In this document: in pieces, positions 1-64,000 of the stretch
Numbering within the stretch: the stretch's first letter is position 1
Layout of the letters: each line of letters starts with the position of its first letter
From: Agrobacterium larrymoorei
GTDB lineage: Bacteria; Pseudomonadota; Alphaproteobacteria; Rhizobiales; Rhizobiaceae
Reading direction: 5' to 3'
DNA: 64,000 bases
Assembly (NCBI RefSeq): GCF_005145045.1
Contig: NZ_CP039691.1
Span: forward strand, 131,001-195,000
Notes under the pieces: generated by a model
What the model saw: the letters and a program-made list of their open reading frames with translations, nothing else
What the model was told of the DNA's origin: nothing
The model's database searches: none
Program-made: the position numbers and the translations under genes

Positions 1-1683
1 CAGGGGCTCGTCATCCACCACCAGAATCGTCTCGTCGCCATCGGCGCGCGGAGCATCGATATGGCTCGCCTCGGCCTCCATATCTGCGTTTTCAATCGAG
101 CCCGCATAGCGTGGCAGATACAGGCAGATCATCGTGCCCTTGCCGAGTTCGGAATAGATGCGCGCGGCACCACCGGACTGTCCGGCAAAGCCGTAAACCA
201 TCGAAAGGCCAAGCCCGGTGCCCTGCCCTATCGGCTTTGTCGTATAGAACGGATCGAATGCGCGCTCGATGACATCCTGCGACATGCCTGTTCCGGTATC
301 GGAAACGCAGAGCGATACATATTGCCCAGGCTCCAGCCCGCGCATGCGGGCAGAGCGCTCGTCCATCCAGCGGTTGCCCGTTTCGATGGTCAGCCTGCCA
401 CCGTTCGGCATGGCGTCACGGGCATTGATGCAGAGATTGAGCAGCGCGTTTTCAAGCTGACTTGCATCGACGAATGTCGGCCACAGACCAGCAGCGCCGA
501 CGGTCTCGACCTTGATTTCAGGCCCAACGCTGCGAATGACAAGCTCCAGCATGCTGTCGACGAGCGTGTTGATATTGAGCGGTTTGGGGTCGAGCGTCTG
601 GCGGCGAGAGAAGGCGAGAAGCCTCTGTGTCAGCGCCGATGCGCGTTTGGTCGCGCCCATGGCGCCATTGATGTAACGGTTCAGATCACCCACCCGCCCC
701 TGCGCCAGTCGCGTATTCATCATTTCCAGACTGCCGCTGATGCCCGCGAGGATGTTGTTGAAGTCATGCGCGAGCCCGCCGGTCAGCTGGCCGACGGCCT
801 CCATTTTCTGCGCCTGCCGCAACGCCTCTTCCGCTGCCATAAGCTCGCTCGTGCGCTCCTCCACCTGCTGTTCCAGCGTGGCGTTCAACGTCTCAAGCGC
901 CAGTTCCGCCTTGCGCCGGGCGGTAATGTCCTGAAACAGAACGGCGACCTGACGCCGCTCTATCGGTTCGATGCGGACCGCGGCAAGCTCCAGATATCGC
1001 CCGGTTGCGACGAGTTCCTGCTGGAAGCGGATCGGCTCTCCGGTTTGCAGCACGGCACCATAACGGGCAATCCAGGCATCGGCCTCTTCCGGCACCATGG
1101 TACGAAGCCGCTGGCCCACCACATTCGGAATACCCGCATGACGGGCATAGGCATCATTGGCCTGAATATGGACATAATCACTATCTGGACCATGCGGCCC
1201 ATCCAGAAACTCGATGATGCAGAAACCCTCATCGATGGCGTCGAACAGTCCCTTATAGAGATCTTCGCTTTCCCGCCGCGCCCGTTCCGAGAGTGTGCGC
1301 TCAGTCACATCCGAACCTTCCACGAAGATTGCGCTCACCGAGCCGTCGGCTCCGCGGATCGGCTGATAGACGAAATCGAGATAACGCTCCTTGATCGGGC
1401 CGTCCTGTTCGGACTGCACGGCAAAAAGCGCGCCTGAGGCGGTGTAAGGAGTGCCCGTCGAATAGACTTCATCCAGTATTTTCACGAAACCCTGCGCCGC
1501 TGCATCCGGCAGGGCCTCGGCAACCGTGCGCCCGACAATATCGCGCCGACCGACGAGGTTCATATAGCTGGGATTGGCAAGTTCAAAACGATGTTCCGGG
1601 CCGCGCAACAGAGCAATGAAGGTGGGTGCCTGCTCGAATAGCTGCGTCAGGATAGGGCCAATATTGCCGGTACTGCTGGTCAA
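1..1683 (-). CDS. PAS hybrid sensor histidine kinase (C-terminus beyond window)
   Basis: Membrane-free hybrid sensor kinase, cut by the window start. The frame translated from the minus strand gives two PAS domains (about residues 8-120 and 135-245), a coiled coil, a HisKA domain with the H box LTGGLAHDFNN (His near residue 306), and a HATPase domain with an N box (NLCINARDAMPNGG) and G boxes (DTGTGM, GQGTGLGLSM). A receiver domain begins near residue 545 (ILVVDDEPL) and runs off the edge. A TGA lies two codons upstream in frame, so the start is probably the TTG at 1683, with a GGGG stretch about 9 nt before it. It is separated from the upstream LOV operon by a terminator, so it is probably its own unit. 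The signal sensed is unknown. Confidence 0.85.
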   Translation of the reverse strand, partial: MTSSTGNIGPILTQLFEQAPTFIALLRGPEHRFELANPSYMNLVGRRDIVGRTVAEALPDAAAQGFVKILDEVYSTGTPYTASGALFAVQSEQDGPIKERYLDFVYQPIRGADGSVSAIFVEGSDVTERTLSERARRESEDLYKGLFDAIDEGFCIIEFLDGPHGPDSDYVHIQANDAYARHAGIPNVVGQRLRTMVPEEADAWIARYGAVLQTGEPIRFQQELVATGRYLELAAVRIEPIERRQVAVLFQDITARRKAELALETLNATLEQQVEERTSELMAAEEALRQAQKMEAVGQLTGGLAHDFNNILAGISGSLEMMNTRLAQGRVGDLNRYINGAMGATKRASALTQRLLAFSRRQTLDPKPLNINTLVDSMLELVIRSVGPEIKVETVGAAGLWPTFVDASQLENALLNLCINARDAMPNGGRLTIETGNRWMDERSARMRGLEPGQYVSLCVSDTGTGMSQDVIERAFDPFYTTKPIGQGTGLGLSMVYGFAGQSGGAARIYSELGKGTMICLYLPRYAGSIENADMEAEASHIDAPRADGDETILVVDDEPL

Positions 1684-1707
1684 TTTTCACAACCCCATAA
1701 TAATCAC

Positions 1708-1738
1708 AAAAACGCCATCTCGATAAACTGGCGTTTTT
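1708..1738 (-). terminator. Rho-independent terminator of the LOV kinase / regulator operon
   Basis: A 10-bp perfect stem (AAAAACGCCA with TGGCGTTTTT) with an 11-nt loop and a T-run lies just after the response-regulator stop and before the next minus-strand gene. Confidence 0.8.
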
Positions 1739-1766
1739 TACGCTATTACCTCGACGGATGACAGAT

Positions 1767-2192
1767 TTATTGCGTCGGCATGATCAGATTTGGCGGAACG
1801 GAGAGCGTGTCGTTCCCGTTGATCTTGGCATCGAGATATTCAATCGCATTTTGAAGACCATTGACCGTGTAAGGTTTTTCGATGGCGCCCACGGCACCGG
1901 CAAAATCATCCGGGATGCGCTTCACATTGCCGCTGACGAAGACATATGGAATGTCTTCCTCCGCCAAAAACCTTCCCACATCGACCCCGGTCGGACCATC
2001 CACGAGATGAATGTCGACAAAGGCGAAGTCCGGACGGTCCTTTTCGACGAGAGCGCGGGCCGCCATGCTGGCGGCTGCGATACCGGTAACGGAGTGGCCT
2101 GCGGCTTCGATTTCGCTCTCCAGTTCGAGGGCAAGCAGTGCTTCGTCCTCAACAATCATAATGCGCAAACCATTATTCCTTTTCATTCTCAA
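1767..2192 (-). CDS. Single-domain response regulator (REC only)
   Basis: A 141-residue stand-alone receiver domain. The acidic pocket (VEDE), the phospho-acceptor Asp60 (FVDIH), the Ser of the switch (VFVSGN) and Lys106 (IEKPY) are all present, so it should be phosphorylatable. No output domain follows; such proteins act as phosphorelay shuttles or bind partners directly. It overlaps the end of the LOV kinase gene by 20 bp, which implies translational coupling and makes it the natural partner of that kinase. It could equally accept phosphate from the bacteriophytochrome, which has no adjacent regulator of its own. Confidence 0.9.
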   Translation of the reverse strand: MRMKRNNGLRIMIVEDEALLALELESEIEAAGHSVTGIAAASMAARALVEKDRPDFAFVDIHLVDGPTGVDVGRFLAEEDIPYVFVSGNVKRIPDDFAGAVGAIEKPYTVNGLQNAIEYLDAKINGNDTLSVPPNLIMPTQ

Positions 2193-3288
2193 CCATCAGC
2201 GTGACGCTTACCATGGTGCGCCTGCCATCTCGTTCTCGTTTGATATCGGCATTCACCTGCCGCGCGCAGGTTTCCAGAAGCATCTGGCTGAACTTCTGCT
2301 CTTCCTCATTGACCTCTACGGGATCGATCGTGTCGGTGACCTCGATCAGGAAATGGCCGTTCAGCCGTTTCACTGTAACCTTGATGTCGCCGCCGCCGTC
2401 CCCCAGCCCGCGCCGCACGGCATCGCCTACCAGTTCATTGACGATGAGCGATAGCGGCGAGGCTTTTGCAGCGGGAACATAGACAGGTGAGAGGTCCAGT
2501 TCGACATTGATATCGTTACGCTTCAATTGGCCGGTGAGATTGACGACCAGATCCTCCGCAAAATCTGCGACATCGAAACGGGCAATATTTTCTAGTGTGA
2601 ACAGCTTGCGATGAACGGTGCTCAGCGCTTCGATCCGGTTCAGCACGGATTTCAGCGTTGCGCTCACCGTTTCGTTCCCGGTCATGCGATCCTGAAGCTT
2701 CACGATGGAGGCAATCGTCATGAGGTTGTTCTTGACGCGATGGTCCACTTCGTGAACGAGAAGCGTCTTGGCTTCCAGCGCATCCCGAAGGTCCTTCGTG
2801 CGCCGGGTCACCTCTTCTTCGGCTAGAATGCGCGCTTCGGCCAGCTCGGCTTCCTTGGTTTTGATGCGGGTGAAATCCAGTTGGGATGCGAAATAGTATA
2901 TCACTTGGCCCTTGTTATCGCGCACAGGACTGACGAAAAGAGCGTTCCAGAACTCTGAACCGTCCTTGCGATAATTGAGGATATCGACCGATACAGGGCG
3001 ACCCGCGTCAATCGCGTCGCGAATGTTCGCGACAGCGCCGGGGTCAGTCTTTTCGCCCTGCAACAGCCGGCAATTCTTGCCGATCAATTCCTCGTTGGAA
3101 TAGCCAGTCAGGTCATTAAAGGCCTTGTTACAGAAAATAATAGGATTATCGTCCTGCTTCGGATCGGTGATGATCATCGGCATTCGCGTTGCCTTGAAAG
3201 CCGCTGCGAAGGGGTCTTCCGAAAGATGATCTGCAAGCAGGCGCTCACCAGCTTTGCGCGCTTCTGAGGGCAGTAAATAATCGACCAT
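2173..3288 (-). CDS. LOV-domain blue-light sensor histidine kinase (HisKA_2 type)
   Basis: A 371-residue soluble protein. Residues about 30-140 form a LOV domain with the flavin-adduct motif GKNCRLLQG (Cys73) and the NPIIFCNKAF and NYRKDGSEFWN signatures, so it should bind FMN and sense blue light. A helical linker leads to a HisKA_2 dimerisation domain with H box HEVDHRVKNNL (His183). The C-terminal ATPase domain is degenerate. The N box reads NELVGDAV, with Asp289 where Asn is expected; the DxGxG box reads VTDTIDP; no second glycine box is visible. Whether it still autophosphorylates is therefore open. It is in an operon with the response regulator and divergent from the bacteriophytochrome. 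Confidence 0.9.
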   Translation of the reverse strand: MVDYLLPSEARKAGERLLADHLSEDPFAAAFKATRMPMIITDPKQDDNPIIFCNKAFNDLTGYSNEELIGKNCRLLQGEKTDPGAVANIRDAIDAGRPVSVDILNYRKDGSEFWNALFVSPVRDNKGQVIYYFASQLDFTRIKTKEAELAEARILAEEEVTRRTKDLRDALEAKTLLVHEVDHRVKNNLMTIASIVKLQDRMTGNETVSATLKSVLNRIEALSTVHRKLFTLENIARFDVADFAEDLVVNLTGQLKRNDINVELDLSPVYVPAAKASPLSLIVNELVGDAVRRGLGDGGGDIKVTVKRLNGHFLIEVTDTIDPVEVNEEEQKFSQMLLETCARQVNADIKRERDGRRTMVSVTLMVENEKE

Positions 3289-3507
3289 AAATTTTCCCGC
3301 ATTCCCATTAGACGCATAATATTTGGGAGCGGGAAAGGTTCCTGGTGCTGCCGAATTTTAAAAAGCGAATTTATCCTTTCGCTAGCGGGACTTAAATTTA
3401 CCTTTGTTCGAAAATACTGATAAAGATGTATCAATCGCAAAAGACGCATCTCGCTCAATAGCTGCTCGAAGCTATTCGCGGTGCCAACAAGAAGACGGGA
3501 GAACCGC

Positions 3508-5628
3508 ATGCTGCGAGACGAGAACACCCAGATCATTTCCTGCGATCTCGAACCGATCCATCGGCCCGGCTCCATTCAGCCGCATGGCCTGATGCTCGTT
3601 GCGCGCGCGGAAACACTGGAAATCGTCGGCGCAGGCGGTGATGTTGCCTTGCGCTTCGGCAGGGACTGGCATGGCCAGACCCTAGATGTATTTCTCGGGC
3701 TCGATCTCACTCAGATTTCCGCAACGGCACGCACCGGGCATCCTGCCGTGATCGGCAGGGTGTCTGTTGCCAAGGGCGACATGAACGCTGTTGCCTTCGT
3801 CTCGGGCGATTACATCGTCGTCGAGCTGGATGAGGCGGAAGAGGATGCTATTCTGAGCGTGCCCTTTCTCTACGGTCTTGAAGCCGCGACAGCGATGTTC
3901 GAACGCGCCGGAACGCTTGCGGATTTAAGCCAGGAGGCCGCCAAGACATTCCGCCAACTGACCGGCTACGGGCGGGTCATGATCTACCAGTTTCTGGATG
4001 ACGACGCGGGCGTGGTGACGGGCGAGAGCCTTGACGAGACATCCGGCAGCTTCATCAACCACCATTTCCCGGCAAGCGACATTCCGCGTCAGGCACGCGC
4101 GCTTTATGTGCGCAACAAGGTGCGCGTTATACCCGATGTGCATTATGTGCCGCAGCCCGTGATGGGCACGGAGGATTTTTCGGGTATCGATCTCAGCGAT
4201 TCCATGCTGCGCAGCGTTTCCCCGGTGCATCTGCAATATCTCCGGAATATGGGCGTGGCCGCATCCGCCTCCATCTCCATCGTGAAGGATGGGACGCTGT
4301 GGGGGCTGATCGCCTGCCATCATCACGAGCCAAAGACGATACCGCTCAGCATCCGGCTTGCATGTCAGGCGCTTGCCAGTGGGCTATCGCGGCAGGTGAA
4401 GGCGAAGGAAGAGGCGGAGTTTTATCGCGAGCGCATCCGGCTTCGTGCGCAGGAAGATGCCGTGCTGTCCCAGCTGGGTGGCGACAAATCGCTTGGCGAC
4501 TTCTTTGAGAATTCCGGTCGTGAGCTTGCCAAGCTGCTGAATGCCGATGGTTTTGCCGCGACTCAGGGCAAGGACCTGTTCACCTTCGGGCGCTGCCCGG
4601 ACAATATCGATATTCGCGATATTGCCGAATTCGTCAGACGCCCCGCAGCCGTGCAGGCGCTTTCGACCGCCAGCCTGCCGCGCCTCTTGCCGGAAGCAAA
4701 AGCCTATGCCGATCGGGCCAGCGGGCTTCTTGCAGTGACCATGTCGACGGAAGTGCCGACCATATTGCTATGGTTCCGGGCCGAACATCTGGAAGTGGTG
4801 AAGTGGGCGGGTAATCCGCACAAGGATATTCCCGTCAAACCGGACGAGACCCTCAATCCCAGAACATCCTTCGAGGAGTGGACGGAGAGCGTGCGCGAAA
4901 AGGCACGGCCTTGGAGCCATGCCGAAATCGATGCTGCGAGCCGTATCGTCCGGCTGATGCTCGAACACCGCAACAATCGCCGCACACGACAACTCAATAT
5001 GGAGCTGACGACGACGCTGAAGGAAAATGAAAGCCTGATCAAGCAGAAGGACTATCTGCTGAAAGAGGTGAACCACCGCGTTCAAAACAGCCTGCAGCTT
5101 GTCTCGGCATTTCTGAGAATGCAGGGCAGAGCCGCAGGCGATGAGGCCGTCTCGACCCATCTGGAAGAAGCGCAGAAGCGATTGAATGCAGTGGCGCTGG
5201 TTCACCGCAGGCTTTATCAGGATGATAGCGTCGAAATTATCGATCTGTCGCGCTATCTCGAAGACCTCGTGCGGGACATGCAGGCGTCGATGGATCAGCG
5301 CTGGGTCAACCACATGATCATGGATCTGGCACCCATCCTGATTTCGACGGACCGCGCTGTGAATGTCGGGCTTTTGCTGACTGAACTCATCATCAATGCG
5401 CAGAAATACGCCTATGACGGCGATCCGGGGTCATTGCTGATAAAGCTCGAACAGCACCGAACTTCGTTCCGCCTGATCGTGGCCGATAAGGGCCGGGGCA
5501 AGACCAGCCAGAACACCAGCGGCTTCGGCTCCCGCATGCTGACCGCCATTGGCGACCGGCTGAAAGGCCATCTCGATGAAGAGGACAACAGTCCGGGCCT
5601 TCGCGTCGTGGTGACCGCCGCGATATAG
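3508..5628 (+). CDS. bphP: Bacteriophytochrome sensor histidine kinase
   Basis: A red/far-red photoreceptor kinase of about 706 residues with PAS-GAF-PHY-HisKA_2-HATPase order. Cys12 in IISCDLEPIHRPGSIQPHG is the expected biliverdin attachment site. The GAF domain carries FPASDIPRQ near residue 190, and the PHY tongue carries PRTSFEEW near residue 451. The H box is KEVNHRVQNSL (about residue 523). The ATPase domain has TELIINAQ, ADKGRG and SGFGSRML, so unlike the neighbouring LOV kinase it looks intact. The start at 3508 is preferred because GGGAG precedes it at good spacing; an in-frame GTG at 3481 lacks this. No response regulator lies downstream. Confidence 0.93.
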   Translation: MLRDENTQIISCDLEPIHRPGSIQPHGLMLVARAETLEIVGAGGDVALRFGRDWHGQTLDVFLGLDLTQISATARTGHPAVIGRVSVAKGDMNAVAFVSGDYIVVELDEAEEDAILSVPFLYGLEAATAMFERAGTLADLSQEAAKTFRQLTGYGRVMIYQFLDDDAGVVTGESLDETSGSFINHHFPASDIPRQARALYVRNKVRVIPDVHYVPQPVMGTEDFSGIDLSDSMLRSVSPVHLQYLRNMGVAASASISIVKDGTLWGLIACHHHEPKTIPLSIRLACQALASGLSRQVKAKEEAEFYRERIRLRAQEDAVLSQLGGDKSLGDFFENSGRELAKLLNADGFAATQGKDLFTFGRCPDNIDIRDIAEFVRRPAAVQALSTASLPRLLPEAKAYADRASGLLAVTMSTEVPTILLWFRAEHLEVVKWAGNPHKDIPVKPDETLNPRTSFEEWTESVREKARPWSHAEIDAASRIVRLMLEHRNNRRTRQLNMELTTTLKENESLIKQKDYLLKEVNHRVQNSLQLVSAFLRMQGRAAGDEAVSTHLEEAQKRLNAVALVHRRLYQDDSVEIIDLSRYLEDLVRDMQASMDQRWVNHMIMDLAPILISTDRAVNVGLLLTELIINAQKYAYDGDPGSLLIKLEQHRTSFRLIVADKGRGKTSQNTSGFGSRMLTAIGDRLKGHLDEEDNSPGLRVVVTAAI

Positions 5629-5726
5629 GGCATTTCCGCTTTTCTCCGAAACGTGTAAATGCCCTAAGTCTCTGCTATATCGCGTTTTCCGGACGCAAAA
5701 CCGCTTCGCACTTTTGCTGAAAACGC
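5626..5726. repeat. Structured intergenic repeat-like element (two stem-loops)
   Basis: Two imperfect palindromes lie back to back after the phytochrome gene. The first is TAGGGCATTT (5626-5635, including the stop codon) with AAATGCCCTA (5657-5666). The second is GCGTTTTC (5682-5689) with GAAAACGC (5719-5726), enclosing GCAAAA/TTTTGC. The second motif resembles, from memory, a short palindromic element scattered between genes in Rhizobiales genomes. Only one copy was seen in this window. It may also end transcription. Confidence 0.5.
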
Positions 5727-5747
5727 TTCTGCGGTCTTGCCATCAAT

Positions 5748-6197
5748 TCAGAAGACTTTCCTGAGCTTGGCATCGACCGACTGGCTATTGCCGCCTCGGA
5801 CCGCGAAGAAGAGGAAGATGGCGGCCCACAGGATCGACTTCTCCGATCCGCCCAGGCCTTCAGCCTTTACGATCCAGTGGAAATAGACGGTCACCATCAG
5901 GACGATGAAGGATGCGAAAGCGGCAGGGCGCGTCAGCAGACCGATGGCGACGAGGATGCCGCCAAAAAATTCCGTCGCGGCAAGCAGCGGTGACCAGAAC
6001 ACGCCGGGATAAAAGCCGAGTCCTTCCACCATGCCGACAGCGCCGAACGGGTTGGTGATCTTGCCGAAGCCGTGCGTAACCAGCAGCACGCCAGCCACGA
6101 CGCGCAGAATGGTTTCCGCCAGTTCATATGTGCTGTTATAAAGGGGAGCGACCGCCGGGACGATCAGGCGCTCACGCGAAAGCTCAGTATTAGCCAT
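5748..6197 (-). CDS. DoxX family membrane protein
   Basis: About 149 residues from the ATG at 6197, which has GGAG 6 nt upstream; an upstream in-frame start at 6218 has no such site. Four hydrophobic segments follow a short polar N-terminus, with the DoxX-type motifs ILRVVAGVLLVTHGFGKI, EFFGGILVAIGLLTRPAAF and a C-terminal AAIFLFFAVRGG. DoxX proteins are small inner-membrane proteins linked in some bacteria to thiol and redox stress; the reaction here is not known. It is monocistronic and divergent from the Rdx gene, another redox-type protein. Confidence 0.85.
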   Translation of the reverse strand: MANTELSRERLIVPAVAPLYNSTYELAETILRVVAGVLLVTHGFGKITNPFGAVGMVEGLGFYPGVFWSPLLAATEFFGGILVAIGLLTRPAAFASFIVLMVTVYFHWIVKAEGLGGSEKSILWAAIFLFFAVRGGNSQSVDAKLRKVF

Positions 6198-6318
6198 TGA
6201 ATACTCCGCAGGTTGCAATGCACAATCTTCTGCGAAAAACAGGGTCCGTTAACAAGCAGCAATTGCGGAAAACCTGAGTGAGTAAGTAATATTTCTGTGA
6301 CCCACATTGGAGAGGCTC

Positions 6319-6630
6319 ATGACAGAAACGACAACCAAGCCCCGTGTCGCAATCACCTACTGCACGCAATGCAACTGGCTCCTCCGGTCCGCATGGATGG
6401 CACAGGAGCTGTTGGCCACGTTTTCCGACAGCCTCGCGGAAGTCGCTCTCATTCCGGCAACAGGCGGACGCTTCGACATCACCGTGGATGGTGAACTTCT
6501 TTGGGAGCGCAAGCGCGATGGTGGCTTCCCTGGCCCTAAGGAATTGAAGCAGAGGCTGCGTGACATGATAGACCCCGATCGCGACCTCGGTCATCTGGAC
6601 CGGCAGAAAAACGAAGGGCTCGACAGTTAA
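6319..6630 (+). CDS. SelW/SelT/SelH (Rdx) family thioredoxin-fold protein
   Basis: About 103 residues. The N-terminal motif ITYCTQCNWLLR contains the CxxC redox pair of the Rdx fold, followed by the family pattern in which a glycine-rich strand (ATGGRFDITVDGELLW) precedes KRDGGFPGPKELKQ. These are Cys homologues of selenoprotein W, thought to act in thiol redox control; the bacterial substrate is unknown. The start at 6319 follows GGAGAGG at good spacing. It is divergent from DoxX, with about 120 bp between them. Confidence 0.85.
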   Translation: MTETTTKPRVAITYCTQCNWLLRSAWMAQELLATFSDSLAEVALIPATGGRFDITVDGELLWERKRDGGFPGPKELKQRLRDMIDPDRDLGHLDRQKNEGLDS

Positions 6631-6843
6631 GCCACTCGTTGTTCGATAATAAGTCCGCTTCGCGATTCGGATCGTTGAAGGCCATTGCTCTTTTTCTACC
6701 CCCCTTTTGGGTGAAAAGCGCATGTTCGAAAGCGGGTGCCATCCACAACAATCCATGTTTTTCGATGAAAAAACAAAGATCGTCATAAAACTTCAAAATC
6801 TCTGTTGACACCAAGCGCTCACCCCCGTACATGGCTCCTCGTC

Positions 6844-6930
6844 GCCCAGATGGCGGAATTGGTAGACGCGCCAGCTTCAGGTGCTGGTACTCGAAAGGGT
6901 GTGGAGGTTCGAGTCCTCTTCTGGGCACCA
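6844..6930 (+). tRNA. tRNA-Leu (anticodon CAG)
   Basis: An 87-nt class II tRNA. The acceptor stem is GCCCAGA with TCTGGGC, the D-arm contains GGCGGAATTGG, and the anticodon arm is CCAGC-TTCAGGT-GCTGG (anticodon CAG). A variable arm and the T-arm GGAGGTTCGAGTCCTC follow, and the CCA end is encoded. Confidence 0.95.
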
Positions 6931-7085
6931 TTCCTTATTTGATCCTAGCCAGATCAATGACTTACCGAAAAATCGATGAGTTGACCTGCCCTTCGGGGCA
7001 GCGGAAATTCCGTGGCCATCGCGCACGGATCGGCGGCGCTGAGAGCGCTGGTCCCTCGCTTCTTCCAAAGATATATTGTGTCTGA

Positions 7086-7505
7086 TTATTGGCCTGCGCC
7101 GGTCGCGCCAGCGCTGCTTTCGTTCTGGGAATGCTCTTCGCAGTTCGGCGTGCAGGAAAGAACGGTTCGCGCCGTCTGGCGGAACACGCGCACCGTGTTG
7201 CCCTCATCGATCGATACGAGTATCCGCTCATCGACAATAGCGTTGCCCTGCCCATCAAGCAGCACCAGATTGGTGGTGCCGAAGCTGCGGCCGGTCAGGA
7301 CGATTGTCGTGGAATCGGCGACCGTCGCATCCGCGACCTTGGAATTGCCAATGATGACCTTGCTTACGGGCCTGTCCAGTTTCAGCACGCGCGCATGGTT
7401 CATCGACACCCGCAACATCTCATCTTCTTGCGCGCGAGCCGCAGCAGGAACAGCGGCCAGCACCGCCATGGCAACTGCGAATCTCGTAAAGGTAGAGGAT
7501 GACAT
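7086..7505 (-). CDS. Periplasmic pilus-assembly protein resembling the N-terminal domain of CpaC
   Basis: 139 residues with a Sec signal peptide (AVAMAVLAAVPAAARAQ) and then one domain. The pattern is ARVLKLDRPVSKVIIGNSKVADATVADS, then LTGRSFGTTNLVLLDGQGN. This closely parallels CpaC in the same window (KALVIDLPQDAHDILVADP, then LFGKSVGQTNIFIFGAQGE), so it is a stand-alone copy of the secretin N-terminal domain (T2SS/T3SS pilus N family). Two cysteines near the C-terminus (LSCTPNCEEH) could form a disulfide. It is divergent from the pilin gene and probably works in the envelope part of the Flp pilus machine. Confidence 0.8.
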   Translation of the reverse strand: MSSSTFTRFAVAMAVLAAVPAAARAQEDEMLRVSMNHARVLKLDRPVSKVIIGNSKVADATVADSTTIVLTGRSFGTTNLVLLDGQGNAIVDERILVSIDEGNTVRVFRQTARTVLSCTPNCEEHSQNESSAGATGAGQ

Positions 7506-7933
7506 GGTTCAGGCGGACCTTCATTAGCACGAGCAGGCATTATCTATGCCCGGCCACAATGACCCGGAATGGTGAATGAAGATTTAAAGACCGGATTTTG
7601 CGCTCGAAAGAGTAAACGCGCAAATCCCGCAATGATTGCAGCACGCAGGAAGCGAACCATTATTGCACAGGGTGTGTCTCACAATATGAAACAGATACGC
7701 CTTCTCCAAGACCCTGAACGCGCTTATTATCAGGACTTTTGTGACTTCAGTAAAAATCGATATTTTACTTGGTATAATCATTTACCAATCGCTCGGCATT
7801 ACCGCTTTAACACTATATTAATCGCTTTTATTAAGCCGCTGGAAATCGAGCTTTTGTAGGTTGAAGGCAACCGAACAACGGAAAACAGTTGTCGGAGTGC
7901 TGACCAACAAACAAGAGCTTAGGAGAAACCCGC
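7506..7933. other. AT-rich divergent intergenic region upstream of the pilin gene
   Basis: 428 bp between the CpaC-N-like gene and the Flp pilin gene, more AT-rich than its surroundings in the second half. It holds the CtrA-type site at 7807-7821 and an extra TTAA at 7830-7833. An open frame at 7569-7859 has no recognisable domain or ribosome site and is not called as a gene. Confidence 0.6.
7807..7821. promoter_or_regulatory. CtrA-type binding site upstream of the Flp pilin gene
   Basis: TTAA-CACTATA-TTAA is an exact TTAA-N7-TTAA full site, 113 bp before the pilin start. In Caulobacter pilA is a direct CtrA target. The match to the consensus is seen directly; binding is inferred. Confidence 0.6.
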
Positions 7934-8116
7934 ATGACCAAGATTTTCGCACGTTTCATGAAAGATGAGTCCGGCGCAACCGCCATCGAATATGGCCTGA
8001 TCGCAGCCCTCATTTCTGTTGCTATCATCACTGGCGCAAAGAGCTTGGGAACGTCTCTTAGCACACAGTTTACGAATATCGGATCTTACTTGAACCTCGC
8101 AGCAAAAACTAACTGA
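7934..8116 (+). CDS. pilA: Flp/Fap type IVb pilin
   Basis: 60 residues with the type IVb prepilin layout: a short charged leader (KIFARFMKDESG), the cleavage and processing region G/ATAIEYGLIAALISVAI, and one hydrophobic helix that both spans the membrane and forms the pilus core. A strong ribosome site (AGGAG) precedes the ATG. It is the major subunit of the adhesive common pilus (CtpA in Agrobacterium) and heads the cluster. The 94-bp gap to cpaA may contain a processing point or partial terminator that keeps pilin expression higher than that of the assembly genes. Confidence 0.95.
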   Translation: MTKIFARFMKDESGATAIEYGLIAALISVAIITGAKSLGTSLSTQFTNIGSYLNLAAKTN

Positions 8117-8216
8117 TCCTAATCGGCAGTATAGTATGCTTTAATGATCAGCTGTCCTGGAATTTCCAAGGCAGCTGATTCTATGAGAATGACATACTGC
8201 TCTTTGGCGGGTGAAT

Positions 8217-8729
8217 ATGATAATTGCATGTATTTTCGTTATCGTTCCGCTTTGTCTCGCTTTTGCAGCCTTCAATGATCTGTTCACGATGACGATACCC
8301 AACAGGATTTCAATTATCCTGTTCAGTTCCTTCTTCTTCATTGCGCCCTTTACCGAAATGACGTGGCAAACTTTCGGTATGAGCTTGGTCGGGGCTGCAC
8401 TCGTCTTCATATGTGGCTTCACATTGTTCGCCTTGAACACCATGGGCGGCGGAGATGCTAAGCTTCTTACAGCCTCTGCATTATGGTTCGGCTTTAGCAG
8501 TCAGCTCGCAATGTATATGGTTGCCGTGGCAGTCGTTGGAGGGATACTAACTATGCTGATCCTTTTCATCCGAGCCTATCATCAAGAGATCACAGCATCT
8601 GGTCTTCCCGTCCCCGACTCACTTCTAATCGCAAAGAAAATTCCTTACGGCATCGCCATCGCGATTGCAGGTCTGATGACTTACCCGGAAGCTCCTATCG
8701 TTCAGGCGGCGATGCGTTCGATTCTTTGA
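8217..8729 (+). CDS. cpaA: CpaA prepilin peptidase
   Basis: About 170 residues with five or six membrane segments. It has both aspartates of the type IV prepilin peptidase family: FNDLFTMTIPNR (first Asp) and the GxGD-like MGGGDAKLL (second Asp). It cleaves the Flp pilin leader at the inner membrane. The ATG at 8217 has GGCGGG 5 nt before it, whereas the in-frame GTG at 8211 overlaps that site, so 8217 is preferred. It lacks the N-terminal methylase domain of PilD, as is usual for TadV/CpaA. Confidence 0.9.
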   Translation: MIIACIFVIVPLCLAFAAFNDLFTMTIPNRISIILFSSFFFIAPFTEMTWQTFGMSLVGAALVFICGFTLFALNTMGGGDAKLLTASALWFGFSSQLAMYMVAVAVVGGILTMLILFIRAYHQEITASGLPVPDSLLIAKKIPYGIAIAIAGLMTYPEAPIVQAAMRSIL

Positions 8730-8874
8730 TCTCGAGTAGAGCGCTGCGTCTCCACTTGAGCTTCGACGCTGTTTATTTCTGATTAACCAGACGCGATCAG
8801 ATTTTATTAACCATAATTACACGAATGGCGGGCCATCCTGAGGGCAGAGATTCTACCTTCTTCAAAGGCCCAGC

Positions 8875-9681
8875 ATGAAGCCCTCGCGTGTCGTCATTCT
8901 TTCCGTTGCTGTCGTGGCCGCTGGCCTCGCGGGCCTGCTTGCCATGCAACTTTCCAGCCCGCAGCAGGTGGTGCAGAAGGCTGAGGCGATTATTCAGAAA
9001 GAGCCGACCGTCAACGTGCTCGTCTCCTCGATCAATCTGCCGGTCGGAAGCAGGCTCGACGCAAATTCCGTACATTGGGCCGCCTGGCCGCAGGGCAGCG
9101 TTACGGACAGCTATATCACCGACGCGAAACAGCCCGACGCCGTCAATGAATTGAGCGGCGCAGTCGTGCGCCTGCCGCTGTTCGAGGGCGAGCCGCTTCG
9201 CCCGGAAAAGGTGGTCGATTCCAGCACGCGCATCATGTCCTCGCTGCTTCCAGCCGGAAAACGTGCCGTTGCGACCGAAATCTCCGTTGCGACCGGCGCA
9301 GGCGGCTTCGTGCTGCCCAACGATCGCGTCGATGTCATTATGGTGCGCAAGAATGAGGGCGGCGGCTTTCTGACGGAAAACGTTCTCAACAATGTCCGCG
9401 TTCTTGCCATCGACCAGCAGATCAAGGAAGGCCAGGACGGCACATCGGCGGTCGTCGGCGCCACGGCGACGCTGGAACTGACGCCTGATCAGGCGAAGAT
9501 CATTACCGTTGCACACCAGATGGCTGACCGCCTGACACTTTCGCTGAGATCCGTCGCGGACGCGCAGGATAGCGACACTCAATCCGCGGATTACCTTCTC
9601 AGCGGCGGCTCGGGCAAGCCTGCAATTCAAGTCATCAAGTCAGGCTCTATCGTGCGGGACAATCAGGGGGCAACGCAATGA
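8875..9681 (+). CDS. cpaB: CpaB/RcpC pilus assembly protein
   Basis: 268 residues. An N-terminal membrane anchor or signal segment (VVILSVAVVAAGLAGLLAM) is followed by an SAF domain (about residues 45-115, VNVLVSSINLPVGSRL) and an RcpC/CpaB domain with VLPNDRVDVIMVRK and VLNNVRVLAIDQ. CpaB works in the periplasm with the CpaC secretin during Flp pilus export. It starts 145 bp after cpaA, so it may have its own promoter, and overlaps cpaC by 4 bp. Confidence 0.93.
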   Translation: MKPSRVVILSVAVVAAGLAGLLAMQLSSPQQVVQKAEAIIQKEPTVNVLVSSINLPVGSRLDANSVHWAAWPQGSVTDSYITDAKQPDAVNELSGAVVRLPLFEGEPLRPEKVVDSSTRIMSSLLPAGKRAVATEISVATGAGGFVLPNDRVDVIMVRKNEGGGFLTENVLNNVRVLAIDQQIKEGQDGTSAVVGATATLELTPDQAKIITVAHQMADRLTLSLRSVADAQDSDTQSADYLLSGGSGKPAIQVIKSGSIVRDNQGATQ

Positions 9682-11255
9682 GCGAGATCAGACCAATCCA
9701 ATCGCTGAAAAAAGCCCTTCAAACGTCCATCGTCGGCGGCCTCGCTTTCACCATTGCTTTCGCTGGCGTGCCCGGCGTTTCACCCCATGGCTTCGGCCCG
9801 ATGGAGGCGTTGGCGCAGAGCGCGAGCATCGTGCGGATCAATGAAAGCGGCACCGGCGTTCGCAAGCGCGTGAAGCTCGGTCTCAACAAGGCGCTGGTGA
9901 TCGATCTTCCTCAGGATGCCCACGATATTCTGGTTGCCGATCCCAGCATGGCTGACGCGGTGACCCGCACGTCGCGTCGCATCTATCTTTTCGGCAAGTC
10001 CGTCGGGCAGACGAATATCTTCATCTTCGGCGCTCAGGGCGAAGAGATCGTCAGTCTCGATCTCGAAGTGGAACGGGATATTGCCGGGCTCGAAACCAAT
10101 CTGCGCCGCTTCATCCCCGATTCCGACATTCGCGTGGAGATCGTATCGGACAATATCGTCCTTTCGGGAAGCGTGCGTACACCGCAGGATTCCGCTCGCG
10201 CCGTCCAGCTTGCCAGCGCATTCCTTCAAGGTGGTGAAGCAACAACCCGCAACATTACCGCCACCAGCCAGAGCAATGGCGATGGGGCTGTGGCGATCTT
10301 TGCCGAAGACCGGCAGAAATCCTCCATCGTCAACATGCTGACCATTGAAGGCGAAGATCAGGTGACGTTGAAGGTAACGGTTGCCGAAGTCAGCCGTCAG
10401 GTTTTGAAGCAGCTCGGATTCAACGGTACGATTAGTGGCCCGAATACAGGCGTGTCCTTTGCCAACCCCGCCAATCTGGGCAATGCGATAGGCGTCGCCG
10501 GAACCGGCACAGTTGCCGGAACCATCGGCAAGGTTGCTTTCTCCAGCTACTTCAACGCAATGGAGCAGGCTGGCGTGATGCGCACGCTTGCCGAACCCAG
10601 CCTCACGGCTATTTCCGGCGAGCAGGCAAAGTTCTATGTGGGCGGCGAATTCCGTCTTGCAGGGATACAGAACGTAACCTTCGATGAACAAGGTGCACCG
10701 ACTGTCACACGACAGACGGATACGGTCGACTACGGGATTGAGCTAAATTTCCGCCCGGTCGTGCTTTCTCCCGGCCGCATCAGCCTGAAGATCGAGACCA
10801 ACGTTTCCGAGCCGACTTATGAGGGAAGCGTTGTCTCCGGTAACGGCAACACGGCCCGCGTGCCCGGCAGCACCTATCTCTCCATTCGCAAGCGCGAAGC
10901 TTCGACCAGTGTCGAACTTCCGTCGGGCGGTTCAATCGTCATTGCCGGTCTGGTGCAGGACAATGTTCGTCAGGCCATGTCCGGCCTGCCTGGGGCGTCC
11001 AAGATACCGGTGCTCGGCACTTTGTTCCGCAGCAAGGACTTCGTTCGCAACGAAACGGAACTGGTCATCATCGCCACGCCCTATCTCGTTCGTCCCGTGG
11101 CTCGCAATCAGATCGCCCGCCCGGATGACAACTTCAATCCAGAGAACGATGCCGCGATGTATTTCATGAACCGGGTGAACAAGGTTTACGGCAACAACAG
11201 GCAGCAGGTTCAGGCCCAGCCTTATCAGGGCTCCGTAGGATTTATCTACAAATGA
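9678..11255 (+). CDS. cpaC: CpaC outer-membrane secretin of the Flp pilus
   Basis: 525 residues with a long N-terminal signal region. A pilus-type N domain (about residues 45-130) and a BON domain (VEIVSDNIVLSGSVRTPQD, about 150-200) are followed by the secretin core (about 240-470). That core includes VAEVSRQVLKQLGFNG, MRTLAEPSLTAISGEQAKFYVGG and the secretin signature VELPSGGSIVIAGLVQDN...PGASKIPVLGTLF. It forms the outer-membrane pore for the pilus. It overlaps cpaB and cpaD by ATGA. Confidence 0.95.
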   Translation: MSEIRPIQSLKKALQTSIVGGLAFTIAFAGVPGVSPHGFGPMEALAQSASIVRINESGTGVRKRVKLGLNKALVIDLPQDAHDILVADPSMADAVTRTSRRIYLFGKSVGQTNIFIFGAQGEEIVSLDLEVERDIAGLETNLRRFIPDSDIRVEIVSDNIVLSGSVRTPQDSARAVQLASAFLQGGEATTRNITATSQSNGDGAVAIFAEDRQKSSIVNMLTIEGEDQVTLKVTVAEVSRQVLKQLGFNGTISGPNTGVSFANPANLGNAIGVAGTGTVAGTIGKVAFSSYFNAMEQAGVMRTLAEPSLTAISGEQAKFYVGGEFRLAGIQNVTFDEQGAPTVTRQTDTVDYGIELNFRPVVLSPGRISLKIETNVSEPTYEGSVVSGNGNTARVPGSTYLSIRKREASTSVELPSGGSIVIAGLVQDNVRQAMSGLPGASKIPVLGTLFRSKDFVRNETELVIIATPYLVRPVARNQIARPDDNFNPENDAAMYFMNRVNKVYGNNRQQVQAQPYQGSVGFIYK

Positions 11256-11947
11256 CGAAGACGCACCCGATGAAGACCACCGGTTTTTCCGCCAGCAGAT
11301 CGGGCCTGATCTGCACCATGTCGCTGGTCGCACTATTGGCGCAGGGATGCGCCCGCGACCCGCAGACGACCGGTGCGATCCCCGACGATTACCGCACACG
11401 CCATCCGATCACGCTGTCGGAGGCTCAGCACTCGCTTGATATTCCGGTTTCACCTGCGGATCACAAGCTGACCACCGCAATGGCGGACAACGTCAAGGGC
11501 TTTGCCCAGAGTTACACGGCAACCTCTACCGGCGTCTTTCAAATTCAGGTGCCAACCGGTTCGCCAAATTCGGCAACGGCCTCCCTGCTCAAGCGGCAGA
11601 TCCGCTCGGCGCTGGTGTCTTCCGGCGTGCCCGGCAACAAGATCGTGGAAGTTCCCTATGGAGCATCTCCTTACGGCGATGCCGCCCCTATTCGCCTGTC
11701 TTACATCGCTGTTACCGCCATGACGGGCCAGTGCGGCCAGTGGCCGGAAGACCTTAGCAACAACACCTATTCCAATAAGAACTGGTACAATTTCGGTTGC
11801 GCATCGCAAAACAATCTCGCCGCGCAGGTGGCAAATCCGATGGATCTCGTCGGTCCACGCGGCATGAGCCCAATCGATGCCGAGCGCCGGTCCACAGTCA
11901 TCGACAATTACCGCGCCGGTAAGACGACCGTGACGAGCGAAAATTGA
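11252..11947 (+). CDS. cpaD: CpaD pilus assembly lipoprotein
   Basis: 231 residues. A lipoprotein signal ends in the lipobox LLAQGC. The mature part matches CpaD: DYRTRHPITLSEAQHSLDIPV, IRSALVSSGVPGNKIVEVPYG, CGQWPEDL and FGCASQNNLAAQVANPMDLVGPRG. CpaD is an outer-membrane lipoprotein of the Flp secretion machine, sometimes called a secretin pilot. It overlaps cpaC by 4 bp; an internal ATG a few codons on (MKTTGF) is an alternative start. Confidence 0.93.
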   Translation: MTKTHPMKTTGFSASRSGLICTMSLVALLAQGCARDPQTTGAIPDDYRTRHPITLSEAQHSLDIPVSPADHKLTTAMADNVKGFAQSYTATSTGVFQIQVPTGSPNSATASLLKRQIRSALVSSGVPGNKIVEVPYGASPYGDAAPIRLSYIAVTAMTGQCGQWPEDLSNNTYSNKNWYNFGCASQNNLAAQVANPMDLVGPRGMSPIDAERRSTVIDNYRAGKTTVTSEN

Positions 11948-11981
11948 TGATGGCGACGAAGCATAAGCAACAGGATCTGAC

Positions 11982-13271
11982 ATGAGCTCGGTGGATTACG
12001 ACATTCAGCGCAGGGATGAGGGACTGCCGCTTGCCGAGGAGGCAATGCGTCCGGGCGATCTCGATAGCCTTCGGCCCCTGCCGCGCATCTCCATCCATGC
12101 CTTCTGCGAAAGCGAAGGCATGCAGCGGATCATGGAACGACTGGCAAGCGACCGCCGTATGAACAAGGTCAGCCTGCGCGTCACCAATGGTGAGATCGAG
12201 GCAGCGGCAAGCATGTTCTCCTCCACCGCCACGCCGAACCTCATCGTGCTCGAGACCAACCGCGATCCTTCGACCCTGCTCGACGATCTGGCGCCGTTGG
12301 CAGAAGTCTGCGATCCCACGACACGCGTGATCATCATCGGCCGTCACAACGATATCTCGCTTTACCGCGAATTGATCCGCAACGGCATTTCGGAATATCT
12401 GGTGGCGCCGGTCAAGATGCCGGATTTGCTGGCATCCATCGCCGCCATCTTCGTGGACCCCGAAGCCGAACCGCTTGGGCGCAATATCGCCTTTATCGGC
12501 GCAAAGGGCGGGGTCGGATCTTCCACCATTGCGCATAATTGCGCCTTCGGCATCTCGACGCTTTTCTCCACCGAAACCATTCTTGCCGATCTGGATCTTC
12601 CCTTCGGCACCGCCAATATCGATTTCGATCAGGACCCCGCACAGGGCATCGCCGAAGCCGTCTTTTCACCGGACAGGCTGGACGAGGTCTTTCTCGATCG
12701 TCTGCTGACCAAATGTTCGGAGCATCTGTCCCTGTTAGCAGCGCCCTCGCTGCTGGACCGTGGGTACGACTTTGACCGGGGTGCTTTTCAGCCTCTGCTC
12801 GAAATTCTGCAGCGGAGTGCGCCGGTCGCGGTTCTCGATATTCCGCATGTCTGGTCGGACTGGACGCAGACCGTGCTGGCCGAAGCGGATGAAGTCGTCA
12901 TCACTGCGGTTCCCGATCTGGCAAATTTGAGAAATACCAAGAACCTTCTGGATGCGCTGCGCAAGCTGCGCCCGAATGACAAGGTTCCGCATCTCGTGCT
13001 CAATCAGGTTGGCATGGCAAAGCGACCGGAAATCGTGCCTGCCGATTTCTTCGAACCTCTCGAAATCGAACCCGTCGCCATCATTCCATTCGACGTACAG
13101 CTCTTCGGCAATGCTGCAAATAGTGGCCGTATGATCAGCGAGATCGATGCCAAGTCGCCTGTCGCCGAGACGTTCTCGCAGCTTTCCCACATCCTTACGG
13201 GCCGTTCGTCTGCGCGTAAGGCGAAGCGCGCGGGCATCGGCAAATTCATGGAAATCCTGAAGCGCAAGTAA
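11982..13271 (+). CDS. cpaE: CpaE MinD/ParA-like pilus localisation ATPase
   Basis: 429 residues. An N-terminal receiver-like domain (about 35-150; LIVLETNRDPSTLLDDL, VIIIGRHNDISLYRELI) lacks a clear phospho-acceptor set. It is followed by a MinD/ParA ATPase with the deviant Walker A FIGAKGGVGSSTIAHN (about 170-185). CpaE directs the pilus apparatus to the cell pole in Caulobacter. It lies 34 bp after cpaD. Confidence 0.93.
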   Translation: MSSVDYDIQRRDEGLPLAEEAMRPGDLDSLRPLPRISIHAFCESEGMQRIMERLASDRRMNKVSLRVTNGEIEAAASMFSSTATPNLIVLETNRDPSTLLDDLAPLAEVCDPTTRVIIIGRHNDISLYRELIRNGISEYLVAPVKMPDLLASIAAIFVDPEAEPLGRNIAFIGAKGGVGSSTIAHNCAFGISTLFSTETILADLDLPFGTANIDFDQDPAQGIAEAVFSPDRLDEVFLDRLLTKCSEHLSLLAAPSLLDRGYDFDRGAFQPLLEILQRSAPVAVLDIPHVWSDWTQTVLAEADEVVITAVPDLANLRNTKNLLDALRKLRPNDKVPHLVLNQVGMAKRPEIVPADFFEPLEIEPVAIIPFDVQLFGNAANSGRMISEIDAKSPVAETFSQLSHILTGRSSARKAKRAGIGKFMEILKRK

Positions 13272-13312
13272 GGCGTGGTGTTTCCACGCGGCAATGAACC
13301 GGAAGACAAGAG

Positions 13313-14803
13313 ATGTTTGGAAAACGCGGCAATGACGGCTTCGGACGAAGCGGAAATACCGGACAGGCGGCACCCCCGCCCGTCCCGTCACCTGCCGTCA
13401 GCGCCATGCCACGGGTGGAGCAGCCCGCCCCTTCGGAGACGAAGGTGCTTCAGCCACCGGCGCCAAAGCCAGCGCCGACCCCACAGGCCCCTTCCAGCGC
13501 CACGCGCAAACGCGTGCGCACGGATGACTATTATCAGACCAAGGCTCAGGTTTTTTCGGCCCTGATCGACACGATCGATCTTTCGCAGCTGGCAAAGCTG
13601 GATGCCGAAAGCGCGCGCGAAGAAATCCGCGATATCGTCAACGATATCATCACCATCAAGAATTTCGCGATGTCCATTTCCGAGCAGGAAGAGCTGCTCG
13701 AAGACATCTGCAACGACGTGCTCGGCTATGGCCCGCTGGAGCCTCTTCTGGCGCGCGACGACATTGCCGATATCATGGTGAATGGCGCAGGCCAGACCTT
13801 CATCGAAGTCGGCGGCAAGACAATCGAATCCGACATCCGCTTTCGTGACAACGCCCAGCTTCTTTCCATCTGCCAGCGTATCGTCAGCCAGGTCGGACGC
13901 CGTGTGGATGAATCGAGCCCGATCTGCGACGCGCGCCTGCCCGATGGCTCACGCGTCAACGTCATCGCACCGCCGCTCTCCATCGATGGCCCGGCGCTGA
14001 CGATCCGTAAGTTCAAGAAGGACAAACTGACCCTTGATCAGCTGGTGCGCTTTGGCGCGATTACGCCGGAAGGGGCAACGCTTCTCCAGATCGTTGGCCG
14101 TGTGCGTTGCAACGTCGTCATTTCCGGTGGCACCGGCTCTGGCAAGACCACGCTGTTGAATTGCCTGACGAGCTATATCGACAAAACCGAACGTGTCATC
14201 ACCTGCGAAGATACGGCGGAACTTCAGCTTCAGCAGCCGCATGTCGTGAGACTGGAAACCCGCCCGCCGAATATCGAAGGCGAAGGCGAAATCACCATGC
14301 GCGATCTCGTCAAGAACTGCCTGCGTATGCGCCCTGAACGCATCATCGTCGGCGAAGTCCGCGGACCGGAGGTGTTCGATCTTCTGCAGGCCATGAATAC
14401 CGGCCATGACGGCTCCATGGGAACGATCCACGCCAACACGCCGCGTGAGTGTCTCAGCCGTATGGAATCGATGATTGCGATGGGCGGCTTCAGCCTGCCT
14501 GCCAAGACCGTGCGCGAAATCATCTCCTCCTCCGTCGATGTCATCATTCAGGCTGCCCGTTTGCGCGATGGCTCGCGCCGGATAACGCAGGTCACCGAAG
14601 TCTTGGGCATGGAAGGCGACGTGATCATCACGCAGGACCTTATGCGCTATGAAATCGATGGCGAGGATGCCGCGGGCCGCCTGATCGGGCGCCACGTTTC
14701 GACGGGCATCAGCAAGCCGCACTTCTGGGATCGCGCGCGCTATTTCAACGAAGAGCGGCGCCTGGCGGCGGCACTCGACGAGATGGAGCGCTCATCGCAA
14801 TGA
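13313..14803 (+). CDS. cpaF: CpaF/TadA secretion ATPase
   Basis: 496 residues. A Pro/Ala-rich N-terminal tail (about 20-70) precedes a type II/IV secretion ATPase. It has Walker A GGTGSGKTTLL (about 271-281), the Asp box ITCEDTAELQL, Walker B RIIVGEVRGPEV and the His box GSMGTIHANTPRECLSR. It powers Flp pilus extension at the inner membrane and, by analogy with TadA/CpaF elsewhere, perhaps retraction. It overlaps tadB by 4 bp. Confidence 0.96.
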   Translation: MFGKRGNDGFGRSGNTGQAAPPPVPSPAVSAMPRVEQPAPSETKVLQPPAPKPAPTPQAPSSATRKRVRTDDYYQTKAQVFSALIDTIDLSQLAKLDAESAREEIRDIVNDIITIKNFAMSISEQEELLEDICNDVLGYGPLEPLLARDDIADIMVNGAGQTFIEVGGKTIESDIRFRDNAQLLSICQRIVSQVGRRVDESSPICDARLPDGSRVNVIAPPLSIDGPALTIRKFKKDKLTLDQLVRFGAITPEGATLLQIVGRVRCNVVISGGTGSGKTTLLNCLTSYIDKTERVITCEDTAELQLQQPHVVRLETRPPNIEGEGEITMRDLVKNCLRMRPERIIVGEVRGPEVFDLLQAMNTGHDGSMGTIHANTPRECLSRMESMIAMGGFSLPAKTVREIISSSVDVIIQAARLRDGSRRITQVTEVLGMEGDVIITQDLMRYEIDGEDAAGRLIGRHVSTGISKPHFWDRARYFNEERRLAAALDEMERSSQ

Positions 14804-15804
14804 ACATGACCATGCTGCTCCTCGTCGTCCTTGTCGCCATCTCGGCAGGAGCGCTGGCCTATGTTTTCCTTTTTCAGCAGATCGAGACTGAAAAGAAGAC
14901 TGCAAGCCGCGTCAACCGTGTGAAGGCGGCGGAGACCGACCACACGAAGATCAAGGCTGCGCGCGACCGCGTGCAGGAAATGAGCAAGCGCCGCAAATCC
15001 ATGCAGGATTCGCTCAAAGAGCTCGAAAAGAAGCAGAGTGAAAAGGCCAAGGACCGGAAAGATACGAGCCTGAAAGGCCGTCTCACCCAATCCGGTCTGT
15101 CGCTTTCCGTTCGCCGCTTTTATGTTTTCAGCATCTGCTTCGGTGTTTCCGCAGCGCTCGTCGCGCTGCTTTACGGTGCTCCGCCGCTGATTGCGCTTGG
15201 CATCGGTTTCGTTGGCGTTCTCGGCCTGCCGCGCTGGGCCATCGCCTTCCTGATCAAGCGCCGCCAGAACAAGTTTCTCGAAGAATTTCCCAACGCTCTC
15301 GACGTCATGTGCCGCTCCATCAAATCCGGCCTGCCGCTGAACGATGCAGTGAGGTTGATCGCGTCCGATGGTCAGGAACCCGTGAAAGCGGAGTTCCAGC
15401 GCGTGGTGGAGGCGCAGCAGGTGGGCATGACCGTGCCGGAAGCCATCGACCGCATGATGCTGACCATGCCACTGCCGGAGGTGAACTTCTTCGGCACCGT
15501 CATCACCATTCAGGCACAGGCAGGTGGCAACCTCTCCGAGGCGCTTTCCAACCTCTCCAAGGTGTTGCGCGAGCGGCGCAAGATGAAGGCCAAGGTCAGC
15601 GCCCTTTCGATGGAAGCGAAGGCATCCGCCGTGATCATCGGTTCGCTTCCCTTCGTCGTGGCAACGCTCGTCTACTTCACCTCACCGGACTACATCATGG
15701 TGCTCTTCACCGATCCGCGCGGACACCTCATTCTCGGTGCATCCGGCCTGTGGATGTCGATCGGCATCATCATCATGCGCAACATGATCAATTTCGATAT
15801 TTGA
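14800..15804 (+). CDS. tadB: TadB inner-membrane platform protein
   Basis: 334 residues. One N-terminal membrane helix and a long highly charged linker (about 28-90, rich in Lys and Glu) precede membrane segments and a T2SSF domain. Family motifs include EFPNALDVMCRSIKSGLPLNDAVRL, TIQAQAGGNLSEALSNLSKVLRERR and KVSALSMEAKASAVI. With TadC it forms the inner-membrane platform of the Flp pilus. It is coupled to cpaF by an ATGA overlap. Confidence 0.94.
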   Translation: MNMTMLLLVVLVAISAGALAYVFLFQQIETEKKTASRVNRVKAAETDHTKIKAARDRVQEMSKRRKSMQDSLKELEKKQSEKAKDRKDTSLKGRLTQSGLSLSVRRFYVFSICFGVSAALVALLYGAPPLIALGIGFVGVLGLPRWAIAFLIKRRQNKFLEEFPNALDVMCRSIKSGLPLNDAVRLIASDGQEPVKAEFQRVVEAQQVGMTVPEAIDRMMLTMPLPEVNFFGTVITIQAQAGGNLSEALSNLSKVLRERRKMKAKVSALSMEAKASAVIIGSLPFVVATLVYFTSPDYIMVLFTDPRGHLILGASGLWMSIGIIIMRNMINFDI

Positions 15805-15813
15805 GGCCTAGCC

Positions 15814-16803
15814 ATGACCGAGCAATTCGCATCGAGCCTCATCAATCCGCAGCTGATCATCGCGCTTCTGGTTGCCGTTGCGGCGTTCGCCACCTTCTAC
15901 ACGCTGGCTATTCCTTATTTCGACCGTGGCGATCTCAACAAGCGCATGCGCGCCGTGTCTACCGAGCGTGACCAGATTCGCAGCCGCGAACGTGAGCGGC
16001 TGAATGCGGTGAGCAAAAGCGGTGGCAAGGCAACGCTGCGCGCGAACAACAACAAGTCTGCAACGAAGATCGTGGAGCGCTTCAATCTGCGTGAAGCGCT
16101 GGTCGATGCCAACACGATGAACAAGCTCAAGGCGGCTGGCTTCCGTTCGCAGAATGCGCTCAACACCTTTCTGGCCGCCCGCTTCATCCTGCCCTTCATC
16201 TTCCTGATCGTTGCTGCGCTCTGGGTGTTCGGGCTTGGTAACATTCCCGACTATAGTTTCATGGTACGCGTCATGGCCGTTCTGCTCTTTGGCTATCTCG
16301 GCTTTTACGCACCCAATATCTATGTCTCCAACCGCATCACCAAACGACAGAAATCCATCAAACGCGCATGGCCGGATGCTCTGGATTTGATGCTGATCTG
16401 CGTTGAATCCGGCACCTCCATGGAAGCTGCCATGCGCCGCGTGGCAGATGAAATGACGGAACAATCGCCGGAGCTTGCAGAAGAAATGGTGCTGACCACC
16501 GCCGAGCTTTCTTTCCTTCAGGATCGACGCACGGCGCTGGAAAATCTTGGGCTCCGCACCCAGCTCGAGGGTGTCAAAAGCGTCGTTCAGGCCCTTATTC
16601 AGGCTGAGCGTTATGGTACGCCGCTGGCTCAGGCACTCCGCGTCCTGGCGCAGGAAGGTCGCGATGAGCGGATGAACGAGGCCGAAAAGAAGGCGGCTGC
16701 ATTGCCGCCAAAGCTCACGGTACCGATGATCTTGTTTTTCCTGCCCGTTCTGGTCGCCGTCATTCTGGGACCGGCAGGCATACGGGTGTCGGATACGTTC
16801 TGA
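15814..16803 (+). CDS. tadC: TadC inner-membrane platform protein
   Basis: 329 residues with an N-terminal helix, a charged linker and a T2SSF domain (WPDALDLMLICVESGTSMEAAMRRVADEM; VQALIQAERYGTPLAQALRVL; PPKLTVPMILFFLPVLVAVI). It is the paralogous partner of TadB, 9 bp downstream of it, and ends the plus-strand pilus run. No tadE, tadF or tadG minor-pilin genes follow. Confidence 0.94.
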   Translation: MTEQFASSLINPQLIIALLVAVAAFATFYTLAIPYFDRGDLNKRMRAVSTERDQIRSRERERLNAVSKSGGKATLRANNNKSATKIVERFNLREALVDANTMNKLKAAGFRSQNALNTFLAARFILPFIFLIVAALWVFGLGNIPDYSFMVRVMAVLLFGYLGFYAPNIYVSNRITKRQKSIKRAWPDALDLMLICVESGTSMEAAMRRVADEMTEQSPELAEEMVLTTAELSFLQDRRTALENLGLRTQLEGVKSVVQALIQAERYGTPLAQALRVLAQEGRDERMNEAEKKAAALPPKLTVPMILFFLPVLVAVILGPAGIRVSDTF

Positions 16804-16874
16804 CCACCGGTTATCTTAACCGCAGAACATACGGCAATCGGCGCAATTTCTCTCGCTGTATTTACGAGGATCGA

Positions 16875-17699
16875 TCAGTTGGCAGCGGTTTTCTTGTTCT
16901 TGTCCGCCAGTTGCGACCAGGCGTTCTGCTGCGCAAGCATGCCGCGAAGATAGGTCAGATTGGCCTGCGCCTGCTGTGCGGAAAGCTCCTGCATGGCAAT
17001 GCGCTCCGCCTCTTCGAAACGACCCTGAAGGCCGACGACGAGGGCGAGGTTCTGGCGGATACGGCTATCGGCGCCGGGCTGGGACGCGGCAGACCGCATA
17101 TAGGTTTCTGCCGTGCGAGGATCGCTCTGCAGCACGTAAGACATGCCGAGATTGGAAAGTATGCTCGGATCGTTCGGCTTCAGGTCAAGGGCCTGACGGT
17201 ATTTCGCCCGCGCTTCGGTGGAGCGTCCAAGCTGGTCGAGAACGGCGCCTTCGGCGGAATAGAGCCGCCAGTCGGGGCGATCCGGTGTCTGTGCGCGGTT
17301 GATCGTGCCCAGCGCCTGTTCCAGCTGACCGGCAGCTGCCTGCGACTTTCCATAGGCTGCCAAGACTTCCCGGTCCGCCGGATAGGCAATCGCCACTTGC
17401 TGCATGACGGCCAGCGCCTGCGCATTCTTGCCGGTCATCATCAATATGTTGGCATAGTTCAAACCGGCATTTCGGTCCTTGGGATTGCGCGAATAGGCCG
17501 CGCCAACGGACGTCTCGGCCTGTCGCAGCTGCTCCATATTCATCTGATCATAGGAATGCGAAACCGCAGGGATGGAACCGGTCGACATGCGGTCCGGCTT
17601 GTTGGTAGAACAGCTTGCGAGCGTCAGAGCGAGGGCAGCCGCGCAGACGCCGTGAAGAGCGGCACGCTTGCGGGCATGGAATAAGGAAACGGCAATCAT
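16875..17699 (-). CDS. tadD: TadD TPR pilus-assembly lipoprotein
   Basis: 274 residues. The N-terminal signal ends in a lipobox-like LTLASC, followed by four or five TPR units, for example RNAGLNYANILMMTGKNAQALAVMQQVA and PSILSNLGMSYVLQSDPRTAETYMRSA. TadD helps assemble the Flp secretion apparatus, probably as a pilotin-like scaffold. It is convergent with tadC rather than in its operon, and its upstream region carries a CtrA-like site. GGGG precedes the ATG. Confidence 0.88.
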   Translation of the reverse strand: MIAVSLFHARKRAALHGVCAAALALTLASCSTNKPDRMSTGSIPAVSHSYDQMNMEQLRQAETSVGAAYSRNPKDRNAGLNYANILMMTGKNAQALAVMQQVAIAYPADREVLAAYGKSQAAAGQLEQALGTINRAQTPDRPDWRLYSAEGAVLDQLGRSTEARAKYRQALDLKPNDPSILSNLGMSYVLQSDPRTAETYMRSAASQPGADSRIRQNLALVVGLQGRFEEAERIAMQELSAQQAQANLTYLRGMLAQQNAWSQLADKNKKTAAN

Positions 17700-17783
17700 G
17701 ATATCGCCCCGGCTCCGTGTTCGGATCTTGCAGTTACGCCGCGTTTGCGACGCAACTTTCGCTCCAGCAATAATCTGTTAACC

Positions 17784-17798
17784 CTAACAGAGTGTTAA
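17784..17798. promoter_or_regulatory. CtrA-like site between tadD and the aminopeptidase gene
   Basis: CTAA-CAGAGTG-TTAA (on the other strand TTAA-N7-TTAG) has one mismatch to TTAA-N7-TTAA, with a further TTAA at 17778-17781. It lies 85 bp before tadD and 34 bp before the aminopeptidase start. Which gene it would serve cannot be told. Confidence 0.35.
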
Positions 17799-17831
17799 TT
17801 TGGCAATTTCAGCCGTTTACGAAAGCAGACA

Positions 17832-19229
17832 ATGGCCCCCTTTCAATTTATCGAGCGCGCTACCCCTTTCAGCTCCAAGGCAGGAAAAACACTGCCTGTT
17901 TTTGCCGTTACGCCAGCCCATATCGAACAGGGCGCCATCGATCCCATCGCGCTGGACTGGGCGCGCAAGGCGGGCTTCAAGGCCGATGCCGGTTCGATGC
18001 TTCTTATTCCGTCCGCTGAAGGCGCGCTCGGTGGCGCGCTGCTCGGTCTTGGCACCAATCCATCCGAATTGCCCTTCATCACCGGCAAGCTCGCCCGTGA
18101 ACTTCCAGAAGGCGACTGGCACATCGAAACCGCGCCGCTGACGGTCAACCGTCTCGCGCTGGGTTTCGGTCTGGGTGCCTACCGCTTCGATAAATACAAG
18201 ACGCTCAAAAGCAGCGGTGCGAAGCTGCTAATACCGCGCGATGCAGAAGATGCGGAGATCAAGCGCGTGCTGGCAGGTGTCTATCTTGCCCGCGATCTGA
18301 TCAACGTGCCCGCCAACGATATGGGGCCGGACCAGCTGGAAATCGCTTTCCGCAGCCTTGCCGCACACTACAAGGCGCAGGTTTCGGTCATTACCGGCGA
18401 CGATCTTCTGAAGGAGAATTTCCCGCTGGTGCATGCGGTGGGACGCGCAAGCGAAAGCGCCCCTCGCCTGCTGGAAATGAGCTGGGGCAAGAAGGGCAAT
18501 CCGCGCGTGACGCTTGTCGGCAAGGGCGTGTGCTTCGATACTGGCGGCCTCGATATCAAGCCCTCCTCCTCCATGGCGCTGATGAAGAAGGATATGGGCG
18601 GTGCTGCCAACGTGCTTGGCCTTGCCCTGATGATCATGGATGCGCGCCTGCCCATCGACCTGCGCGTCATCGTTCCGGCCGTGGAAAACTCGATCTCGTC
18701 CAACGCCTTCCGCCCCGGCGATATCTACCAGAGCCGCAAGGGGCTTACGGTTCAGATCGACAATACCGATGCCGAAGGCCGTCTGATTCTGGCGGATGCA
18801 CTGGCATATGCGGATGAAGATGCCCCGGACCTCATGATCGACATGGCGACCCTGACGGGTGCTGCGCGCGTTGCGCTCGGCCCGGATGTTCCGCCCTTCT
18901 TCACCGACGATGAAGACCTAGCCCACAGCATTTCCGATGCCAGCATGGACACGGATGATCCCGTCTGGCGCCTGCCGCTTTACATGGGTTACGACAAGGA
19001 TATTCGCTCGCGCGCTGCAGATATAACCAATGCCCCATCCGGCGGCATGGCAGGATCGATTACCGCAGCGCTCTTCCTCAAGCGCTTTGTAACACAGACG
19101 AAGAAGTGGGCCCATTTCGATATTTACGGCTGGTGCTTAAGCGAACGTCCCCACTCATCCGTGGGTGGTGAAGCGCAGGCGATCCGGGCGCTGTTCCATT
19201 ATATATCCCGTGAGTTCGTGCGGAAATAA
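17832..19229 (+). CDS. M17 family leucyl-type aminopeptidase
   Basis: 465 residues. The C-terminal catalytic domain has the M17 signature NTDAEGRLILADALAYA (about residues 312-328). Upstream are the metal ligands GKGVCFDTGGLDIKPSSSMALMKKDMGGAANVLG, and downstream DMATLTGAARVALG and the glycine-rich loop near the end. It should be a cytoplasmic di-metal aminopeptidase that removes N-terminal residues from peptides, forming a hexamer. It lies divergent from tadD and convergent with pncB. Confidence 0.93.
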   Translation: MAPFQFIERATPFSSKAGKTLPVFAVTPAHIEQGAIDPIALDWARKAGFKADAGSMLLIPSAEGALGGALLGLGTNPSELPFITGKLARELPEGDWHIETAPLTVNRLALGFGLGAYRFDKYKTLKSSGAKLLIPRDAEDAEIKRVLAGVYLARDLINVPANDMGPDQLEIAFRSLAAHYKAQVSVITGDDLLKENFPLVHAVGRASESAPRLLEMSWGKKGNPRVTLVGKGVCFDTGGLDIKPSSSMALMKKDMGGAANVLGLALMIMDARLPIDLRVIVPAVENSISSNAFRPGDIYQSRKGLTVQIDNTDAEGRLILADALAYADEDAPDLMIDMATLTGAARVALGPDVPPFFTDDEDLAHSISDASMDTDDPVWRLPLYMGYDKDIRSRAADITNAPSGGMAGSITAALFLKRFVTQTKKWAHFDIYGWCLSERPHSSVGGEAQAIRALFHYISREFVRK

Positions 19230-19237
19230 TGGATCAG

Positions 19238-19262
19238 AGGCGGGGCCGCTGTTGCGCCCCGC
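19238..19262. terminator. Convergent hairpin between aminopeptidase and pncB
   Basis: GGCGGGGC (19238-19245) pairs with GCCCCGCC (19255-19262) across a 9-nt loop, between two converging genes. There is no T-run on either strand, so termination is inferred from position. Confidence 0.45.
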
Positions 19263-19272
19263 CCGTCTGGTG

Positions 19273-20577
19273 TCAGACCAGAACCTTCTGATCCTTCCGG
19301 TCTTCCTGTCCGAAGAACTTCAGATAGCGCTGCACCTCTTCCGCATCGCCGGTCGCCTTTTGCGGATTGTCTGAGAGTTTGACCGCAGGTCGGCCATTCG
19401 CATCGCTCACCTTGCAGACGATGGAGATCGGCTTCAATCCCTCGATGGTCTTCGGCGCGCAACCGGCAAAGTCGTTGGTGAGGTTAGTGCCCCAGCCGAA
19501 GCTCATGCGCGCACGGCCTTCGAAGTGCTTATAGGTGTCGATTATGGCATCTACGTCGAGGCCGTCGGAGAAGATCAGCAGCTTCTTCTTCGGGTCGCGG
19601 CCCATCTTCTTCCACCAGTCGATGATTTTCTCGCCGCCCTCGATTGGTGGGGCGCTATCGGGCCTGAAGCCTGTCCAGTCCGCCACCCATTCGGGGGCAT
19701 TGCGCAGGAAGGCAGCGGTGCCGAAAGCATCCGGCAGGACGATCAGGAGATTGCCACCATAGAGCCGGTTCCAGTCCTTCATGACCTGATAGGGTGCTGC
19801 CGCCAGTTCCTCATCGTTCTGCGCCAGAGCCGCGACCACCATGGGAAGTTCATGCGCGTTCGTGCCCACCGCTTCGAGGTCCGAATCCATCGCCAGCAAT
19901 ACATTGCTCGTGCCGGTGAAAGCCGGGCCGATGCCTTCCTTCAAGGCTTCGACGCACCAGCGCTGCCACAGGAAGCTGTGGCGACGGCGTGTGCCGAAGT
20001 CCGAGATCCGAAGGCCCGGCAGTTCGCGCAGGCGCTCCACCTTTTCCCACATCTTGGCCTTGGCGCGGGCATAAAGCACATCCAGCGTAAAGTACCCCAT
20101 GGAGCGCATTGCGCTGCGCGACCGCAGCTCATTAATGATGGCAAGGGCTGGAATTTCCCATAGCGTGGTATCCATCCAGCGACCGTGGAAGTTCAACTCA
20201 TATTGCCCATCGCGCTTGAAAAGCTCGTATTCCGGCAATTGATAGCTGGACAGCCAGGACAGAAATTCCGGCTCGAAAATCTGCGACCGGCCATAGAAGG
20301 TATTACCGGCAAGCCAGATGCTTTCCTTCTTTGAGAGCCTGAGGCTGCGGGCATGATCCAGCTGCTCGCGAAGCTCCATCTCATCGATCTCATCCGCGAG
20401 CTTTACCGTTTTGGTGCGGTTGATGAGCGAGAAGGTGGCGTCCACCTCTGGATAAAGCTTCCAGATCATCTGCAACATCAACAGCTTGTAGAAGTCCGTA
20501 TCGATGAGGCTGCGGATAATGGGGTCCAGCTTCCAGGTGTGATTGTGAACACGGGTCGCTATATCTGTCTTCGTCAT
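19273..20577 (-). CDS. pncB: Nicotinate phosphoribosyltransferase
   Basis: About 434 residues. It converts nicotinate and PRPP, with ATP, to nicotinate mononucleotide in NAD salvage. Family motifs are [89 protein letters not shown] and [11 protein letters not shown]. The [10 protein letters not shown] start at 20577 is chosen because family members begin there; two in-frame ATGs lie 12 and 21 nt upstream and are possible. The protein is very close to the Agrobacterium PncB as remembered, which supports the taxonomic call. Confidence 0.95.
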
Positions 20578-20734
20578 TGCTGCTGCCATCCCCCACACCG
20601 GGCTTTCCCTATGAAGAGAAGCCGGTATCGCCGCGCATTTCGAAAGGCGTGAGCCTTATTCAACAAAGACTTATCTGAAAACGTCGCCTCAAGTCCAGAC
20701 CGGTTTGTGTGAAGCCGGTTCGGTTACTGACGTC

Positions 20735-21100
20735 TCAAAAGTCCGTTGCGGGTGGATTGATGCCGGGATACCAGTCTTTCGACGTTGGGACCCGTGTTCC
20801 GAAAGCGGAAACGCCAGCCGAACCGGTGCAGCGATATCCCTGCACGGGAAGTCCGTTATTGCCGAAAAGATCGCGGTAGGCGCCGTTCGGATATCCCGAG
20901 GGGACCGTTGTCGAGTAGCAGTGGTATCGCTCCTTTGGCTGGAGCGTCTTCGGGTCCTTGACGCCGGGAAGATTGGCGTAGGCGTCCGGTGCCGGCAGAT
21001 AGCCTTTTTCGAATACCGTTTGCGCCTCGGCCATACTCGCCATCGAGAGGGCGACTGCGATAATCGCTATTCCGGCACTCCAGCGTTTCATTCTCTTCAT
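20735..21100 (-). CDS. Small secreted protein of unknown function
   Basis: About 121 residues from MKRMKRW, with a clear Sec signal peptide (AIIAVALSMASMAEAQT) and a short mature part. The mature part has two cysteines (YHCYSTT, GYRCTGS) that could form one disulfide, and is rich in Gly, Pro and Tyr. I do not recognise the family. The start is uncertain: the same frame is open back to 21151, and in-frame ATGs also lie at 21109 and 21091. It follows the NlpC/P60 gene on the same strand. Confidence 0.6.
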   Translation of the reverse strand: MKRMKRWSAGIAIIAVALSMASMAEAQTVFEKGYLPAPDAYANLPGVKDPKTLQPKERYHCYSTTVPSGYPNGAYRDLFGNNGLPVQGYRCTGSAGVSAFGTRVPTSKDWYPGINPPATDF

Positions 21101-21188
21101 CGTCTGCATCCAGATGCTATCCGAGCCAATATAGGCGAAGAAAATGCTCAAATGCAGATGCTTCGATCAAAACGTTTTCGTGAGCGGT

Positions 21189-22046
21189 TCAAGGTCTGCG
21201 ATAAGCCGTCGGCAACTCATAGAGCCAGCCAATCCGCTTGATCGCCTCTTCCAGATTCTCCCGCGACACATTCATGGTGTGGCCATTGGCGTGGAGCAGC
21301 GTGGTCTCGTCCTCCATGATGCCGACATGACCCTTCCAGAAAACGAGATCACCACGGCGCAATTCATCGCGCGTGATTTCAGTGCCCAGGGATTTCACCT
21401 GCATGTCCGTATCGCGCAACGCGGATTTTCCCGTCATTGCCATGGAGAGTTGCACGAGGCCCGAGCAATCGATGCCGAAACCGGAACGTCCGCCCCAGAG
21501 ATAGGGGGTTTCCAGAAACCGGAGAGCCACCGCAACATAATCCTCTGAAACGCGCTGTTCGACCGGAATGCAGTGAGCGGCAATCACGCCCTCGCCCTTT
21601 GCGGTCATCAGATAGCGCGTGCCACGCGTCTCCTCCTCGCCGACGAAAGTCAGACGGCTGCCCATGGACAAGGCAGCGACAGGTGGCTTTCGAAGTTCAG
21701 CTATCGGGTAAAGAAAGGTGCGGGGCGCAGTGACGATGTGCGTTGCGGCTTCAACCTCACCGATTGCCGCTTCGGGGACGTAACCGGCGTAACCATCCGA
21801 TTCGGCCTGTACCCATGCCCAGCCATCAGCGCGGTCGAACACGCGCACGGTTTCGCCGAGCAGAAGCTCCGTATCGATACCGGATTTTTCGTCTGGCTTT
21901 GGTCGAAGTCCGACGACGGGAAGGGCGATACGAGCCTCAGCGCCACTGACGAAACGTTCCGCCTCCACCTTGCCCTTGAGGTTTTCATCCGCGAGATCGT
22001 TACGGAAAATGTTCAGGCGGCGGTCCAGGGTTTCGGCGGATGTCAT
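21189..22046 (-). CDS. NlpC/P60 family cell-wall peptidase with SH3-like domains
   Basis: 285 residues without a signal peptide. Two SH3-like segments (about 40-100 and 100-165) precede a NlpC/P60 domain with catalytic Cys194 in GFGIDCSGLVQ, His240 in WKGHVGIMED and a third polar residue near 252. Such enzymes cut gamma-D-Glu to diamino-acid bonds in peptidoglycan peptides. With no export signal it may recycle muropeptides in the cytoplasm, as YkfC-type enzymes do; the M17 aminopeptidase nearby would fit this. Confidence 0.88.
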   Translation of the reverse strand: MTSAETLDRRLNIFRNDLADENLKGKVEAERFVSGAEARIALPVVGLRPKPDEKSGIDTELLLGETVRVFDRADGWAWVQAESDGYAGYVPEAAIGEVEAATHIVTAPRTFLYPIAELRKPPVAALSMGSRLTFVGEEETRGTRYLMTAKGEGVIAAHCIPVEQRVSEDYVAVALRFLETPYLWGGRSGFGIDCSGLVQLSMAMTGKSALRDTDMQVKSLGTEITRDELRRGDLVFWKGHVGIMEDETTLLHANGHTMNVSRENLEEAIKRIGWLYELPTAYRRP

Positions 22047-22113
22047 GCTCTTCGATCCTGATTGGTTTAAGCTCTAGCGCTGAATGAAGGTCCAAAGCGG
22101 CGAATCTTCGGCC

Positions 22114-22497
22114 TCACGCCTCGCGCGCTTCATCGATAATCATATCGCCGAATTTTTCCAGATAAAGCGCCCCCGCGACCGTTCGCTTGATCACCACATT
22201 GCGGCGATCCTTTTCGTCGCGCTCGCGCTCCACCAGACCCATCGCACCCATGCTGTCCAGCGCGCGCGTGATCACCGGCTTCGTTACACCGAGGACGCTG
22301 GCCAATCCCCGGACCGTGTGAGGCGGTGGAACGAGATAGATGTGAAGCAGGATCGCCGTCTGCCGTAGTGTCAGATCAGGCGCATTGTCTTCCACCTGCG
22401 CCAATGCAACGCGGTGCCACAAGCCCAGCGCCTGACTTGGCGACAATTCCACTGGCACGGAGAAACTCCCTGTTCGTTCGGACGATCTGCCGCCCAT
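22114..22497 (-). CDS. MarR family transcriptional regulator
   Basis: About 127 residues from MGGRSSERTG. It has a winged-helix domain: LTLRQTAILLHIYLVPPPHTVRGLASVLGVTKPVITRALDSMGAMGLVERERDEKDRRNVVIKRT. The recognition helix and the charged wing (DEKDRRN) match MarR. The frame is open further upstream to 22638 but that part is basic and low in coding character, so the shorter form is preferred. It lies 67 bp upstream of the NlpC gene on the same strand; its target is not evident. Confidence 0.85.
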   Translation of the reverse strand: MGGRSSERTGSFSVPVELSPSQALGLWHRVALAQVEDNAPDLTLRQTAILLHIYLVPPPHTVRGLASVLGVTKPVITRALDSMGAMGLVERERDEKDRRNVVIKRTVAGALYLEKFGDMIIDEAREA

Positions 22498-22725
22498 AGT
22501 CGCGCAAAGCGGTGAATAAAAACAAAACCGCCGCCGTCTCGAAACAGCTGTTTCAGAACGGCGGCAGCTTTCTTTGCTCGTTTTGAGCTTTTTACGTCCC
22601 CTCTGGACTTGCGCTTCGATATGCAGGAAGCGTGCCAAGTCGATTTCAAGCCATTTCGCTTACGATGGCTTGGTCAGAAGGAGATGCGAGGCGCTTTTTT
22701 AAGCGCCGCGCAAAATTAAGTCGCA

Positions 22726-22756
22726 CCGGCCTTTAAGCTGAAAAACCAAAGGCCGG
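22726..22756 (-). terminator. Terminator-like hairpin after the DUF475 gene
   Basis: CCGGCCTTT (22726-22734) pairs with AAAGGCCGG (22748-22756), 8 bp after the DUF475 stop. A second hairpin, GGCGCTTttttAAGCGCC, follows at about 22690-22707. Confidence 0.6.
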
Positions 22757-22763
22757 GCAGATT

Positions 22764-23870
22764 TTAGATTTCCGCACCCTGCGCAGCTTCCACCTCACGG
22801 CCTTTTTCCTGCCGATTGTAGCGGATGGAAGACCAGAGCGAGATGCCGATGAGTGCCGCACCGCCAAGACCGGTAATCACTTCCGGAATATGGATAAGGC
22901 TCTGCATGTACATGATGACCGACAGGATGAGGATGGCGTAGAACGCGCCGTGCTCAAGGTAGCGGTATTCTGCAAGCGTACCCTTTTCCACCAGCATGAT
23001 GGTCATGGAGCGGACATACATCGCGCCGATGCCGAGACCGATTGCGATGATGAACAGGTTCGACGTCAGCGCGAAGGCGCCGATCACGCCATCGAAAGAG
23101 AAGCTGGCATCGAGCACTTCGAGGTACAGAAACGCGCCGAAGCCGCCCTTTGCAGCACCTTCCAGCATCTGCTGGCTGCGATCGAGAACGCCGCCCAGCA
23201 CCTCGACCAGAAGGAAGGTCAAGAGACCCCAGATCGCGGAGGTGAAGAAAACGTTTGCTGCCTCCGGGCCGAGATCCGGATTGGTGCTGTTGCTGATGAT
23301 GCGCGTGAAGATCAGCATAATGATGAGAACGAAAGCGATTTCGATGCCCTTGATGGACGAATAGGTCGCGATCTTTTCTTCGAACCAGCGAACCCAGTGC
23401 ACATCCTTCTCATGATCGAAAAAGAAGCTGAGGCCCACCATCATCAGGAAGGTGCCGCCGAAGGCAGCAATCGGCAGATGCGCGTCATGCATGATCTGTG
23501 CGTAACGATCCGGCTCGGTTGCGGCCATGACCATGGCTGTCCACGGGCCGACATTGGCTGCAACGACTACAATGAGCAGCGGGAAGACGATACGCATGCC
23601 GAAGACGGCGATCAGAATACCCCAGGTCAGGAAGCGGTGCTGCCATTCCGGGGTCATGTCTTTGAGCTTGTTGGCGTTGACGATGGCGTTATCGAAGGAA
23701 AGCGAGATTTCCAGAACCGCCAGAACCGCGCAAATGAAGAAGATCGTGGCCGTACCGCTGACGGTGCCCGTCATTTCCCAGCCGAGCCATCCGCCCAAAA
23801 TAAGGCCGACGACCGTGACGATGAAGGCCCATTTGAAATAGGCGAGGGTCGAGTGTGTGGTAGAGGTCAT
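22764..23870 (-). CDS. TerC-like DUF475 integral membrane protein
   Basis: 368 residues with eight to ten membrane segments. It carries the TerC-type motif LEISLSFDNAIVNANKL (about 50-66) and a second one later (LEVLDASFSFDGVIGAFAL), both with paired Ser/Phe/Asp. TerC/DUF475 proteins are linked to metal-ion export or metal loading, often manganese or tellurite response; the ion here is not shown. The start codon overlaps the stop of a 27-codon upstream frame (TGATG), and a structured leader and promoter lie beyond, so expression is probably controlled at RNA level. Confidence 0.85.
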   Translation of the reverse strand: MTSTTHSTLAYFKWAFIVTVVGLILGGWLGWEMTGTVSGTATIFFICAVLAVLEISLSFDNAIVNANKLKDMTPEWQHRFLTWGILIAVFGMRIVFPLLIVVVAANVGPWTAMVMAATEPDRYAQIMHDAHLPIAAFGGTFLMMVGLSFFFDHEKDVHWVRWFEEKIATYSSIKGIEIAFVLIIMLIFTRIISNSTNPDLGPEAANVFFTSAIWGLLTFLLVEVLGGVLDRSQQMLEGAAKGGFGAFLYLEVLDASFSFDGVIGAFALTSNLFIIAIGLGIGAMYVRSMTIMLVEKGTLAEYRYLEHGAFYAILILSVIMYMQSLIHIPEVITGLGGAALIGISLWSSIRYNRQEKGREVEAAQGAEI

Positions 23871-23953
23871 CAGAACGCCCCCCGGATAAAGGAAGAGCGA
23901 GACATATGCATGGCGTCAGACGCCAGCATGTGATGCTTGGTCAGATTGTTCAT
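23870..23953 (-). CDS. Candidate 27-residue leader peptide upstream of the DUF475 gene
   Basis: An open frame of 27 codons starts at ATG 23953 with GGCGGA 9 nt upstream and ends in TGA overlapping the ATG of the DUF475 gene (TGATG). The peptide begins MNNLTKHHML and is rich in His and Met (KHHM, MHM). Its mRNA can fold into two tight hairpins (GGCGTC/GACGCC at 23912-23924; AGCAT/ATGCT at about 23926-23938). Overlap geometry suggests translational coupling. Whether the peptide or only its translation matters is unknown. Confidence 0.5.
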   Translation of the reverse strand: MNNLTKHHMLASDAMHMSRSSFIRGAF

Positions 23954-24071
23954 GGGTGTTAATCCGCCGGCGTAACAAGCAGGCGGTACCGACATCGCGA
24001 GAGCGCCGTAAAACTCTCGCCAGAGGGGCCCGGCACCAAAGTTCTGTCCCTACCCGATGTCAGGGGCGGGA
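23954..24071 (-). ncRNA. Structured 5' leader, candidate riboswitch, of the DUF475 gene
   Basis: After the promoter, the leader can form a closing stem GACATCG (24061-24055) with CGATGTC (23997-23991). This encloses a hairpin GCGAGAG (24020-24014) with CTCTCGC (24003-23997), followed by CCGCC (23986-23982) with GGCGG (23968-23964). The last stem contains the ribosome site of the 27-codon frame. A ligand-dependent switch that hides or frees that site is inferred. TerC-family genes are often under the yybP-ykoY manganese riboswitch, but I do not see its GGGGAGUA signature, so the class is left open. Confidence 0.45.
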
Positions 24072-24078
24072 ATGTCCT

Positions 24079-24107
24079 TTAGTCTCTCAACTTCGTGATT
24101 TCGTCAA
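24079..24107 (-). promoter_or_regulatory. Promoter of the DUF475 leader
   Basis: TTGACG (-35, 24107-24102), 17-bp spacer, GACTAA (-10, 24084-24079) on the minus strand, placing the start of transcription near 24071. Confidence 0.5.
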
Positions 24108-24131
24108 GGCGAAAGTTGTTTTTTACTGCAT

Positions 24132-24152
24132 TGACGGCCAAAAACCGTCAAA
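24132..24152. other. Perfect 7-bp inverted repeat downstream of the DMT gene
   Basis: TTGACGG and CCGTCAA flank CCAAAAA. It sits after the DMT transporter stop and upstream of the DUF475 promoter. It could be a weak terminator (no T-run follows) or a protein site; function not shown. Confidence 0.35.
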
Positions 24153-24215
24153 CTTAATGCTGTTTCGATTATCTCAGGTTGTGATTGGCTTAATCGTTTC
24201 CTGATCGATCAGGTG

Positions 24216-25145
24216 TTACACCACATCGCCAAGTGGTTGATCCGCCACCTTCGCCTGTTTCCGCTTCAGCGCATTTTCACGGAAGAAGATGTAAAGGCCG
24301 GAAACGACGATCAGCGCGGCTCCGATAACGATGCTGGACTGCGGAATATCGCCGAACATCAGCCAGCCGAAGACGACGGCCCAGAGCAGCAACGTATATT
24401 GCAGCGGTGCGACTGTCGCTGCATCGGCGAGCTTGAGAGCGCGATTGACCAGCACATGCGCGGTCATCGCGACGATGCCCAGAAGGGCAAGCAGCGAGAG
24501 ATCGAAGCCCGATTGCAACGGCACCCAACCCGAAGGCGCCAGCATGATGGCGACCACGCCGGCGAGGCCAGCGCCGATCACCTGCCAGAAGGCCAGAACC
24601 GTATCCGGCGTATTACGCAGTTGCCGACCGGACAGCATCATAAAGGCAAAGGCGGCGCTGCCGAGAATGGAGAAGAATGCAGCGCTCGTTAGTGAAGCGG
24701 AGCTTGGTTTCAGCGCAATCAGAACGCCGATGAAGCCGATGCCGATTGCGGTCCATCGTCTCCAGCCCACTTTTTCGCCTAAGAGAAAGGGCGAAAGTGC
24801 TGCCACATAGATGGGGGCGGCCAGCCAGTAGGTCATGACGTCTGCCAGAGGCAGTGCTGCCACCGCGAAGTAGAAACAGAAAAGCTCGGCGGTGGAAAAG
24901 AAAACGCGCGCGACCTGCAAGCCGGGGCGTTCCACATTCACCAGCTTTGAGAGGCCGGATTTCCATAGGATTGGCACGAGAATGACGATGGCCGCAACGC
25001 TGCGGATAGCAACCACCTGCCCGAGGCTGTAGGTCGAAACCAGCCATTTGCCCATGGCATCGTTGAGGGCAAAGAGCAGCATGCCGAGAAGCATGACGGC
25101 CACGCCAAGACCCGTCGGCGAAAGCTGGCGAATAAATTGCGGCAT
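24216..25145 (-). CDS. EamA/DMT family drug-metabolite transporter
   Basis: About 309 residues from MPQFIRQLSPTG, which has GGGGAG upstream. There are ten hydrophobic segments forming two EamA repeats (for example LLGMLLFALNDAMGKWLVSTYSLGQVVAIRS and ALALLGIVAMTAHVLVNRALKLADAATVAPLQY). Members export small metabolites or amino acids; the substrate is not evident. It lies downstream of hutF on the same strand with a 141-bp gap, so co-transcription is possible but unproven. Confidence 0.88.
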   Translation of the reverse strand: MPQFIRQLSPTGLGVAVMLLGMLLFALNDAMGKWLVSTYSLGQVVAIRSVAAIVILVPILWKSGLSKLVNVERPGLQVARVFFSTAELFCFYFAVAALPLADVMTYWLAAPIYVAALSPFLLGEKVGWRRWTAIGIGFIGVLIALKPSSASLTSAAFFSILGSAAFAFMMLSGRQLRNTPDTVLAFWQVIGAGLAGVVAIMLAPSGWVPLQSGFDLSLLALLGIVAMTAHVLVNRALKLADAATVAPLQYTLLLWAVVFGWLMFGDIPQSSIVIGAALIVVSGLYIFFRENALKRKQAKVADQPLGDVV

Positions 25146-25286
25146 TTTGTTTTGAACTCCCCGGAGCGCTAAACGACCGTTAAAAGCAGCAGACGCCCCG
25201 CCTCCCTGCATTGACAGCAATGACTTGACGAGCAGACGACGCAAGTCAAGGCGTCCTGAGGGCTATATTAGCGATCCATGGAGATT

Positions 25287-26630
25287 TCAGACGCTCAAAA
25301 GCTGACTCATCGTATGCCGGAAGCGACGCGCGATTTCTTCGCGGTTGACGTGGCGACCGCCTCTCACCACTAATCTGCCGTTGATCCAGACCCGATCCGG
25401 CTTCACCAGATTTCCGAAAATCCAGCCATCGAGAATATGGTCGCCTTCCAGATAGGGCGCGGCTGACATATCGAGCGACACGAGATCCGCAGCTCGCCCG
25501 GTGTCGATGCCCGCCTTGGCACCAAGCGCCTTCGCACCACCAGCCATGGCCGCATCGAAAAGGCTACGTCCCGTAGACCCGTTGGCGGGAGCGATGACAT
25601 TGCGCGCACGGTGGGCCAGACGCTGGGAATATTCGAGCTGGCGTAATTCCTCTCCCACTCCGATCAGCACATTGCTGTCGGAACCCACGCCGAAGGAACC
25701 GCCATGAGCGAGAAACTCGACCGCCGGAAAGGTGCCATCACCGAGATTGGCTTCCGTGATTGGGCATAAGCCCGCGACGGCGCCGCTCTTTGCCACATCT
25801 TCCGTTTCCTGCTGCGTCATATGCGTTGCATGGATGAGGCACCAGCGATCCGTCACCTCTGCATTATCCAAAAGCCATTGCACAGGACGTTTACCGGACC
25901 ATGCGATGCAATCCTCGACTTCCTTCACCTGCTCGGCAATGTGGATGTGGATTGGTGCGTCCGGCGCAAGGTTCGCTGCGAATTGTAGCTGTTCCGGCGT
26001 CACCGCCCGCAGGCTGTGTGGCGCGACACCAACCACGCTTTCCCGCACGCCGGATACCGCTTTCCGGCAGCCTTCCAGGAGGCGCGCAAAGCTATCCGGT
26101 GAATTGATGAACCGCCGCTGGCCTTCCACCGGCATTTGCCCGCCAAAACCGGAATGGGCATAGAGGACGGGCAGCAGCGTCAGCGAAATGCCTGTCCCGT
26201 ATGCGGCAGCGGCGATCCTTTCAGCGAGTTCGGCAATATTGGCGTATTGGCCGCCGTCCTTGTCGTGGTGGAGATAGTGGAATTCTCCCACGCGCCCGAA
26301 ACCTGCTTCCAGCATCTCAACGTAAAGCTGGGCCGCGACAGCCTCCATCTGCTCCGGCGTCATGGTCAATGCGAAGCGGTACATCAGCATGCGCCAGCTC
26401 CAGAAACTGTCTTCGGTGGCCCCACGCGTTTCAACCATGCCAGCCATGGCACGCTGAAAGGCGTGGCTATGAAGGTTCGGCATGGCGGGCACGAGAACCT
26501 CAAGCAACTCATCGCCCGGCAGAGCGGCAGTATTTTCGTTTACCGAAGCGATTTTGCCGTCGCTGATCTCAATGCGAACGTTCTTTGCCCAACCCGTTGG
26601 CAACAAAGCAGATTTGGCATGAACAGACAT
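25287..26630 (-). CDS. hutF: Formimidoylglutamate deiminase
   Basis: 447 residues of the amidohydrolase superfamily. Zinc-site motifs are [18 protein letters not shown] (HxH), [23 protein letters not shown] and [15 protein letters not shown]. It converts N-formimidoyl-L-glutamate to N-formyl-L-glutamate plus ammonia, the fourth step of the five-enzyme histidine route that needs HutG. GGAG precedes the ATG. It is divergent from hutI and shares the HutC-type operator. Confidence 0.94.
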
Positions 26631-26676
26631 CTCAGCTCCTCAAATTCATCGGCAAGGCACTTGCCTACCCGTCTAT

Positions 26677-26690
26677 TATGTATATACATA
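26677..26690. promoter_or_regulatory. HutC-type operator between hutF and hutI
   Basis: TATGTATATACATA is a perfect 14-bp palindrome in the 85-bp divergent gap. It resembles the TGTATATACA-type operators known for HutC in other proteobacteria. A single site could repress both arms. Confidence 0.65.
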
Positions 26691-26715
26691 TTCAGCAGAT
26701 GGGAAGGAAAAACTG

Positions 26716-27960
26716 ATGGCGGACAGGAACTCCAAGTCGGAAAAAAAGCGCGCAACAGTGTGGCGGAATGCCCGCATTGCAACGCTTGCCCCCTCTAAGG
26801 ATGGTCTCGGCATCATCGAGAATGGCGCCATTGCGGCAGACGACGGGCGCATTGTTTTCGTTGGCCCGGAAGCCGAGCTTCCCCATGATTTGGCTGCTCA
26901 ATCCAAAACGACCGATTGTGAACGTCGCTGGATCACCCCGTCGCTGATCGACTGCCACACACATCTCGTCTTTGGCGGCAATCGCGCCATGGAATTTGAA
27001 ATGCGCCTGAATGGCGCAAGCTATGAAGAGATTGCCAAGGCCGGTGGCGGCATCGTTTCCTCCGTGCGCGATACGCGGGCTTGCAGCGAAGAGGAACTCA
27101 TGGCTCAGGCGCTTCCTCGGCTCGATACGCTTCTTGCAGAGGGTGTTTCCACCGTCGAAATCAAGTCGGGATACGGTCTCGATATCGAGACCGAGTGCAA
27201 GATGCTGCGCGCCGCGCGTAAACTTGAAACGCTGCGTCCCGTTCGCATCGTCACGAGCTATCTCGCGGCGCACGCCACTCCCGCAGACTACAGGGGTCGA
27301 AATGCGGATTACATAGCAGACGTTGTATTGCCGGGCATGAACGCTGCCCACGCGGAAGGCCTTGTCGATGCCGTCGACGGTTTCTGCGAAGGCATCGCCT
27401 TCTCCGTCGAAGAGATGGGGCAGGTTTTCGATCATGCAAAGGCGCTGGGCCTGCCGGTCAAGCTCCATGCTGAACAGCTTTCGAACCTTCACGGTGCTGA
27501 ACTTGCCGCTTCCTACGGCGCGCTTTCCGCCGATCATCTTGAATATCTGGATGAGACAGGCGCTGAAGCCATGGCAAAGGCGGGAACGGTTGCCGTTCTC
27601 CTGCCGGGAGCCTTTTACGCGCTGCGCGAAACCAAGCTTCCGCCGGTTCAGGCGCTGCGCGATGCGGGGGCCGATATCGCGCTGGCGACGGACTGCAACC
27701 CCGGCACCTCGCCGCTTACCTCCCTGTTGTTGACCATGAATATGGGCGCGACGCTGTTCCGGCTGACTGTCGAGGAATGCCTCATCGCGACAACACGAAA
27801 TGCTGCCAGGGCGCTTGGCATCATAAGCGAAACCGGAACGCTGGAGGTAGGCAAGTCCGCAGATCTCGCCATCTGGGACATCGAGCGCCCGGCAGAGCTT
27901 GTCTACCGCATCGGCTTCAACCCGCTTCACACACGCATCTTCAAGGGACGGACGATCTGA
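26716..27960 (+). CDS. hutI: Imidazolonepropionase
   Basis: 414 residues, amidohydrolase fold. Motifs are [27 protein letters not shown] (metal HxH), [43 protein letters not shown] and [13 protein letters not shown]. It opens the imidazolone ring of imidazolonepropionate to give formimidoylglutamate, step three of histidine breakdown. The ATG follows GGGAAGGA. hutH starts 2 nt after its stop, so the two are one operon. Confidence 0.95.
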
Positions 27961-27962
27961 CC

Positions 27963-29498
27963 ATGACCATCACGCTTCACCCGGGCTCCGTGCCGCTTTC
28001 CGATCTCGCAACCATCTACTGGACCAATGCCACCGCGAAACTCGATCCGTCCTTCGATGCGGGTATCGAGAAGGCGGCGAACCGGATCGCGGAAATCGCC
28101 GCTGGTAATGCACCTGTCTACGGCATCAATACCGGTTTCGGCAAACTCGCCTCGATCAAGATCGATGCCGCCGATGTCGCGACCCTCCAGCGAAATCTCA
28201 TCCTGTCGCATTGCTGCGGCGTCGGCGCTCCACTGCCGGAGAATGTAGTGCGCCTGATCATGGCGCTAAAGCTGGTTTCGCTCGGTCGCGGCGCCTCCGG
28301 CGTGCGGCTGGAACTGGTGCGGCTGATCGAAGGCATGTTGGAAAAGGGCGTCATTCCGCTCATTCCAGAAAAAGGCTCGGTCGGAGCTTCGGGCGATCTT
28401 GCGCCACTCGCGCATATGGCCGCAGTTATGATGGGCGAAGGTGAAGCGTTCTTCGAGGGGCAGCAACTTTCGGCAGCGGACTCACTGGCCAAGGCCGGGT
28501 TGACGCCGGTGGTGCTGGCCGCGAAAGAAGGCTTGGCGCTGATCAACGGCACCCAGACCTCCACCGCGCTGGCACTTGCAGGTCTGTTCCGCGCTCACCG
28601 TGCCGCACAGGCCGCACTGATTACCGGTGCGCTTTCGACCGATGCCGCAATGGGATCATCCGCACCTTTCCATCCTGATATTCACACGCTTCGCGGCCAC
28701 AAGGGCCAGATCGATGCGGGTGCTGCCCTGCGTCAGCTGCTGGAAGGCTCCGAAATCCGTGTTAGCCACATCGAAGGCGATGAGCGCGTGCAGGACCCCT
28801 ATTGCATTCGCTGCCAGCCGCAGGTGGATGGCGCGTGTCTCGATCTGCTGCGACAGGTCGCGCGGACACTGGAAATCGAAGCCAATGCGGTGACGGACAA
28901 TCCGCTGGTTCTCTCCGATAATTCCGTCGTCTCCGGCGGCAACTTCCATGCGGAACCGGTTGCCTTCGCAGCAGACCAGACGGCGCTTGCAGTCTGTGAA
29001 ATCGGGGCCATTGCCCAGCGCCGCATCGCGCTGCTGGTGGATCCGGCGCTGTCCTACGGCCTACCCGCCTTTCTTTCAAAGAAGCCGGGCCTGAATTCCG
29101 GCCTGATGATTGCCGAGGTCACGTCCGCTGCACTCATGAGTGAAAACAAGCAAATGTCACACCCGGCATCGGTGGATTCGACGCCGACCTCCGCCAATCA
29201 GGAAGACCATGTTTCCATGGCCTGCCACGGCGCACGCCGCCTGCTGCCCATGACCGAAAATCTTTTCGCGATCCTTGGTATCGAAGCGCTTTCCGCCGTT
29301 CAGGGCGTGGAGCTGCGCGGTCCGTTGAAAACCAGCCCGGAATTGCAAAAGGCAATCGGCGTCCTTCGAAATGAAATCCCAGCGCTGGAAGAGGACCGTT
29401 ACATGGCACCCGATCTGAGGACCGCGTCCGATCTCATCGCCTCTGGCGCGCTGGTTGACGCGATTTCGGGTGGAATTCTGCCGAAGCTGGAGGCTTGA
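27963..29498 (+). CDS. hutH: Histidine ammonia-lyase
   Basis: 511 residues. The Ala142-Ser143-Gly144 triad in [15 protein letters not shown] forms the MIO electrophile, at the same numbering as the Pseudomonas enzyme. Other family motifs are [41 protein letters not shown] and TDNPLV. It removes ammonia from L-histidine to give urocanate, the first step. The ATG at 27963 is 2 nt after the hutI stop; longer in-frame extensions would overlap hutI and are rejected. Confidence 0.97.
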
Positions 29499-29500
29499 GG

Positions 29501-30301
29501 ATGGCGGCTTTGGAACTTGACCAAGGTACATCACCCGTCATTCTCGGGCTGCCCCACACGGGAACCGATGTTCCTAAGGACATCTGGGAGCGGCTGAACG
29601 ATAATGGCAGGCTGCTGGCGGATACAGACTGGCATATTCATGAGCTTTATGCAGGGCTGCTTGCCGACGCCACGACGGTTCGTGCCACCTTCCATCGCTA
29701 CGTCATCGATGCCAACCGCGATCCCTCCGGCACCAGCCTTTATCCCGGTCAAAACACGACGGGTCTTATTCCAACGACGGATTTCGATGGCAATCCCATC
29801 TGGACGGAAGGTCAGGAGCCGACCGAGGCCGATATCGCCCACCGGCTTCAGCATTTCCATGCACCCTATCACGCAGCGCTTTCGGCGGAGATCGAGCGCG
29901 TCAAATCCATCCACGGCGTTGCCATACTCTATGATTGCCACTCGATCCGCTCGCACATCCCCTTTCTCTTCGAGGGCAAGCTGCCGGATTTCAACATCGG
30001 CACGGATATGGGCAAGACCTGCGATCCGGCGATTGAAAATATCGCCTTCGATGTCACGACCAAGGCCGAGGGTTACACCTCCATCCTCAATGGCCGCTTC
30101 AAAGGCGGCTGGACCACGCGCGATTATGGCCAGCCGCAAGATGGCGTCCACGCTATCCAGATGGAATTGGCGCAATCCACCCATCTCGCAACGGAAGCGC
30201 CGCCTTTTGCCTATGATGAAAATAAGGCCGAGCGGCTGCGCACACACCTCAAAACCATTCTGACGCGCCTGGAAGACATCGCGCCGAAGCTCAAGAAATA
30301 A
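29501..30301 (+). CDS. hutG: N-formylglutamate deformylase
   Basis: 266 residues of the N-formylglutamate amidohydrolase family: [74 protein letters not shown] and [11 protein letters not shown]. It cleaves N-formylglutamate to glutamate and formate, the last step of the route. The ATG at 29501 follows GGAGG that lies at the very end of hutH, so translation is coupled. Confidence 0.94.
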
Positions 30302-30312
30302 GGGGAATGATG

Positions 30313-31998
30313 ATGACCAATCCGCGCCATAATGAACGCGAAGTCCGCAGCTTGACCGGCACCGAGCTCAACGCCAAGAGCTGGATGACCGAAGCGCCGC
30401 TGCGCATGCTGATGAACAATCTCGACCCTGACGTGGCCGAGCGCCCGCATGAGCTGGTGGTCTATGGCGGCATTGGCCGCGCCGCCCGCACATGGGAAGA
30501 TTTCGACCGCATCGTCGCGACACTGAAGGACCTAAACGAAGACGAGACCCTGATGGTGCAGTCCGGCAAGCCGGTCGGCGTTTTCCGCACCCACAAGGAT
30601 GCACCGCGCGTGCTGATCGCCAACTCCAACCTCGTTCCGCATTGGGCAACGTGGGAGCATTTCAACGAGCTGGATAAGAAGGGGCTGGCCATGTACGGCC
30701 AGATGACAGCCGGTTCGTGGATTTACATCGGCACACAGGGCATCGTGCAGGGCACCTATGAAACCTTCGTGGAAGCCGGTCGCCAGCATTATGATGGAAA
30801 CCTTACGGGCAAGTGGATTCTGACCGGTGGCCTCGGCGGCATGGGCGGTGCGCAGCCTCTGGCAGCCGTCATGGCAGGTGCCTGCTGCCTTGCTGTGGAA
30901 TGCGATGAAACCCGCGTCGATTTCCGCCTTCGCACCCGTTACCTCGATGCCAAGGCGCATACGCTGGATGAGGCGCTGGCCCTCATCGACCAATGGACCA
31001 AGGCGGGCGAAGCGAAGTCCGTCGGCCTGATCGGCAATGCCGCAGAAATCTTCCCCGAGCTCGTCAAGCGGATGAAAGCGGGTGGCGTGCGCCCCGACAT
31101 CGTCACCGACCAGACTTCGGCGCATGACCCGATCCACGGTTATCTGCCTGTTGGCTGGACCGTTGCCGAGTGGCGCGCAAAGCAGGAGAGCGACCCGAAG
31201 GCCGTTGAAGCCGCCGCCCGCGCCTCGATGAAGGTGCAGGTTCAGGCCATGGTCGATTTCTGGAATGCGGGTGTCCCGACGCTCGACTACGGCAACAATA
31301 TCCGCCAGGTTGCGAAGGAAGAGGGTTTCGAAAACGCTTTTGCATTCCCCGGCTTCGTTCCTGCCTATATCCGCCCGCTGTTTTGCCGCGGCATCGGCCC
31401 GTTCCGCTGGGCAGCACTCTCCGGCGATCCGGAGGATATCTACAAGACCGATGCCAAGGTGAAGGAACTGTTGCCCGACAACAAGCACCTGCACAACTGG
31501 CTGGATATGGCGCGCGAACGCATTGCCTTTCAGGGCCTGCCCGCCCGCATCTGCTGGGTTGGCCTTGGCGATCGTCATCGTCTTGCGCTGGCCTTCAACG
31601 AGATGGTCAAGAACGGTGAGCTGAAAGCGCCTGTCGTCATCGGTCGCGACCACCTCGATAGCGGCTCCGTCGCCTCGCCAAACCGCGAGACGGAAGCGAT
31701 GAAGGACGGTTCGGATGCCGTATCCGACTGGCCGTTGCTTAACGCGCTGCTCAATACTGCGTCGGGCGCGACATGGGTTTCGCTGCACCACGGCGGCGGT
31801 GTCGGCATGGGCTTTTCCCAGCATTCCGGTGTTGTCATCTGCGCCGATGGCACAGATGATGCTGCACGCCGTCTGGAGCGCGTGCTCTGGAACGACCCGG
31901 CAACGGGCGTTATGCGCCATGCTGATGCCGGTTACGACATCGCGCTGGATTGCGCCAAGGACAAGGGCCTGCGTCTGCCCGGCATTCTGGGCAACTGA
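30313..31998 (+). CDS. hutU: Urocanate hydratase
   Basis: About 561 residues. It hydrates urocanate to imidazolonepropionate with tightly bound NAD, step two. Motifs are [99 protein letters not shown] and [18 protein letters not shown]. Three ATGs occur in a row; 30313 has AGGGG at the best spacing, while 30307 is too close. It lies 11 nt after hutG. Confidence 0.97.
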
Positions 31999-32001
31999 TC
32001 C

Positions 32002-32565
32002 ATGCACGTGCTACGCGCCAGCGATCACAAGCGTATGCCGTGGAAGAACGGCGGCGGGGAGACGGTGGAAATCGCCGTCTTTCCTCCCCATGCAACGGTC
32101 GATGATTTCGACTGGCGGATCAGCATGGCGACCGTTGCCAGCGACGGGCCGTTCTCGATATTTCCGCAGATAGATCGAACGCTATCGATTCTGGATGGAA
32201 AGGGCATGTCGCTTGCCATTGATGGCGCTGGCCCGGTCCTGCTGACGACGAGCAGCAAACCTCTCAGTTTCGCTGCTGATGTTCCTGTCGATGCCACCTT
32301 GGCCGATGGGACGATCATCGATCTCAATGTCATGACCCGTCGTGGCAGGTTCAGCCATCGGGTTGAGAGGATGATCGGCAGTTTTAGCATCTCGCCGCCC
32401 AAGCAGAATGAAACCGTTGTCGTCCTTACGACTGGCCCGATTTCAATTTCTTCGGAGGCGCAAAACGTTGAGCCGGAGCGTTTGGATGCGGTTTTTCTGG
32501 ATGGCCCGGCAGACGTTGAAGCCGAAAACATCGTCAGCTATGTGATTCGGCTCTACGCTGCCTGA
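32002..32565 (+). CDS. hutD: HutD family protein (cupin)
   Basis: 187 residues. The N-terminal pattern RMPWKNGGGETVEIAVFPP, then FDWRISMATVASDGPFSIFPQIDRTLSILDGKGM is typical of HutD, a bicupin protein found in hut operons. It is thought to bind formylglutamate or urocanate-type ligands and temper hut expression; the exact role is not settled. It begins 3 nt after hutU and ends the operon, tail to tail with the LysR gene 7 bp away. Confidence 0.9.
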   Translation: MHVLRASDHKRMPWKNGGGETVEIAVFPPHATVDDFDWRISMATVASDGPFSIFPQIDRTLSILDGKGMSLAIDGAGPVLLTTSSKPLSFAADVPVDATLADGTIIDLNVMTRRGRFSHRVERMIGSFSISPPKQNETVVVLTTGPISISSEAQNVEPERLDAVFLDGPADVEAENIVSYVIRLYAA

Positions 32566-32572
32566 ATCCAAT

Positions 32573-33454
32573 TCAGGAGAACATCCGTCGTTCCCTTGCG
32601 ACAGTCTCTTGCAGGAACTCGACCACCGTCTTAACGCGCGCCAGTTGTCGCGCATTCTCATGAAACGCCGTCCAATAGGATCGGCGGATCGAAACCTCAG
32701 GCAGAAGCCGCACGAGATCGGCGTCGCCACGGGCGATATAATCGTGGAGAATGCCGATGCCAGCACCGGAACGCACGGCTTCGGTCTGCCCGATCGCACT
32801 GGAAATGGCGAAACTCGCATCCCAATCGCGCATCACTTCCCCCGTAAAGTTCAGGGATGGCGAGAAAATCAGGTCTTCCACATAACCGATCCGCCGATGC
32901 GTTTTCAAAGCCTCGACCGTCTCAGGCTTGCCGTGCTCCTCCACATAGCTTTTCGACGCATAGAGACCGAGGGAATAATCGGTGAGCTTGGAAAACACCA
33001 ACCGCCCCTGCTCCGGCCTTTCGATGGTGATGGCGATATCGGCCTCCCGCTGCGAAAGCGAGAAGGAGCGCGGCACCGGCACGAGCTCGATCTTCAATTC
33101 CGGGTGAAGCGCCGTCAACCTTCCGAGCCTTGGCGCAAGGAAAGAGACGCCGAAACCATCCGGCGCGCCGATCCGCACCGTGCCGCTGATAGCGGCGTCA
33201 ACACGTCCCAGACTTGCCTGAACATCCAGCATTTCGGCTTCCATGCGCTCCGCCGAGACGAGAAACCGCCCACCCTCTTCCGTCAGTTCACAACCATTTG
33301 GTCGTCGAACGAAAAGTCGCGTCTTCAGCGCCTCTTCCAAAGAGGTCAGCCGCCTGGACAGTGTGGCATGGTTCAGCCCAAGCCTTTTGGAAGCGGCAAG
33401 AATTTGCCCCGTTCGCGCGACCGCCAGAAAAATCCGTACATCGTCCCAGTTCAT
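32573..33454 (-). CDS. LysR family transcriptional regulator
   Basis: About 293 residues. It has an N-terminal helix-turn-helix (DVRIFLAVARTGQILAASKRLGLNHATLSRRLTSLEEAL) and a LysR substrate-binding domain. The ATG at 33454 overlaps the ancestral stop of the preceding monooxygenase frame (TGATG). An in-frame alternative at 33466 exists. It presumably controls the ABM gene and perhaps the divergent mmsA, by position only. Confidence 0.88.
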   Translation of the reverse strand: MNWDDVRIFLAVARTGQILAASKRLGLNHATLSRRLTSLEEALKTRLFVRRPNGCELTEEGGRFLVSAERMEAEMLDVQASLGRVDAAISGTVRIGAPDGFGVSFLAPRLGRLTALHPELKIELVPVPRSFSLSQREADIAITIERPEQGRLVFSKLTDYSLGLYASKSYVEEHGKPETVEALKTHRRIGYVEDLIFSPSLNFTGEVMRDWDASFAISSAIGQTEAVRSGAGIGILHDYIARGDADLVRLLPEVSIRRSYWTAFHENARQLARVKTVVEFLQETVARERRMFS

Positions 33455-33764
33455 CACTTGCTGCACATCATGATCGGGTCGACATCGAGAAGGGTGAGCG
33501 ACGTCACCATGCCTGCGGTTCCAGTCTTGTACTTCCAGAATGAGGCGTCTCTAGATGTGCCTGATAGGCCGCGACGTTTCGATAGACTTCGAGGATACGA
33601 AGCCTGTGCGGATGATCCTTCAACGCCACCGCGCTCAATGCAAGCACGCCGTCTTCCAATCTGACTGAGGCTTCGATTTCTTCCGACAGCAGGCGCCGAT
33701 AGGCATCCAGTTGATCAGGGTCGATCTCGATTTCCGCCATGCGCACGACACGCTCATCGTCCAT
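33454..33764 (-). pseudogene. ABM-domain monooxygenase with a one-base frameshift
   Basis: The frame from 33764 encodes an antibiotic-biosynthesis monooxygenase-type (YgiN-like) protein: VVRMAEIEIDPDQLDAYRRLLSEEIEASVRLEDGVLALSAVALKDHPHRLRILEVYRNVAAYQAHLETPH. It then ends in an unrelated tail with a stop at 33504. In the other frame from about 33538 the expected family ending appears (WKYKTGTAGMVTSLTLL, then a stop overlapping the LysR ATG). One missing base near CATTC-TGG explains both. It is either a genuine recent inactivation or a sequencing error; the intact overlap with lysR suggests the change is recent. Confidence 0.75.
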
Positions 33765-33918
33765 TCCACATCTCCTTCGCTCTGCGCAAAATCATCTAAG
33801 TGGATGAAGTTTGGCTTGAGGAACTTCAATATACGCACAACGGATGATTATTCGAGGTGATTGATTTGTGCAATTCAAAGGGCGAAGGTGGCACCAGCAA
33901 AAATCTCGGAGGAAACCC

Positions 33919-35415
33919 ATGAGAGAGATCGGCCATTTCATCAACGGCAAGCGCGTTGCGGGCACCAGCGGTCGCACGTCCGACGTCTTCAATCCCGCAA
34001 CGGGTGAAGTGCAGGCAAAGGTGGCACTTGCCAGCGACGCCGAAATTCTGGCCGCTGTCGAGAGCGCCAAGGCCGCCCAGCCGAAATGGGCTGCGACGAA
34101 TCCGCAGCGCCGCGCCCGCGTTTTTTTCAAGTTCGTGGAACTGCTGAACCAGAACATGGACGAGCTTGCCACCCTGCTTTCCAGCGAACATGGCAAGACG
34201 GTCGAGGATTCCAAGGGCGACGTGATCCGTGGTCTGGAAGTCTGCGAATTCGTCTGTGGCATCCCGCATCTCGCCAAGGGTGAGTTCACCGAAGGTGCCG
34301 GTCCGGCCATCGACATGTATTCCATCCGCCAGCCTGTCGGCATCGGCGCGGGTATCACGCCGTTCAACTTTCCGGCAATGATCCCGATGTGGATGTTTGC
34401 TCCGGCAATCGCCTGCGGCAACGCCTTCATTCTCAAACCTTCCGAACGCGATCCGTCCGTTCCGATCCGTCTTGCTGAACTGCTCATCGAAGCTGGTCTT
34501 CCAGCTGGCATCCTCAACGTCATCAATGGCGACAAGAGCGCGGTGGATGGCATCCTGACCAACCCGGATATCGGCGCCGTTTCCTTCGTGGGCTCGACGC
34601 CCATCGCGCGCTATGTTTATGGCACGGCAGCGATGAACGGCAAGCGCGCCCAGTGCTTCGGTGGGGCGAAAAACCACATGATTATCATGCCGGATGCCGA
34701 TCTGGACCAGGCCGTCAGCGCGCTGATGGGCGCAGGCTATGGCTCTGCCGGTGAGCGCTGCATGGCCGTTTCCGTCGCCGTTCCCGTCGGTGAAGAAACG
34801 GCCAACCGTCTGGTAGAAAAGCTGATCCCGCAGATCGAGGCTCTCAAGATCGGTCCCTACACCGATGACAAGGCCGATATGGGCCCGCTGGTGACCAAGG
34901 AAGCACAGACGCGCGTGAAAGGCTTGATCGATAGCGGCGTGGAACAGGGTGCGAAGCTTCTGGTCGACGGTCGCGATTTCAAGCTTCAGGGCTATGAAGA
35001 CGGCTATTTCGTCGGCGGCTGCCTGTTCGACCACGTCACGCCGGATATGGATATCTATAAGCAGGAAATCTTCGGGCCGGTTCTCTCCGTCGTTCGCGCC
35101 AAGAATTACGAGGATGCACTCGATCTGCCGATGAAGCATGAATACGGCAACGGCGTCGCCATCTTCACCCGCGACGGCGATGCAGCCCGCGATTTCGCAA
35201 GCCGCATCAACATCGGCATGATCGGTGTCAACGTGCCAATCCCTGTTCCGCTCGCCTACCACTCCTTCGGCGGCTGGAAGGCATCGAGCTTCGGCGACCT
35301 CAACCAGCATGGCACGGATTCGATAAAGTTCTGGACGAAGACCAAGACGATTACGGCACGCTGGCCATCCGGCATCAAATCAGGCGCTGAATTCGTCATG
35401 CCGACGATGAAGTAA
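33919..35415 (+). CDS. mmsA: CoA-acylating methylmalonate-semialdehyde dehydrogenase
   Basis: 498 residues of the aldehyde dehydrogenase superfamily. It has the MmsA pattern GHFINGKRVAGTSGRTSDVFNPATGE, PVGIGAGITPFNFPAMIPMWM, FILKPSERDPS, FVGSTPIARYVYGTAA, and catalytic Cys281 in GSAGERCMAVSVAV. It oxidises methylmalonate semialdehyde or malonate semialdehyde to propionyl-CoA or acetyl-CoA with NAD and CoA, in valine, inositol or beta-alanine breakdown. GGAGG precedes the ATG. It is followed by a strong terminator, so it is transcribed alone. Confidence 0.93.
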   Translation: MREIGHFINGKRVAGTSGRTSDVFNPATGEVQAKVALASDAEILAAVESAKAAQPKWAATNPQRRARVFFKFVELLNQNMDELATLLSSEHGKTVEDSKGDVIRGLEVCEFVCGIPHLAKGEFTEGAGPAIDMYSIRQPVGIGAGITPFNFPAMIPMWMFAPAIACGNAFILKPSERDPSVPIRLAELLIEAGLPAGILNVINGDKSAVDGILTNPDIGAVSFVGSTPIARYVYGTAAMNGKRAQCFGGAKNHMIIMPDADLDQAVSALMGAGYGSAGERCMAVSVAVPVGEETANRLVEKLIPQIEALKIGPYTDDKADMGPLVTKEAQTRVKGLIDSGVEQGAKLLVDGRDFKLQGYEDGYFVGGCLFDHVTPDMDIYKQEIFGPVLSVVRAKNYEDALDLPMKHEYGNGVAIFTRDGDAARDFASRINIGMIGVNVPIPVPLAYHSFGGWKASSFGDLNQHGTDSIKFWTKTKTITARWPSGIKSGAEFVMPTMK

Positions 35416-35422
35416 TAAAAGA

Positions 35423-35448
35423 GGGGCGGCTCGGTGCCGCCCTTTTTA
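35423..35448. terminator. Bidirectional terminator between mmsA and the iron binding-protein gene
   Basis: GGGCGGC (35424-35430) and GCCGCCC (35436-35442) form a 7-bp stem with a 5-nt loop. TTTTTA follows on the plus strand and CTCTTTTATT on the minus strand. Confidence 0.88.
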
Positions 35449-35454
35449 TTGGCC

Positions 35455-36504
35455 TCAGTTCGACGGCCCATCGTTAAAGCCGACCTCGTCCACCAGTTCG
35501 GAGGCTTCCTTTCGGTGGGCGGCGATTTCTGTCAGGGAAAGTGTGTCGGGTTTGATAGGGCCGAAGCCTTTGACGACATCCGAGGGTTGGGCGCCGGGCA
35601 GGACGGGGTATTCGAAGACCTGCTTGGCGTAGATTTCCTGCGCTTCACCGGAAGCGAGGAATTCCATGAGCTTCAGGGCGTTTTCCTTGTTCGGCGCATA
35701 TTTGGTCAGGGCAACGCCGGATATGTTGACATGGGTGCCGCGGTCTTGCGCATTCGGGAAAATGACCTTTACCGAATTGGCCCAGACCTTCTCCTCCGGC
35801 TCCTGCTCATTGGTCAGCATCAGGCCGACATAATAGGTGTTGCCGAGCGCGATGTCGCATTCGCCGGAATAGATGGACTTTGCCTGGCTCCGGTCGGTGC
35901 CATCCGGTTTGCGCGCGAGGTTGTTCTTCAGGCCAGTGAGCCATGTTCTCGTATAATCGAGCCCGTGATGGGCAATCATCGAAGCGAAGAGAGCGATGTT
36001 GTAGGAGTGTTGGCCATCGCGAATGCAGATCTTGCCCTTCCATTTGGGATCGGCCAGTTCTTCATAGGTAATATTCTGCTGCGGCACGCGCTCCTTGGAA
36101 GCATAGACCACACGTCCGCGCGTCGTCAGTCCGAACCACTCGCCTTCGGGATCACGCAGATTGGCGGGAATGTCCTTCTCGATCACCGGATCGCCGAGAA
36201 CCCGCTGCGTGACCTTGCCTTCCTTGGCTTCCACCAGTCGCGCAATATCGACGGTCAGCAGAATGTCGGCGGGTGAATTGACGCCTTCGGCTTGAATACG
36301 CTCGACAAGACCCTTGTCGAGGAAAAGCACATTTGTCTCGATGCCGGTTTCCTTGGTGAAGGCGTCGAGCAGCGGCTGGATGAGTTCGGGCTGGCGGTAG
36401 GAGTAGACGTTGACCTCGCCACCCGCAAAAGCTGTGGACATTCCGCCACAGACAACCCCTATCCCCGTCCCGAACATGAGAAACGCAGTTTTCAAGCTTG
36501 CCAT
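35455..36504 (-). CDS. Periplasmic Fe(3+)-type ABC substrate-binding protein
   Basis: About 349 residues. A signal peptide (AFLMFGTGIGVVCGGMSTAFA) precedes an FbpA/AfuA-like fold: VNVYSYRQPELIQPLLDAFTKETGIETNVLFLDKGLVERIQAEG, PADILLTVDIARL, GLTTRGRVVYASKERVPQQ, QHSYNIALFASMIAHHG and IALGNTYYVGLM (tyrosines of the metal site). It should capture ferric iron in the periplasm. No permease or ATPase gene is adjacent, so its membrane partners lie elsewhere. GGAGG supports the start. It is divergent from rirA. Confidence 0.88.
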   Translation of the reverse strand: MASLKTAFLMFGTGIGVVCGGMSTAFAGGEVNVYSYRQPELIQPLLDAFTKETGIETNVLFLDKGLVERIQAEGVNSPADILLTVDIARLVEAKEGKVTQRVLGDPVIEKDIPANLRDPEGEWFGLTTRGRVVYASKERVPQQNITYEELADPKWKGKICIRDGQHSYNIALFASMIAHHGLDYTRTWLTGLKNNLARKPDGTDRSQAKSIYSGECDIALGNTYYVGLMLTNEQEPEEKVWANSVKVIFPNAQDRGTHVNISGVALTKYAPNKENALKLMEFLASGEAQEIYAKQVFEYPVLPGAQPSDVVKGFGPIKPDTLSLTEIAAHRKEASELVDEVGFNDGPSN

Positions 36505-36612
36505 GGCCAAGGCCTCCGATAGATTGGATAGTTGAGTTGTTTGTTCATGAATCGCTTGAGCGGTCAACGGGGCAATTCCATGATGATGGACCCGGTTAAA
36601 GATTTTTTCATT

Positions 36613-36629
36613 TCTGGAATTGTTCTAAA
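36613..36629. promoter_or_regulatory. Irr-box (ICE)-like site over the rirA promoter
   Basis: TCTGGAA-TTG-TTCTAAA matches the iron control element TTTAGAA-N3-TTCTAAA at 12 of 14 positions. It overlaps the -35 of the rirA promoter and lies in the divergent gap with the iron binding-protein gene. Irr control of rirA is known in Agrobacterium; here it is inferred from the motif. Confidence 0.55.
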
Positions 36630-36648
36630 CTGAAAAACCGACTATATA
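36620..36648 (+). promoter_or_regulatory. rirA promoter
   Basis: TTGTTC (36620-36625), 17-bp spacer, TATATA (36643-36648), about 29 bp before the rirA ATG. Confidence 0.6.
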
Positions 36649-36676
36649 ACTCCACATTAGATGTCAGGAGATCAGC

Positions 36677-37147
36677 ATGCGTTTGACCAAACAGACCAAT
36701 TATGCCGTTCGCATGTTGATGTATTGCGCCGCAAATCACGGCAAGCTCAGCCGCATTCCGGAAATTGCCAAGGCTTATGGCGTTTCCGAGCTTTTCCTTT
36801 TCAAGATCCTGCAGCCATTGACGAAGGCCGGTCTGGTCGAGACCGTTCGCGGTCGTAACGGCGGTGTGAAGCTTGGCAAGCCTGCTGAAAAAATCAGCCT
36901 GTTCGATGTGGTGAAGGTGACCGAAGACAGCTTTGCCATGGCGGAGTGCTTCGAAGACGGCGCCGTCGAATGCCCTCTGGTCGATAGCTGTGGCCTCAAC
37001 TCGGCACTTCGCAAGGCGCTTAACGCGTTCTTCGATGTGCTGACGGAATATTCCATTGACGATCTGGTCAAGGCGCGTCCGCAGATCAACTTCCTGCTTG
37101 GTCTGGATGAGGTCGCTCCGAGAGCTCAGCCGGTCGCCGCGGCCTGA
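36677..37147 (+). CDS. rirA: RirA, Rrf2-family iron-sulfur iron regulator
   Basis: 156 residues. The N-terminal winged helix (MRLTKQTNYAVRMLMYCAAN, SELFLFKILQPLTKAGLVETVRGRNGGV) and three cysteines, Cys91, Cys99 and Cys105 (AECFEDGAVECPLVDSCG), are the cluster ligands typical of Rrf2 proteins. RirA represses iron-uptake genes when iron is replete. It is divergent from an iron-type binding protein, a likely target, and followed by a terminator. The nearby exbB-exbD-tonB genes are other plausible targets. Confidence 0.95.
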   Translation: MRLTKQTNYAVRMLMYCAANHGKLSRIPEIAKAYGVSELFLFKILQPLTKAGLVETVRGRNGGVKLGKPAEKISLFDVVKVTEDSFAMAECFEDGAVECPLVDSCGLNSALRKALNAFFDVLTEYSIDDLVKARPQINFLLGLDEVAPRAQPVAAA

Positions 37148-37175
37148 ACCTTATCGTTAAAGCTGTGAATGCAAG

Positions 37176-37204
37176 CCCGCGCGCTCCCCGCCCGCGGGTT
37201 TTCT
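37176..37204 (+). terminator. Terminator of rirA
   Basis: CCCGCG (37176-37181) pairs with CGCGGG (37193-37198), followed by TTTTCTTTT. Confidence 0.75.
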
Positions 37205-37286
37205 TTTATTCGCCAAGGTTGCTTTTGGCGGCGGAACAGGCGCAAATGCCGTCTCGCCTGCCTTTTCATGATTCTTTTGTAACGCA

Positions 37287-38327
37287 ATGATCATCAAGCC
37301 GGAATTTCATAGCTTCGTCCTGACCGCAATCATCGGCAGTCTTGGCGCCCTCATTGCGACGATCATTGGCCTTCCCGCTCCATTCCTCTGCGGTCCGGCC
37401 CTTGCGGTAACCATGGCCGGTTTTCTGGGCCTCAAGCTCTCCGTACCCACCATCCTGCGAAACGCCAGTTTCGTGGTCGTCGGTATTTCGATGGGCACGA
37501 ACATCACGCCGGAAGTATTCGATGCCGCCAGAGCCTGGCCACTGAGCTTCGTGGCGGTGCTGCTGACGGTCGTCATATTGCTCTATGTCGCCTACTGGAT
37601 TCTCCGCTTCGGCTTCGGTTACGACCACACCACTGCCATGCTCAGCGCTTCGCCAGGTCATCTCAGCTACATTATCAGTTTGACGGCGGAGACCAAGAGC
37701 GATCTTGCGACGGTCAGCGTCATCCAGAGCGTGCGCGTACTGGCATTGACACTCGCCGTCCCCTTAATCGTGGAATATCTGGAACTGATCAGCACCGAGC
37801 CTTCCGCTCTTGCGCCGCCGATGCACCCCTTTGTTCTAGGCTTCACCATTGTCGCATCGCTGGGGCTGGGCTGGCTTTTTCTGCGCCTCCGGTTCCCTGC
37901 GGCGCTCCTTCTCGGTGGCGTTGCCATCTCCATTGGAACGCATGTTACTGGAATGACCACCGGCGGCGTTCCCGGCTGGATGAGCATTCCGACCTATGTG
38001 GTATTGGGCAGCCTTATCGGCACTCGTTTTTCCCGCGCTTCCCTGCGGGATATGCGAAAAGCTTTTCTGGCAGGCGGCGTCGTCACTTTGGCCGTCATGC
38101 TGCTCGCTTCCATCGTTGCCCTCTTGGTCTCAAACCTCACCGGCGTACCGCTGAACGCGGTCATGATCGCGTTTTCTCCGGGAGGGCTGGAAACGATGGC
38201 AGCCATGGCCGTCATGATGCATGCCGATTCTGCCTATGTCGGGTCGCACCACGTCCTGCGCATGCTGTTCCTTTCCGTTCTGATGCCCTTCGTTCTTGGA
38301 AAGGACGCCCGACAGCGGTCGGATTAA
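37287..38327 (+). CDS. AbrB family membrane protein
   Basis: 346 residues with about ten membrane segments in two repeats. Each has the family pattern (LPAPFLCGPALAVTMAGFLGLKL; FPAALLLGGVAISIGTHVTGM) and the motifs SASPGHLSYIISL and FSPGGLETMAAMAV. The AbrB family (PF05145) is a set of putative transporters of unknown substrate, once labelled ammonia monooxygenase in error. It is monocistronic, convergent with the flavin oxidoreductase and overlapping its stop by 4 bp. Confidence 0.88.
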   Translation: MIIKPEFHSFVLTAIIGSLGALIATIIGLPAPFLCGPALAVTMAGFLGLKLSVPTILRNASFVVVGISMGTNITPEVFDAARAWPLSFVAVLLTVVILLYVAYWILRFGFGYDHTTAMLSASPGHLSYIISLTAETKSDLATVSVIQSVRVLALTLAVPLIVEYLELISTEPSALAPPMHPFVLGFTIVASLGLGWLFLRLRFPAALLLGGVAISIGTHVTGMTTGGVPGWMSIPTYVVLGSLIGTRFSRASLRDMRKAFLAGGVVTLAVMLLASIVALLVSNLTGVPLNAVMIAFSPGGLETMAAMAVMMHADSAYVGSHHVLRMLFLSVLMPFVLGKDARQRSD

Positions 38328-39691
38328 TGTGCGGGCTTCATATCGTCGAACACCGTCGGAATAAGCTCTGATACCGTCGGGTGGATATGCATGGCGCGCG
38401 TGATCATTGTGTAGGGTTTGCGGGCATACATCACATCCAGAATGCTTTGCACCGCTTCATCCCCGCCGGTTCCAAGAATGGATGCGCCGAGAATTTCGTC
38501 GGTTCCGGCGTCAGCAATCACCTTCATGAAGCCGAGTGTCTCCCCCTTTTCGACGGCACGACCGACCCGGCTCATGGGGCGTGTACCGAGAAGGAGTTTA
38601 CGGCCCGTGGCACGCGCCTCGCGTTCCGTCATGCCCACCCTCCCAAGCGGCGGGTCTATATAGAGCGCAAAGGTCTTGATCCGGTCGCTTACCTTGCGAT
38701 CATCCCCATCGAGAAGGTTGGCTGCGACGATCTCGAAATCATTGTAGGATGTGTGCGTGAAGGCACCTTGTCCGTTGCAGTCTCCCAGCGCGTAGATGTG
38801 ATCGATATTGGTTTTCAGCCGGTCATCCACCCCGATGAAGCCCTTCGCATCAAGCTCCACGCCAGCCTTTTCCAGCCCCAGATCATCCGTGTTCGGTCTT
38901 CGACCGGTTGCGATCAGCACATGGGAAGCCTCTACCGCGTCATCGCCAATGGCGATTTTGACACCGGCCCCGTGCTTGGAAAAGCTCAGCGTTTTGGCGT
39001 TCAAGCGAATATCGATGCCCTCATCTGCCAGAATGTCCTTCACCGCAGCCGATACATCCTCATCCTCATGTCCGATCAAACGCGGGCCGCGCTCGATGAC
39101 CGTGACGTTCGAGCCGAAGCGGCGAAACATCTGGGCGAATTCCAGTGCGATATAGCTGCCGCCGATGATTGCGAGATGCGCAGGCAACCTATCGAGATCG
39201 AGCAGCGAGACGTTGGTGAGGTATGGTATGCCCGGCAGGCCGGGATAATCCGGTATTGCAGCGCGACCGCCGGTGTTGATGAAAAACATGTCCGCTGTCA
39301 GCCGCGCGCCATCGACGCTTATGCTATGAGCGTCTTCGAAGCGCGCATGGCCTCTGATCAGAGTGCAGTTCTCCATTCCCTCCAGCCATGTTTCGTTGTT
39401 CTTCCGCGCGTTGAACCGCACTATGTCCTTGCGCGCCATAACCTTGGAAAAATCGATTTCCGGCTTCCCTTGAATGCGCACACCGTAATCTTCCGCCCGT
39501 GCTGCCATGTGAGCCGCATAAGCGCTTGCCACCATCGCCTTGGTCGGCATGCAGCCCGTGTTGACGCAGGTGCCGCCCACATGCTTGCGCTCGATGAGTG
39601 CGACCTTGCGACCAGCCTGCGTCAAACGCCCGGCAAGTGAAGGTCCTGCCTGCCCAGCCCCGATGATGATTGCGTCGAAATGCTTCGTCAT
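38324..39691 (-). CDS. Class I pyridine nucleotide-disulfide oxidoreductase (flavoprotein)
   Basis: About 455 residues. The N-terminal FAD motif is AIIIGAGQAGPSLAGRL, and the redox-active pair Cys42/Cys47 lies in GGTCVNTGCMPTKA. The NAD(P) fold is IIGGSYIALEFAQMFRRFGSNVTVIERG, a second FAD motif is YALGDCNGQGAFTHTSYND, and the C-terminal acid-base motif is HIHPTVSELIP. This is the mercuric-reductase/lipoamide-dehydrogenase group. No MerA metal domain or C-terminal cysteine pair is present, so mercury reduction is unlikely and the substrate is open. The ATG overlaps the stop of DUF4126 (ATGA). Confidence 0.88.
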   Translation of the reverse strand: MTKHFDAIIIGAGQAGPSLAGRLTQAGRKVALIERKHVGGTCVNTGCMPTKAMVASAYAAHMAARAEDYGVRIQGKPEIDFSKVMARKDIVRFNARKNNETWLEGMENCTLIRGHARFEDAHSISVDGARLTADMFFINTGGRAAIPDYPGLPGIPYLTNVSLLDLDRLPAHLAIIGGSYIALEFAQMFRRFGSNVTVIERGPRLIGHEDEDVSAAVKDILADEGIDIRLNAKTLSFSKHGAGVKIAIGDDAVEASHVLIATGRRPNTDDLGLEKAGVELDAKGFIGVDDRLKTNIDHIYALGDCNGQGAFTHTSYNDFEIVAANLLDGDDRKVSDRIKTFALYIDPPLGRVGMTEREARATGRKLLLGTRPMSRVGRAVEKGETLGFMKVIADAGTDEILGASILGTGGDEAVQSILDVMYARKPYTMITRAMHIHPTVSELIPTVFDDMKPAH

Positions 39692-40155
39692 GAGAAAAAG
39701 GTCACCACCCATAAAGCCAGAAGAACGGCGATCGCATCTTCGAGAATGGCAATCGGCAAATCCTTGCCGCCGATGGCAGCGACGAGACGTTTTCTCCCCT
39801 CATAGCCACCGAGCGTGCCAAGGACCGAACCCATGACACCCGCAATCAACCCGAGAACAAGCGAACCGCCGATCGTTCCGATGACTGCTCCGCAAAACGC
39901 GCCGCTGAGGATACGCGCGCCAAACTGTTGAGGGACCGTGCGGCTTGGCGTTCCGGGGAGTTGGTCGGTCACGAACTCGACCAGGGCCAGCACGACAAAA
40001 ATCGCAACCGCAAGCCAGTGCCCCAAGAAGGCCGCCCAACTATCGGCAAGTTTGAGCCAACCGAGATAGGCGGCAATACTGATGGCTGCCGGGGCTGTCA
40101 TGGTTCTAAGCCCGGAAACGAAACCGATCAGAACCGTCATCATGAAGAGCACCAT
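39688..40155 (-). CDS. DUF4126 family membrane protein
   Basis: About 155 residues with four or five hydrophobic, glycine-rich segments: MTVLIGFVSGLRTMTAPAAI, GHWLAVAIFVVLALVEFVTDQLPGTPSRT, SGAFCGAVIGTIGGSLVLGLIAGVMGSVLGTLGGY. The GLRTMTAPA and DQLPGTPSRT motifs mark DUF4126. Function unknown. GGAG supports the 40155 start. Coupling to the disulfide oxidoreductase suggests a shared role. Confidence 0.8.
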   Translation of the reverse strand: MVLFMMTVLIGFVSGLRTMTAPAAISIAAYLGWLKLADSWAAFLGHWLAVAIFVVLALVEFVTDQLPGTPSRTVPQQFGARILSGAFCGAVIGTIGGSLVLGLIAGVMGSVLGTLGGYEGRKRLVAAIGGKDLPIAILEDAIAVLLALWVVTFFS

Positions 40156-40371
40156 GCGCAATCTCCAATGTTCTAACTGTCGAAGCGATCGTCGGGAAGC
40201 AGTATGGTCTGGCGTATAATTAGAGACTGTGCATAAATCGAAATTCGAATGCAACCTTTTTGCTCTCGACTTCGTTACAGCTGACTGAACCGGGGACACA
40301 TCTCACATCGTTAGCCAGACAGAAACGAGGGATTGCCCTGCCCGCCGAACCGTTCCGAGTGGAGAATGCCC

Positions 40372-41283
40372 ATGAACCGTTTGATGAAGCTGGCTGGCGC
40401 TGGATTTGCGCTTGCTCTCTATGCCTCGATTGCACATGCACAGGTCGTCGTCTCGTCCAAGATCGATACCGAAGGCAGTGTGCTGGGCAACATCATCCAG
40501 TCAGTTCTCAACGTCAATAATATCGCCACGACCGACCGCATTCAGCTGGGCGCAACCCCCGTCGTCCGCAAGGCGATTACGGCAGGTGAAATCGACATTT
40601 ACCCGGAATATACCGGCAACGCCGCCTTCTTCTTCGAAAAGGCAGATGATCCGCTCTGGAAAGATTCGGCGAAAGCCTATGAAGAAGCCAAGACGCTGGA
40701 TTACGACGCCAACAAGATCGTCTGGCTCACCCCTTCGCCGGCTAACAACACCTGGGGCATTGCAGTTCGCAAGGACGTGGCTGAGAAGAACAATCTGAAG
40801 ACGCTGAGCGACCTCGGTAAATATGTGTCTGGCGGTGGCCAGATCGTGCTTGCCGCATCGTCGGAATTCGTGAACTCGGCAGCGGCACTTCCTGCATTCC
40901 AGAAGACCTATGACTTTACGCTTAAGCCAGAGCAGCTGATTACGCTTTCGGGTGGCGATACGGCGGCGACCATTGCGGCTGCAGCCAACCAGACGAACAA
41001 TGCCAATGCCGCCATGGTCTATGGCACAGATGGCGGCATCGCGCCGTCCGGTCTTGTCGTTCTGGAAGACGACAAGCATGTCCAGCCGGTCTATCAGCCT
41101 GCGCCGATCATCCGTGAAACGGTATTGAAAGAGCACCCGGATATCGAGAAAATCCTCAAGCCTGTCTTCGAAAAGCTCGATCTCGCGACACTTCAGGAGC
41201 TCAATGGTCGCGTTCAGGTCGGTGGCGAGCAGGCTAAAGCCGTGGCGTTGGACTTCCTGACCAAAAACGGCTTCGTGAAATAA
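40372..41283 (+). CDS. osmF: OsmF/YehZ-type ABC substrate-binding protein
   Basis: 303 residues. A signal peptide (AGAGFALALYASIAHAQ) precedes an OpuAC-type fold: VVVSSKIDTEGSVLGNIIQSVLN, ATPVVRKAITAGEIDIYPEYTGNAAFF, WLTPSPANNTWGIAVRKDVAE and NNANAAMVYGTDGGIAP. It is the binding protein of a quaternary-amine-type importer. Gene order is the same as E. coli yehZYXW. GGAGA lies 6 nt before the ATG at 40372. With hutC at the end of the run, a histidine-related ligand is possible, but the protein itself does not show it. Confidence 0.88.
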   Translation: MNRLMKLAGAGFALALYASIAHAQVVVSSKIDTEGSVLGNIIQSVLNVNNIATTDRIQLGATPVVRKAITAGEIDIYPEYTGNAAFFFEKADDPLWKDSAKAYEEAKTLDYDANKIVWLTPSPANNTWGIAVRKDVAEKNNLKTLSDLGKYVSGGGQIVLAASSEFVNSAAALPAFQKTYDFTLKPEQLITLSGGDTAATIAAAANQTNNANAAMVYGTDGGIAPSGLVVLEDDKHVQPVYQPAPIIRETVLKEHPDIEKILKPVFEKLDLATLQELNGRVQVGGEQAKAVALDFLTKNGFVK

Positions 41284-41292
41284 GAGGCGACA

Positions 41293-42483
41293 TTGCAGCA
41301 CGCCTTGCGCAAGCCGCAGATCATTTCGTTCAATCCCGATAAGGTCGGCGTTTTGATCTGCGCGCTGCTGCTTTACGCGGTCTTCATCCCGCCCTTCGTC
41401 AGTTTTCGTGCAAACCGTATCGTGCAGGGTGAGGCCCGTTTCCTACTCGACAGCTTGCCCGGCGCGGCAGGCGATTGTTTCATAGGCATCGTTCTTATCG
41501 CCGCCCTTACAGCGGTCTTTGTTGCCGACACCAAGCTGCGCTTACTTTTGGCATTTATCGGTCTGGCCGCGCTTTCTGTGTCTATCGGTGTTTCCGCCTC
41601 CTTTCTGATCCCGCCGGATAACACCTATGCCCGCGTTTCTGCTGCAAGCGGCTTCTGGTTGCTGCTTGCAGGACTGGTGGTGATGGCGACCGATGCCATA
41701 GCCCGTCTCGACCCTAAACCGATCATCCGGGTCGTTCTTCTGCTTCTCGCGCTTGCCCTGTTGGCCGCCATTCTCCTTTCGGGTCTGTGGAATGACCTGT
41801 CGGTGATGAAGGAATATCAGAGCCGGGCGGACATATTCTGGACGGAAGCGTTGCGGCATGTCCAGCTTGCAATCGGCTCGCTTTTTGCCGCTACCGTCGT
41901 GGGCATCCCGGTGGGCGTGCTTTGCTTCAAGGTGAAGCGACTGCGCGCCGCGGTGCTGAACTGTCTCAACATTGTCCAGACCATCCCCTCCATTGCGCTC
42001 TTCGGTATTCTCATCGCGCCGCTCGGCTGGATCGCCGCCAACGTGCCCGGCGCATCGGACATCGGCATTCGAGGCATCGGTATGGCGCCTGCCTTCGTTG
42101 CGCTCTTTCTCTATTCGCTGCTGCCCGTCGTTTCCAACACGGTCGTTGGCCTCGATGGCGTCTCACCTTCCGTCCGGGAGGCGGCACGCGGGCTTGGCAT
42201 GACCGGTTTTCAGCGGCTGTTGAGGGTCGAGTTTCCGCTTGCGCTTCCCATCATTCTCACCGGTATCCGCATCGTGCTCGTGCAGAATATCGGCCTTGCG
42301 ACGATTGCAGCGCTGATCGGCGGTGGTGGCTTTGGCGTCTTCGTCTTTCAGGGCATAGGCCAGACTGCGATGGATCTCGTGCTTCTCGGAACGATCCCCA
42401 CGGTCGTTCTGGGATTTGCAGCGGCCATCCTTCTCGATGCCCTGATCGACAGCAACCTCTTGTCGCGAGGAAAAGCACGATGA
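41293..42483 (+). CDS. yehY: YehY-type ABC transporter permease
   Basis: 396 residues. About five extra N-terminal membrane helices (residues 20-170) precede a binding-protein-dependent permease domain with the EAA loop (VREAARGLGMTGFQRLLRVEFPLALPIILTGIRI). The long N-terminus is usual for YehY. The start is a TTG at 41293 with GAGG before it. It ends in an ATGA overlap with the ATPase gene. Confidence 0.88.
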   Translation: MQHALRKPQIISFNPDKVGVLICALLLYAVFIPPFVSFRANRIVQGEARFLLDSLPGAAGDCFIGIVLIAALTAVFVADTKLRLLLAFIGLAALSVSIGVSASFLIPPDNTYARVSAASGFWLLLAGLVVMATDAIARLDPKPIIRVVLLLLALALLAAILLSGLWNDLSVMKEYQSRADIFWTEALRHVQLAIGSLFAATVVGIPVGVLCFKVKRLRAAVLNCLNIVQTIPSIALFGILIAPLGWIAANVPGASDIGIRGIGMAPAFVALFLYSLLPVVSNTVVGLDGVSPSVREAARGLGMTGFQRLLRVEFPLALPIILTGIRIVLVQNIGLATIAALIGGGGFGVFVFQGIGQTAMDLVLLGTIPTVVLGFAAAILLDALIDSNLLSRGKAR

Positions 42484-43418
42484 TCGAAATCGACAACCTC
42501 ACCAAAAGGTATGACGACACGACGGTTGTCGATGCCGTATCGCTGACGATGCAGCCTCGCAGCGTCACCGTCATCGTCGGCACCTCCGGCTCCGGCAAGA
42601 CAACGCTTCTGCGTATGATCAATCGCCTCGTGGAGCCCACTTCCGGGGCCATTCGCATCGACGGGCACGACATTCTGGATATGCCAGGCTTCCAGCTTCG
42701 CCGTAGTATCGGTTATGCGATCCAGGGACATGGGCTTTTCCCGCACCGGACCGTGGCGCAAAACATCGCGACCGTGCCGGAGCTTCTGGGTTGGGACCGC
42801 CAACGGATCGATGCCAAGGTGGAAGAACTGCTCGCGCTGTTTCAGCTTGAACCCGCATCCTACGCGCATCGCTTTCCCAATGAATTGTCAGGTGGACAGC
42901 AGCAGCGCGTCGGTGTGGCGCGGGCGCTGGCGGCAGAGCCGAATATTCTTCTGATGGACGAGCCCTTTGGGGCACTCGACCCGATCATCCGCGCAAAGGC
43001 GCAGGAAGATCTGCTTGCCATCCAGAAGAAGCTTGGCGTCACCATCATCCTCGTCACGCATGACATGGATGAGGCTTTCCATCTCGCGGATCGCATTGCC
43101 GTCATGGACAAGGGAAAGATTGTCCAGTACGGGCCACCCGCCGATCTGGTCCTCAACCCCGCAACCGATTTCGTCCGCACCATGATCGGCGAGCGCGAGC
43201 GGCCATTGAGGCTGCTTTCGGTAGCGACGGTTTCCGATATTATCGAGCCGGGTGAGGCGGAAGGCGAACCCTTGCAGGAGGATTTGAGCCAGCGCGACGC
43301 GCTGTCCGCCATGCTATGGGCAGGTCGCGATTATCTTCCGGTCGTCAGTGCGTCGGGCGAAAAACGCGGACGTATCCGACGCGAAACCCTGTTGCAGCAG
43401 GCAGCGGGACACGCATGA
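42480..43418 (+). CDS. yehX: YehX/OpuCA-type ABC transporter ATPase
   Basis: 312 residues. Walker A is GTSGSGKTTLL, the signature [15 protein letters not shown], Walker B ILLMDEPFGALD and the switch VTHDMDEAF. The 70 or so C-terminal residues (about 240-312) carry a CBS-like tail ending DYLPVVSASGEKRGRIRRETLL, as in OpuCA/ProV proteins, where it can sense ionic strength. The ATG at 42480 overlaps the yehY stop. Confidence 0.92.
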   Translation: MIEIDNLTKRYDDTTVVDAVSLTMQPRSVTVIVGTSGSGKTTLLRMINRLVEPTSGAIRIDGHDILDMPGFQLRRSIGYAIQGHGLFPHRTVAQNIATVPELLGWDRQRIDAKVEELLALFQLEPASYAHRFPNELSGGQQQRVGVARALAAEPNILLMDEPFGALDPIIRAKAQEDLLAIQKKLGVTIILVTHDMDEAFHLADRIAVMDKGKIVQYGPPADLVLNPATDFVRTMIGERERPLRLLSVATVSDIIEPGEAEGEPLQEDLSQRDALSAMLWAGRDYLPVVSASGEKRGRIRRETLLQQAAGHA

Positions 43419-43446
43419 CGGCTGGTTACGAAACGGGGACGCATGC

Positions 43447-44187
43447 ATGAAAAGGCTGCTTGCGCCGATCCTTCTGGTTGCCCTTGCCATCCTGCTCCTG
43501 GCGTTCCTCCTAAAGCCGGAAGCCTTCAGCGTCATCTTCGCGCCGCTGGTGCAGACCAACGCGCCCGCCATCTACACGCAGGCAAATCTCCTGTCGCTGA
43601 CGCTGTCGCATCTCGCCATTGTCGGGATCGCCACGGGCTGTGCAATCCTAATCGCCACGACGCTTGCCATCCTCGTCAGCCGACCATTCGGGCGCGAATT
43701 CCTGCCGCTGTCTCGCAGCATCGTCAATATCGGTCAGACCTTTCCGCCAGTTGCAGTTCTGGCGCTGGCGGTGCCGATCATGGGTTTCGGGCAGAAGCCG
43801 ACACTCGTTGCGCTGTTTCTCTACGCACTCCTGCCAATCTTCGAGAACACTCTGACCGGGCTGACGACCCTCCCCCCATCCATCATAGAAGCCGCCCGTG
43901 GCGCAGGTATGACCGGATGGCAGCGGCTTTGGCGGGTGGAGATACCGCTGGCACTTCCAGCCATACTCGCCGGTATCCGCCTTTCCGCCGTCATCAGCCT
44001 GTCCACCGCCACCATCGGTTCGACAGTTGCCGCGAGAACGCTGGGCGAAGTCATCATTGCCGGGCTCCAGTCCAACAACCTCGCCTTTATTCTCCAAGGC
44101 GGACTTATCGTGGCCGCGCTTGCGGTTTTGATCCACAGCGGGCTGTCTATGCTGGAGGCCAGAGCCGCCCGGCATATAGCAACGTGA
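43447..44187 (+). CDS. yehW: YehW-type ABC transporter permease
   Basis: 246 residues with six membrane segments and the EAA loop IIEAARGAGMTGWQRLWRVEIPLALPAILAGIRLSAVISLSTATIGSTV. It is the second permease of the importer. The ATG at 43447 has GGGG upstream and lies 28 bp after the ATPase gene. The stop codon sits in a 14-bp palindrome described separately. Confidence 0.9.
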   Translation: MKRLLAPILLVALAILLLAFLLKPEAFSVIFAPLVQTNAPAIYTQANLLSLTLSHLAIVGIATGCAILIATTLAILVSRPFGREFLPLSRSIVNIGQTFPPVAVLALAVPIMGFGQKPTLVALFLYALLPIFENTLTGLTTLPPSIIEAARGAGMTGWQRLWRVEIPLALPAILAGIRLSAVISLSTATIGSTVAARTLGEVIIAGLQSNNLAFILQGGLIVAALAVLIHSGLSMLEARAARHIAT

Positions 44188-44219
44188 GCCATGGCTCATT
44201 GCGACCGTCGCCCATGGCT
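44185..44219. promoter_or_regulatory. Paired CCATGG palindromes upstream of hutC
   Basis: TGAGCCATGGCTCA (44185-44198) is a perfect 14-bp palindrome; GCCCATGGCTA follows. The two CCATGG centres are 23 bp apart, about two helical turns, on one DNA face. Possible operator for hutC or another regulator; not the TATGTATATACATA type. Confidence 0.35.
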
Positions 44220-44269
44220 AAGTGTTGGAGAGGGTGATATCAGGCGGTCCGTGAAACGGGGCAAACCGA

Positions 44270-45004
44270 ATGGCTGAAGCTGGGGTAACGCAGGATAAAT
44301 CTTTGCACGAGCGCATTATGAGCGACGTGGAAGGCCGTATCCTGTCCGGCGAATGGCCGCCTGGATACCGTATTCCCTTCGAGCACGAATTGACCCTGGA
44401 ATATGGCTGTTCGCGCATGACGGTGAACAAGGCGCTGACAGAACTGGTCAAGAAAGGCCTCATCGAGCGCCGCCGCCGTTCAGGTAGTTTCGTCACGCAG
44501 CCACATGCGCAATCCGCCGTGCTGGAAATTCACGATATTCAGCGTGAAGTTCAGGATATGGGCCTGGCATACGCCTATAAACTCGATCATCGCGAAATGA
44601 GAAAAGCGAGCGCTGAGGACCGTGCGCAGCTCGAGGTCAAGGCAGGCGCCGTCGTTCTTAGCATCACCTGCAGGCATTTTACCGGCGACGTTCCCTTCTG
44701 TCTGGAGGAGCGCACGATCAATGTTTCTTCCGTGCCGGAAGCGAAAGAGGCGGATTTCACGCATATCGGCCCCGGCACATGGCTGTTGCAGATGGTGCCG
44801 TGGAGCGCTGCCGAACACCGGATTCGCGCGGTTTCGGCGGATCGTAGGGTGGCGGAAGCGCTGGCCATCCCCACCGGCACCGCATGCCTCGTCATCGAAC
44901 GGCGCACTTGGAATGGCCAGACCTATATCACCCACGTCACGGTGACCTACCCCGGAGACCGCCACGAACTGGTGGCGCAATTCCTCCCCACGCAGCAGAG
45001 TTGA
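44270..45004 (+). CDS. hutC: HutC histidine-utilisation repressor (GntR family)
   Basis: 244 residues. A GntR winged helix (HERIMSDVEGRILSGEWPPGYRIPFEHELTLEYGCSRMTVNKALTELVKKGLIERRRRSGSFV) is followed by a UTRA ligand domain with the HutC-specific endings FTHIGPGTWLLQMVPWSAAEHRIRAV, LVIERRTWNGQTYITHVTVTYPGDRHEL. Known HutC proteins bind urocanate and release the hut operators. It is unusual in lying 12-18 kb from hutF-hutIHGUD, behind an ABC importer. A terminator follows. Confidence 0.92.
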   Translation: MAEAGVTQDKSLHERIMSDVEGRILSGEWPPGYRIPFEHELTLEYGCSRMTVNKALTELVKKGLIERRRRSGSFVTQPHAQSAVLEIHDIQREVQDMGLAYAYKLDHREMRKASAEDRAQLEVKAGAVVLSITCRHFTGDVPFCLEERTINVSSVPEAKEADFTHIGPGTWLLQMVPWSAAEHRIRAVSADRRVAEALAIPTGTACLVIERRTWNGQTYITHVTVTYPGDRHELVAQFLPTQQS

Positions 45005-45030
45005 CCTCACAAATAATTCAACTCTTACTT

Positions 45031-45057
45031 GAGCGGGCGCTCAAACGCTCTTTTTTT
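45031..45057 (+). terminator. Terminator of hutC
   Basis: GAGCG (45031-45035) pairs with CGCTC (45046-45050), followed directly by seven T. A competing stem TTGAGC/GCTCAA overlaps it. Confidence 0.7.
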
Positions 45058-45217
45058 GTAAAAGAAGAGTTTACAGCTCCGGTTTCCACACTGTATTAGT
45101 TGCCAATCTTACTCCACTTTATCGAGAGACGGGCAAGGCATGCCTGCGACGTGATGGCAGTGGGACCTACCGACGAACTTCATCGTCGGACAGCGTGTGA
45201 AACTCGGGAATATTTTG

Positions 45218-46357
45218 ATGGCAGCCGGAAACTCGATCCTCTCGTCGCACCTTATCAAGACGCCACGTCTTGGAGCCCGCAATATGGTTCTGGCGTTGGC
45301 GGTGATGTCGGCCATGTCTTCGACGGCGGCTTTTGCGCAGGCACCAGCACCGGCTCCGGTTGAGAACACGCAGCCCGCTACCCAATCATCCGAGCCTCAG
45401 CAACAGGTGGCGCCTGCCACGACCGCCGAGCCTTCTGCGCCTGCTCAGCAACCCACGTCGCAAGCTGGGCAGCCACCGGCTGCAACCACGCCAGCCGAGC
45501 CCGCACCAGCCGCACCGGCTGGCGAAACTCCCGTTCAAGCACCCTCTGCGCAGCCTTCTGCTGCCGATCCAGCGCTTCAAGCCGCTCCGGCTGCCCCGGC
45601 ACCGGTTGATGTCGATAGTGGCGCGCGCGCCGATATTCCCCATAATCTTTCCCCTTGGGGCATGTTCATGGCCGCCGACTGGGTGGTCAAGAGCGTGATG
45701 ATCGGACTTGCCATCGCCTCCCTCATCACCTGGACGGTCTGGCTTGCAAAGACGGTAGAGCTCGCGGGTGCCCGCGTTCGGGCCGGTTCGACGCTGAAGA
45801 TCATTCACAAGGCAAAGACGCTTTCCGAAGCGACGGACGCCGTGGAAAAGAAGGGCGGCCCGGCGGCCCTGATGCTGCGCATGGCGACGCATGAAATGAA
45901 GCTGTCCGACGCCGTGGTGGAACACACGGATGGCGGTGGCATCAAGGAGCGCGTCACCTCCATTCTTTCGCGCATTGAAACCCATGCCGGTCGCCGCATG
46001 TCGCGTGGTACTGGCGTTCTGGCGTCCATCGGCTCGGTTTCGCCTTTCGTCGGTCTGTTCGGTACCGTCTGGGGCATCATGAATTCCTTCATCAGCATCT
46101 CGGAATCGCAGACCACCAACCTGGCCGTCGTCGCCCCGGGCATTGCCGAAGCTCTGCTTGCAACGGCCATCGGGCTTGTCGCGGCCATTCCGGCAGTGGT
46201 GATCTACAACGTCTTTGCCCGTTCTATCACTGGCTATCGCCATCTGCTGGCCGATGTCGCCGCTGGGGTAGAGCGTCTCGTCAGCCGTGATCTGGATTTC
46301 CGTCGCATTCCGCCCGGCGGCGCAGTAAAGCCCGCCGTTTCTCTGGTAGGGCGCTAA
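45218..46357 (+). CDS. exbB: ExbB, TonB-system proton channel
   Basis: About 379 residues from ATG 45218 (an in-frame GTG lies at 45197). A signal-like helix ending AAFAQ precedes a long Pro/Ala/Gln-rich periplasmic stretch (about residues 40-140), typical of alphaproteobacterial ExbB. The MotA/ExbB core follows with three membrane helices ([71 protein letters not shown]). With ExbD it uses the proton gradient to energise TonB for siderophore, haem or vitamin B12 uptake. Confidence 0.93.
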
Positions 46358-46361
46358 GAAC

Positions 46362-46847
46362 ATGGCTGGCGGTATTCGGGAAAGTCACGGGGAAGAACTC
46401 TCCGAGAACCACGAAATCAACGTGACGCCGTTCATCGACGTCATGCTCGTGCTTCTGATCATCTTCATGGTGGCGGCACCGCTTGCCACGGTCGACGTGA
46501 ATGTCGATCTGCCCGCCTCCACGGCAAAGCCCGCCGAAAGGCCGGACGAGCCGCTTTACCTGACGGTGAAGGACGATCTGTCACTCAATCTCGGCAATGA
46601 TGCGGTTGCCCGCGAAGCACTAGCTGCAAGCCTCGATGCCCGCACCGGCGGCAATAAGGATACGCGCATCTTCCTGCGGGCGGACAAGGCCGTGGATTAC
46701 GGGCACTTCATGGAAATCATGAACATGCTGCGTGACAGCGGCTATCTCAAGATTGCCCTTGTCGGACTGGAAGGCACGGCAGCTGCGAGCCAGCCAAGTA
46801 CGCCTGCGCAGCCTCCGGCACCGTCCGCGAATGGAGCTGCGCAATGA
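46362..46847 (+). CDS. exbD: ExbD, TonB-system energy transducer
   Basis: 161 residues. One N-terminal helix carries the key Asp in NVTPFIDVMLVLLIIFMVAAPLATV, and a periplasmic domain follows (FLRADKAVDYGHFMEIMNMLRDSGYLKIALVG). The Pro/Ala-rich tail is unremarkable. It starts 4 bp after exbB and overlaps tonB by ATGA, so exbB-exbD-tonB is one operon. Confidence 0.95.
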   Translation: MAGGIRESHGEELSENHEINVTPFIDVMLVLLIIFMVAAPLATVDVNVDLPASTAKPAERPDEPLYLTVKDDLSLNLGNDAVAREALAASLDARTGGNKDTRIFLRADKAVDYGHFMEIMNMLRDSGYLKIALVGLEGTAAASQPSTPAQPPAPSANGAAQ

Positions 46848-47779
46848 CGAAGACCGCCTACCTTCAGTCCAGACGGTCCCGGCTGGGAGAAGTCGCGCTG
46901 TGGGCGACGGCGGCAATGCTGACACTGACCGTCCATGCGGGCGCTGCCTATTATCTTCTGCAGGAACCGGAAGAGCCCGCTGGCGACAGTGCTCCGCCTG
47001 CGGCTATCATGATCGAGCTTGCCGCCTTGCCTGAAGCGGTTCAGACCGAAGACACCGTCGAGGCCAACGATCAGGTGGAGCAGCAGGAGGTCATGAGCAA
47101 TGTGACCGAACCTGTGGAAGAGCCCGTACCGGAAGAACCGCAGCCGGAACCGGAACCCGTTCCGGAGCCGGTGGTCGAAGAGCCGCCGCCAACGCCAGCC
47201 CCCCCGCCGGAGCCTCCGCAGGAAACTGCCGAGCCAGTGCCTGAGGAGCTTCCGCCAGAACCCGTTCAAGAGGTCGATCCTGTCGAGCAGCAGCAGATGG
47301 CAGCGCTCGAAAATGTCGAAGTTCCACTTCCCGTCATCCGCCCGCCTCCGCCCCCGGTAGAAAAGAAGGTGGAGAAGGAAAAGAAGAAAACGCAGGCGGA
47401 GAAGCCGAAGCAGGCGCCGCAGCGCGCGGAGCAGCGCGATATTGCCAAGGCGGAGACGACGCAGTCCAATCGAACCGCAGCGCCGAGAAACAGCGGCGGG
47501 CTGTTTTCTTCTTCCATGACCCCTGCCAAATGGGAATCTCGGATCCGCTCGCAGATATCACGTAGAAAGCCGGGTAACCTGAAGGCCAAGGGCATGCTGG
47601 TGACCGTCAGCTTCCGGGTCAGCGAAAGCGGCGCTTTGAGCTCCATTCGCCTGCGTGGTTCGACAGGCGATGCCTCCGTCGATCAGCAGGTCGTCTCCTG
47701 GATCGAAAGGGCGTCTCCAGTAACCGCGCCTCCGCCGAATGCGGCCCGGGATGTCACACTGCCGATCAAGATCGACTGA
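46844..47779 (+). CDS. tonB: TonB
   Basis: 311 residues. An N-terminal helix (ATAAMLTLTVHAGAAYYLL) precedes a very long Pro/Glu-rich spacer (about 60-190, repeats of PEP, PVPEP and PPPPPV) and a Lys-rich segment. The TonB C-terminal domain comes last (WESRIRSQISRRKPGNLKAKGMLVTVSFRVSESGALSSIRLRGSTGDASVDQQVVSWIERASPVTAPPP). It transmits energy to outer-membrane receptors. It is convergent with phnF, 34 bp away. Confidence 0.93.
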   Translation: MTKTAYLQSRRSRLGEVALWATAAMLTLTVHAGAAYYLLQEPEEPAGDSAPPAAIMIELAALPEAVQTEDTVEANDQVEQQEVMSNVTEPVEEPVPEEPQPEPEPVPEPVVEEPPPTPAPPPEPPQETAEPVPEELPPEPVQEVDPVEQQQMAALENVEVPLPVIRPPPPPVEKKVEKEKKKTQAEKPKQAPQRAEQRDIAKAETTQSNRTAAPRNSGGLFSSSMTPAKWESRIRSQISRRKPGNLKAKGMLVTVSFRVSESGALSSIRLRGSTGDASVDQQVVSWIERASPVTAPPPNAARDVTLPIKID

Positions 47780-47813
47780 TCGAATTGGAACGAGCCTGCA
47801 AGCCGGATTCGGA

Positions 47814-48557
47814 TTACAGATCGTTTTCGATTGTGAACTGAACGACGTCAGCCGGAAAACGGCTGATGCCATATTGAATGGGCACGCCGTCCATATCGAG
47901 GTTGAGCGCATCGGAAACGAGCAGAATGGCACCCGGAGAAAGCTCGAGATCGGCTAGATCGTCAGCTTCGGCGTGTTTTGCAGACACGACGGTCGATGCG
48001 CGCACGTAATCGGACACGCCAGCCCTCTTCAATGCTTCGGTAATCGATCCGGTCTTTTCGTAATTCTCCGCAACACCATCGAAGCGCCCTGCCGGAAACC
48101 ATGAGGTCGATCTCGAAACCGGCTTCTGATCGACCTTGCGAAGCACTTCCAGACGAATGAGTGGTGCACCGGGATCGACCCGCAGCTTCTCCGCAAGTGA
48201 CGTCGTCGCGCCTTCCACCGAGTGAGAAAGAAGCAGGCCCGCCATGTCTCTCGCCTGATCTCCGAGCCCTTGCGTGAAGCGAGTTCGCTTCGAGATCGGG
48301 AAATTGAGCCGTTCTTTCCTCGTGATTATCGTACCGCGCCCTTGCAGCGCCTGCACGATCCCTTCGCCAGCCAGCGCCGCGATGGCGCTTCGGACCGTGT
48401 GCCTGTTCACGCCGAAGCGTTCCGCAAGCACCATTTCCGGCGGCAGCATGCCTGTGGCGTCATATTCACCGGCGGAAATTGCGGCTCTGATGCGGTCGGC
48501 AATCTGGCGCCAAAGCGCGACGCCGTTCTTCTTTCTCATATTGCTCGTCAGGTTCAT
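47814..48557 (-). CDS. phnF: PhnF, phosphonate-operon GntR regulator
   Basis: 247 residues. The GntR helix-turn-helix (ALWRQIADRIRAAISAGEYDATGMLPPEMVLAERFGVNRHTVRSAIAALAGEGIVQALQGRGTII) and UTRA domain match PhnF: VDQKPVSRSTSWFPAGRFDGV, SDYVRASTVVSAKHAEADDLADLELSPGAILLVSDALNLDMDGVPIQYG. It probably represses the phn operon. Its start codon is overlapped by the PHO box of the divergent phnG promoter, so PhoB binding should affect both directions. Confidence 0.92.
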   Translation of the reverse strand: MNLTSNMRKKNGVALWRQIADRIRAAISAGEYDATGMLPPEMVLAERFGVNRHTVRSAIAALAGEGIVQALQGRGTIITRKERLNFPISKRTRFTQGLGDQARDMAGLLLSHSVEGATTSLAEKLRVDPGAPLIRLEVLRKVDQKPVSRSTSWFPAGRFDGVAENYEKTGSITEALKRAGVSDYVRASTVVSAKHAEADDLADLELSPGAILLVSDALNLDMDGVPIQYGISRFPADVVQFTIENDL

Positions 48558-48573
48558 GTCACACGCTTGTCAT
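48556..48573 (+). promoter_or_regulatory. PHO box upstream of phnG
   Basis: ATGTCAC-ACGC-TTGTCAT gives two TGTCA(C/T) repeats exactly 11 bp apart, the spacing of the PhoB consensus CTGTCAT-N4-CTGTCAT. It lies 66 bp before phnG and overlaps the phnF ATG. Confidence 0.7.
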
Positions 48574-48607
48574 TCTTCAGGCTTACATCTATCCTATCTT
48601 GTATGGT

Positions 48608-48625
48608 TGTCTATATCAATAGACA
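48608..48625. promoter_or_regulatory. Candidate PhnF operator
   Basis: TGTCTAT-ATCA-ATAGACA is a perfect 7-bp inverted repeat, 13 bp before the phnG ATG. It has the TATAGAC core seen in mycobacterial PhnF operators. Assignment is inferred from position. Confidence 0.5.
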
Positions 48626-48638
48626 TTTAAGGACAAAC

Positions 48639-49097
48639 ATGATGGATCCGACCGAAATACATGAGGCACGAAGACGGGCTGCCGGGCTTCTGGCACGCGC
48701 AACGGTGGATGAGCTTCTGGCATTCTGGAACGCGCTCAAAACCAAGCCGCAGGTTGAAAAAGTCAGAGGTCCGGAAACGGGTTTGGTGATGGTGCGTGGA
48801 AAGATCGGCGGAGGTGGTTCGCCCTTCAATCTTGGTGAGGCCACGGTGACGCGCGCCACCGTCAAGCTCGGGTCCGGCACAATCGGCCACGCACATGCGC
48901 TGGGAACCAGTCGCAAGCAGGCCTGGTACGCAGCGATTGCCGATGCGCTGTGGCAGGAAGAGGCGACACGTCCGCTTATCGAAAGCCGGGTTCTTTCGGT
49001 TGTCGCGCAGCGCCTCGCTGAAAAGAAGTCGCAGCGCATCAGGGAAACGGCAGCGACCCGCGTCGATTTCTTCACCATGGTCAGAGGAGACGACTGA
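48639..49097 (+). CDS. phnG: PhnG, C-P lyase core subunit
   Basis: 152 residues: RRRAAGLLARATVDELLAFWNALKTKP, VMVRGKIGGGGSPFNLGEATVTRATVKLGSGTIGHAHALGTSRKQAWYAAIADALWQ. PhnG is the small subunit of the PhnGHIJ core. With PhnI it joins the phosphonate to ribose from ATP, releasing adenine. AAGGA precedes the ATG; a second ATG follows at once. It overlaps phnH by 1 nt (TGATG). Confidence 0.94.
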   Translation: MMDPTEIHEARRRAAGLLARATVDELLAFWNALKTKPQVEKVRGPETGLVMVRGKIGGGGSPFNLGEATVTRATVKLGSGTIGHAHALGTSRKQAWYAAIADALWQEEATRPLIESRVLSVVAQRLAEKKSQRIRETAATRVDFFTMVRGDD

Positions 49098-49705
49098 TGA
49101 CCGCACGAGCAAATATCGTGACTGGCGGCTTCTCCGACCCCGTCTTCGATTCGCAGCACGTTTTTCGGGCTCTCATGGACGGAATGGCGCGCCCGGGAAG
49201 TAAACAATCGTTCGAACTGCCCATCCGCCCGCCCTCTCCGCTCAATATTGCGGCTGGTGGAATTCTTCTCACGCTTTGCGATCACGATACGCCGGTGTGG
49301 TTGAGCTCGCTGGCTGCCAAATCTTTGGTTCCGAGCTGGTTGAGCTTTCATACGGGGGCGGTTCTAGCGCAGGAAAAATCTGAGGCGCGTTTCGCCGTCA
49401 TCGAAATTGGTAGCGCGCTTTCCTCTTTCGATCTCTTTGCTCAAGGCACGCAGGAATATCCCGACCGATCGGCAACGCTTCTCATCGAAGTTCCGGATAT
49501 GGAGAATGGTCCTGCGATGCGCCTTACCGGCCCGGGCATCCAGACCTCCATGACCATTTCCCCCGGCGGCCTGCCCGATCTTTTCGAGCGCCTGTGGAAT
49601 GAGAACCGCGCAGCCTTTCCGCGCGGCGTGGATGTCATCCTGACCTGCGGCAATCACTTCCTCTGCCTGCCGCGCTCCACCCGCATTACCCTGATGGAGG
49701 CCTGA
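49097..49705 (+). CDS. phnH: PhnH, C-P lyase core subunit
   Basis: 202 residues: GGFSDPVFDSQHVFRALMDGMARPG, LTLCDHDTPVWL, FHTGA, GTQEYPDRSATLLIEV, LTGPGI, FPRGVDVILTCGNHFLCLPRSTRI. It is a structural subunit of the C-P lyase core, with a PLP-transferase-like fold but no cofactor. It starts on the phnG stop codon and is 2 nt from phnI. Confidence 0.94.
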   Translation: MTARANIVTGGFSDPVFDSQHVFRALMDGMARPGSKQSFELPIRPPSPLNIAAGGILLTLCDHDTPVWLSSLAAKSLVPSWLSFHTGAVLAQEKSEARFAVIEIGSALSSFDLFAQGTQEYPDRSATLLIEVPDMENGPAMRLTGPGIQTSMTISPGGLPDLFERLWNENRAAFPRGVDVILTCGNHFLCLPRSTRITLMEA

Positions 49706-49707
49706 GG

Positions 49708-50817
49708 ATGTATGTTGCCGTAAAAGGCGGAGAAACCGCCATCGCCAATGCCCACCGCCTTTTGGCGGATCGCCGCCGCGGAGACCGCAGCTTACCCGCG
49801 ATGACGATCACCCAGATTGTCGAGCAACTGGGGCTGGCAGTCGACCGTGTAATGGCGGAAGCTTCCCTCTATGATAGATCGCTAGCCGCACTTGCAGTCA
49901 AGCAGTCGCGTGGCGACATGATCGAGGCGATCTTCCTGCTGCGTGCCTATCGCACTACCCTTCCCCGTTTCGGCTATTCCAACCCTGTCGATACCGGCGC
50001 GATGCTGGTGGAGCGGCGCATTTCCGCGACCTACAAGGATTTGCCGGGCGGTCAGTTGCTTGGGCCCACTTTCGATTACACGCATCGCCTGCTCGATCCA
50101 TCCCTTCTCGAAGATGAGGCGGTGGATGCACCAGCCTTCCGCGATGCGGAGGCCGAAAATATCATGCGCGTTTCGGACATTCTTAGCGAAGAAGGCCTGA
50201 TCGAAAGCGATGGAGACATGGCGACGGATCATATTCCCGGAGACCTAACGCGGGAGCCTATGGAGTTTCCCATGCCGCGGGATCTGCGTCTGCAATCGCT
50301 GGCGCGGGGTGACGAAGGTTTCCTGCTGGCGCTGGCCTATTCCACCCAGCGCGGCTATGGGCGGAACCATCCTTTCGTCGGAGAAATCCGCATCGGTGAC
50401 ATCGAGGTGGAGCTGGATGTGCCGGAACTCGGATTTTCCGTTTCGATCGGCGATATTCAGGTGACGGAATGCCAAATGGTGAACCAGTTCAAAGGCTCGG
50501 CAAAGGCACCACCACAATTTACGCGGGGCTACGGTCTGGTTTTTGGACAAAGTGAGCGGAAGGCCATGGCCATGTCGCTGGTGGAAAGGGCGCTTCGGGC
50601 AGATGAATTCGGAGAAGACCGGACGGCACCGGCGCAGGACGAAGAATTCGTTATCTCACATGCGGATAATGTCCAGGCGACAGGGTTCGTAGAACATCTG
50701 AAGCTTCCGCATTACGTGGATTTTCAGGCCGAACTTGGCCTGGTCCGCAAGATGCGCGCTGATTTCGAAGCAGCGCAAAAATCATCTGAAGAATGGTTGA
50801 GCGATGCGGCAGAGTAA
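49708..50817 (+). CDS. phnI: PhnI, C-P lyase core subunit
   Basis: 369 residues: MYVAVKGGETAIANAHRLLADRRRGD, QLGLAVDRVMAEASLYDRSLAALAVKQSRGDMIEAIFLLRAYRTTLPRFGYS, RRISATYKDLPGGQLLGPTFDYTHRLLDPSL, AYSTQRGYGRNHPFVGEIRIGD and EVELDVPELGFSVSIGDIQVTECQMVNQF. PhnI is the nucleosidase-like subunit that attaches the phosphonate to ribose 5-triphosphate. A 149-bp gap, large for this operon, follows before phnJ. Confidence 0.95.
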   Translation: MYVAVKGGETAIANAHRLLADRRRGDRSLPAMTITQIVEQLGLAVDRVMAEASLYDRSLAALAVKQSRGDMIEAIFLLRAYRTTLPRFGYSNPVDTGAMLVERRISATYKDLPGGQLLGPTFDYTHRLLDPSLLEDEAVDAPAFRDAEAENIMRVSDILSEEGLIESDGDMATDHIPGDLTREPMEFPMPRDLRLQSLARGDEGFLLALAYSTQRGYGRNHPFVGEIRIGDIEVELDVPELGFSVSIGDIQVTECQMVNQFKGSAKAPPQFTRGYGLVFGQSERKAMAMSLVERALRADEFGEDRTAPAQDEEFVISHADNVQATGFVEHLKLPHYVDFQAELGLVRKMRADFEAAQKSSEEWLSDAAE

Positions 50818-50827
50818 AGACTTAGCC

Positions 50828-50917
50828 TCAGCCGTGTTCGTTGAACCAATAGGCGCAAAATACGCTCGATGCTGCAAATACAGTGAAGAACAGCGTGATG
50901 AGAATTCCGATCTCCAT
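50828..50917 (-). CDS. Candidate 29-residue membrane microprotein, antisense between phnI and phnJ
   Basis: In the phnI-phnJ gap the minus strand carries ATG-to-TGA for 29 codons, with AGGAG about 10 nt before the ATG. The product has one hydrophobic segment (EIGILITLFFTVFAASSVF) followed by CAYWFNEHG, the layout of a single-pass small membrane protein. No plus-strand gene fits here. I do not recognise a family. Being antisense to the operon, its transcript could also affect the phnIJ message. Confidence 0.5.
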   Translation of the reverse strand: MEIGILITLFFTVFAASSVFCAYWFNEHG

Positions 50918-50966
50918 GACCTTTTACTCCTGACATCCGTTGTGACTTACGGAAGGACAACGCACG

Positions 50967-51884
50967 ATGCTTGAAGAAGTTTCATTTGAAGACGAACTGA
51001 CGGATGAAGGCCTGGCGAGTTATAACTTCGCTTATCTGGACGAGCAGACGAAGCGGATGATCCGCCGCGCGATCCTGAAGGCCATTGCCATTCCCGGCTA
51101 TCAGGTGCCTTTTGCCTCTCGCGAAATGCCCATGCCCTATGGATGGGGAACCGGCGGCGTGCAGGTGACAGCCGCGATCCTCGGCCCCGATGACGTGCTC
51201 AAAGTCATCGATCAGGGTGCTGACGACACCACGAATGCCGTTTCCATCCGCGCCTTCTTCCAGAAGGTCGCGCAGGTTGCGGTGACGACGCACACCAAGG
51301 ACGCTACCATCATCCAGACTCGCCACCGGATTCCCGAGGAAACGCTGACGGAAGGTCAGGTTCTGGTCTATCAGGTGCCGATCCCTGAACCTCTGCGCTT
51401 TCTGGAGCCGCGCGAAACCGAAACCCGCGTGATGCACGCGCTGGAAGAATACGGCCTCATGCATGTTCGGCTTTATGAGGATATCGCCCATAACGGACGC
51501 ATCTCGCGCACCTATGCATATCCGGTGAAAGTCGCGGATCGCTATGTGATGGATCCTTCGCCAACACCCAAATTCGACAATCCGAAAATGCACATGTCGG
51601 AGGCCTTGCAGCTCTTCGGTGCCGGTCGCGAAAAGCGCATCTATGCCGTTCCGCCCTTCACCGAAGTCGTCAGCCTCGACTTTGACGACCATCCCTTCGA
51701 AATCCAGACCTTCGACAAGCCCTGCGCGCTGTGCGGAGCCGATAATGTCTATCTGGACGAGGTGGTGCTGGACGACAAGGGCGGGCGAATGTTCGTCTGC
51801 TCCGATACCGATCATTGCGAAGATCGTCAGGCCCATGGTCATCGTGGCCATCTTCTGGCCGATGCGAAGGAGGCCGCAGAATGA
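50967..51884 (+). CDS. phnJ: PhnJ, radical-SAM C-P lyase
   Basis: 305 residues. Cys253, Cys256, Cys278 and Cys284 (KPCALCGADN, FVCSDTDHC) have the same spacing as E. coli Cys241/244/266/272, which bind the 4Fe-4S cluster. Gly44 in AIPGYQVPF is the glycyl-radical site equivalent to Gly32. It splits the carbon-phosphorus bond of 5-phosphoribosyl-1-phosphonate, giving the cyclic 1,2-phosphate and an alkane. GGAAGGA precedes the ATG. It overlaps phnK by ATGA. Confidence 0.96.
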   Translation: MLEEVSFEDELTDEGLASYNFAYLDEQTKRMIRRAILKAIAIPGYQVPFASREMPMPYGWGTGGVQVTAAILGPDDVLKVIDQGADDTTNAVSIRAFFQKVAQVAVTTHTKDATIIQTRHRIPEETLTEGQVLVYQVPIPEPLRFLEPRETETRVMHALEEYGLMHVRLYEDIAHNGRISRTYAYPVKVADRYVMDPSPTPKFDNPKMHMSEALQLFGAGREKRIYAVPPFTEVVSLDFDDHPFEIQTFDKPCALCGADNVYLDEVVLDDKGGRMFVCSDTDHCEDRQAHGHRGHLLADAKEAAE

Positions 51885-52657
51885 GTGACGCACCGCTTCT
51901 GAAAGTTCGTGACGTTTCGAAATATTACGGCGACCGCGCCGGTTGCCGCAATGTTTCCTTCGAACTCTGGCCGGGCGAAGTTCTCGCCATCGTCGGAGAA
52001 TCCGGTTCCGGCAAAACCACGCTGCTGAACTGCATCTCAACGCGCTTGATGCCGACGACCGGCAGTGTCGAGTATCGCATGCGCGATGGTTCGACACGCG
52101 ATCTGTACCATATGAGCGAGGCCGAGCGCCGCCTTTTGATGCGCACGGACTGGGGCTTCGTCCACCAGAACCCGGCAGATGGCCTGCGCATGACCGTTTC
52201 GGCAGGCGCCAATGTTGGCGAAAGGCTGATGGCAATCGGCAACCGTCATTACGGCAATATTCGCGGTTGCGCCAGCGAATGGCTGGAGCGCGTTGAAATC
52301 GGGACGGACCGGATCGACGATCAGCCGCGTGCTTTTTCCGGCGGCATGCGTCAGCGTCTTCAGATTGCCCGCAATCTGGTCACCTCACCCCGGCTCGTCT
52401 TCATGGATGAGCCGACCGGTGGTCTCGATGTTTCGGTTCAGGCCCGTCTGCTCGATCTCGTTCGCGGTCTCGTCAACGATCTCGGTCTCTCCGTCATTGT
52501 GGTCACCCATGATCTTGCCGTGGCACGGCTGCTTTCCCACCGCATGATGGTGATGAAGGGCGGCAATGTCATCGAGCATGGTTTGACCGACCGCGTGCTG
52601 GATGATCCGCGCGAGCCTTACACCCAGCTTCTCGTCTCCTCGATCTTGCAGGTTTAG
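51881..52657 (+). CDS. phnK: PhnK, C-P lyase ABC-type ATPase
   Basis: 258 residues: Walker A GESGSGKTTLLNC, signature FSGGMRQRLQIARNL, Walker B LVFMDEPTGGLD and switch VTHDLAVARLL. PhnK docks on the PhnGHIJ core rather than on a membrane permease. The start at 51881 overlaps the phnJ stop; the longer in-frame extension is rejected. Confidence 0.94.
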   Translation: MSDAPLLKVRDVSKYYGDRAGCRNVSFELWPGEVLAIVGESGSGKTTLLNCISTRLMPTTGSVEYRMRDGSTRDLYHMSEAERRLLMRTDWGFVHQNPADGLRMTVSAGANVGERLMAIGNRHYGNIRGCASEWLERVEIGTDRIDDQPRAFSGGMRQRLQIARNLVTSPRLVFMDEPTGGLDVSVQARLLDLVRGLVNDLGLSVIVVTHDLAVARLLSHRMMVMKGGNVIEHGLTDRVLDDPREPYTQLLVSSILQV

Positions 52658-52682
52658 CTGCGCGTATAAGAAAGAGATATTG

Positions 52683-53390
52683 ATGCCCACTCCTCTCATC
52701 GTTTCCGAAGTGTTCAAAAGCTTCACCATGCATCTGCGCGATGGCATCGAACTGCCTGTGGTGCGGAACGTGAATTTTTCCGTTGCAGCCGGTGAATGCG
52801 TCGTGCTTGGCGGCCCGTCGGGTATCGGCAAAAGCTCGATCCTCAAAATGCTTTACGGCAACTACGCCATCGATAGCGGCCAGATTCTGATCAGGCATGA
52901 CGGGCAGATGGTCGATATCGGCAGCGCTGCCCCGCGCACCGTTCTCGAGGTCCGCCATCGCACCATCGGTTATGTCAGCCAGTTTCTGCGCACCGTGCCG
53001 CGCGTTGCGGCGGTGGATGTGGTGGCAGAGCCGCTTCTAGCGCGTAAAGTGCCGCTGGAAGAGGCGCGGGATCGGGCTGGATATCTTCTGGCAAAACTCA
53101 ATCTGCCGCGCGAATTATGGTCGCTTCCGCCCGCCACCTTCTCAGGCGGTGAACAGCAGCGCGTCAATATTGCGCGAGGCTTCATCACCGATCACGCCAT
53201 CCTGCTTCTGGACGAGCCGACGGCCTCGCTGGATGCTGCCAACCGCAAGGTGGTGGTGGAAATGATCCGGCAAAAGAAGCAGGAAGGAACGGCCCTTCTT
53301 GGCATTTTCCATGATGAGGAAGTTCGTGAAGCCGTTGCAGATCGCATTCTCGACGTCTCGCAATTTTCACCGCGAAAGGCAGCAGCATGA
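52683..53390 (+). CDS. phnL: PhnL, C-P lyase ABC-type ATPase
   Basis: 235 residues: [31 protein letters not shown], Walker [15 protein letters not shown], signature [14 protein letters not shown], Walker [13 protein letters not shown] and switch [11 protein letters not shown]. It works with PhnGHIJK. It starts 25 bp after phnK, with AAGAGATATTG before the ATG, and overlaps the acetyltransferase gene by ATGA. Confidence 0.94.
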
Positions 53391-54004
53391 GCGTTAAAGT
53401 GGGTCTTGAGCCAGTCATTCATGAGACTGCCCGCGTGGTCCGATCCAGCATCGGTCGCTACACCGAAATTTCCGAGCGCTGCCGCATCGAAGAAACCGAG
53501 ATGGGCGATTATTCCTACATCATGCAGGATGGTTCCATCTGGTGCGCAACCATCGGCAAGTTCGTCAACATCGCCGCCTCTGTGCGCATCAACGCCACGA
53601 ACCACCCGACTTGGCGCGCGACGCTTCACCATTTCACCTACCGCGCCAATAACTATTGGGACGATGCGGAAGACGAAACCGAGTTCTTCGAAGCCCGCCG
53701 CGCAAAGCGGGTCGTCATCGGACATGACGTCTGGATCGGTCACGGAGCAACCATCCTTCCCGGCGTAACGGTTGGAAACGGCGCCGTGATTGGGGCGGGA
53801 GCGGTCGTTTCCAAGGATGTCGCGCCTTACACTATTGTCGGCGGCGTGCCGGCAAAGCTCATCAAGCGCCGCTTTCCCCAAGAAGTGGGCGAGCGGATGG
53901 ACCGACTGGCCTGGTGGGATTGGGACCACGCAACATTGCGTTTAGCGCTCGATGATTTCCGCGCCATTGAGGCAGAAGCGTTTCTGGAGAAGTATGGCGG
54001 ATAA
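53387..54004 (+). CDS. Phn-operon hexapeptide-repeat acetyltransferase
   Basis: 205 residues with a left-handed beta-helix repeat: [113 protein letters not shown]. This is the xenobiotic-type acetyltransferase clan found in phn loci. It may acetylate aminoalkylphosphonates, the job PhnO does elsewhere; this is inferred from context. It is coupled to phnL and followed by the phnC promoter region. Confidence 0.88.
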
Positions 54005-54030
54005 AGCGTCGTGTGAGCGGTGTAATATTT

Positions 54031-54048
54031 TATTCATCAAACTGACAT
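54031..54048 (+). promoter_or_regulatory. Degenerate PHO-box-like repeats upstream of phnC
   Basis: TATTCAT-CAAA-CTGACAT gives two repeats 11 bp apart matching CTGTCAT at 4 and 6 of 7 positions, with a third weak one (ACTTCAC) 11 bp on. It lies in the 102-bp gap before phnC. Confidence 0.35.
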
Positions 54049-54105
54049 TAGCACTTCACGTATTGCTGATACGCCGAACCCATAAGAATACACTGGGTTT
54101 TGGCT

Positions 54106-54981
54106 ATGAGTTTCCACCTGAAACAGGTTACGCGCCGCTTCGGCAATCACACCGCCGTCGATAGCGTAACCCTCGACATTCCGCAGGGCCAGATGGTCGG
54201 CGTCATTGGGCGGTCAGGTGCTGGTAAATCCACACTGCTTCGCATGATCAACCGGCTGGTCGATCCAACGTCGGGCTCAATCCACTTCAATGACACGGAA
54301 GTATCGTCGCTCAAGGGTTCGGCTCTGCGCCACTGGCAGCGCGACTGCGCGATGATTTTCCAGCAGTTCAATCTCGTACCGCGCCTCGATGTTCTGACGA
54401 ATGTCATGCTGGGCCGCCTCAATCACCGCTCCACTGTCCTTAGCCTGCTAAGCATCTTCACCACCGAAGAGCGCCTGATGGCCATCTCTGCGCTTGAGCG
54501 CCTCGGTATAGAGCACGTTGCGATGCAGGCTGCAGGTACGCTTTCCGGCGGGCAACAGCAGCGCGTTGCGATTGCGCGTGCGCTGATGCAGGCACCGCGC
54601 ATGCTTCTGGCGGACGAACCGATTGCCTCGCTCGATCCGCTGAATGCCAAGATCGTGATGGATGCGCTGCGCGACATCAATGAGCGCGAAGGCATCACGG
54701 TCATGACCAATCTTCACACGCTCGATACGGCGCGCAATTACTGCGAACGCATCATCGGCATGGCTGCCGGTCGCGTCGTGTTCGATGGCACGCCTTCCGA
54801 GCTTAATGCCCGCGCCGTGAAGGAAATCTACGGTACCGATTCTCAAGGTGGTGGCATCGATGAAAGCATGACGTCGACCAGCATCACCATCGAAGGCGCA
54901 CGCCTGCCGGAGCGCGCACAAAACCAATCTGCCGGTCCAGAAGCCTCGGCTCCCCAGCCGCTCACAATGGCTGGGCTTTAA
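54106..54981 (+). CDS. phnC: PhnC, phosphonate ABC transporter ATPase
   Basis: 291 residues: Walker [25 protein letters not shown]-loop [21 protein letters not shown], signature [15 protein letters not shown], Walker [13 protein letters not shown] and switch [20 protein letters not shown], all typical of PhnC. A polar C-terminal tail of about 40 residues is extra. The ATG at 54106 is preferred over a TTG 6 nt upstream. It opens the transporter half of the locus. Confidence 0.94.
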
Positions 54982-55067
54982 AGACCGCACAGCATCGACC
55001 CGCCCGCGTCAGGGGCTCATTTCAGCCATTCTAAACTCCGGCATGCCGGAAAACAGGAGAGAAATCC

Positions 55068-55973
55068 ATGTTGAAGAAAGTTCTTCTTTCAGCGGTTGCG
55101 CTTGGCGTGCTGGCTGGTTCCGCTCTTGCACAGGACGTCAAGGTTCTGCGCATCGGTCTCGACGGTTCGGAAAACGCATCCGACCAGCTGCGCAACGCGC
55201 AGTGCGTTGCCGATGGCCTGAAGGCAGCAACGGGCGTTTCCGAAGTCCAGATTTTCCCATCGCCGGACTATAATGGCGTTATTCAGGGTCTGCTCGGCGG
55301 CACCATCGATATCGCGAGAATGGGCGCCTCTTCCTATGCAAAGATCGCTTTGCAAGATCCTAAGGCCGTCGATCCAATCCTGACTGAAGTCGGCGCTGAT
55401 GGCTCCAGCGGTTATTACACACTAATGGTTGCCCGCAAGGATTCTGGAATCAAGACGCTTGCAGACGCGAAGGGCAAGAAGCTCGGCTTCGCAGATCCAG
55501 ACTCCACGTCGGGTTACCTCGTGCCAAACGTTGCATTGCCCAAGGAAACCGGCGCACCGGTGAAAGAATACTTCTCTGAAACTGGTTTCGGCGGCGGCCA
55601 TGAGAACCTGGTTCTCGCAGTTCTCGACAAGAAGTTCGACGTTGGCACGACCTTTGGTTCTGGCGTCGGAAAGTGGGAGGAAGGTTACACCAGTGGTGCA
55701 CTTCACCAGATGGTCGCCAAGGGCAATCTCGACATGGACGATATCGTTCAAGTTTGGAAATCCCCGCTTATTCCAAATGGCCCGACCATGGTTGCCAACA
55801 AAGTTGGGGACGCCATGAAGCAGAAGATCGAAGACTTCTTCCTCGCGCTACCGAAGAAAGACCTCGCCTGCTTCCAAGGCTTTACGCAGGGCCAGAATAA
55901 AGAGTTCATCAAGGTTGATCCTTCCTTCTACCAGACGATCGTAGACGCCCGTAAATCCATCATCGGCGGCTGA
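55068..55973 (+). CDS. phnD: PhnD, phosphonate ABC substrate-binding protein
   Basis: 301 residues. A signal peptide (VLLSAVALGVLAGSALAQ) precedes the PhnD fold: LRIGLDGSENASDQLRNAQCVADGLKAATGVSEVQIFPSPDYNGVIQGLLGGTIDIARMGASSYAKIA, LGFADPDSTSGYLVPN, GGGHENLVLAVLDKKFDVGTTFGSG and WKSPLIPNGPTMVANK. The DPDSTSG loop binds the phosphonate group. GGAG precedes the ATG. A strong hairpin follows, so phnD is probably made in excess over the permeases. Confidence 0.95.
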   Translation: MLKKVLLSAVALGVLAGSALAQDVKVLRIGLDGSENASDQLRNAQCVADGLKAATGVSEVQIFPSPDYNGVIQGLLGGTIDIARMGASSYAKIALQDPKAVDPILTEVGADGSSGYYTLMVARKDSGIKTLADAKGKKLGFADPDSTSGYLVPNVALPKETGAPVKEYFSETGFGGGHENLVLAVLDKKFDVGTTFGSGVGKWEEGYTSGALHQMVAKGNLDMDDIVQVWKSPLIPNGPTMVANKVGDAMKQKIEDFFLALPKKDLACFQGFTQGQNKEFIKVDPSFYQTIVDARKSIIGG

Positions 55974-55990
55974 TCATCGGCATAGACGAG

Positions 55991-56023
55991 AAACGGCGGC
56001 GTCATGAAGACGCCGCCGTTTTT
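55991..56023 (+). terminator. Attenuator-like terminator between phnD and phnE1
   Basis: A 13-bp perfect stem, AAACGGCGGCGTC (55991-56003) with GACGCCGCCGTTT (56009-56021), a 5-nt loop and a run of five T (56019-56023). It is a full intrinsic terminator inside the operon. Confidence 0.85.
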
Positions 56024-56045
56024 GCAAGGAAGAAGGAAGCAGGAC

Positions 56046-57020
56046 ATGGCCCTATCGGCATCTCAGCACGGCAGTTTGAGCGAAGCGTCTCAAAAGGTCA
56101 TGCAGCATTACCAGCAGCAACTGGTTACACGCCGTATCTATACGGGCATCGCCATAGTCGTTTTCCTTGCGGTCCTGTTCGCGTCCCTGGACTTTGCCAA
56201 TAGCGCCAATTCCGGTAAATTCTTCGAGCGGCTTCCCTACTTCTTCGACTTCATGAAGACCTTCGTGCCAGACAGCCCGCTGGAAATCTTCCGCGCCATG
56301 TTCGACCTGCCATCGCCTTTTGCCGATGGTTCGCTGAAATACAACTACACGGCAGACCGGGTCTATCTGACGGATAATTTCTACATTCCGAACTTCTTCT
56401 ACCAACTCGTCATCACGCTGAATATCGCGCTTGTCTCAACGCTCATCGGCACGGCCTTCGCCTTCGTTCTATGCTTCTTTGCATCCACCAATCTTGTCGG
56501 CGCCGGTATCGTCCGTTTCGTCGTGCGACGCGTGATGGAGTTGATGCGGGCATTTCCCGAGATCGTCGTCGCGGGTCTTCTAACCGCCATTCTTTCGCTG
56601 GGGCCCATCGCAGCCATTGTCGCGATCACCATCCACACCGTCGGGGCTTTGGGAAAACTGTTCTTCGAAGTGGTGGAGAATGCCGACATGAAACCCGACG
56701 AGGGCTTGCGCGCATCGGGAGCGAACTGGATCGAGCGTGTGCGCTTCGCAATCGTGCCGCAAGTTCTGCCGAATTTCGTGTCCTACGCACTGCTTCGTGC
56801 CGAAATCAATGTGCGGGCATCCACAATCATCGGGGCAGTCGGTGGCGGCGGTATCGGTGAGGTCTTCCGCCTCTCCATCGGTCGCGATCACGCTGCCAAG
56901 ACCTATGCCATCATCATCCTGCTGTTGGTCACCATTATCGCCGTCGACCAGTTTTCCGCCTGGGCGCGCCGGAAGCTGATTGGGCAGCAATCCTTCGAAT
57001 TCGGTAGAGGAGCCGCGTGA
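56046..57020 (+). CDS. phnE1: PhnE, phosphonate ABC permease (first copy)
   Basis: 324 residues. A cytoplasmic N-terminus and one helix (IYTGIAIVVFLAVLFASLDFA), then a short periplasmic part and the permease domain with ELMRAFPEIVVAGLLTAILSLGPIAAIVAITIHTVGALGKLFFEVVENADMKPDEGLRASGANWIERVRFAIVPQVLPNFVSYALLRAEINVRASTIIGAVGGGGIGEVF, characteristic of PhnE. The ATG at 56046 is taken because an upstream in-frame ATG at 56004 lies inside the terminator stem. Its stop overlaps the phnE2 ATG. Confidence 0.93.
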   Translation: MALSASQHGSLSEASQKVMQHYQQQLVTRRIYTGIAIVVFLAVLFASLDFANSANSGKFFERLPYFFDFMKTFVPDSPLEIFRAMFDLPSPFADGSLKYNYTADRVYLTDNFYIPNFFYQLVITLNIALVSTLIGTAFAFVLCFFASTNLVGAGIVRFVVRRVMELMRAFPEIVVAGLLTAILSLGPIAAIVAITIHTVGALGKLFFEVVENADMKPDEGLRASGANWIERVRFAIVPQVLPNFVSYALLRAEINVRASTIIGAVGGGGIGEVFRLSIGRDHAAKTYAIIILLLVTIIAVDQFSAWARRKLIGQQSFEFGRGAA

Positions 57021-58369
57021 TGTCTTCCAGTTACGTGATCAACGGTGCCGACCGCGAACGCCTGCTTTCGCAATATCCTCACGTTTTCCAGCGCAGCTTT
57101 TTGCAGCGTTATGGTCTGCTGATCGCGCTTGGCGCGGTGTTTTCCTATCTTGTCATCTGCTTTTTCGCCTTCAATGTCGGCCCCGCCTTCATGCAGGGGC
57201 GCTGGGACCGCGCCTCCAGCTACATTCAGGACTGGTACTCATGGCGCGCGCAGCCGCGCCTGCGGTTCGACAATGGCAAAGTCACGCCGCAATGGACGAG
57301 CCGAGGCCAATATCCGGCGCACGCGAAGATCGACTGGCTCCAGCCACTTCCGGATGGTGGTTACAGCGTGATCTATGGCGATCTCACCAATCGGATCGAT
57401 ATCACGCCGACACGGGCGGATGTCTATGTCGATGGAAAATCCTATCCTGTCACGATCACCCCGGATGCCGTGACCGCACCCGCAGGCGTGCCACCTCAAA
57501 TTCGTCAGGATGGCAGCAAGGTTATCGTCGAGTACGGTTTTGCCGGTCAGGCCGAAATTCGCACCGGCCAGCTTTATGTCCAGCGCCGCTTCCTAGGATG
57601 GGCCAATTTCCTGTTCGATACGGATTCCAAATTCTGGGGCCGTAGCTATCCCGGGCTCGCAGCGCTGGCGCTCTGGGGCGAGCGTCTCGATCCCCAGCAG
57701 TCCAATATCTCCGCAATGACCAATGACTTTCTGAACAACAAGGTCTGGCAGCACGCGGATATTCTCTCCAAGCTGTTACAGACGCTGGTGATGGCATTTG
57801 TCGGGACGTTGCTTGGAACTCTCTTCGCCTTCCCTCTGGCTTTCATCGCGGCACGCAACATAACGCGCAGCCGCCTCGCCAACTGGGGCATGAAGCGCGC
57901 CTTCGATTTCCTCCGCTCTATCGATATGCTGATCTGGGCGCTGTTCTTCACCCGCAGCTTCGGCCCGGGACCAATCCCCGGGATCGCCGCGATTTTCTTC
58001 ACCGATACGGGCGCTCTCGGTAAAGTTTACGCGGAGGCTCTCGAAAATGTGGATGACAAGCAGCGCGAGGGCGTGAAGTCCGTCGGCGCGTCGCCTGCAA
58101 TCGTAAACCGCTACGGCGTCATTCCTCAGGTCCTGCCGGTCTTCATCTCGCAGTCGCTTTATTTCTGGGAAAGCAATACGCGCTCAGCCACCATCATCGG
58201 CGCCGTGGGTGCTGGCGGTATCGGCCTCAAGCTGCTCGAAGCCATGGGCACCAATCAGGACTGGGACAAGGTCGCCTATATGGTGCTTCTCATCCTCATC
58301 GTCGTCTTCCTGTTCGACAATATGTCAAACGCCATCCGCTCTCGCCTGATCGGAAAATTGCATCATTAG
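57020..58369 (+). CDS. phnE2: PhnE, phosphonate ABC permease (second copy, with periplasmic insert)
   Basis: 449 residues, longer than usual PhnE (about 260-330). After the first helix (about 35-58) comes a hydrophilic stretch of about 150 residues (60-210) with beta-strand-like patterns (VTPQWTSRGQYPAHAKIDWLQPLPDGGYSVIYGDLTNRIDI). The permease domain follows (LQTLVMAFVGTLLGTLFAFPLAFIAARNI; EGVKSVGASPAIVNRYGVIPQVLPVFISQSLYFWESNTRSATIIGAVGAGGIG). It pairs with PhnE1 in the importer. The insert faces the periplasm and may meet PhnD. Confidence 0.92.
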   Translation: MSSSYVINGADRERLLSQYPHVFQRSFLQRYGLLIALGAVFSYLVICFFAFNVGPAFMQGRWDRASSYIQDWYSWRAQPRLRFDNGKVTPQWTSRGQYPAHAKIDWLQPLPDGGYSVIYGDLTNRIDITPTRADVYVDGKSYPVTITPDAVTAPAGVPPQIRQDGSKVIVEYGFAGQAEIRTGQLYVQRRFLGWANFLFDTDSKFWGRSYPGLAALALWGERLDPQQSNISAMTNDFLNNKVWQHADILSKLLQTLVMAFVGTLLGTLFAFPLAFIAARNITRSRLANWGMKRAFDFLRSIDMLIWALFFTRSFGPGPIPGIAAIFFTDTGALGKVYAEALENVDDKQREGVKSVGASPAIVNRYGVIPQVLPVFISQSLYFWESNTRSATIIGAVGAGGIGLKLLEAMGTNQDWDKVAYMVLLILIVVFLFDNMSNAIRSRLIGKLHH

Positions 58370-58410
58370 AGCGTCTTTTCATGATGTTCATTTGCCGGAT
58401 ATCATCATTC

Positions 58411-58496
58411 TGTCACGGAAAAGGTCTACCTCGCACTTCTGATCTTGCGGGGCCGAGACGAGTCGTCTCAAATGCTCCTCAACCGTTCCCGTGACA
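58411..58496. promoter_or_regulatory. Nested inverted repeats between phnE2 and the DUF1045 gene
   Basis: An outer pair TGTCACGG (58411-58418) and CCGTGACA (58489-58496) encloses a 15-bp dyad GAGACGA-G-TCGTCTC (58455-58469). The gap of 144 bp is long for this operon, so an internal promoter or regulated RNA fold is possible. Function inferred only. Confidence 0.35.
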
Positions 58497-58513
58497 TTCG
58501 AAAGTGCGACACT

Positions 58514-59176
58514 GTGCGCTACGCAATCTATTTCACTCCCGCCGAAAGCGATTCCCTCACACAGAAGGCATCGCACTGGCTGGGTCGAAACGCGTTTTCG
58601 GATCAGGCCTATAGCAACTACGCATCCTTTGCGGAGATGACTGCCGAGCCACGTCGTTATGGCTTTCATGCGACGCTAAAGGCTCCCTTCGAACTTTCTC
58701 CCGACTATAGCGAAGCGGACCTCATCGATGCGCTGACACGATTCACCGCGTCCCGTCCGGCATTCGACATACCCGAGATCGTTATCGGCTCGCTTGGACC
58801 CTTCTTCGCATTGGTTCCCGCTTCGACATATCAGCCGCTTCAGGACTTTGCCGCTGACGTCGTGGAGTATTTCGAGCCATTCCGCGCGCCCTTGTCGGAG
58901 AGCGACATAGCGCGCCGGAAACCGCAGAACCTCAGCGACAGCCAGCGGCGTAATCTCACGACGTGGGGCTATCCGCATGTGATGGATGATTTCCGCTTTC
59001 ACATGACACTGACAGGCCCGGTCGAAGAGAGCCAGAGCGAGCGGGCGGCCAGCATTCTCGCGCAGACATTTTCCGATTTCACTCAACGCCCGCTCACCAT
59101 TTCCGGCCTCGGCCTGTTCGTGGAGAAAGCGCGCGGCGATGCATTTACCGTTCACACATGGCAGCCTCTTGGCTGA
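58514..59176 (+). CDS. DUF1045 phosphonate-metabolism protein (2H phosphoesterase fold)
   Basis: About 220 residues from the GTG at 58514 (VRYAIYFTPAESD), where family members begin; the frame is open to 58445. Two HxTx motifs, YGFHATLKAPF and FRFHMTLTGPV, are the catalytic pair of the 2H phosphoesterase superfamily. Such enzymes open cyclic phosphodiesters. No phnP is present in the window, so this protein may hydrolyse the 5-phosphoribosyl 1,2-cyclic phosphate made by PhnJ. That role is inferred. Confidence 0.88.
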   Translation: MRYAIYFTPAESDSLTQKASHWLGRNAFSDQAYSNYASFAEMTAEPRRYGFHATLKAPFELSPDYSEADLIDALTRFTASRPAFDIPEIVIGSLGPFFALVPASTYQPLQDFAADVVEYFEPFRAPLSESDIARRKPQNLSDSQRRNLTTWGYPHVMDDFRFHMTLTGPVEESQSERAASILAQTFSDFTQRPLTISGLGLFVEKARGDAFTVHTWQPLG

Positions 59177-59190
59177 CAACGATATGAAAG

Positions 59191-60336
59191 ATGTCCGATA
59201 TGTCCGAACATGTTCTATCCAATGCAAAAATTGTTCTTGAGAATGAAATTCTCGAAGGCTCCGTTCTTCTCCGTGACGGCCTGATTGCCGATATCAGCGA
59301 AGGTCAGACCCGCAGTGGCGAGGACTTCGAAGGCGACTATCTCATCCCCGGTCTGGTCGAACTTCACACCGACCATCTGGAACAGCATTACTCTCCCCGC
59401 CCGGGTGTGACCTGGGACAAGATCGCCGCTATTCAGGCGCACGACGCTCAGGTCGCATCTTCCGGAATCACCACCGTTTTCGATTGCCTTCGTCTGGGCT
59501 CGGACGAGGACGGTGGCTTTGAGCGCGGCGAGATGCGTGACATGGCGGACGCCATAGAAAAGGCCCAGCGGGAAAACCGCCTGCGTGCAGACCATCTTCT
59601 TCACCTGCGCTGCGAAGTTGCCTCTGCCGATGTGCTTGAGCATTTCGAGGATTTCGAGACCGATCCGCATGTGAAGCTGATCTCGCTGATGGACCATTCC
59701 CCGGGCCAGCGCCAGTTTCAGACGATGGATCAGTACATCATGTTCTATCAAAAGAAGCGGGGCCTCAGCGACGAGGTCTTCAAAGCCTTCGTTGACCGCC
59801 GCGTCGCTGCATCGCAGAAATATTCCGACAAGCATCGAAACTATCTCGCAGCACGCTGTACCGAGCGTGGCATCACGGTTGCGAGTCATGACGATGCGAC
59901 GGAGGCACATGTTGGGGAAGCGATTGGTCACGGAGTTAGGCTTGCGGAGTTTCCGACGAGCATCGAGGCGGCCAAGGCGTCGCATAGCGCGGGCATGAGC
60001 GTTCTGATGGGGGCGCCGAACATCGTGCGGGGCAAGTCGCATTCGGGGAATATAGCAGCGCGTGATCTGGCCGAACTTGGCGTTCTCGACGTGCTGTCTT
60101 CGGATTACGTTCCCTTCAGCCTGCTTTACGCGCCATTTCTGTTGGCGGACCAGGTCGAGGGCATCTCCTTGCCACGGGCCTTGTCGATGGTGACGTCGAC
60201 GCCTGCTTCGACGGTCGGCTTGAGCGACCGTGGTCGTATCGCCGCTGGCCTGCGGGGAGATCTGGTGCGCGTACACCGTGAGGCAGGTGTTCCCGTCGTG
60301 CGCAGTGTCTGGCGTCAGGGTGTTCGTGTTGCATGA
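59191..60336 (+). CDS. phnM: PhnM, alkyl-phosphonate ribosyl triphosphate diphosphatase
   Basis: 381 residues of the amidohydrolase superfamily: IPGLVELHTDHLEQHYSPRPGVTW (metal site), STGITTVFDCLRLG-type strand, LHLRCEVASADVLEHF, LISLMDHSPGQRQF, VASHDDATEAHVGEA and LSSDYVPFSLLYAPF. It removes pyrophosphate from the ribosyl triphosphonate before C-P cleavage. A second in-frame ATG lies 9 nt on. It overlaps phnN by ATGA. Confidence 0.95.
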   Translation: MSDMSEHVLSNAKIVLENEILEGSVLLRDGLIADISEGQTRSGEDFEGDYLIPGLVELHTDHLEQHYSPRPGVTWDKIAAIQAHDAQVASSGITTVFDCLRLGSDEDGGFERGEMRDMADAIEKAQRENRLRADHLLHLRCEVASADVLEHFEDFETDPHVKLISLMDHSPGQRQFQTMDQYIMFYQKKRGLSDEVFKAFVDRRVAASQKYSDKHRNYLAARCTERGITVASHDDATEAHVGEAIGHGVRLAEFPTSIEAAKASHSAGMSVLMGAPNIVRGKSHSGNIAARDLAELGVLDVLSSDYVPFSLLYAPFLLADQVEGISLPRALSMVTSTPASTVGLSDRGRIAAGLRGDLVRVHREAGVPVVRSVWRQGVRVA

Positions 60337-60929
60337 GTGCCGACGAAACTGACTCTAGCCCGAACACCTCCTCTACACTCGGCACGATGATCGTCGTGGT
60401 TGGCCCAAGCGGTGCGGGCAAGGATACGCTGATCGACTATGCGCTTGAGCGTATCGGCAAGCACCCTCGCCTTCACCACGTCCGCCGCGTCATTACACGC
60501 AGCAGCGATGCTGGCGGGGAACTGCATGAGGGCGTGGATGACGCCGAGTTCGAGCGCAGGCGGTTGTCGGGTGCGTTCTGCGTGTCGTGGAGCGCCCACG
60601 GCCTGAGCTACGGCATCCCCGCCTCAGCGAAAGATGCAACGGAGCGTGGCGCAATCCTGATCGCCAATGGCTCCCGCTTAGCGCTTGCTGATTTCCGGGA
60701 GATTTTCTTAAAGCTGCTGGTGATCAATGTGATTGCGCGCCCAGAGGTTCTGGCTGCCCGTCTGTCGGGCCGCGGTCGTGAGAGCGTGTCGGAGATTTCC
60801 CGTCGGCTGGAGCGCAGCGGTGTCGACGTCTGCGGCGATTTCGAGGTGGTGACGCTGGACAATAGCGGGGATGTCTGTGTGGCGGGCGAGGCGTTCCTGA
60901 CAATCGTGAGGGATTTGCTAGCAAACTAA
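60333..60929 (+). CDS. phnN: PhnN, ribose 1,5-bisphosphate phosphokinase
   Basis: 198 residues of the guanylate-kinase-like fold: Walker A VVGPSGAGKDTLIDYAL, LHHVRRVITRSSDAGGELHEGVDDAEFERRR, FCVSWSAHGLSYGIP and VINVIARPEVLAARLSGRGRES. It phosphorylates ribose 1,5-bisphosphate to PRPP, returning the ribose to metabolism. It is the last gene of the phn run. Confidence 0.94.
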   Translation: MSADETDSSPNTSSTLGTMIVVVGPSGAGKDTLIDYALERIGKHPRLHHVRRVITRSSDAGGELHEGVDDAEFERRRLSGAFCVSWSAHGLSYGIPASAKDATERGAILIANGSRLALADFREIFLKLLVINVIARPEVLAARLSGRGRESVSEISRRLERSGVDVCGDFEVVTLDNSGDVCVAGEAFLTIVRDLLAN

Positions 60930-61111
60930 AATCTTGCCTGTCTTTGCCCGCGCCTTGAAGGGCAGAGAGCCATGACATTGCCGAGGCTTACGAACCGCCC
61001 CAGCCCGCAATCAGCGGCTCCTAAGTTTTTCAGGGGGAGAAGTCCCAATCAAAGAGCGACGCTGTGTCGAACATCTCTGCTGGCGTTATTTTCGGGATAT
61101 GCTGGGGGATT

Positions 61112-61400
<289 letters not shown>

Positions 61401-61416
61401 CAAGCTATCATAACAC

Positions 61417-61444
61417 AAAAGGCCGCTTGGTTAGCGGCCCTTTT
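61417..61444 (-). terminator. Terminator-like hairpin between 5S rRNA and tRNA-fMet
   Basis: GGCCGCT (61421-61427) and AGCGGCC (61433-61439) with flanking A and T runs on both sides form an intrinsic-terminator shape. It lies after 5S and before the tRNA. Confidence 0.65.
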
Positions 61445-61502
61445 GATTTCGGCTGGGCCGAGGGTGTGACGAGAAGATGGAGTATATGTTTTGCGTTTTG
61501 CA

Positions 61503-61620
61503 GACCTGGCAGCGACCTACTCTCCCGCGTCTTAAGACGAAGTACCATTGGCGCTGGGGCGTTTCACGGCCGTGTTCGGAATGGGAACGGGTGCAGCCGC
61601 CCCGCAATAACCACCAGGTC
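61503..61620 (-). rRNA. rrf: 5S ribosomal RNA
   Basis: About 118 nt. The ends GACCTGGTGG and CTGCCAGGTC pair, and the conserved loops CCCATTCCGAACACGG and AGTAGGTCGCTGCC are present. It lies about 200 bp after the 23S gene on the same strand. Confidence 0.95.
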
Positions 61621-61821
61621 GGCAAAGCGCAAAACATACGCTGTTTTCGAGAAGCTGGGTGGCTTGGCCACTTTCTATTTTTAACACGTCTTTCTCTGAC
61701 CTATCCGTATGTTTCCCATACAGACCAGAGGTCGTCGCGCCTCGTGGCGCGGCCCGTCCGGAGCGTATTCCACGCGTCAGGACAGAAGAGGAATGCTCAT
61801 CTTCGATGAGCATGAACAATG
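61621..61821 (-). other. 23S-5S internal transcribed spacer
   Basis: About 200 bp between the rRNAs. The strand that is transcribed carries ACGCGTGGAATACGCTCCGG and similar processing-stem sequence. No tRNA or gene is seen in it. Confidence 0.6.

Positions 61822-64000
<2,179 letters not shown>

Follow-up and report, generated by a model that had tools for sequence, protein, structure and literature searches.

In the 64,000-nucleotide stretch of Agrobacterium larrymoorei DNA analyzed here (the window), a leader with a terC RNA core lies between a promoter-like element and the gene for a DUF475/TerC-superfamily membrane protein, on the minus strand. The features that enter the argument are the following.

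22764–23870, minus strand: DUF475/TerC-superfamily membrane protein, 368 aa (PF04332, 352.5 bits; PF03741, 74.4 bits)
23870–23953, minus strand: 27-codon leader ORF, MNNLTKHHMLASDAMHMSRSSFIRGAF, whose stop overlaps the DUF475 start
23876–23883, minus strand: G-rich ribosome-binding-like stretch before DUF475, GGGGGGCG
23908–23929, minus strand: hairpin within the small frame
23963–23968, minus strand: GGCGGA, ribosome-binding site of the small frame, assigned from sequence and from its spacing in relatives
23964–23986, minus strand: hairpin burying that ribosome site, CCGCCUGC/GCCGGCGG (23979–23986 with 23964–23971)
23968–23972, minus strand: CGCCG, predicted target of the loop, ending 14 nt short of the small ATG
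23980–24041, minus strand: terC RNA (P1, conserved internal loop and P2)
23985–23992, minus strand: 3′ strand of P1, whose last CC (23985–23986) also begins the ribosome-site hairpin
24004–24013, minus strand: apical loop of P2, UUUUACGGCG
24030–24037, minus strand: 5′ strand of P1
24048–24066, minus strand: 5′ hairpin from leader comparison; its loop region contains GACATC, the complement of terC RNA's invariant GATGTC
24079–24107, minus strand: promoter-like TTGACG-17-GACTAA (TTGACG at 24102–24107, GACTAA at 24079–24084)

A first-pass annotation had described 23870–24107 as a structured leader with a His/Met-rich leader peptide ahead of a TerC-like gene, and had suggested an undescribed RNA or a peptide-based metal sensor. 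Its coordinates and features were verified, and both an RNA regulator of the TerC-like gene and a structured ribosome site are supported, but the RNA itself is not new. Judged by its covariance-model match, it is the known but little-studied terC RNA (Rfam RF03067): the cmscan match (24041–23980, E = 5.5e-9) is full length, covering model positions 1–59 of 59, and scores 64.7 bits against a curated cut-off of 39.9 bits. What had been drawn as a closed stem with an inner hairpin corresponds to P1 (24030–24037/23985–23992) and P2 (24014–24020/23997–24003). Among 46 DUF475 leaders, P1 is paired in 96.7% of cells, with both-side changes in one of its eight pairs, and P2 in 100%, with both-side changes in three of seven; this covariation agrees with membership in the family, as does the location directly before a TerC-type gene of the same orientation. 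The model consists of P1 and P2 only and stops 6 nt beyond P1. Three features discussed below fall outside it: the coupled ORF, the hairpin at the ribosome site and the pairing of the apical loop near that site. The absence of a visible yybP-ykoY signature was also read correctly, as RF00080 matches neither the window nor the A. larrymoorei genome (in control searches the model matched in 5 of 14 known genomes). terC RNA was reportedly described by Weinberg et al. in 2017, and our search of a limited literature collection turned up no study of it.

The A. larrymoorei genome (5.26 Mb, 4 contigs) contains three terC RNAs: the one in the window, one before a TerC gene (L003) and one (L002) located 42 nt upstream of the gene for a 103-aa protein (MLSDIAAWFITLF...) that matches no Pfam family, a class found at five other nonredundant sites. 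At least one terC RNA was present in all 39 genomes searched from the genus, in 56 of 101 from the family (140 of 237 in a larger draw) and in 25 of 190 drawn class-wide. Caulobacter crescentus, the species of the laboratory strain NA1000, is another carrier. For gene context we took the first recognized gene within 2 kb at 156 nonredundant sites (230 in total), assigned by tblastn with 12 seed proteins, a procedure that can miss a small first gene. TerC, DUF475 or YjbE-like genes follow 101 of the 156: TerC (~330 aa) 57, DUF475 26 and short TerC (YjbE-like) 18. The others are DUF4112 (9), the 103-aa protein (6), BI-1 (5), TerB (4), lipid kinase (3), Na/Ca exchanger (2), various (2) and none recognized (24); Pfam assignments for eight chosen proteins place DUF465, zinc-ribbon, TerB and M48 peptidase among the unrecognized genes. 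Conversely, when 35 DUF475 genes of the family sample were compared by hand, 20 had a terC RNA just upstream and 15 had none nearby. Opposite-strand terC RNA pairs ~100–200 bp apart, apparently serving divergent genes, were seen at G176:C2:1489503 and 1489661, G264:C157:2785 and 2971, G265:C9:125403 and 125560, and G116:C17:110510 and 110716.

Our comparison of the leader itself used 94 leaders in which terC RNA precedes DUF475 (90 distinct records, four contigs having been fetched twice). At the "good promoter" of the first-pass annotation, a strict consensus promoter scan gave zero sites (24079–24107), but TTGAC stands 55–110 nt 5′ of the terC motif in 86 of 94 leaders and in 81 of the 89 distinct upstream stretches; a control stretch 115–170 nt upstream contains it in 8 of 94. 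GACATC occurs 5–65 nt upstream in 10 of 26 nonredundant DUF475 leaders (0 of 26 at 65–125 nt) and in 3 of 130 other terC leaders. Those portions of the DUF475 literature that we consulted describe no leader; in one such study, as far as its consulted portion goes, a Brucella DUF475 gene was expressed less in a vaccine strain.

The small frame's TGA overlaps the DUF475 ATG as TGATG (23872–23868), and this arrangement is conserved in relatives. Of the refuting outcomes named in the first-pass annotation, a clean Rfam match is thus seen, while a small frame lacking conservation is not. Stop-start overlap with the DUF475 ATG, as a translationally coupled leader ORF should have, occurs in 85 of the 94 leaders (81 of 90 distinct), by 4 nt in 67 and by 1 nt in 18; among the first 63, 57 overlap (40 by 4 nt, 17 by 1), three abut (−8, −8, +2) and three have no such frame, and a later set of 31 adds 28 with the overlap, a single abutting case and two that lack the frame, so that four of the 94 abut instead, at −8 or +2. 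The overlapping ORFs, 23 to 43 codons long, come in 15 different lengths but keep one and the same phase. Since shuffled versions of the stretch stay open about half the time (mean 0.53, 20 nonredundant leaders), the evidence for the frame is its constant phase and overlap rather than its openness. The frame's ATG lies 9–14 nt after GGCGG wherever the ribosome-site hairpin exists, and exactly 10 nt after it in 44 of 58 leaders. In four of the five frameless leaders (L009, from Paracoccus; L086, from a Rhodobacteraceae genome; L302; L303) DUF475 itself begins 37–40 nt after GATGTCG, the same place that the small ATG takes in the other leaders (34–42 nt after it); the fifth, L082, has neither a small frame nor a DUF475 start there. 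A longer small frame, beginning at the ATG within GATGTCG (23995), was considered and rejected: it is in frame with the small ATG in 41 of 85 cases, about as expected by chance.

The further stem said to hide the ribosome site is likewise borne out, as CCGCCUGC pairing with GCCGGCGG. This hairpin pattern is found in 79 of the 94 leaders and missing from 15; in 46 leaders it is paired in 94.7% of cells and is nearly invariant, and its covariation cannot be judged because the sequence hardly varies. It shares its first CC with the end of P1, and some of its inner bases also belong to the loop target; therefore full P1 plus the loop contact should compete with it. The computed states of the window, without the loop contact, are only 1.6 kcal/mol apart (−29.1 for full P1, −27.5 for a shortened P1 plus hairpin). 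Folding energy of the leader showed no excess stability (z = −0.82; 44 of 200 shuffles equally stable), and free folding of the whole 250-nt leader leaves P1 unformed whereas the 96-nt core fold shows it. The anatomy of the leader thus exceeds chance by homology to RF03067 and by conservation of the frame, not by folding energy alone.

A sign of how terC RNA might act comes from those placed before TerC genes, in which the apical loop of P2 covaries with bases mostly 11–19 nt 5′ of the start codon. For 54 nonredundant leaders of the TerC and orphan 103-aa classes, the best helix between the loop and positions −28 to −9 scored a mean of 13.95, compared with 10.87 for permuted partners (z = 9.0, 0 of 2000 permutations), and 22 sites scored at least 15 where 7.5 were expected. 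Control windows at +3, +23 and +63 gave z = 0.6–0.9, and −48 to −29 gave z = 1.83 (p = 0.039, n = 28, TerC). A test fixed in advance on unlike loci fetched later gave z = 3.65 (0 of 5000, n = 18), with other windows at −1.4 to 0.4, and in the pooled set (n = 72) real loops scored 13.92 against 11.73 when reversed, 11.14 when complemented and 10.58 when shuffled. Because the genomes are related, permutation leaves some effects of descent in these values; near-duplicates were dropped and the neighboring windows serve as controls. When the whole stretch was searched, the target ended 11–19 nt before the start at 20 of the 25 sites scoring at least 15. The matching pairs are unlike one another: CUCGGCG/CGCCGAG, UCGGCAC/GUGCCGA, CCGACCCA/UGGGUCGG and, in the A. 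larrymoorei genome's own TerC leader, CCGGAC/GUCCGG. No such pairing was found in the YjbE, BI-1 or DUF4112 classes; sites without a recognized gene gave z = 2.2 and 2.9 in two windows. In the TerC leaders L003 and L184, P1 and the loop target are separated by a large additional hairpin (GGTTGGGG...CCCCAACC), yet the gap from target to start is still 14 nt.

Other conserved segments were also compared with downstream sequence. For the 5′ strand of P1, complementarity in the YjbE class did not rise above permuted partners (z = 0.3, n = 15) and was dropped as a candidate; in DUF475 leaders this comparison reached z = 3.1 (p = 0.0055). Individual YjbE-like leaders do show P1 5′ strand matches near the start codon (CCAGGCC/GGCCTGG and CCAGACC/GGTCTGG, among L170, L174 and L056). 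The conserved CCGGGCCCCUCUGG can pair within the first 60 nt downstream at 30 of 146 sites (shuffle mean 18.4, maximum 28), possibly reflecting ribosome-site complementarity in some lineages such as Pseudomonas (L055, L112). In those two leaders, the invariant GCCCCUC is complementary to the TerC gene's ribosome site, GAGGGGC.

In the window, loop bases CGGCG (24004–24008) can form 5 bp with CGCCG (23968–23972), a geometry the same as that of the covarying TerC-class pairing. In an initial test set of 25 nonredundant DUF475 leaders, every best loop partner ended 13–19 nt short of the small ATG, and pairing exceeded that with permuted partners (z = 3.2). These partners are GC-rich, 4–5 bp long and nearly invariant, and among 37 leaders the real loop (12.58) scored no better than its complement (12.69) and little better than its reverse (12.18), so that the evidence for the contact from the DUF475 class alone is weak. 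A few Rhodobacterales leaders have both partners changed (L009, GGCGGC/GCCGCC; L082, judged by eye, UGCGAC/GUCGCA). Because the DUF475 partners are so short and invariant and the complemented loop does as well, the contact proposed for the window rests mainly on its likeness to the TerC class.

Taken together, the sequence comparisons suggest that the leader is probably a terC RNA switch that works at translation, acting on the coupled leader ORF. The apical loop of P2 would dock just upstream of the ribosome site, as a pseudoknot or kissing contact, and the folded aptamer with this contact would compete with the hairpin that buries the site. A signal that stabilizes the aptamer would shift the balance and change how often the small ORF is initiated; ribosomes finishing it would reinitiate at the overlapping DUF475 start or make it accessible, so that DUF475 output would change, the peptide being a by-product. 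As to the signal, our tentative candidate, with somewhat less than an even chance, is a divalent metal, Mn2+ for example, or some condition linked to such a metal. Metal is the first guess because TerC proteins have manganese-related roles in Bacillus subtilis, where meeY has a Mn-responsive riboswitch (PMC10550928, in the portion consulted).

We lean slightly toward folding of the aptamer opening the ribosome site, i.e., an ON switch. The opposite sign, in which the folded aptamer and the loop contact close the site as in compact pseudoknot riboswitches, is a less probable but substantial possibility: the paired target mostly ends beside the Shine-Dalgarno position, as would suit occlusion, but in DUF475 leaders a conserved hairpin already hides the site, and P1 with the loop contact competes with precisely that hairpin. 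It seems rather unlikely that terC RNA instead acts on transcription, by termination or Rho, with translation of the small ORF only keeping the transcript going and the loop pairing being part of aptamer structure. Work on the ppe2 leader of mycobacteria considered Rho as well as a coupled uORF (PMC11260477, in the portion consulted), which lends this reading some plausibility; here, however, a consensus scan found no terminator-like site in the DUF475 leader (three lie at 24645–25203, upstream of the promoter), and the fixed distance from the loop target to the small frame's start points to initiation.

A further rival reading is that the peptide itself senses metal or stalls the ribosome. 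With three His and four Met among 27 residues, the window's peptide ranks first among 78 distinct peptides for His and internal Met taken together, which explains the attention that the first-pass annotation gave to it; that composition, however, is not conserved, and the metal-sensing role proposed for it is not supported. Across the 78 peptides 3.6% of residues are His and 4.3% are internal Met, 21 have no His at all, and within groups of alike frames variable columns fall almost evenly on codon positions 1, 2 and 3 (82, 81 and 88, of 385 each). Pointing the other way are a weak M-K/N-x-L-T-M-P consensus that recurs at the peptide start and a rough nonsynonymous-to-synonymous ratio of ~0.59 from 23 pairs, indicating mild constraint; the hairpin within the small ORF, which is paired in 67.4% of cells and has both-side changes in six of eight pairs, partly coincides with the consensus and may explain part of it. 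Given also the range of lengths, we regard a sensing or stalling peptide as very improbable. By this comparison what is conserved in the 27-codon ORF is its reading frame and not the peptide it encodes, and the conserved overlap agrees with translational coupling rather than with metal sensing through His and Met.

More generally, we give about even chances to the view that terC RNA is an orphan riboswitch that base-pairs its apical loop with the controlled gene's ribosome site, and that before DUF475 the immediate target is a "sacrificial", freely evolving ORF, conserved only in being initiated as the RNA dictates and in ending on the start codon that follows. terC RNA is widespread in alphaproteobacteria, before several membrane and metal-related gene families, and a covarying loop-to-ribosome-site contact offers a concrete mechanism, with mutants to test, that would help to find the ligand. 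The coupled ORF, seen across Rhizobiales-type genomes, would be a case in which selection keeps a reading frame rather than a peptide, and it cautions against taking a single His- or Met-rich leader peptide sequence as a sensor.

The closest known system is RF03067 itself: the window matches all 59 model positions, P1, P2 and the internal loop included, and here too the RNA precedes a TerC-superfamily gene; the loop pairing, the ribosome-site hairpin and the coupled ORF set the window apart as additions outside the model. Compact pseudoknot riboswitches of the SAM-II and preQ1 types likewise use a loop or hairpin to pair in the region of the ribosome site. Their fold is different, and here it is the P2 apical loop that would contact bases ~14 nt before the start. 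The yybP-ykoY (Mn2+) riboswitch RF00080 also regulates TerC-family genes, B. subtilis meeY among them (PMC10550928, in the portion consulted), but it is a different RNA with no counterpart in this genome. For the coupling, the nearest parallel in the consulted portion of PMC11260477 is Mycobacterium tuberculosis ppe2, where a B12 riboswitch precedes a short translated uORF with an AUGA stop-start overlap and ppe2 expression depends on translation of the uORF. RNA and ligand are unrelated to ours, and ppe2 is one tested case whereas ours is a comparison only, of 85 of 94 leaders; the order of riboswitch, short translated ORF and stop-start overlap is nevertheless the same, making ppe2 a tested precedent for the coupling that we propose.
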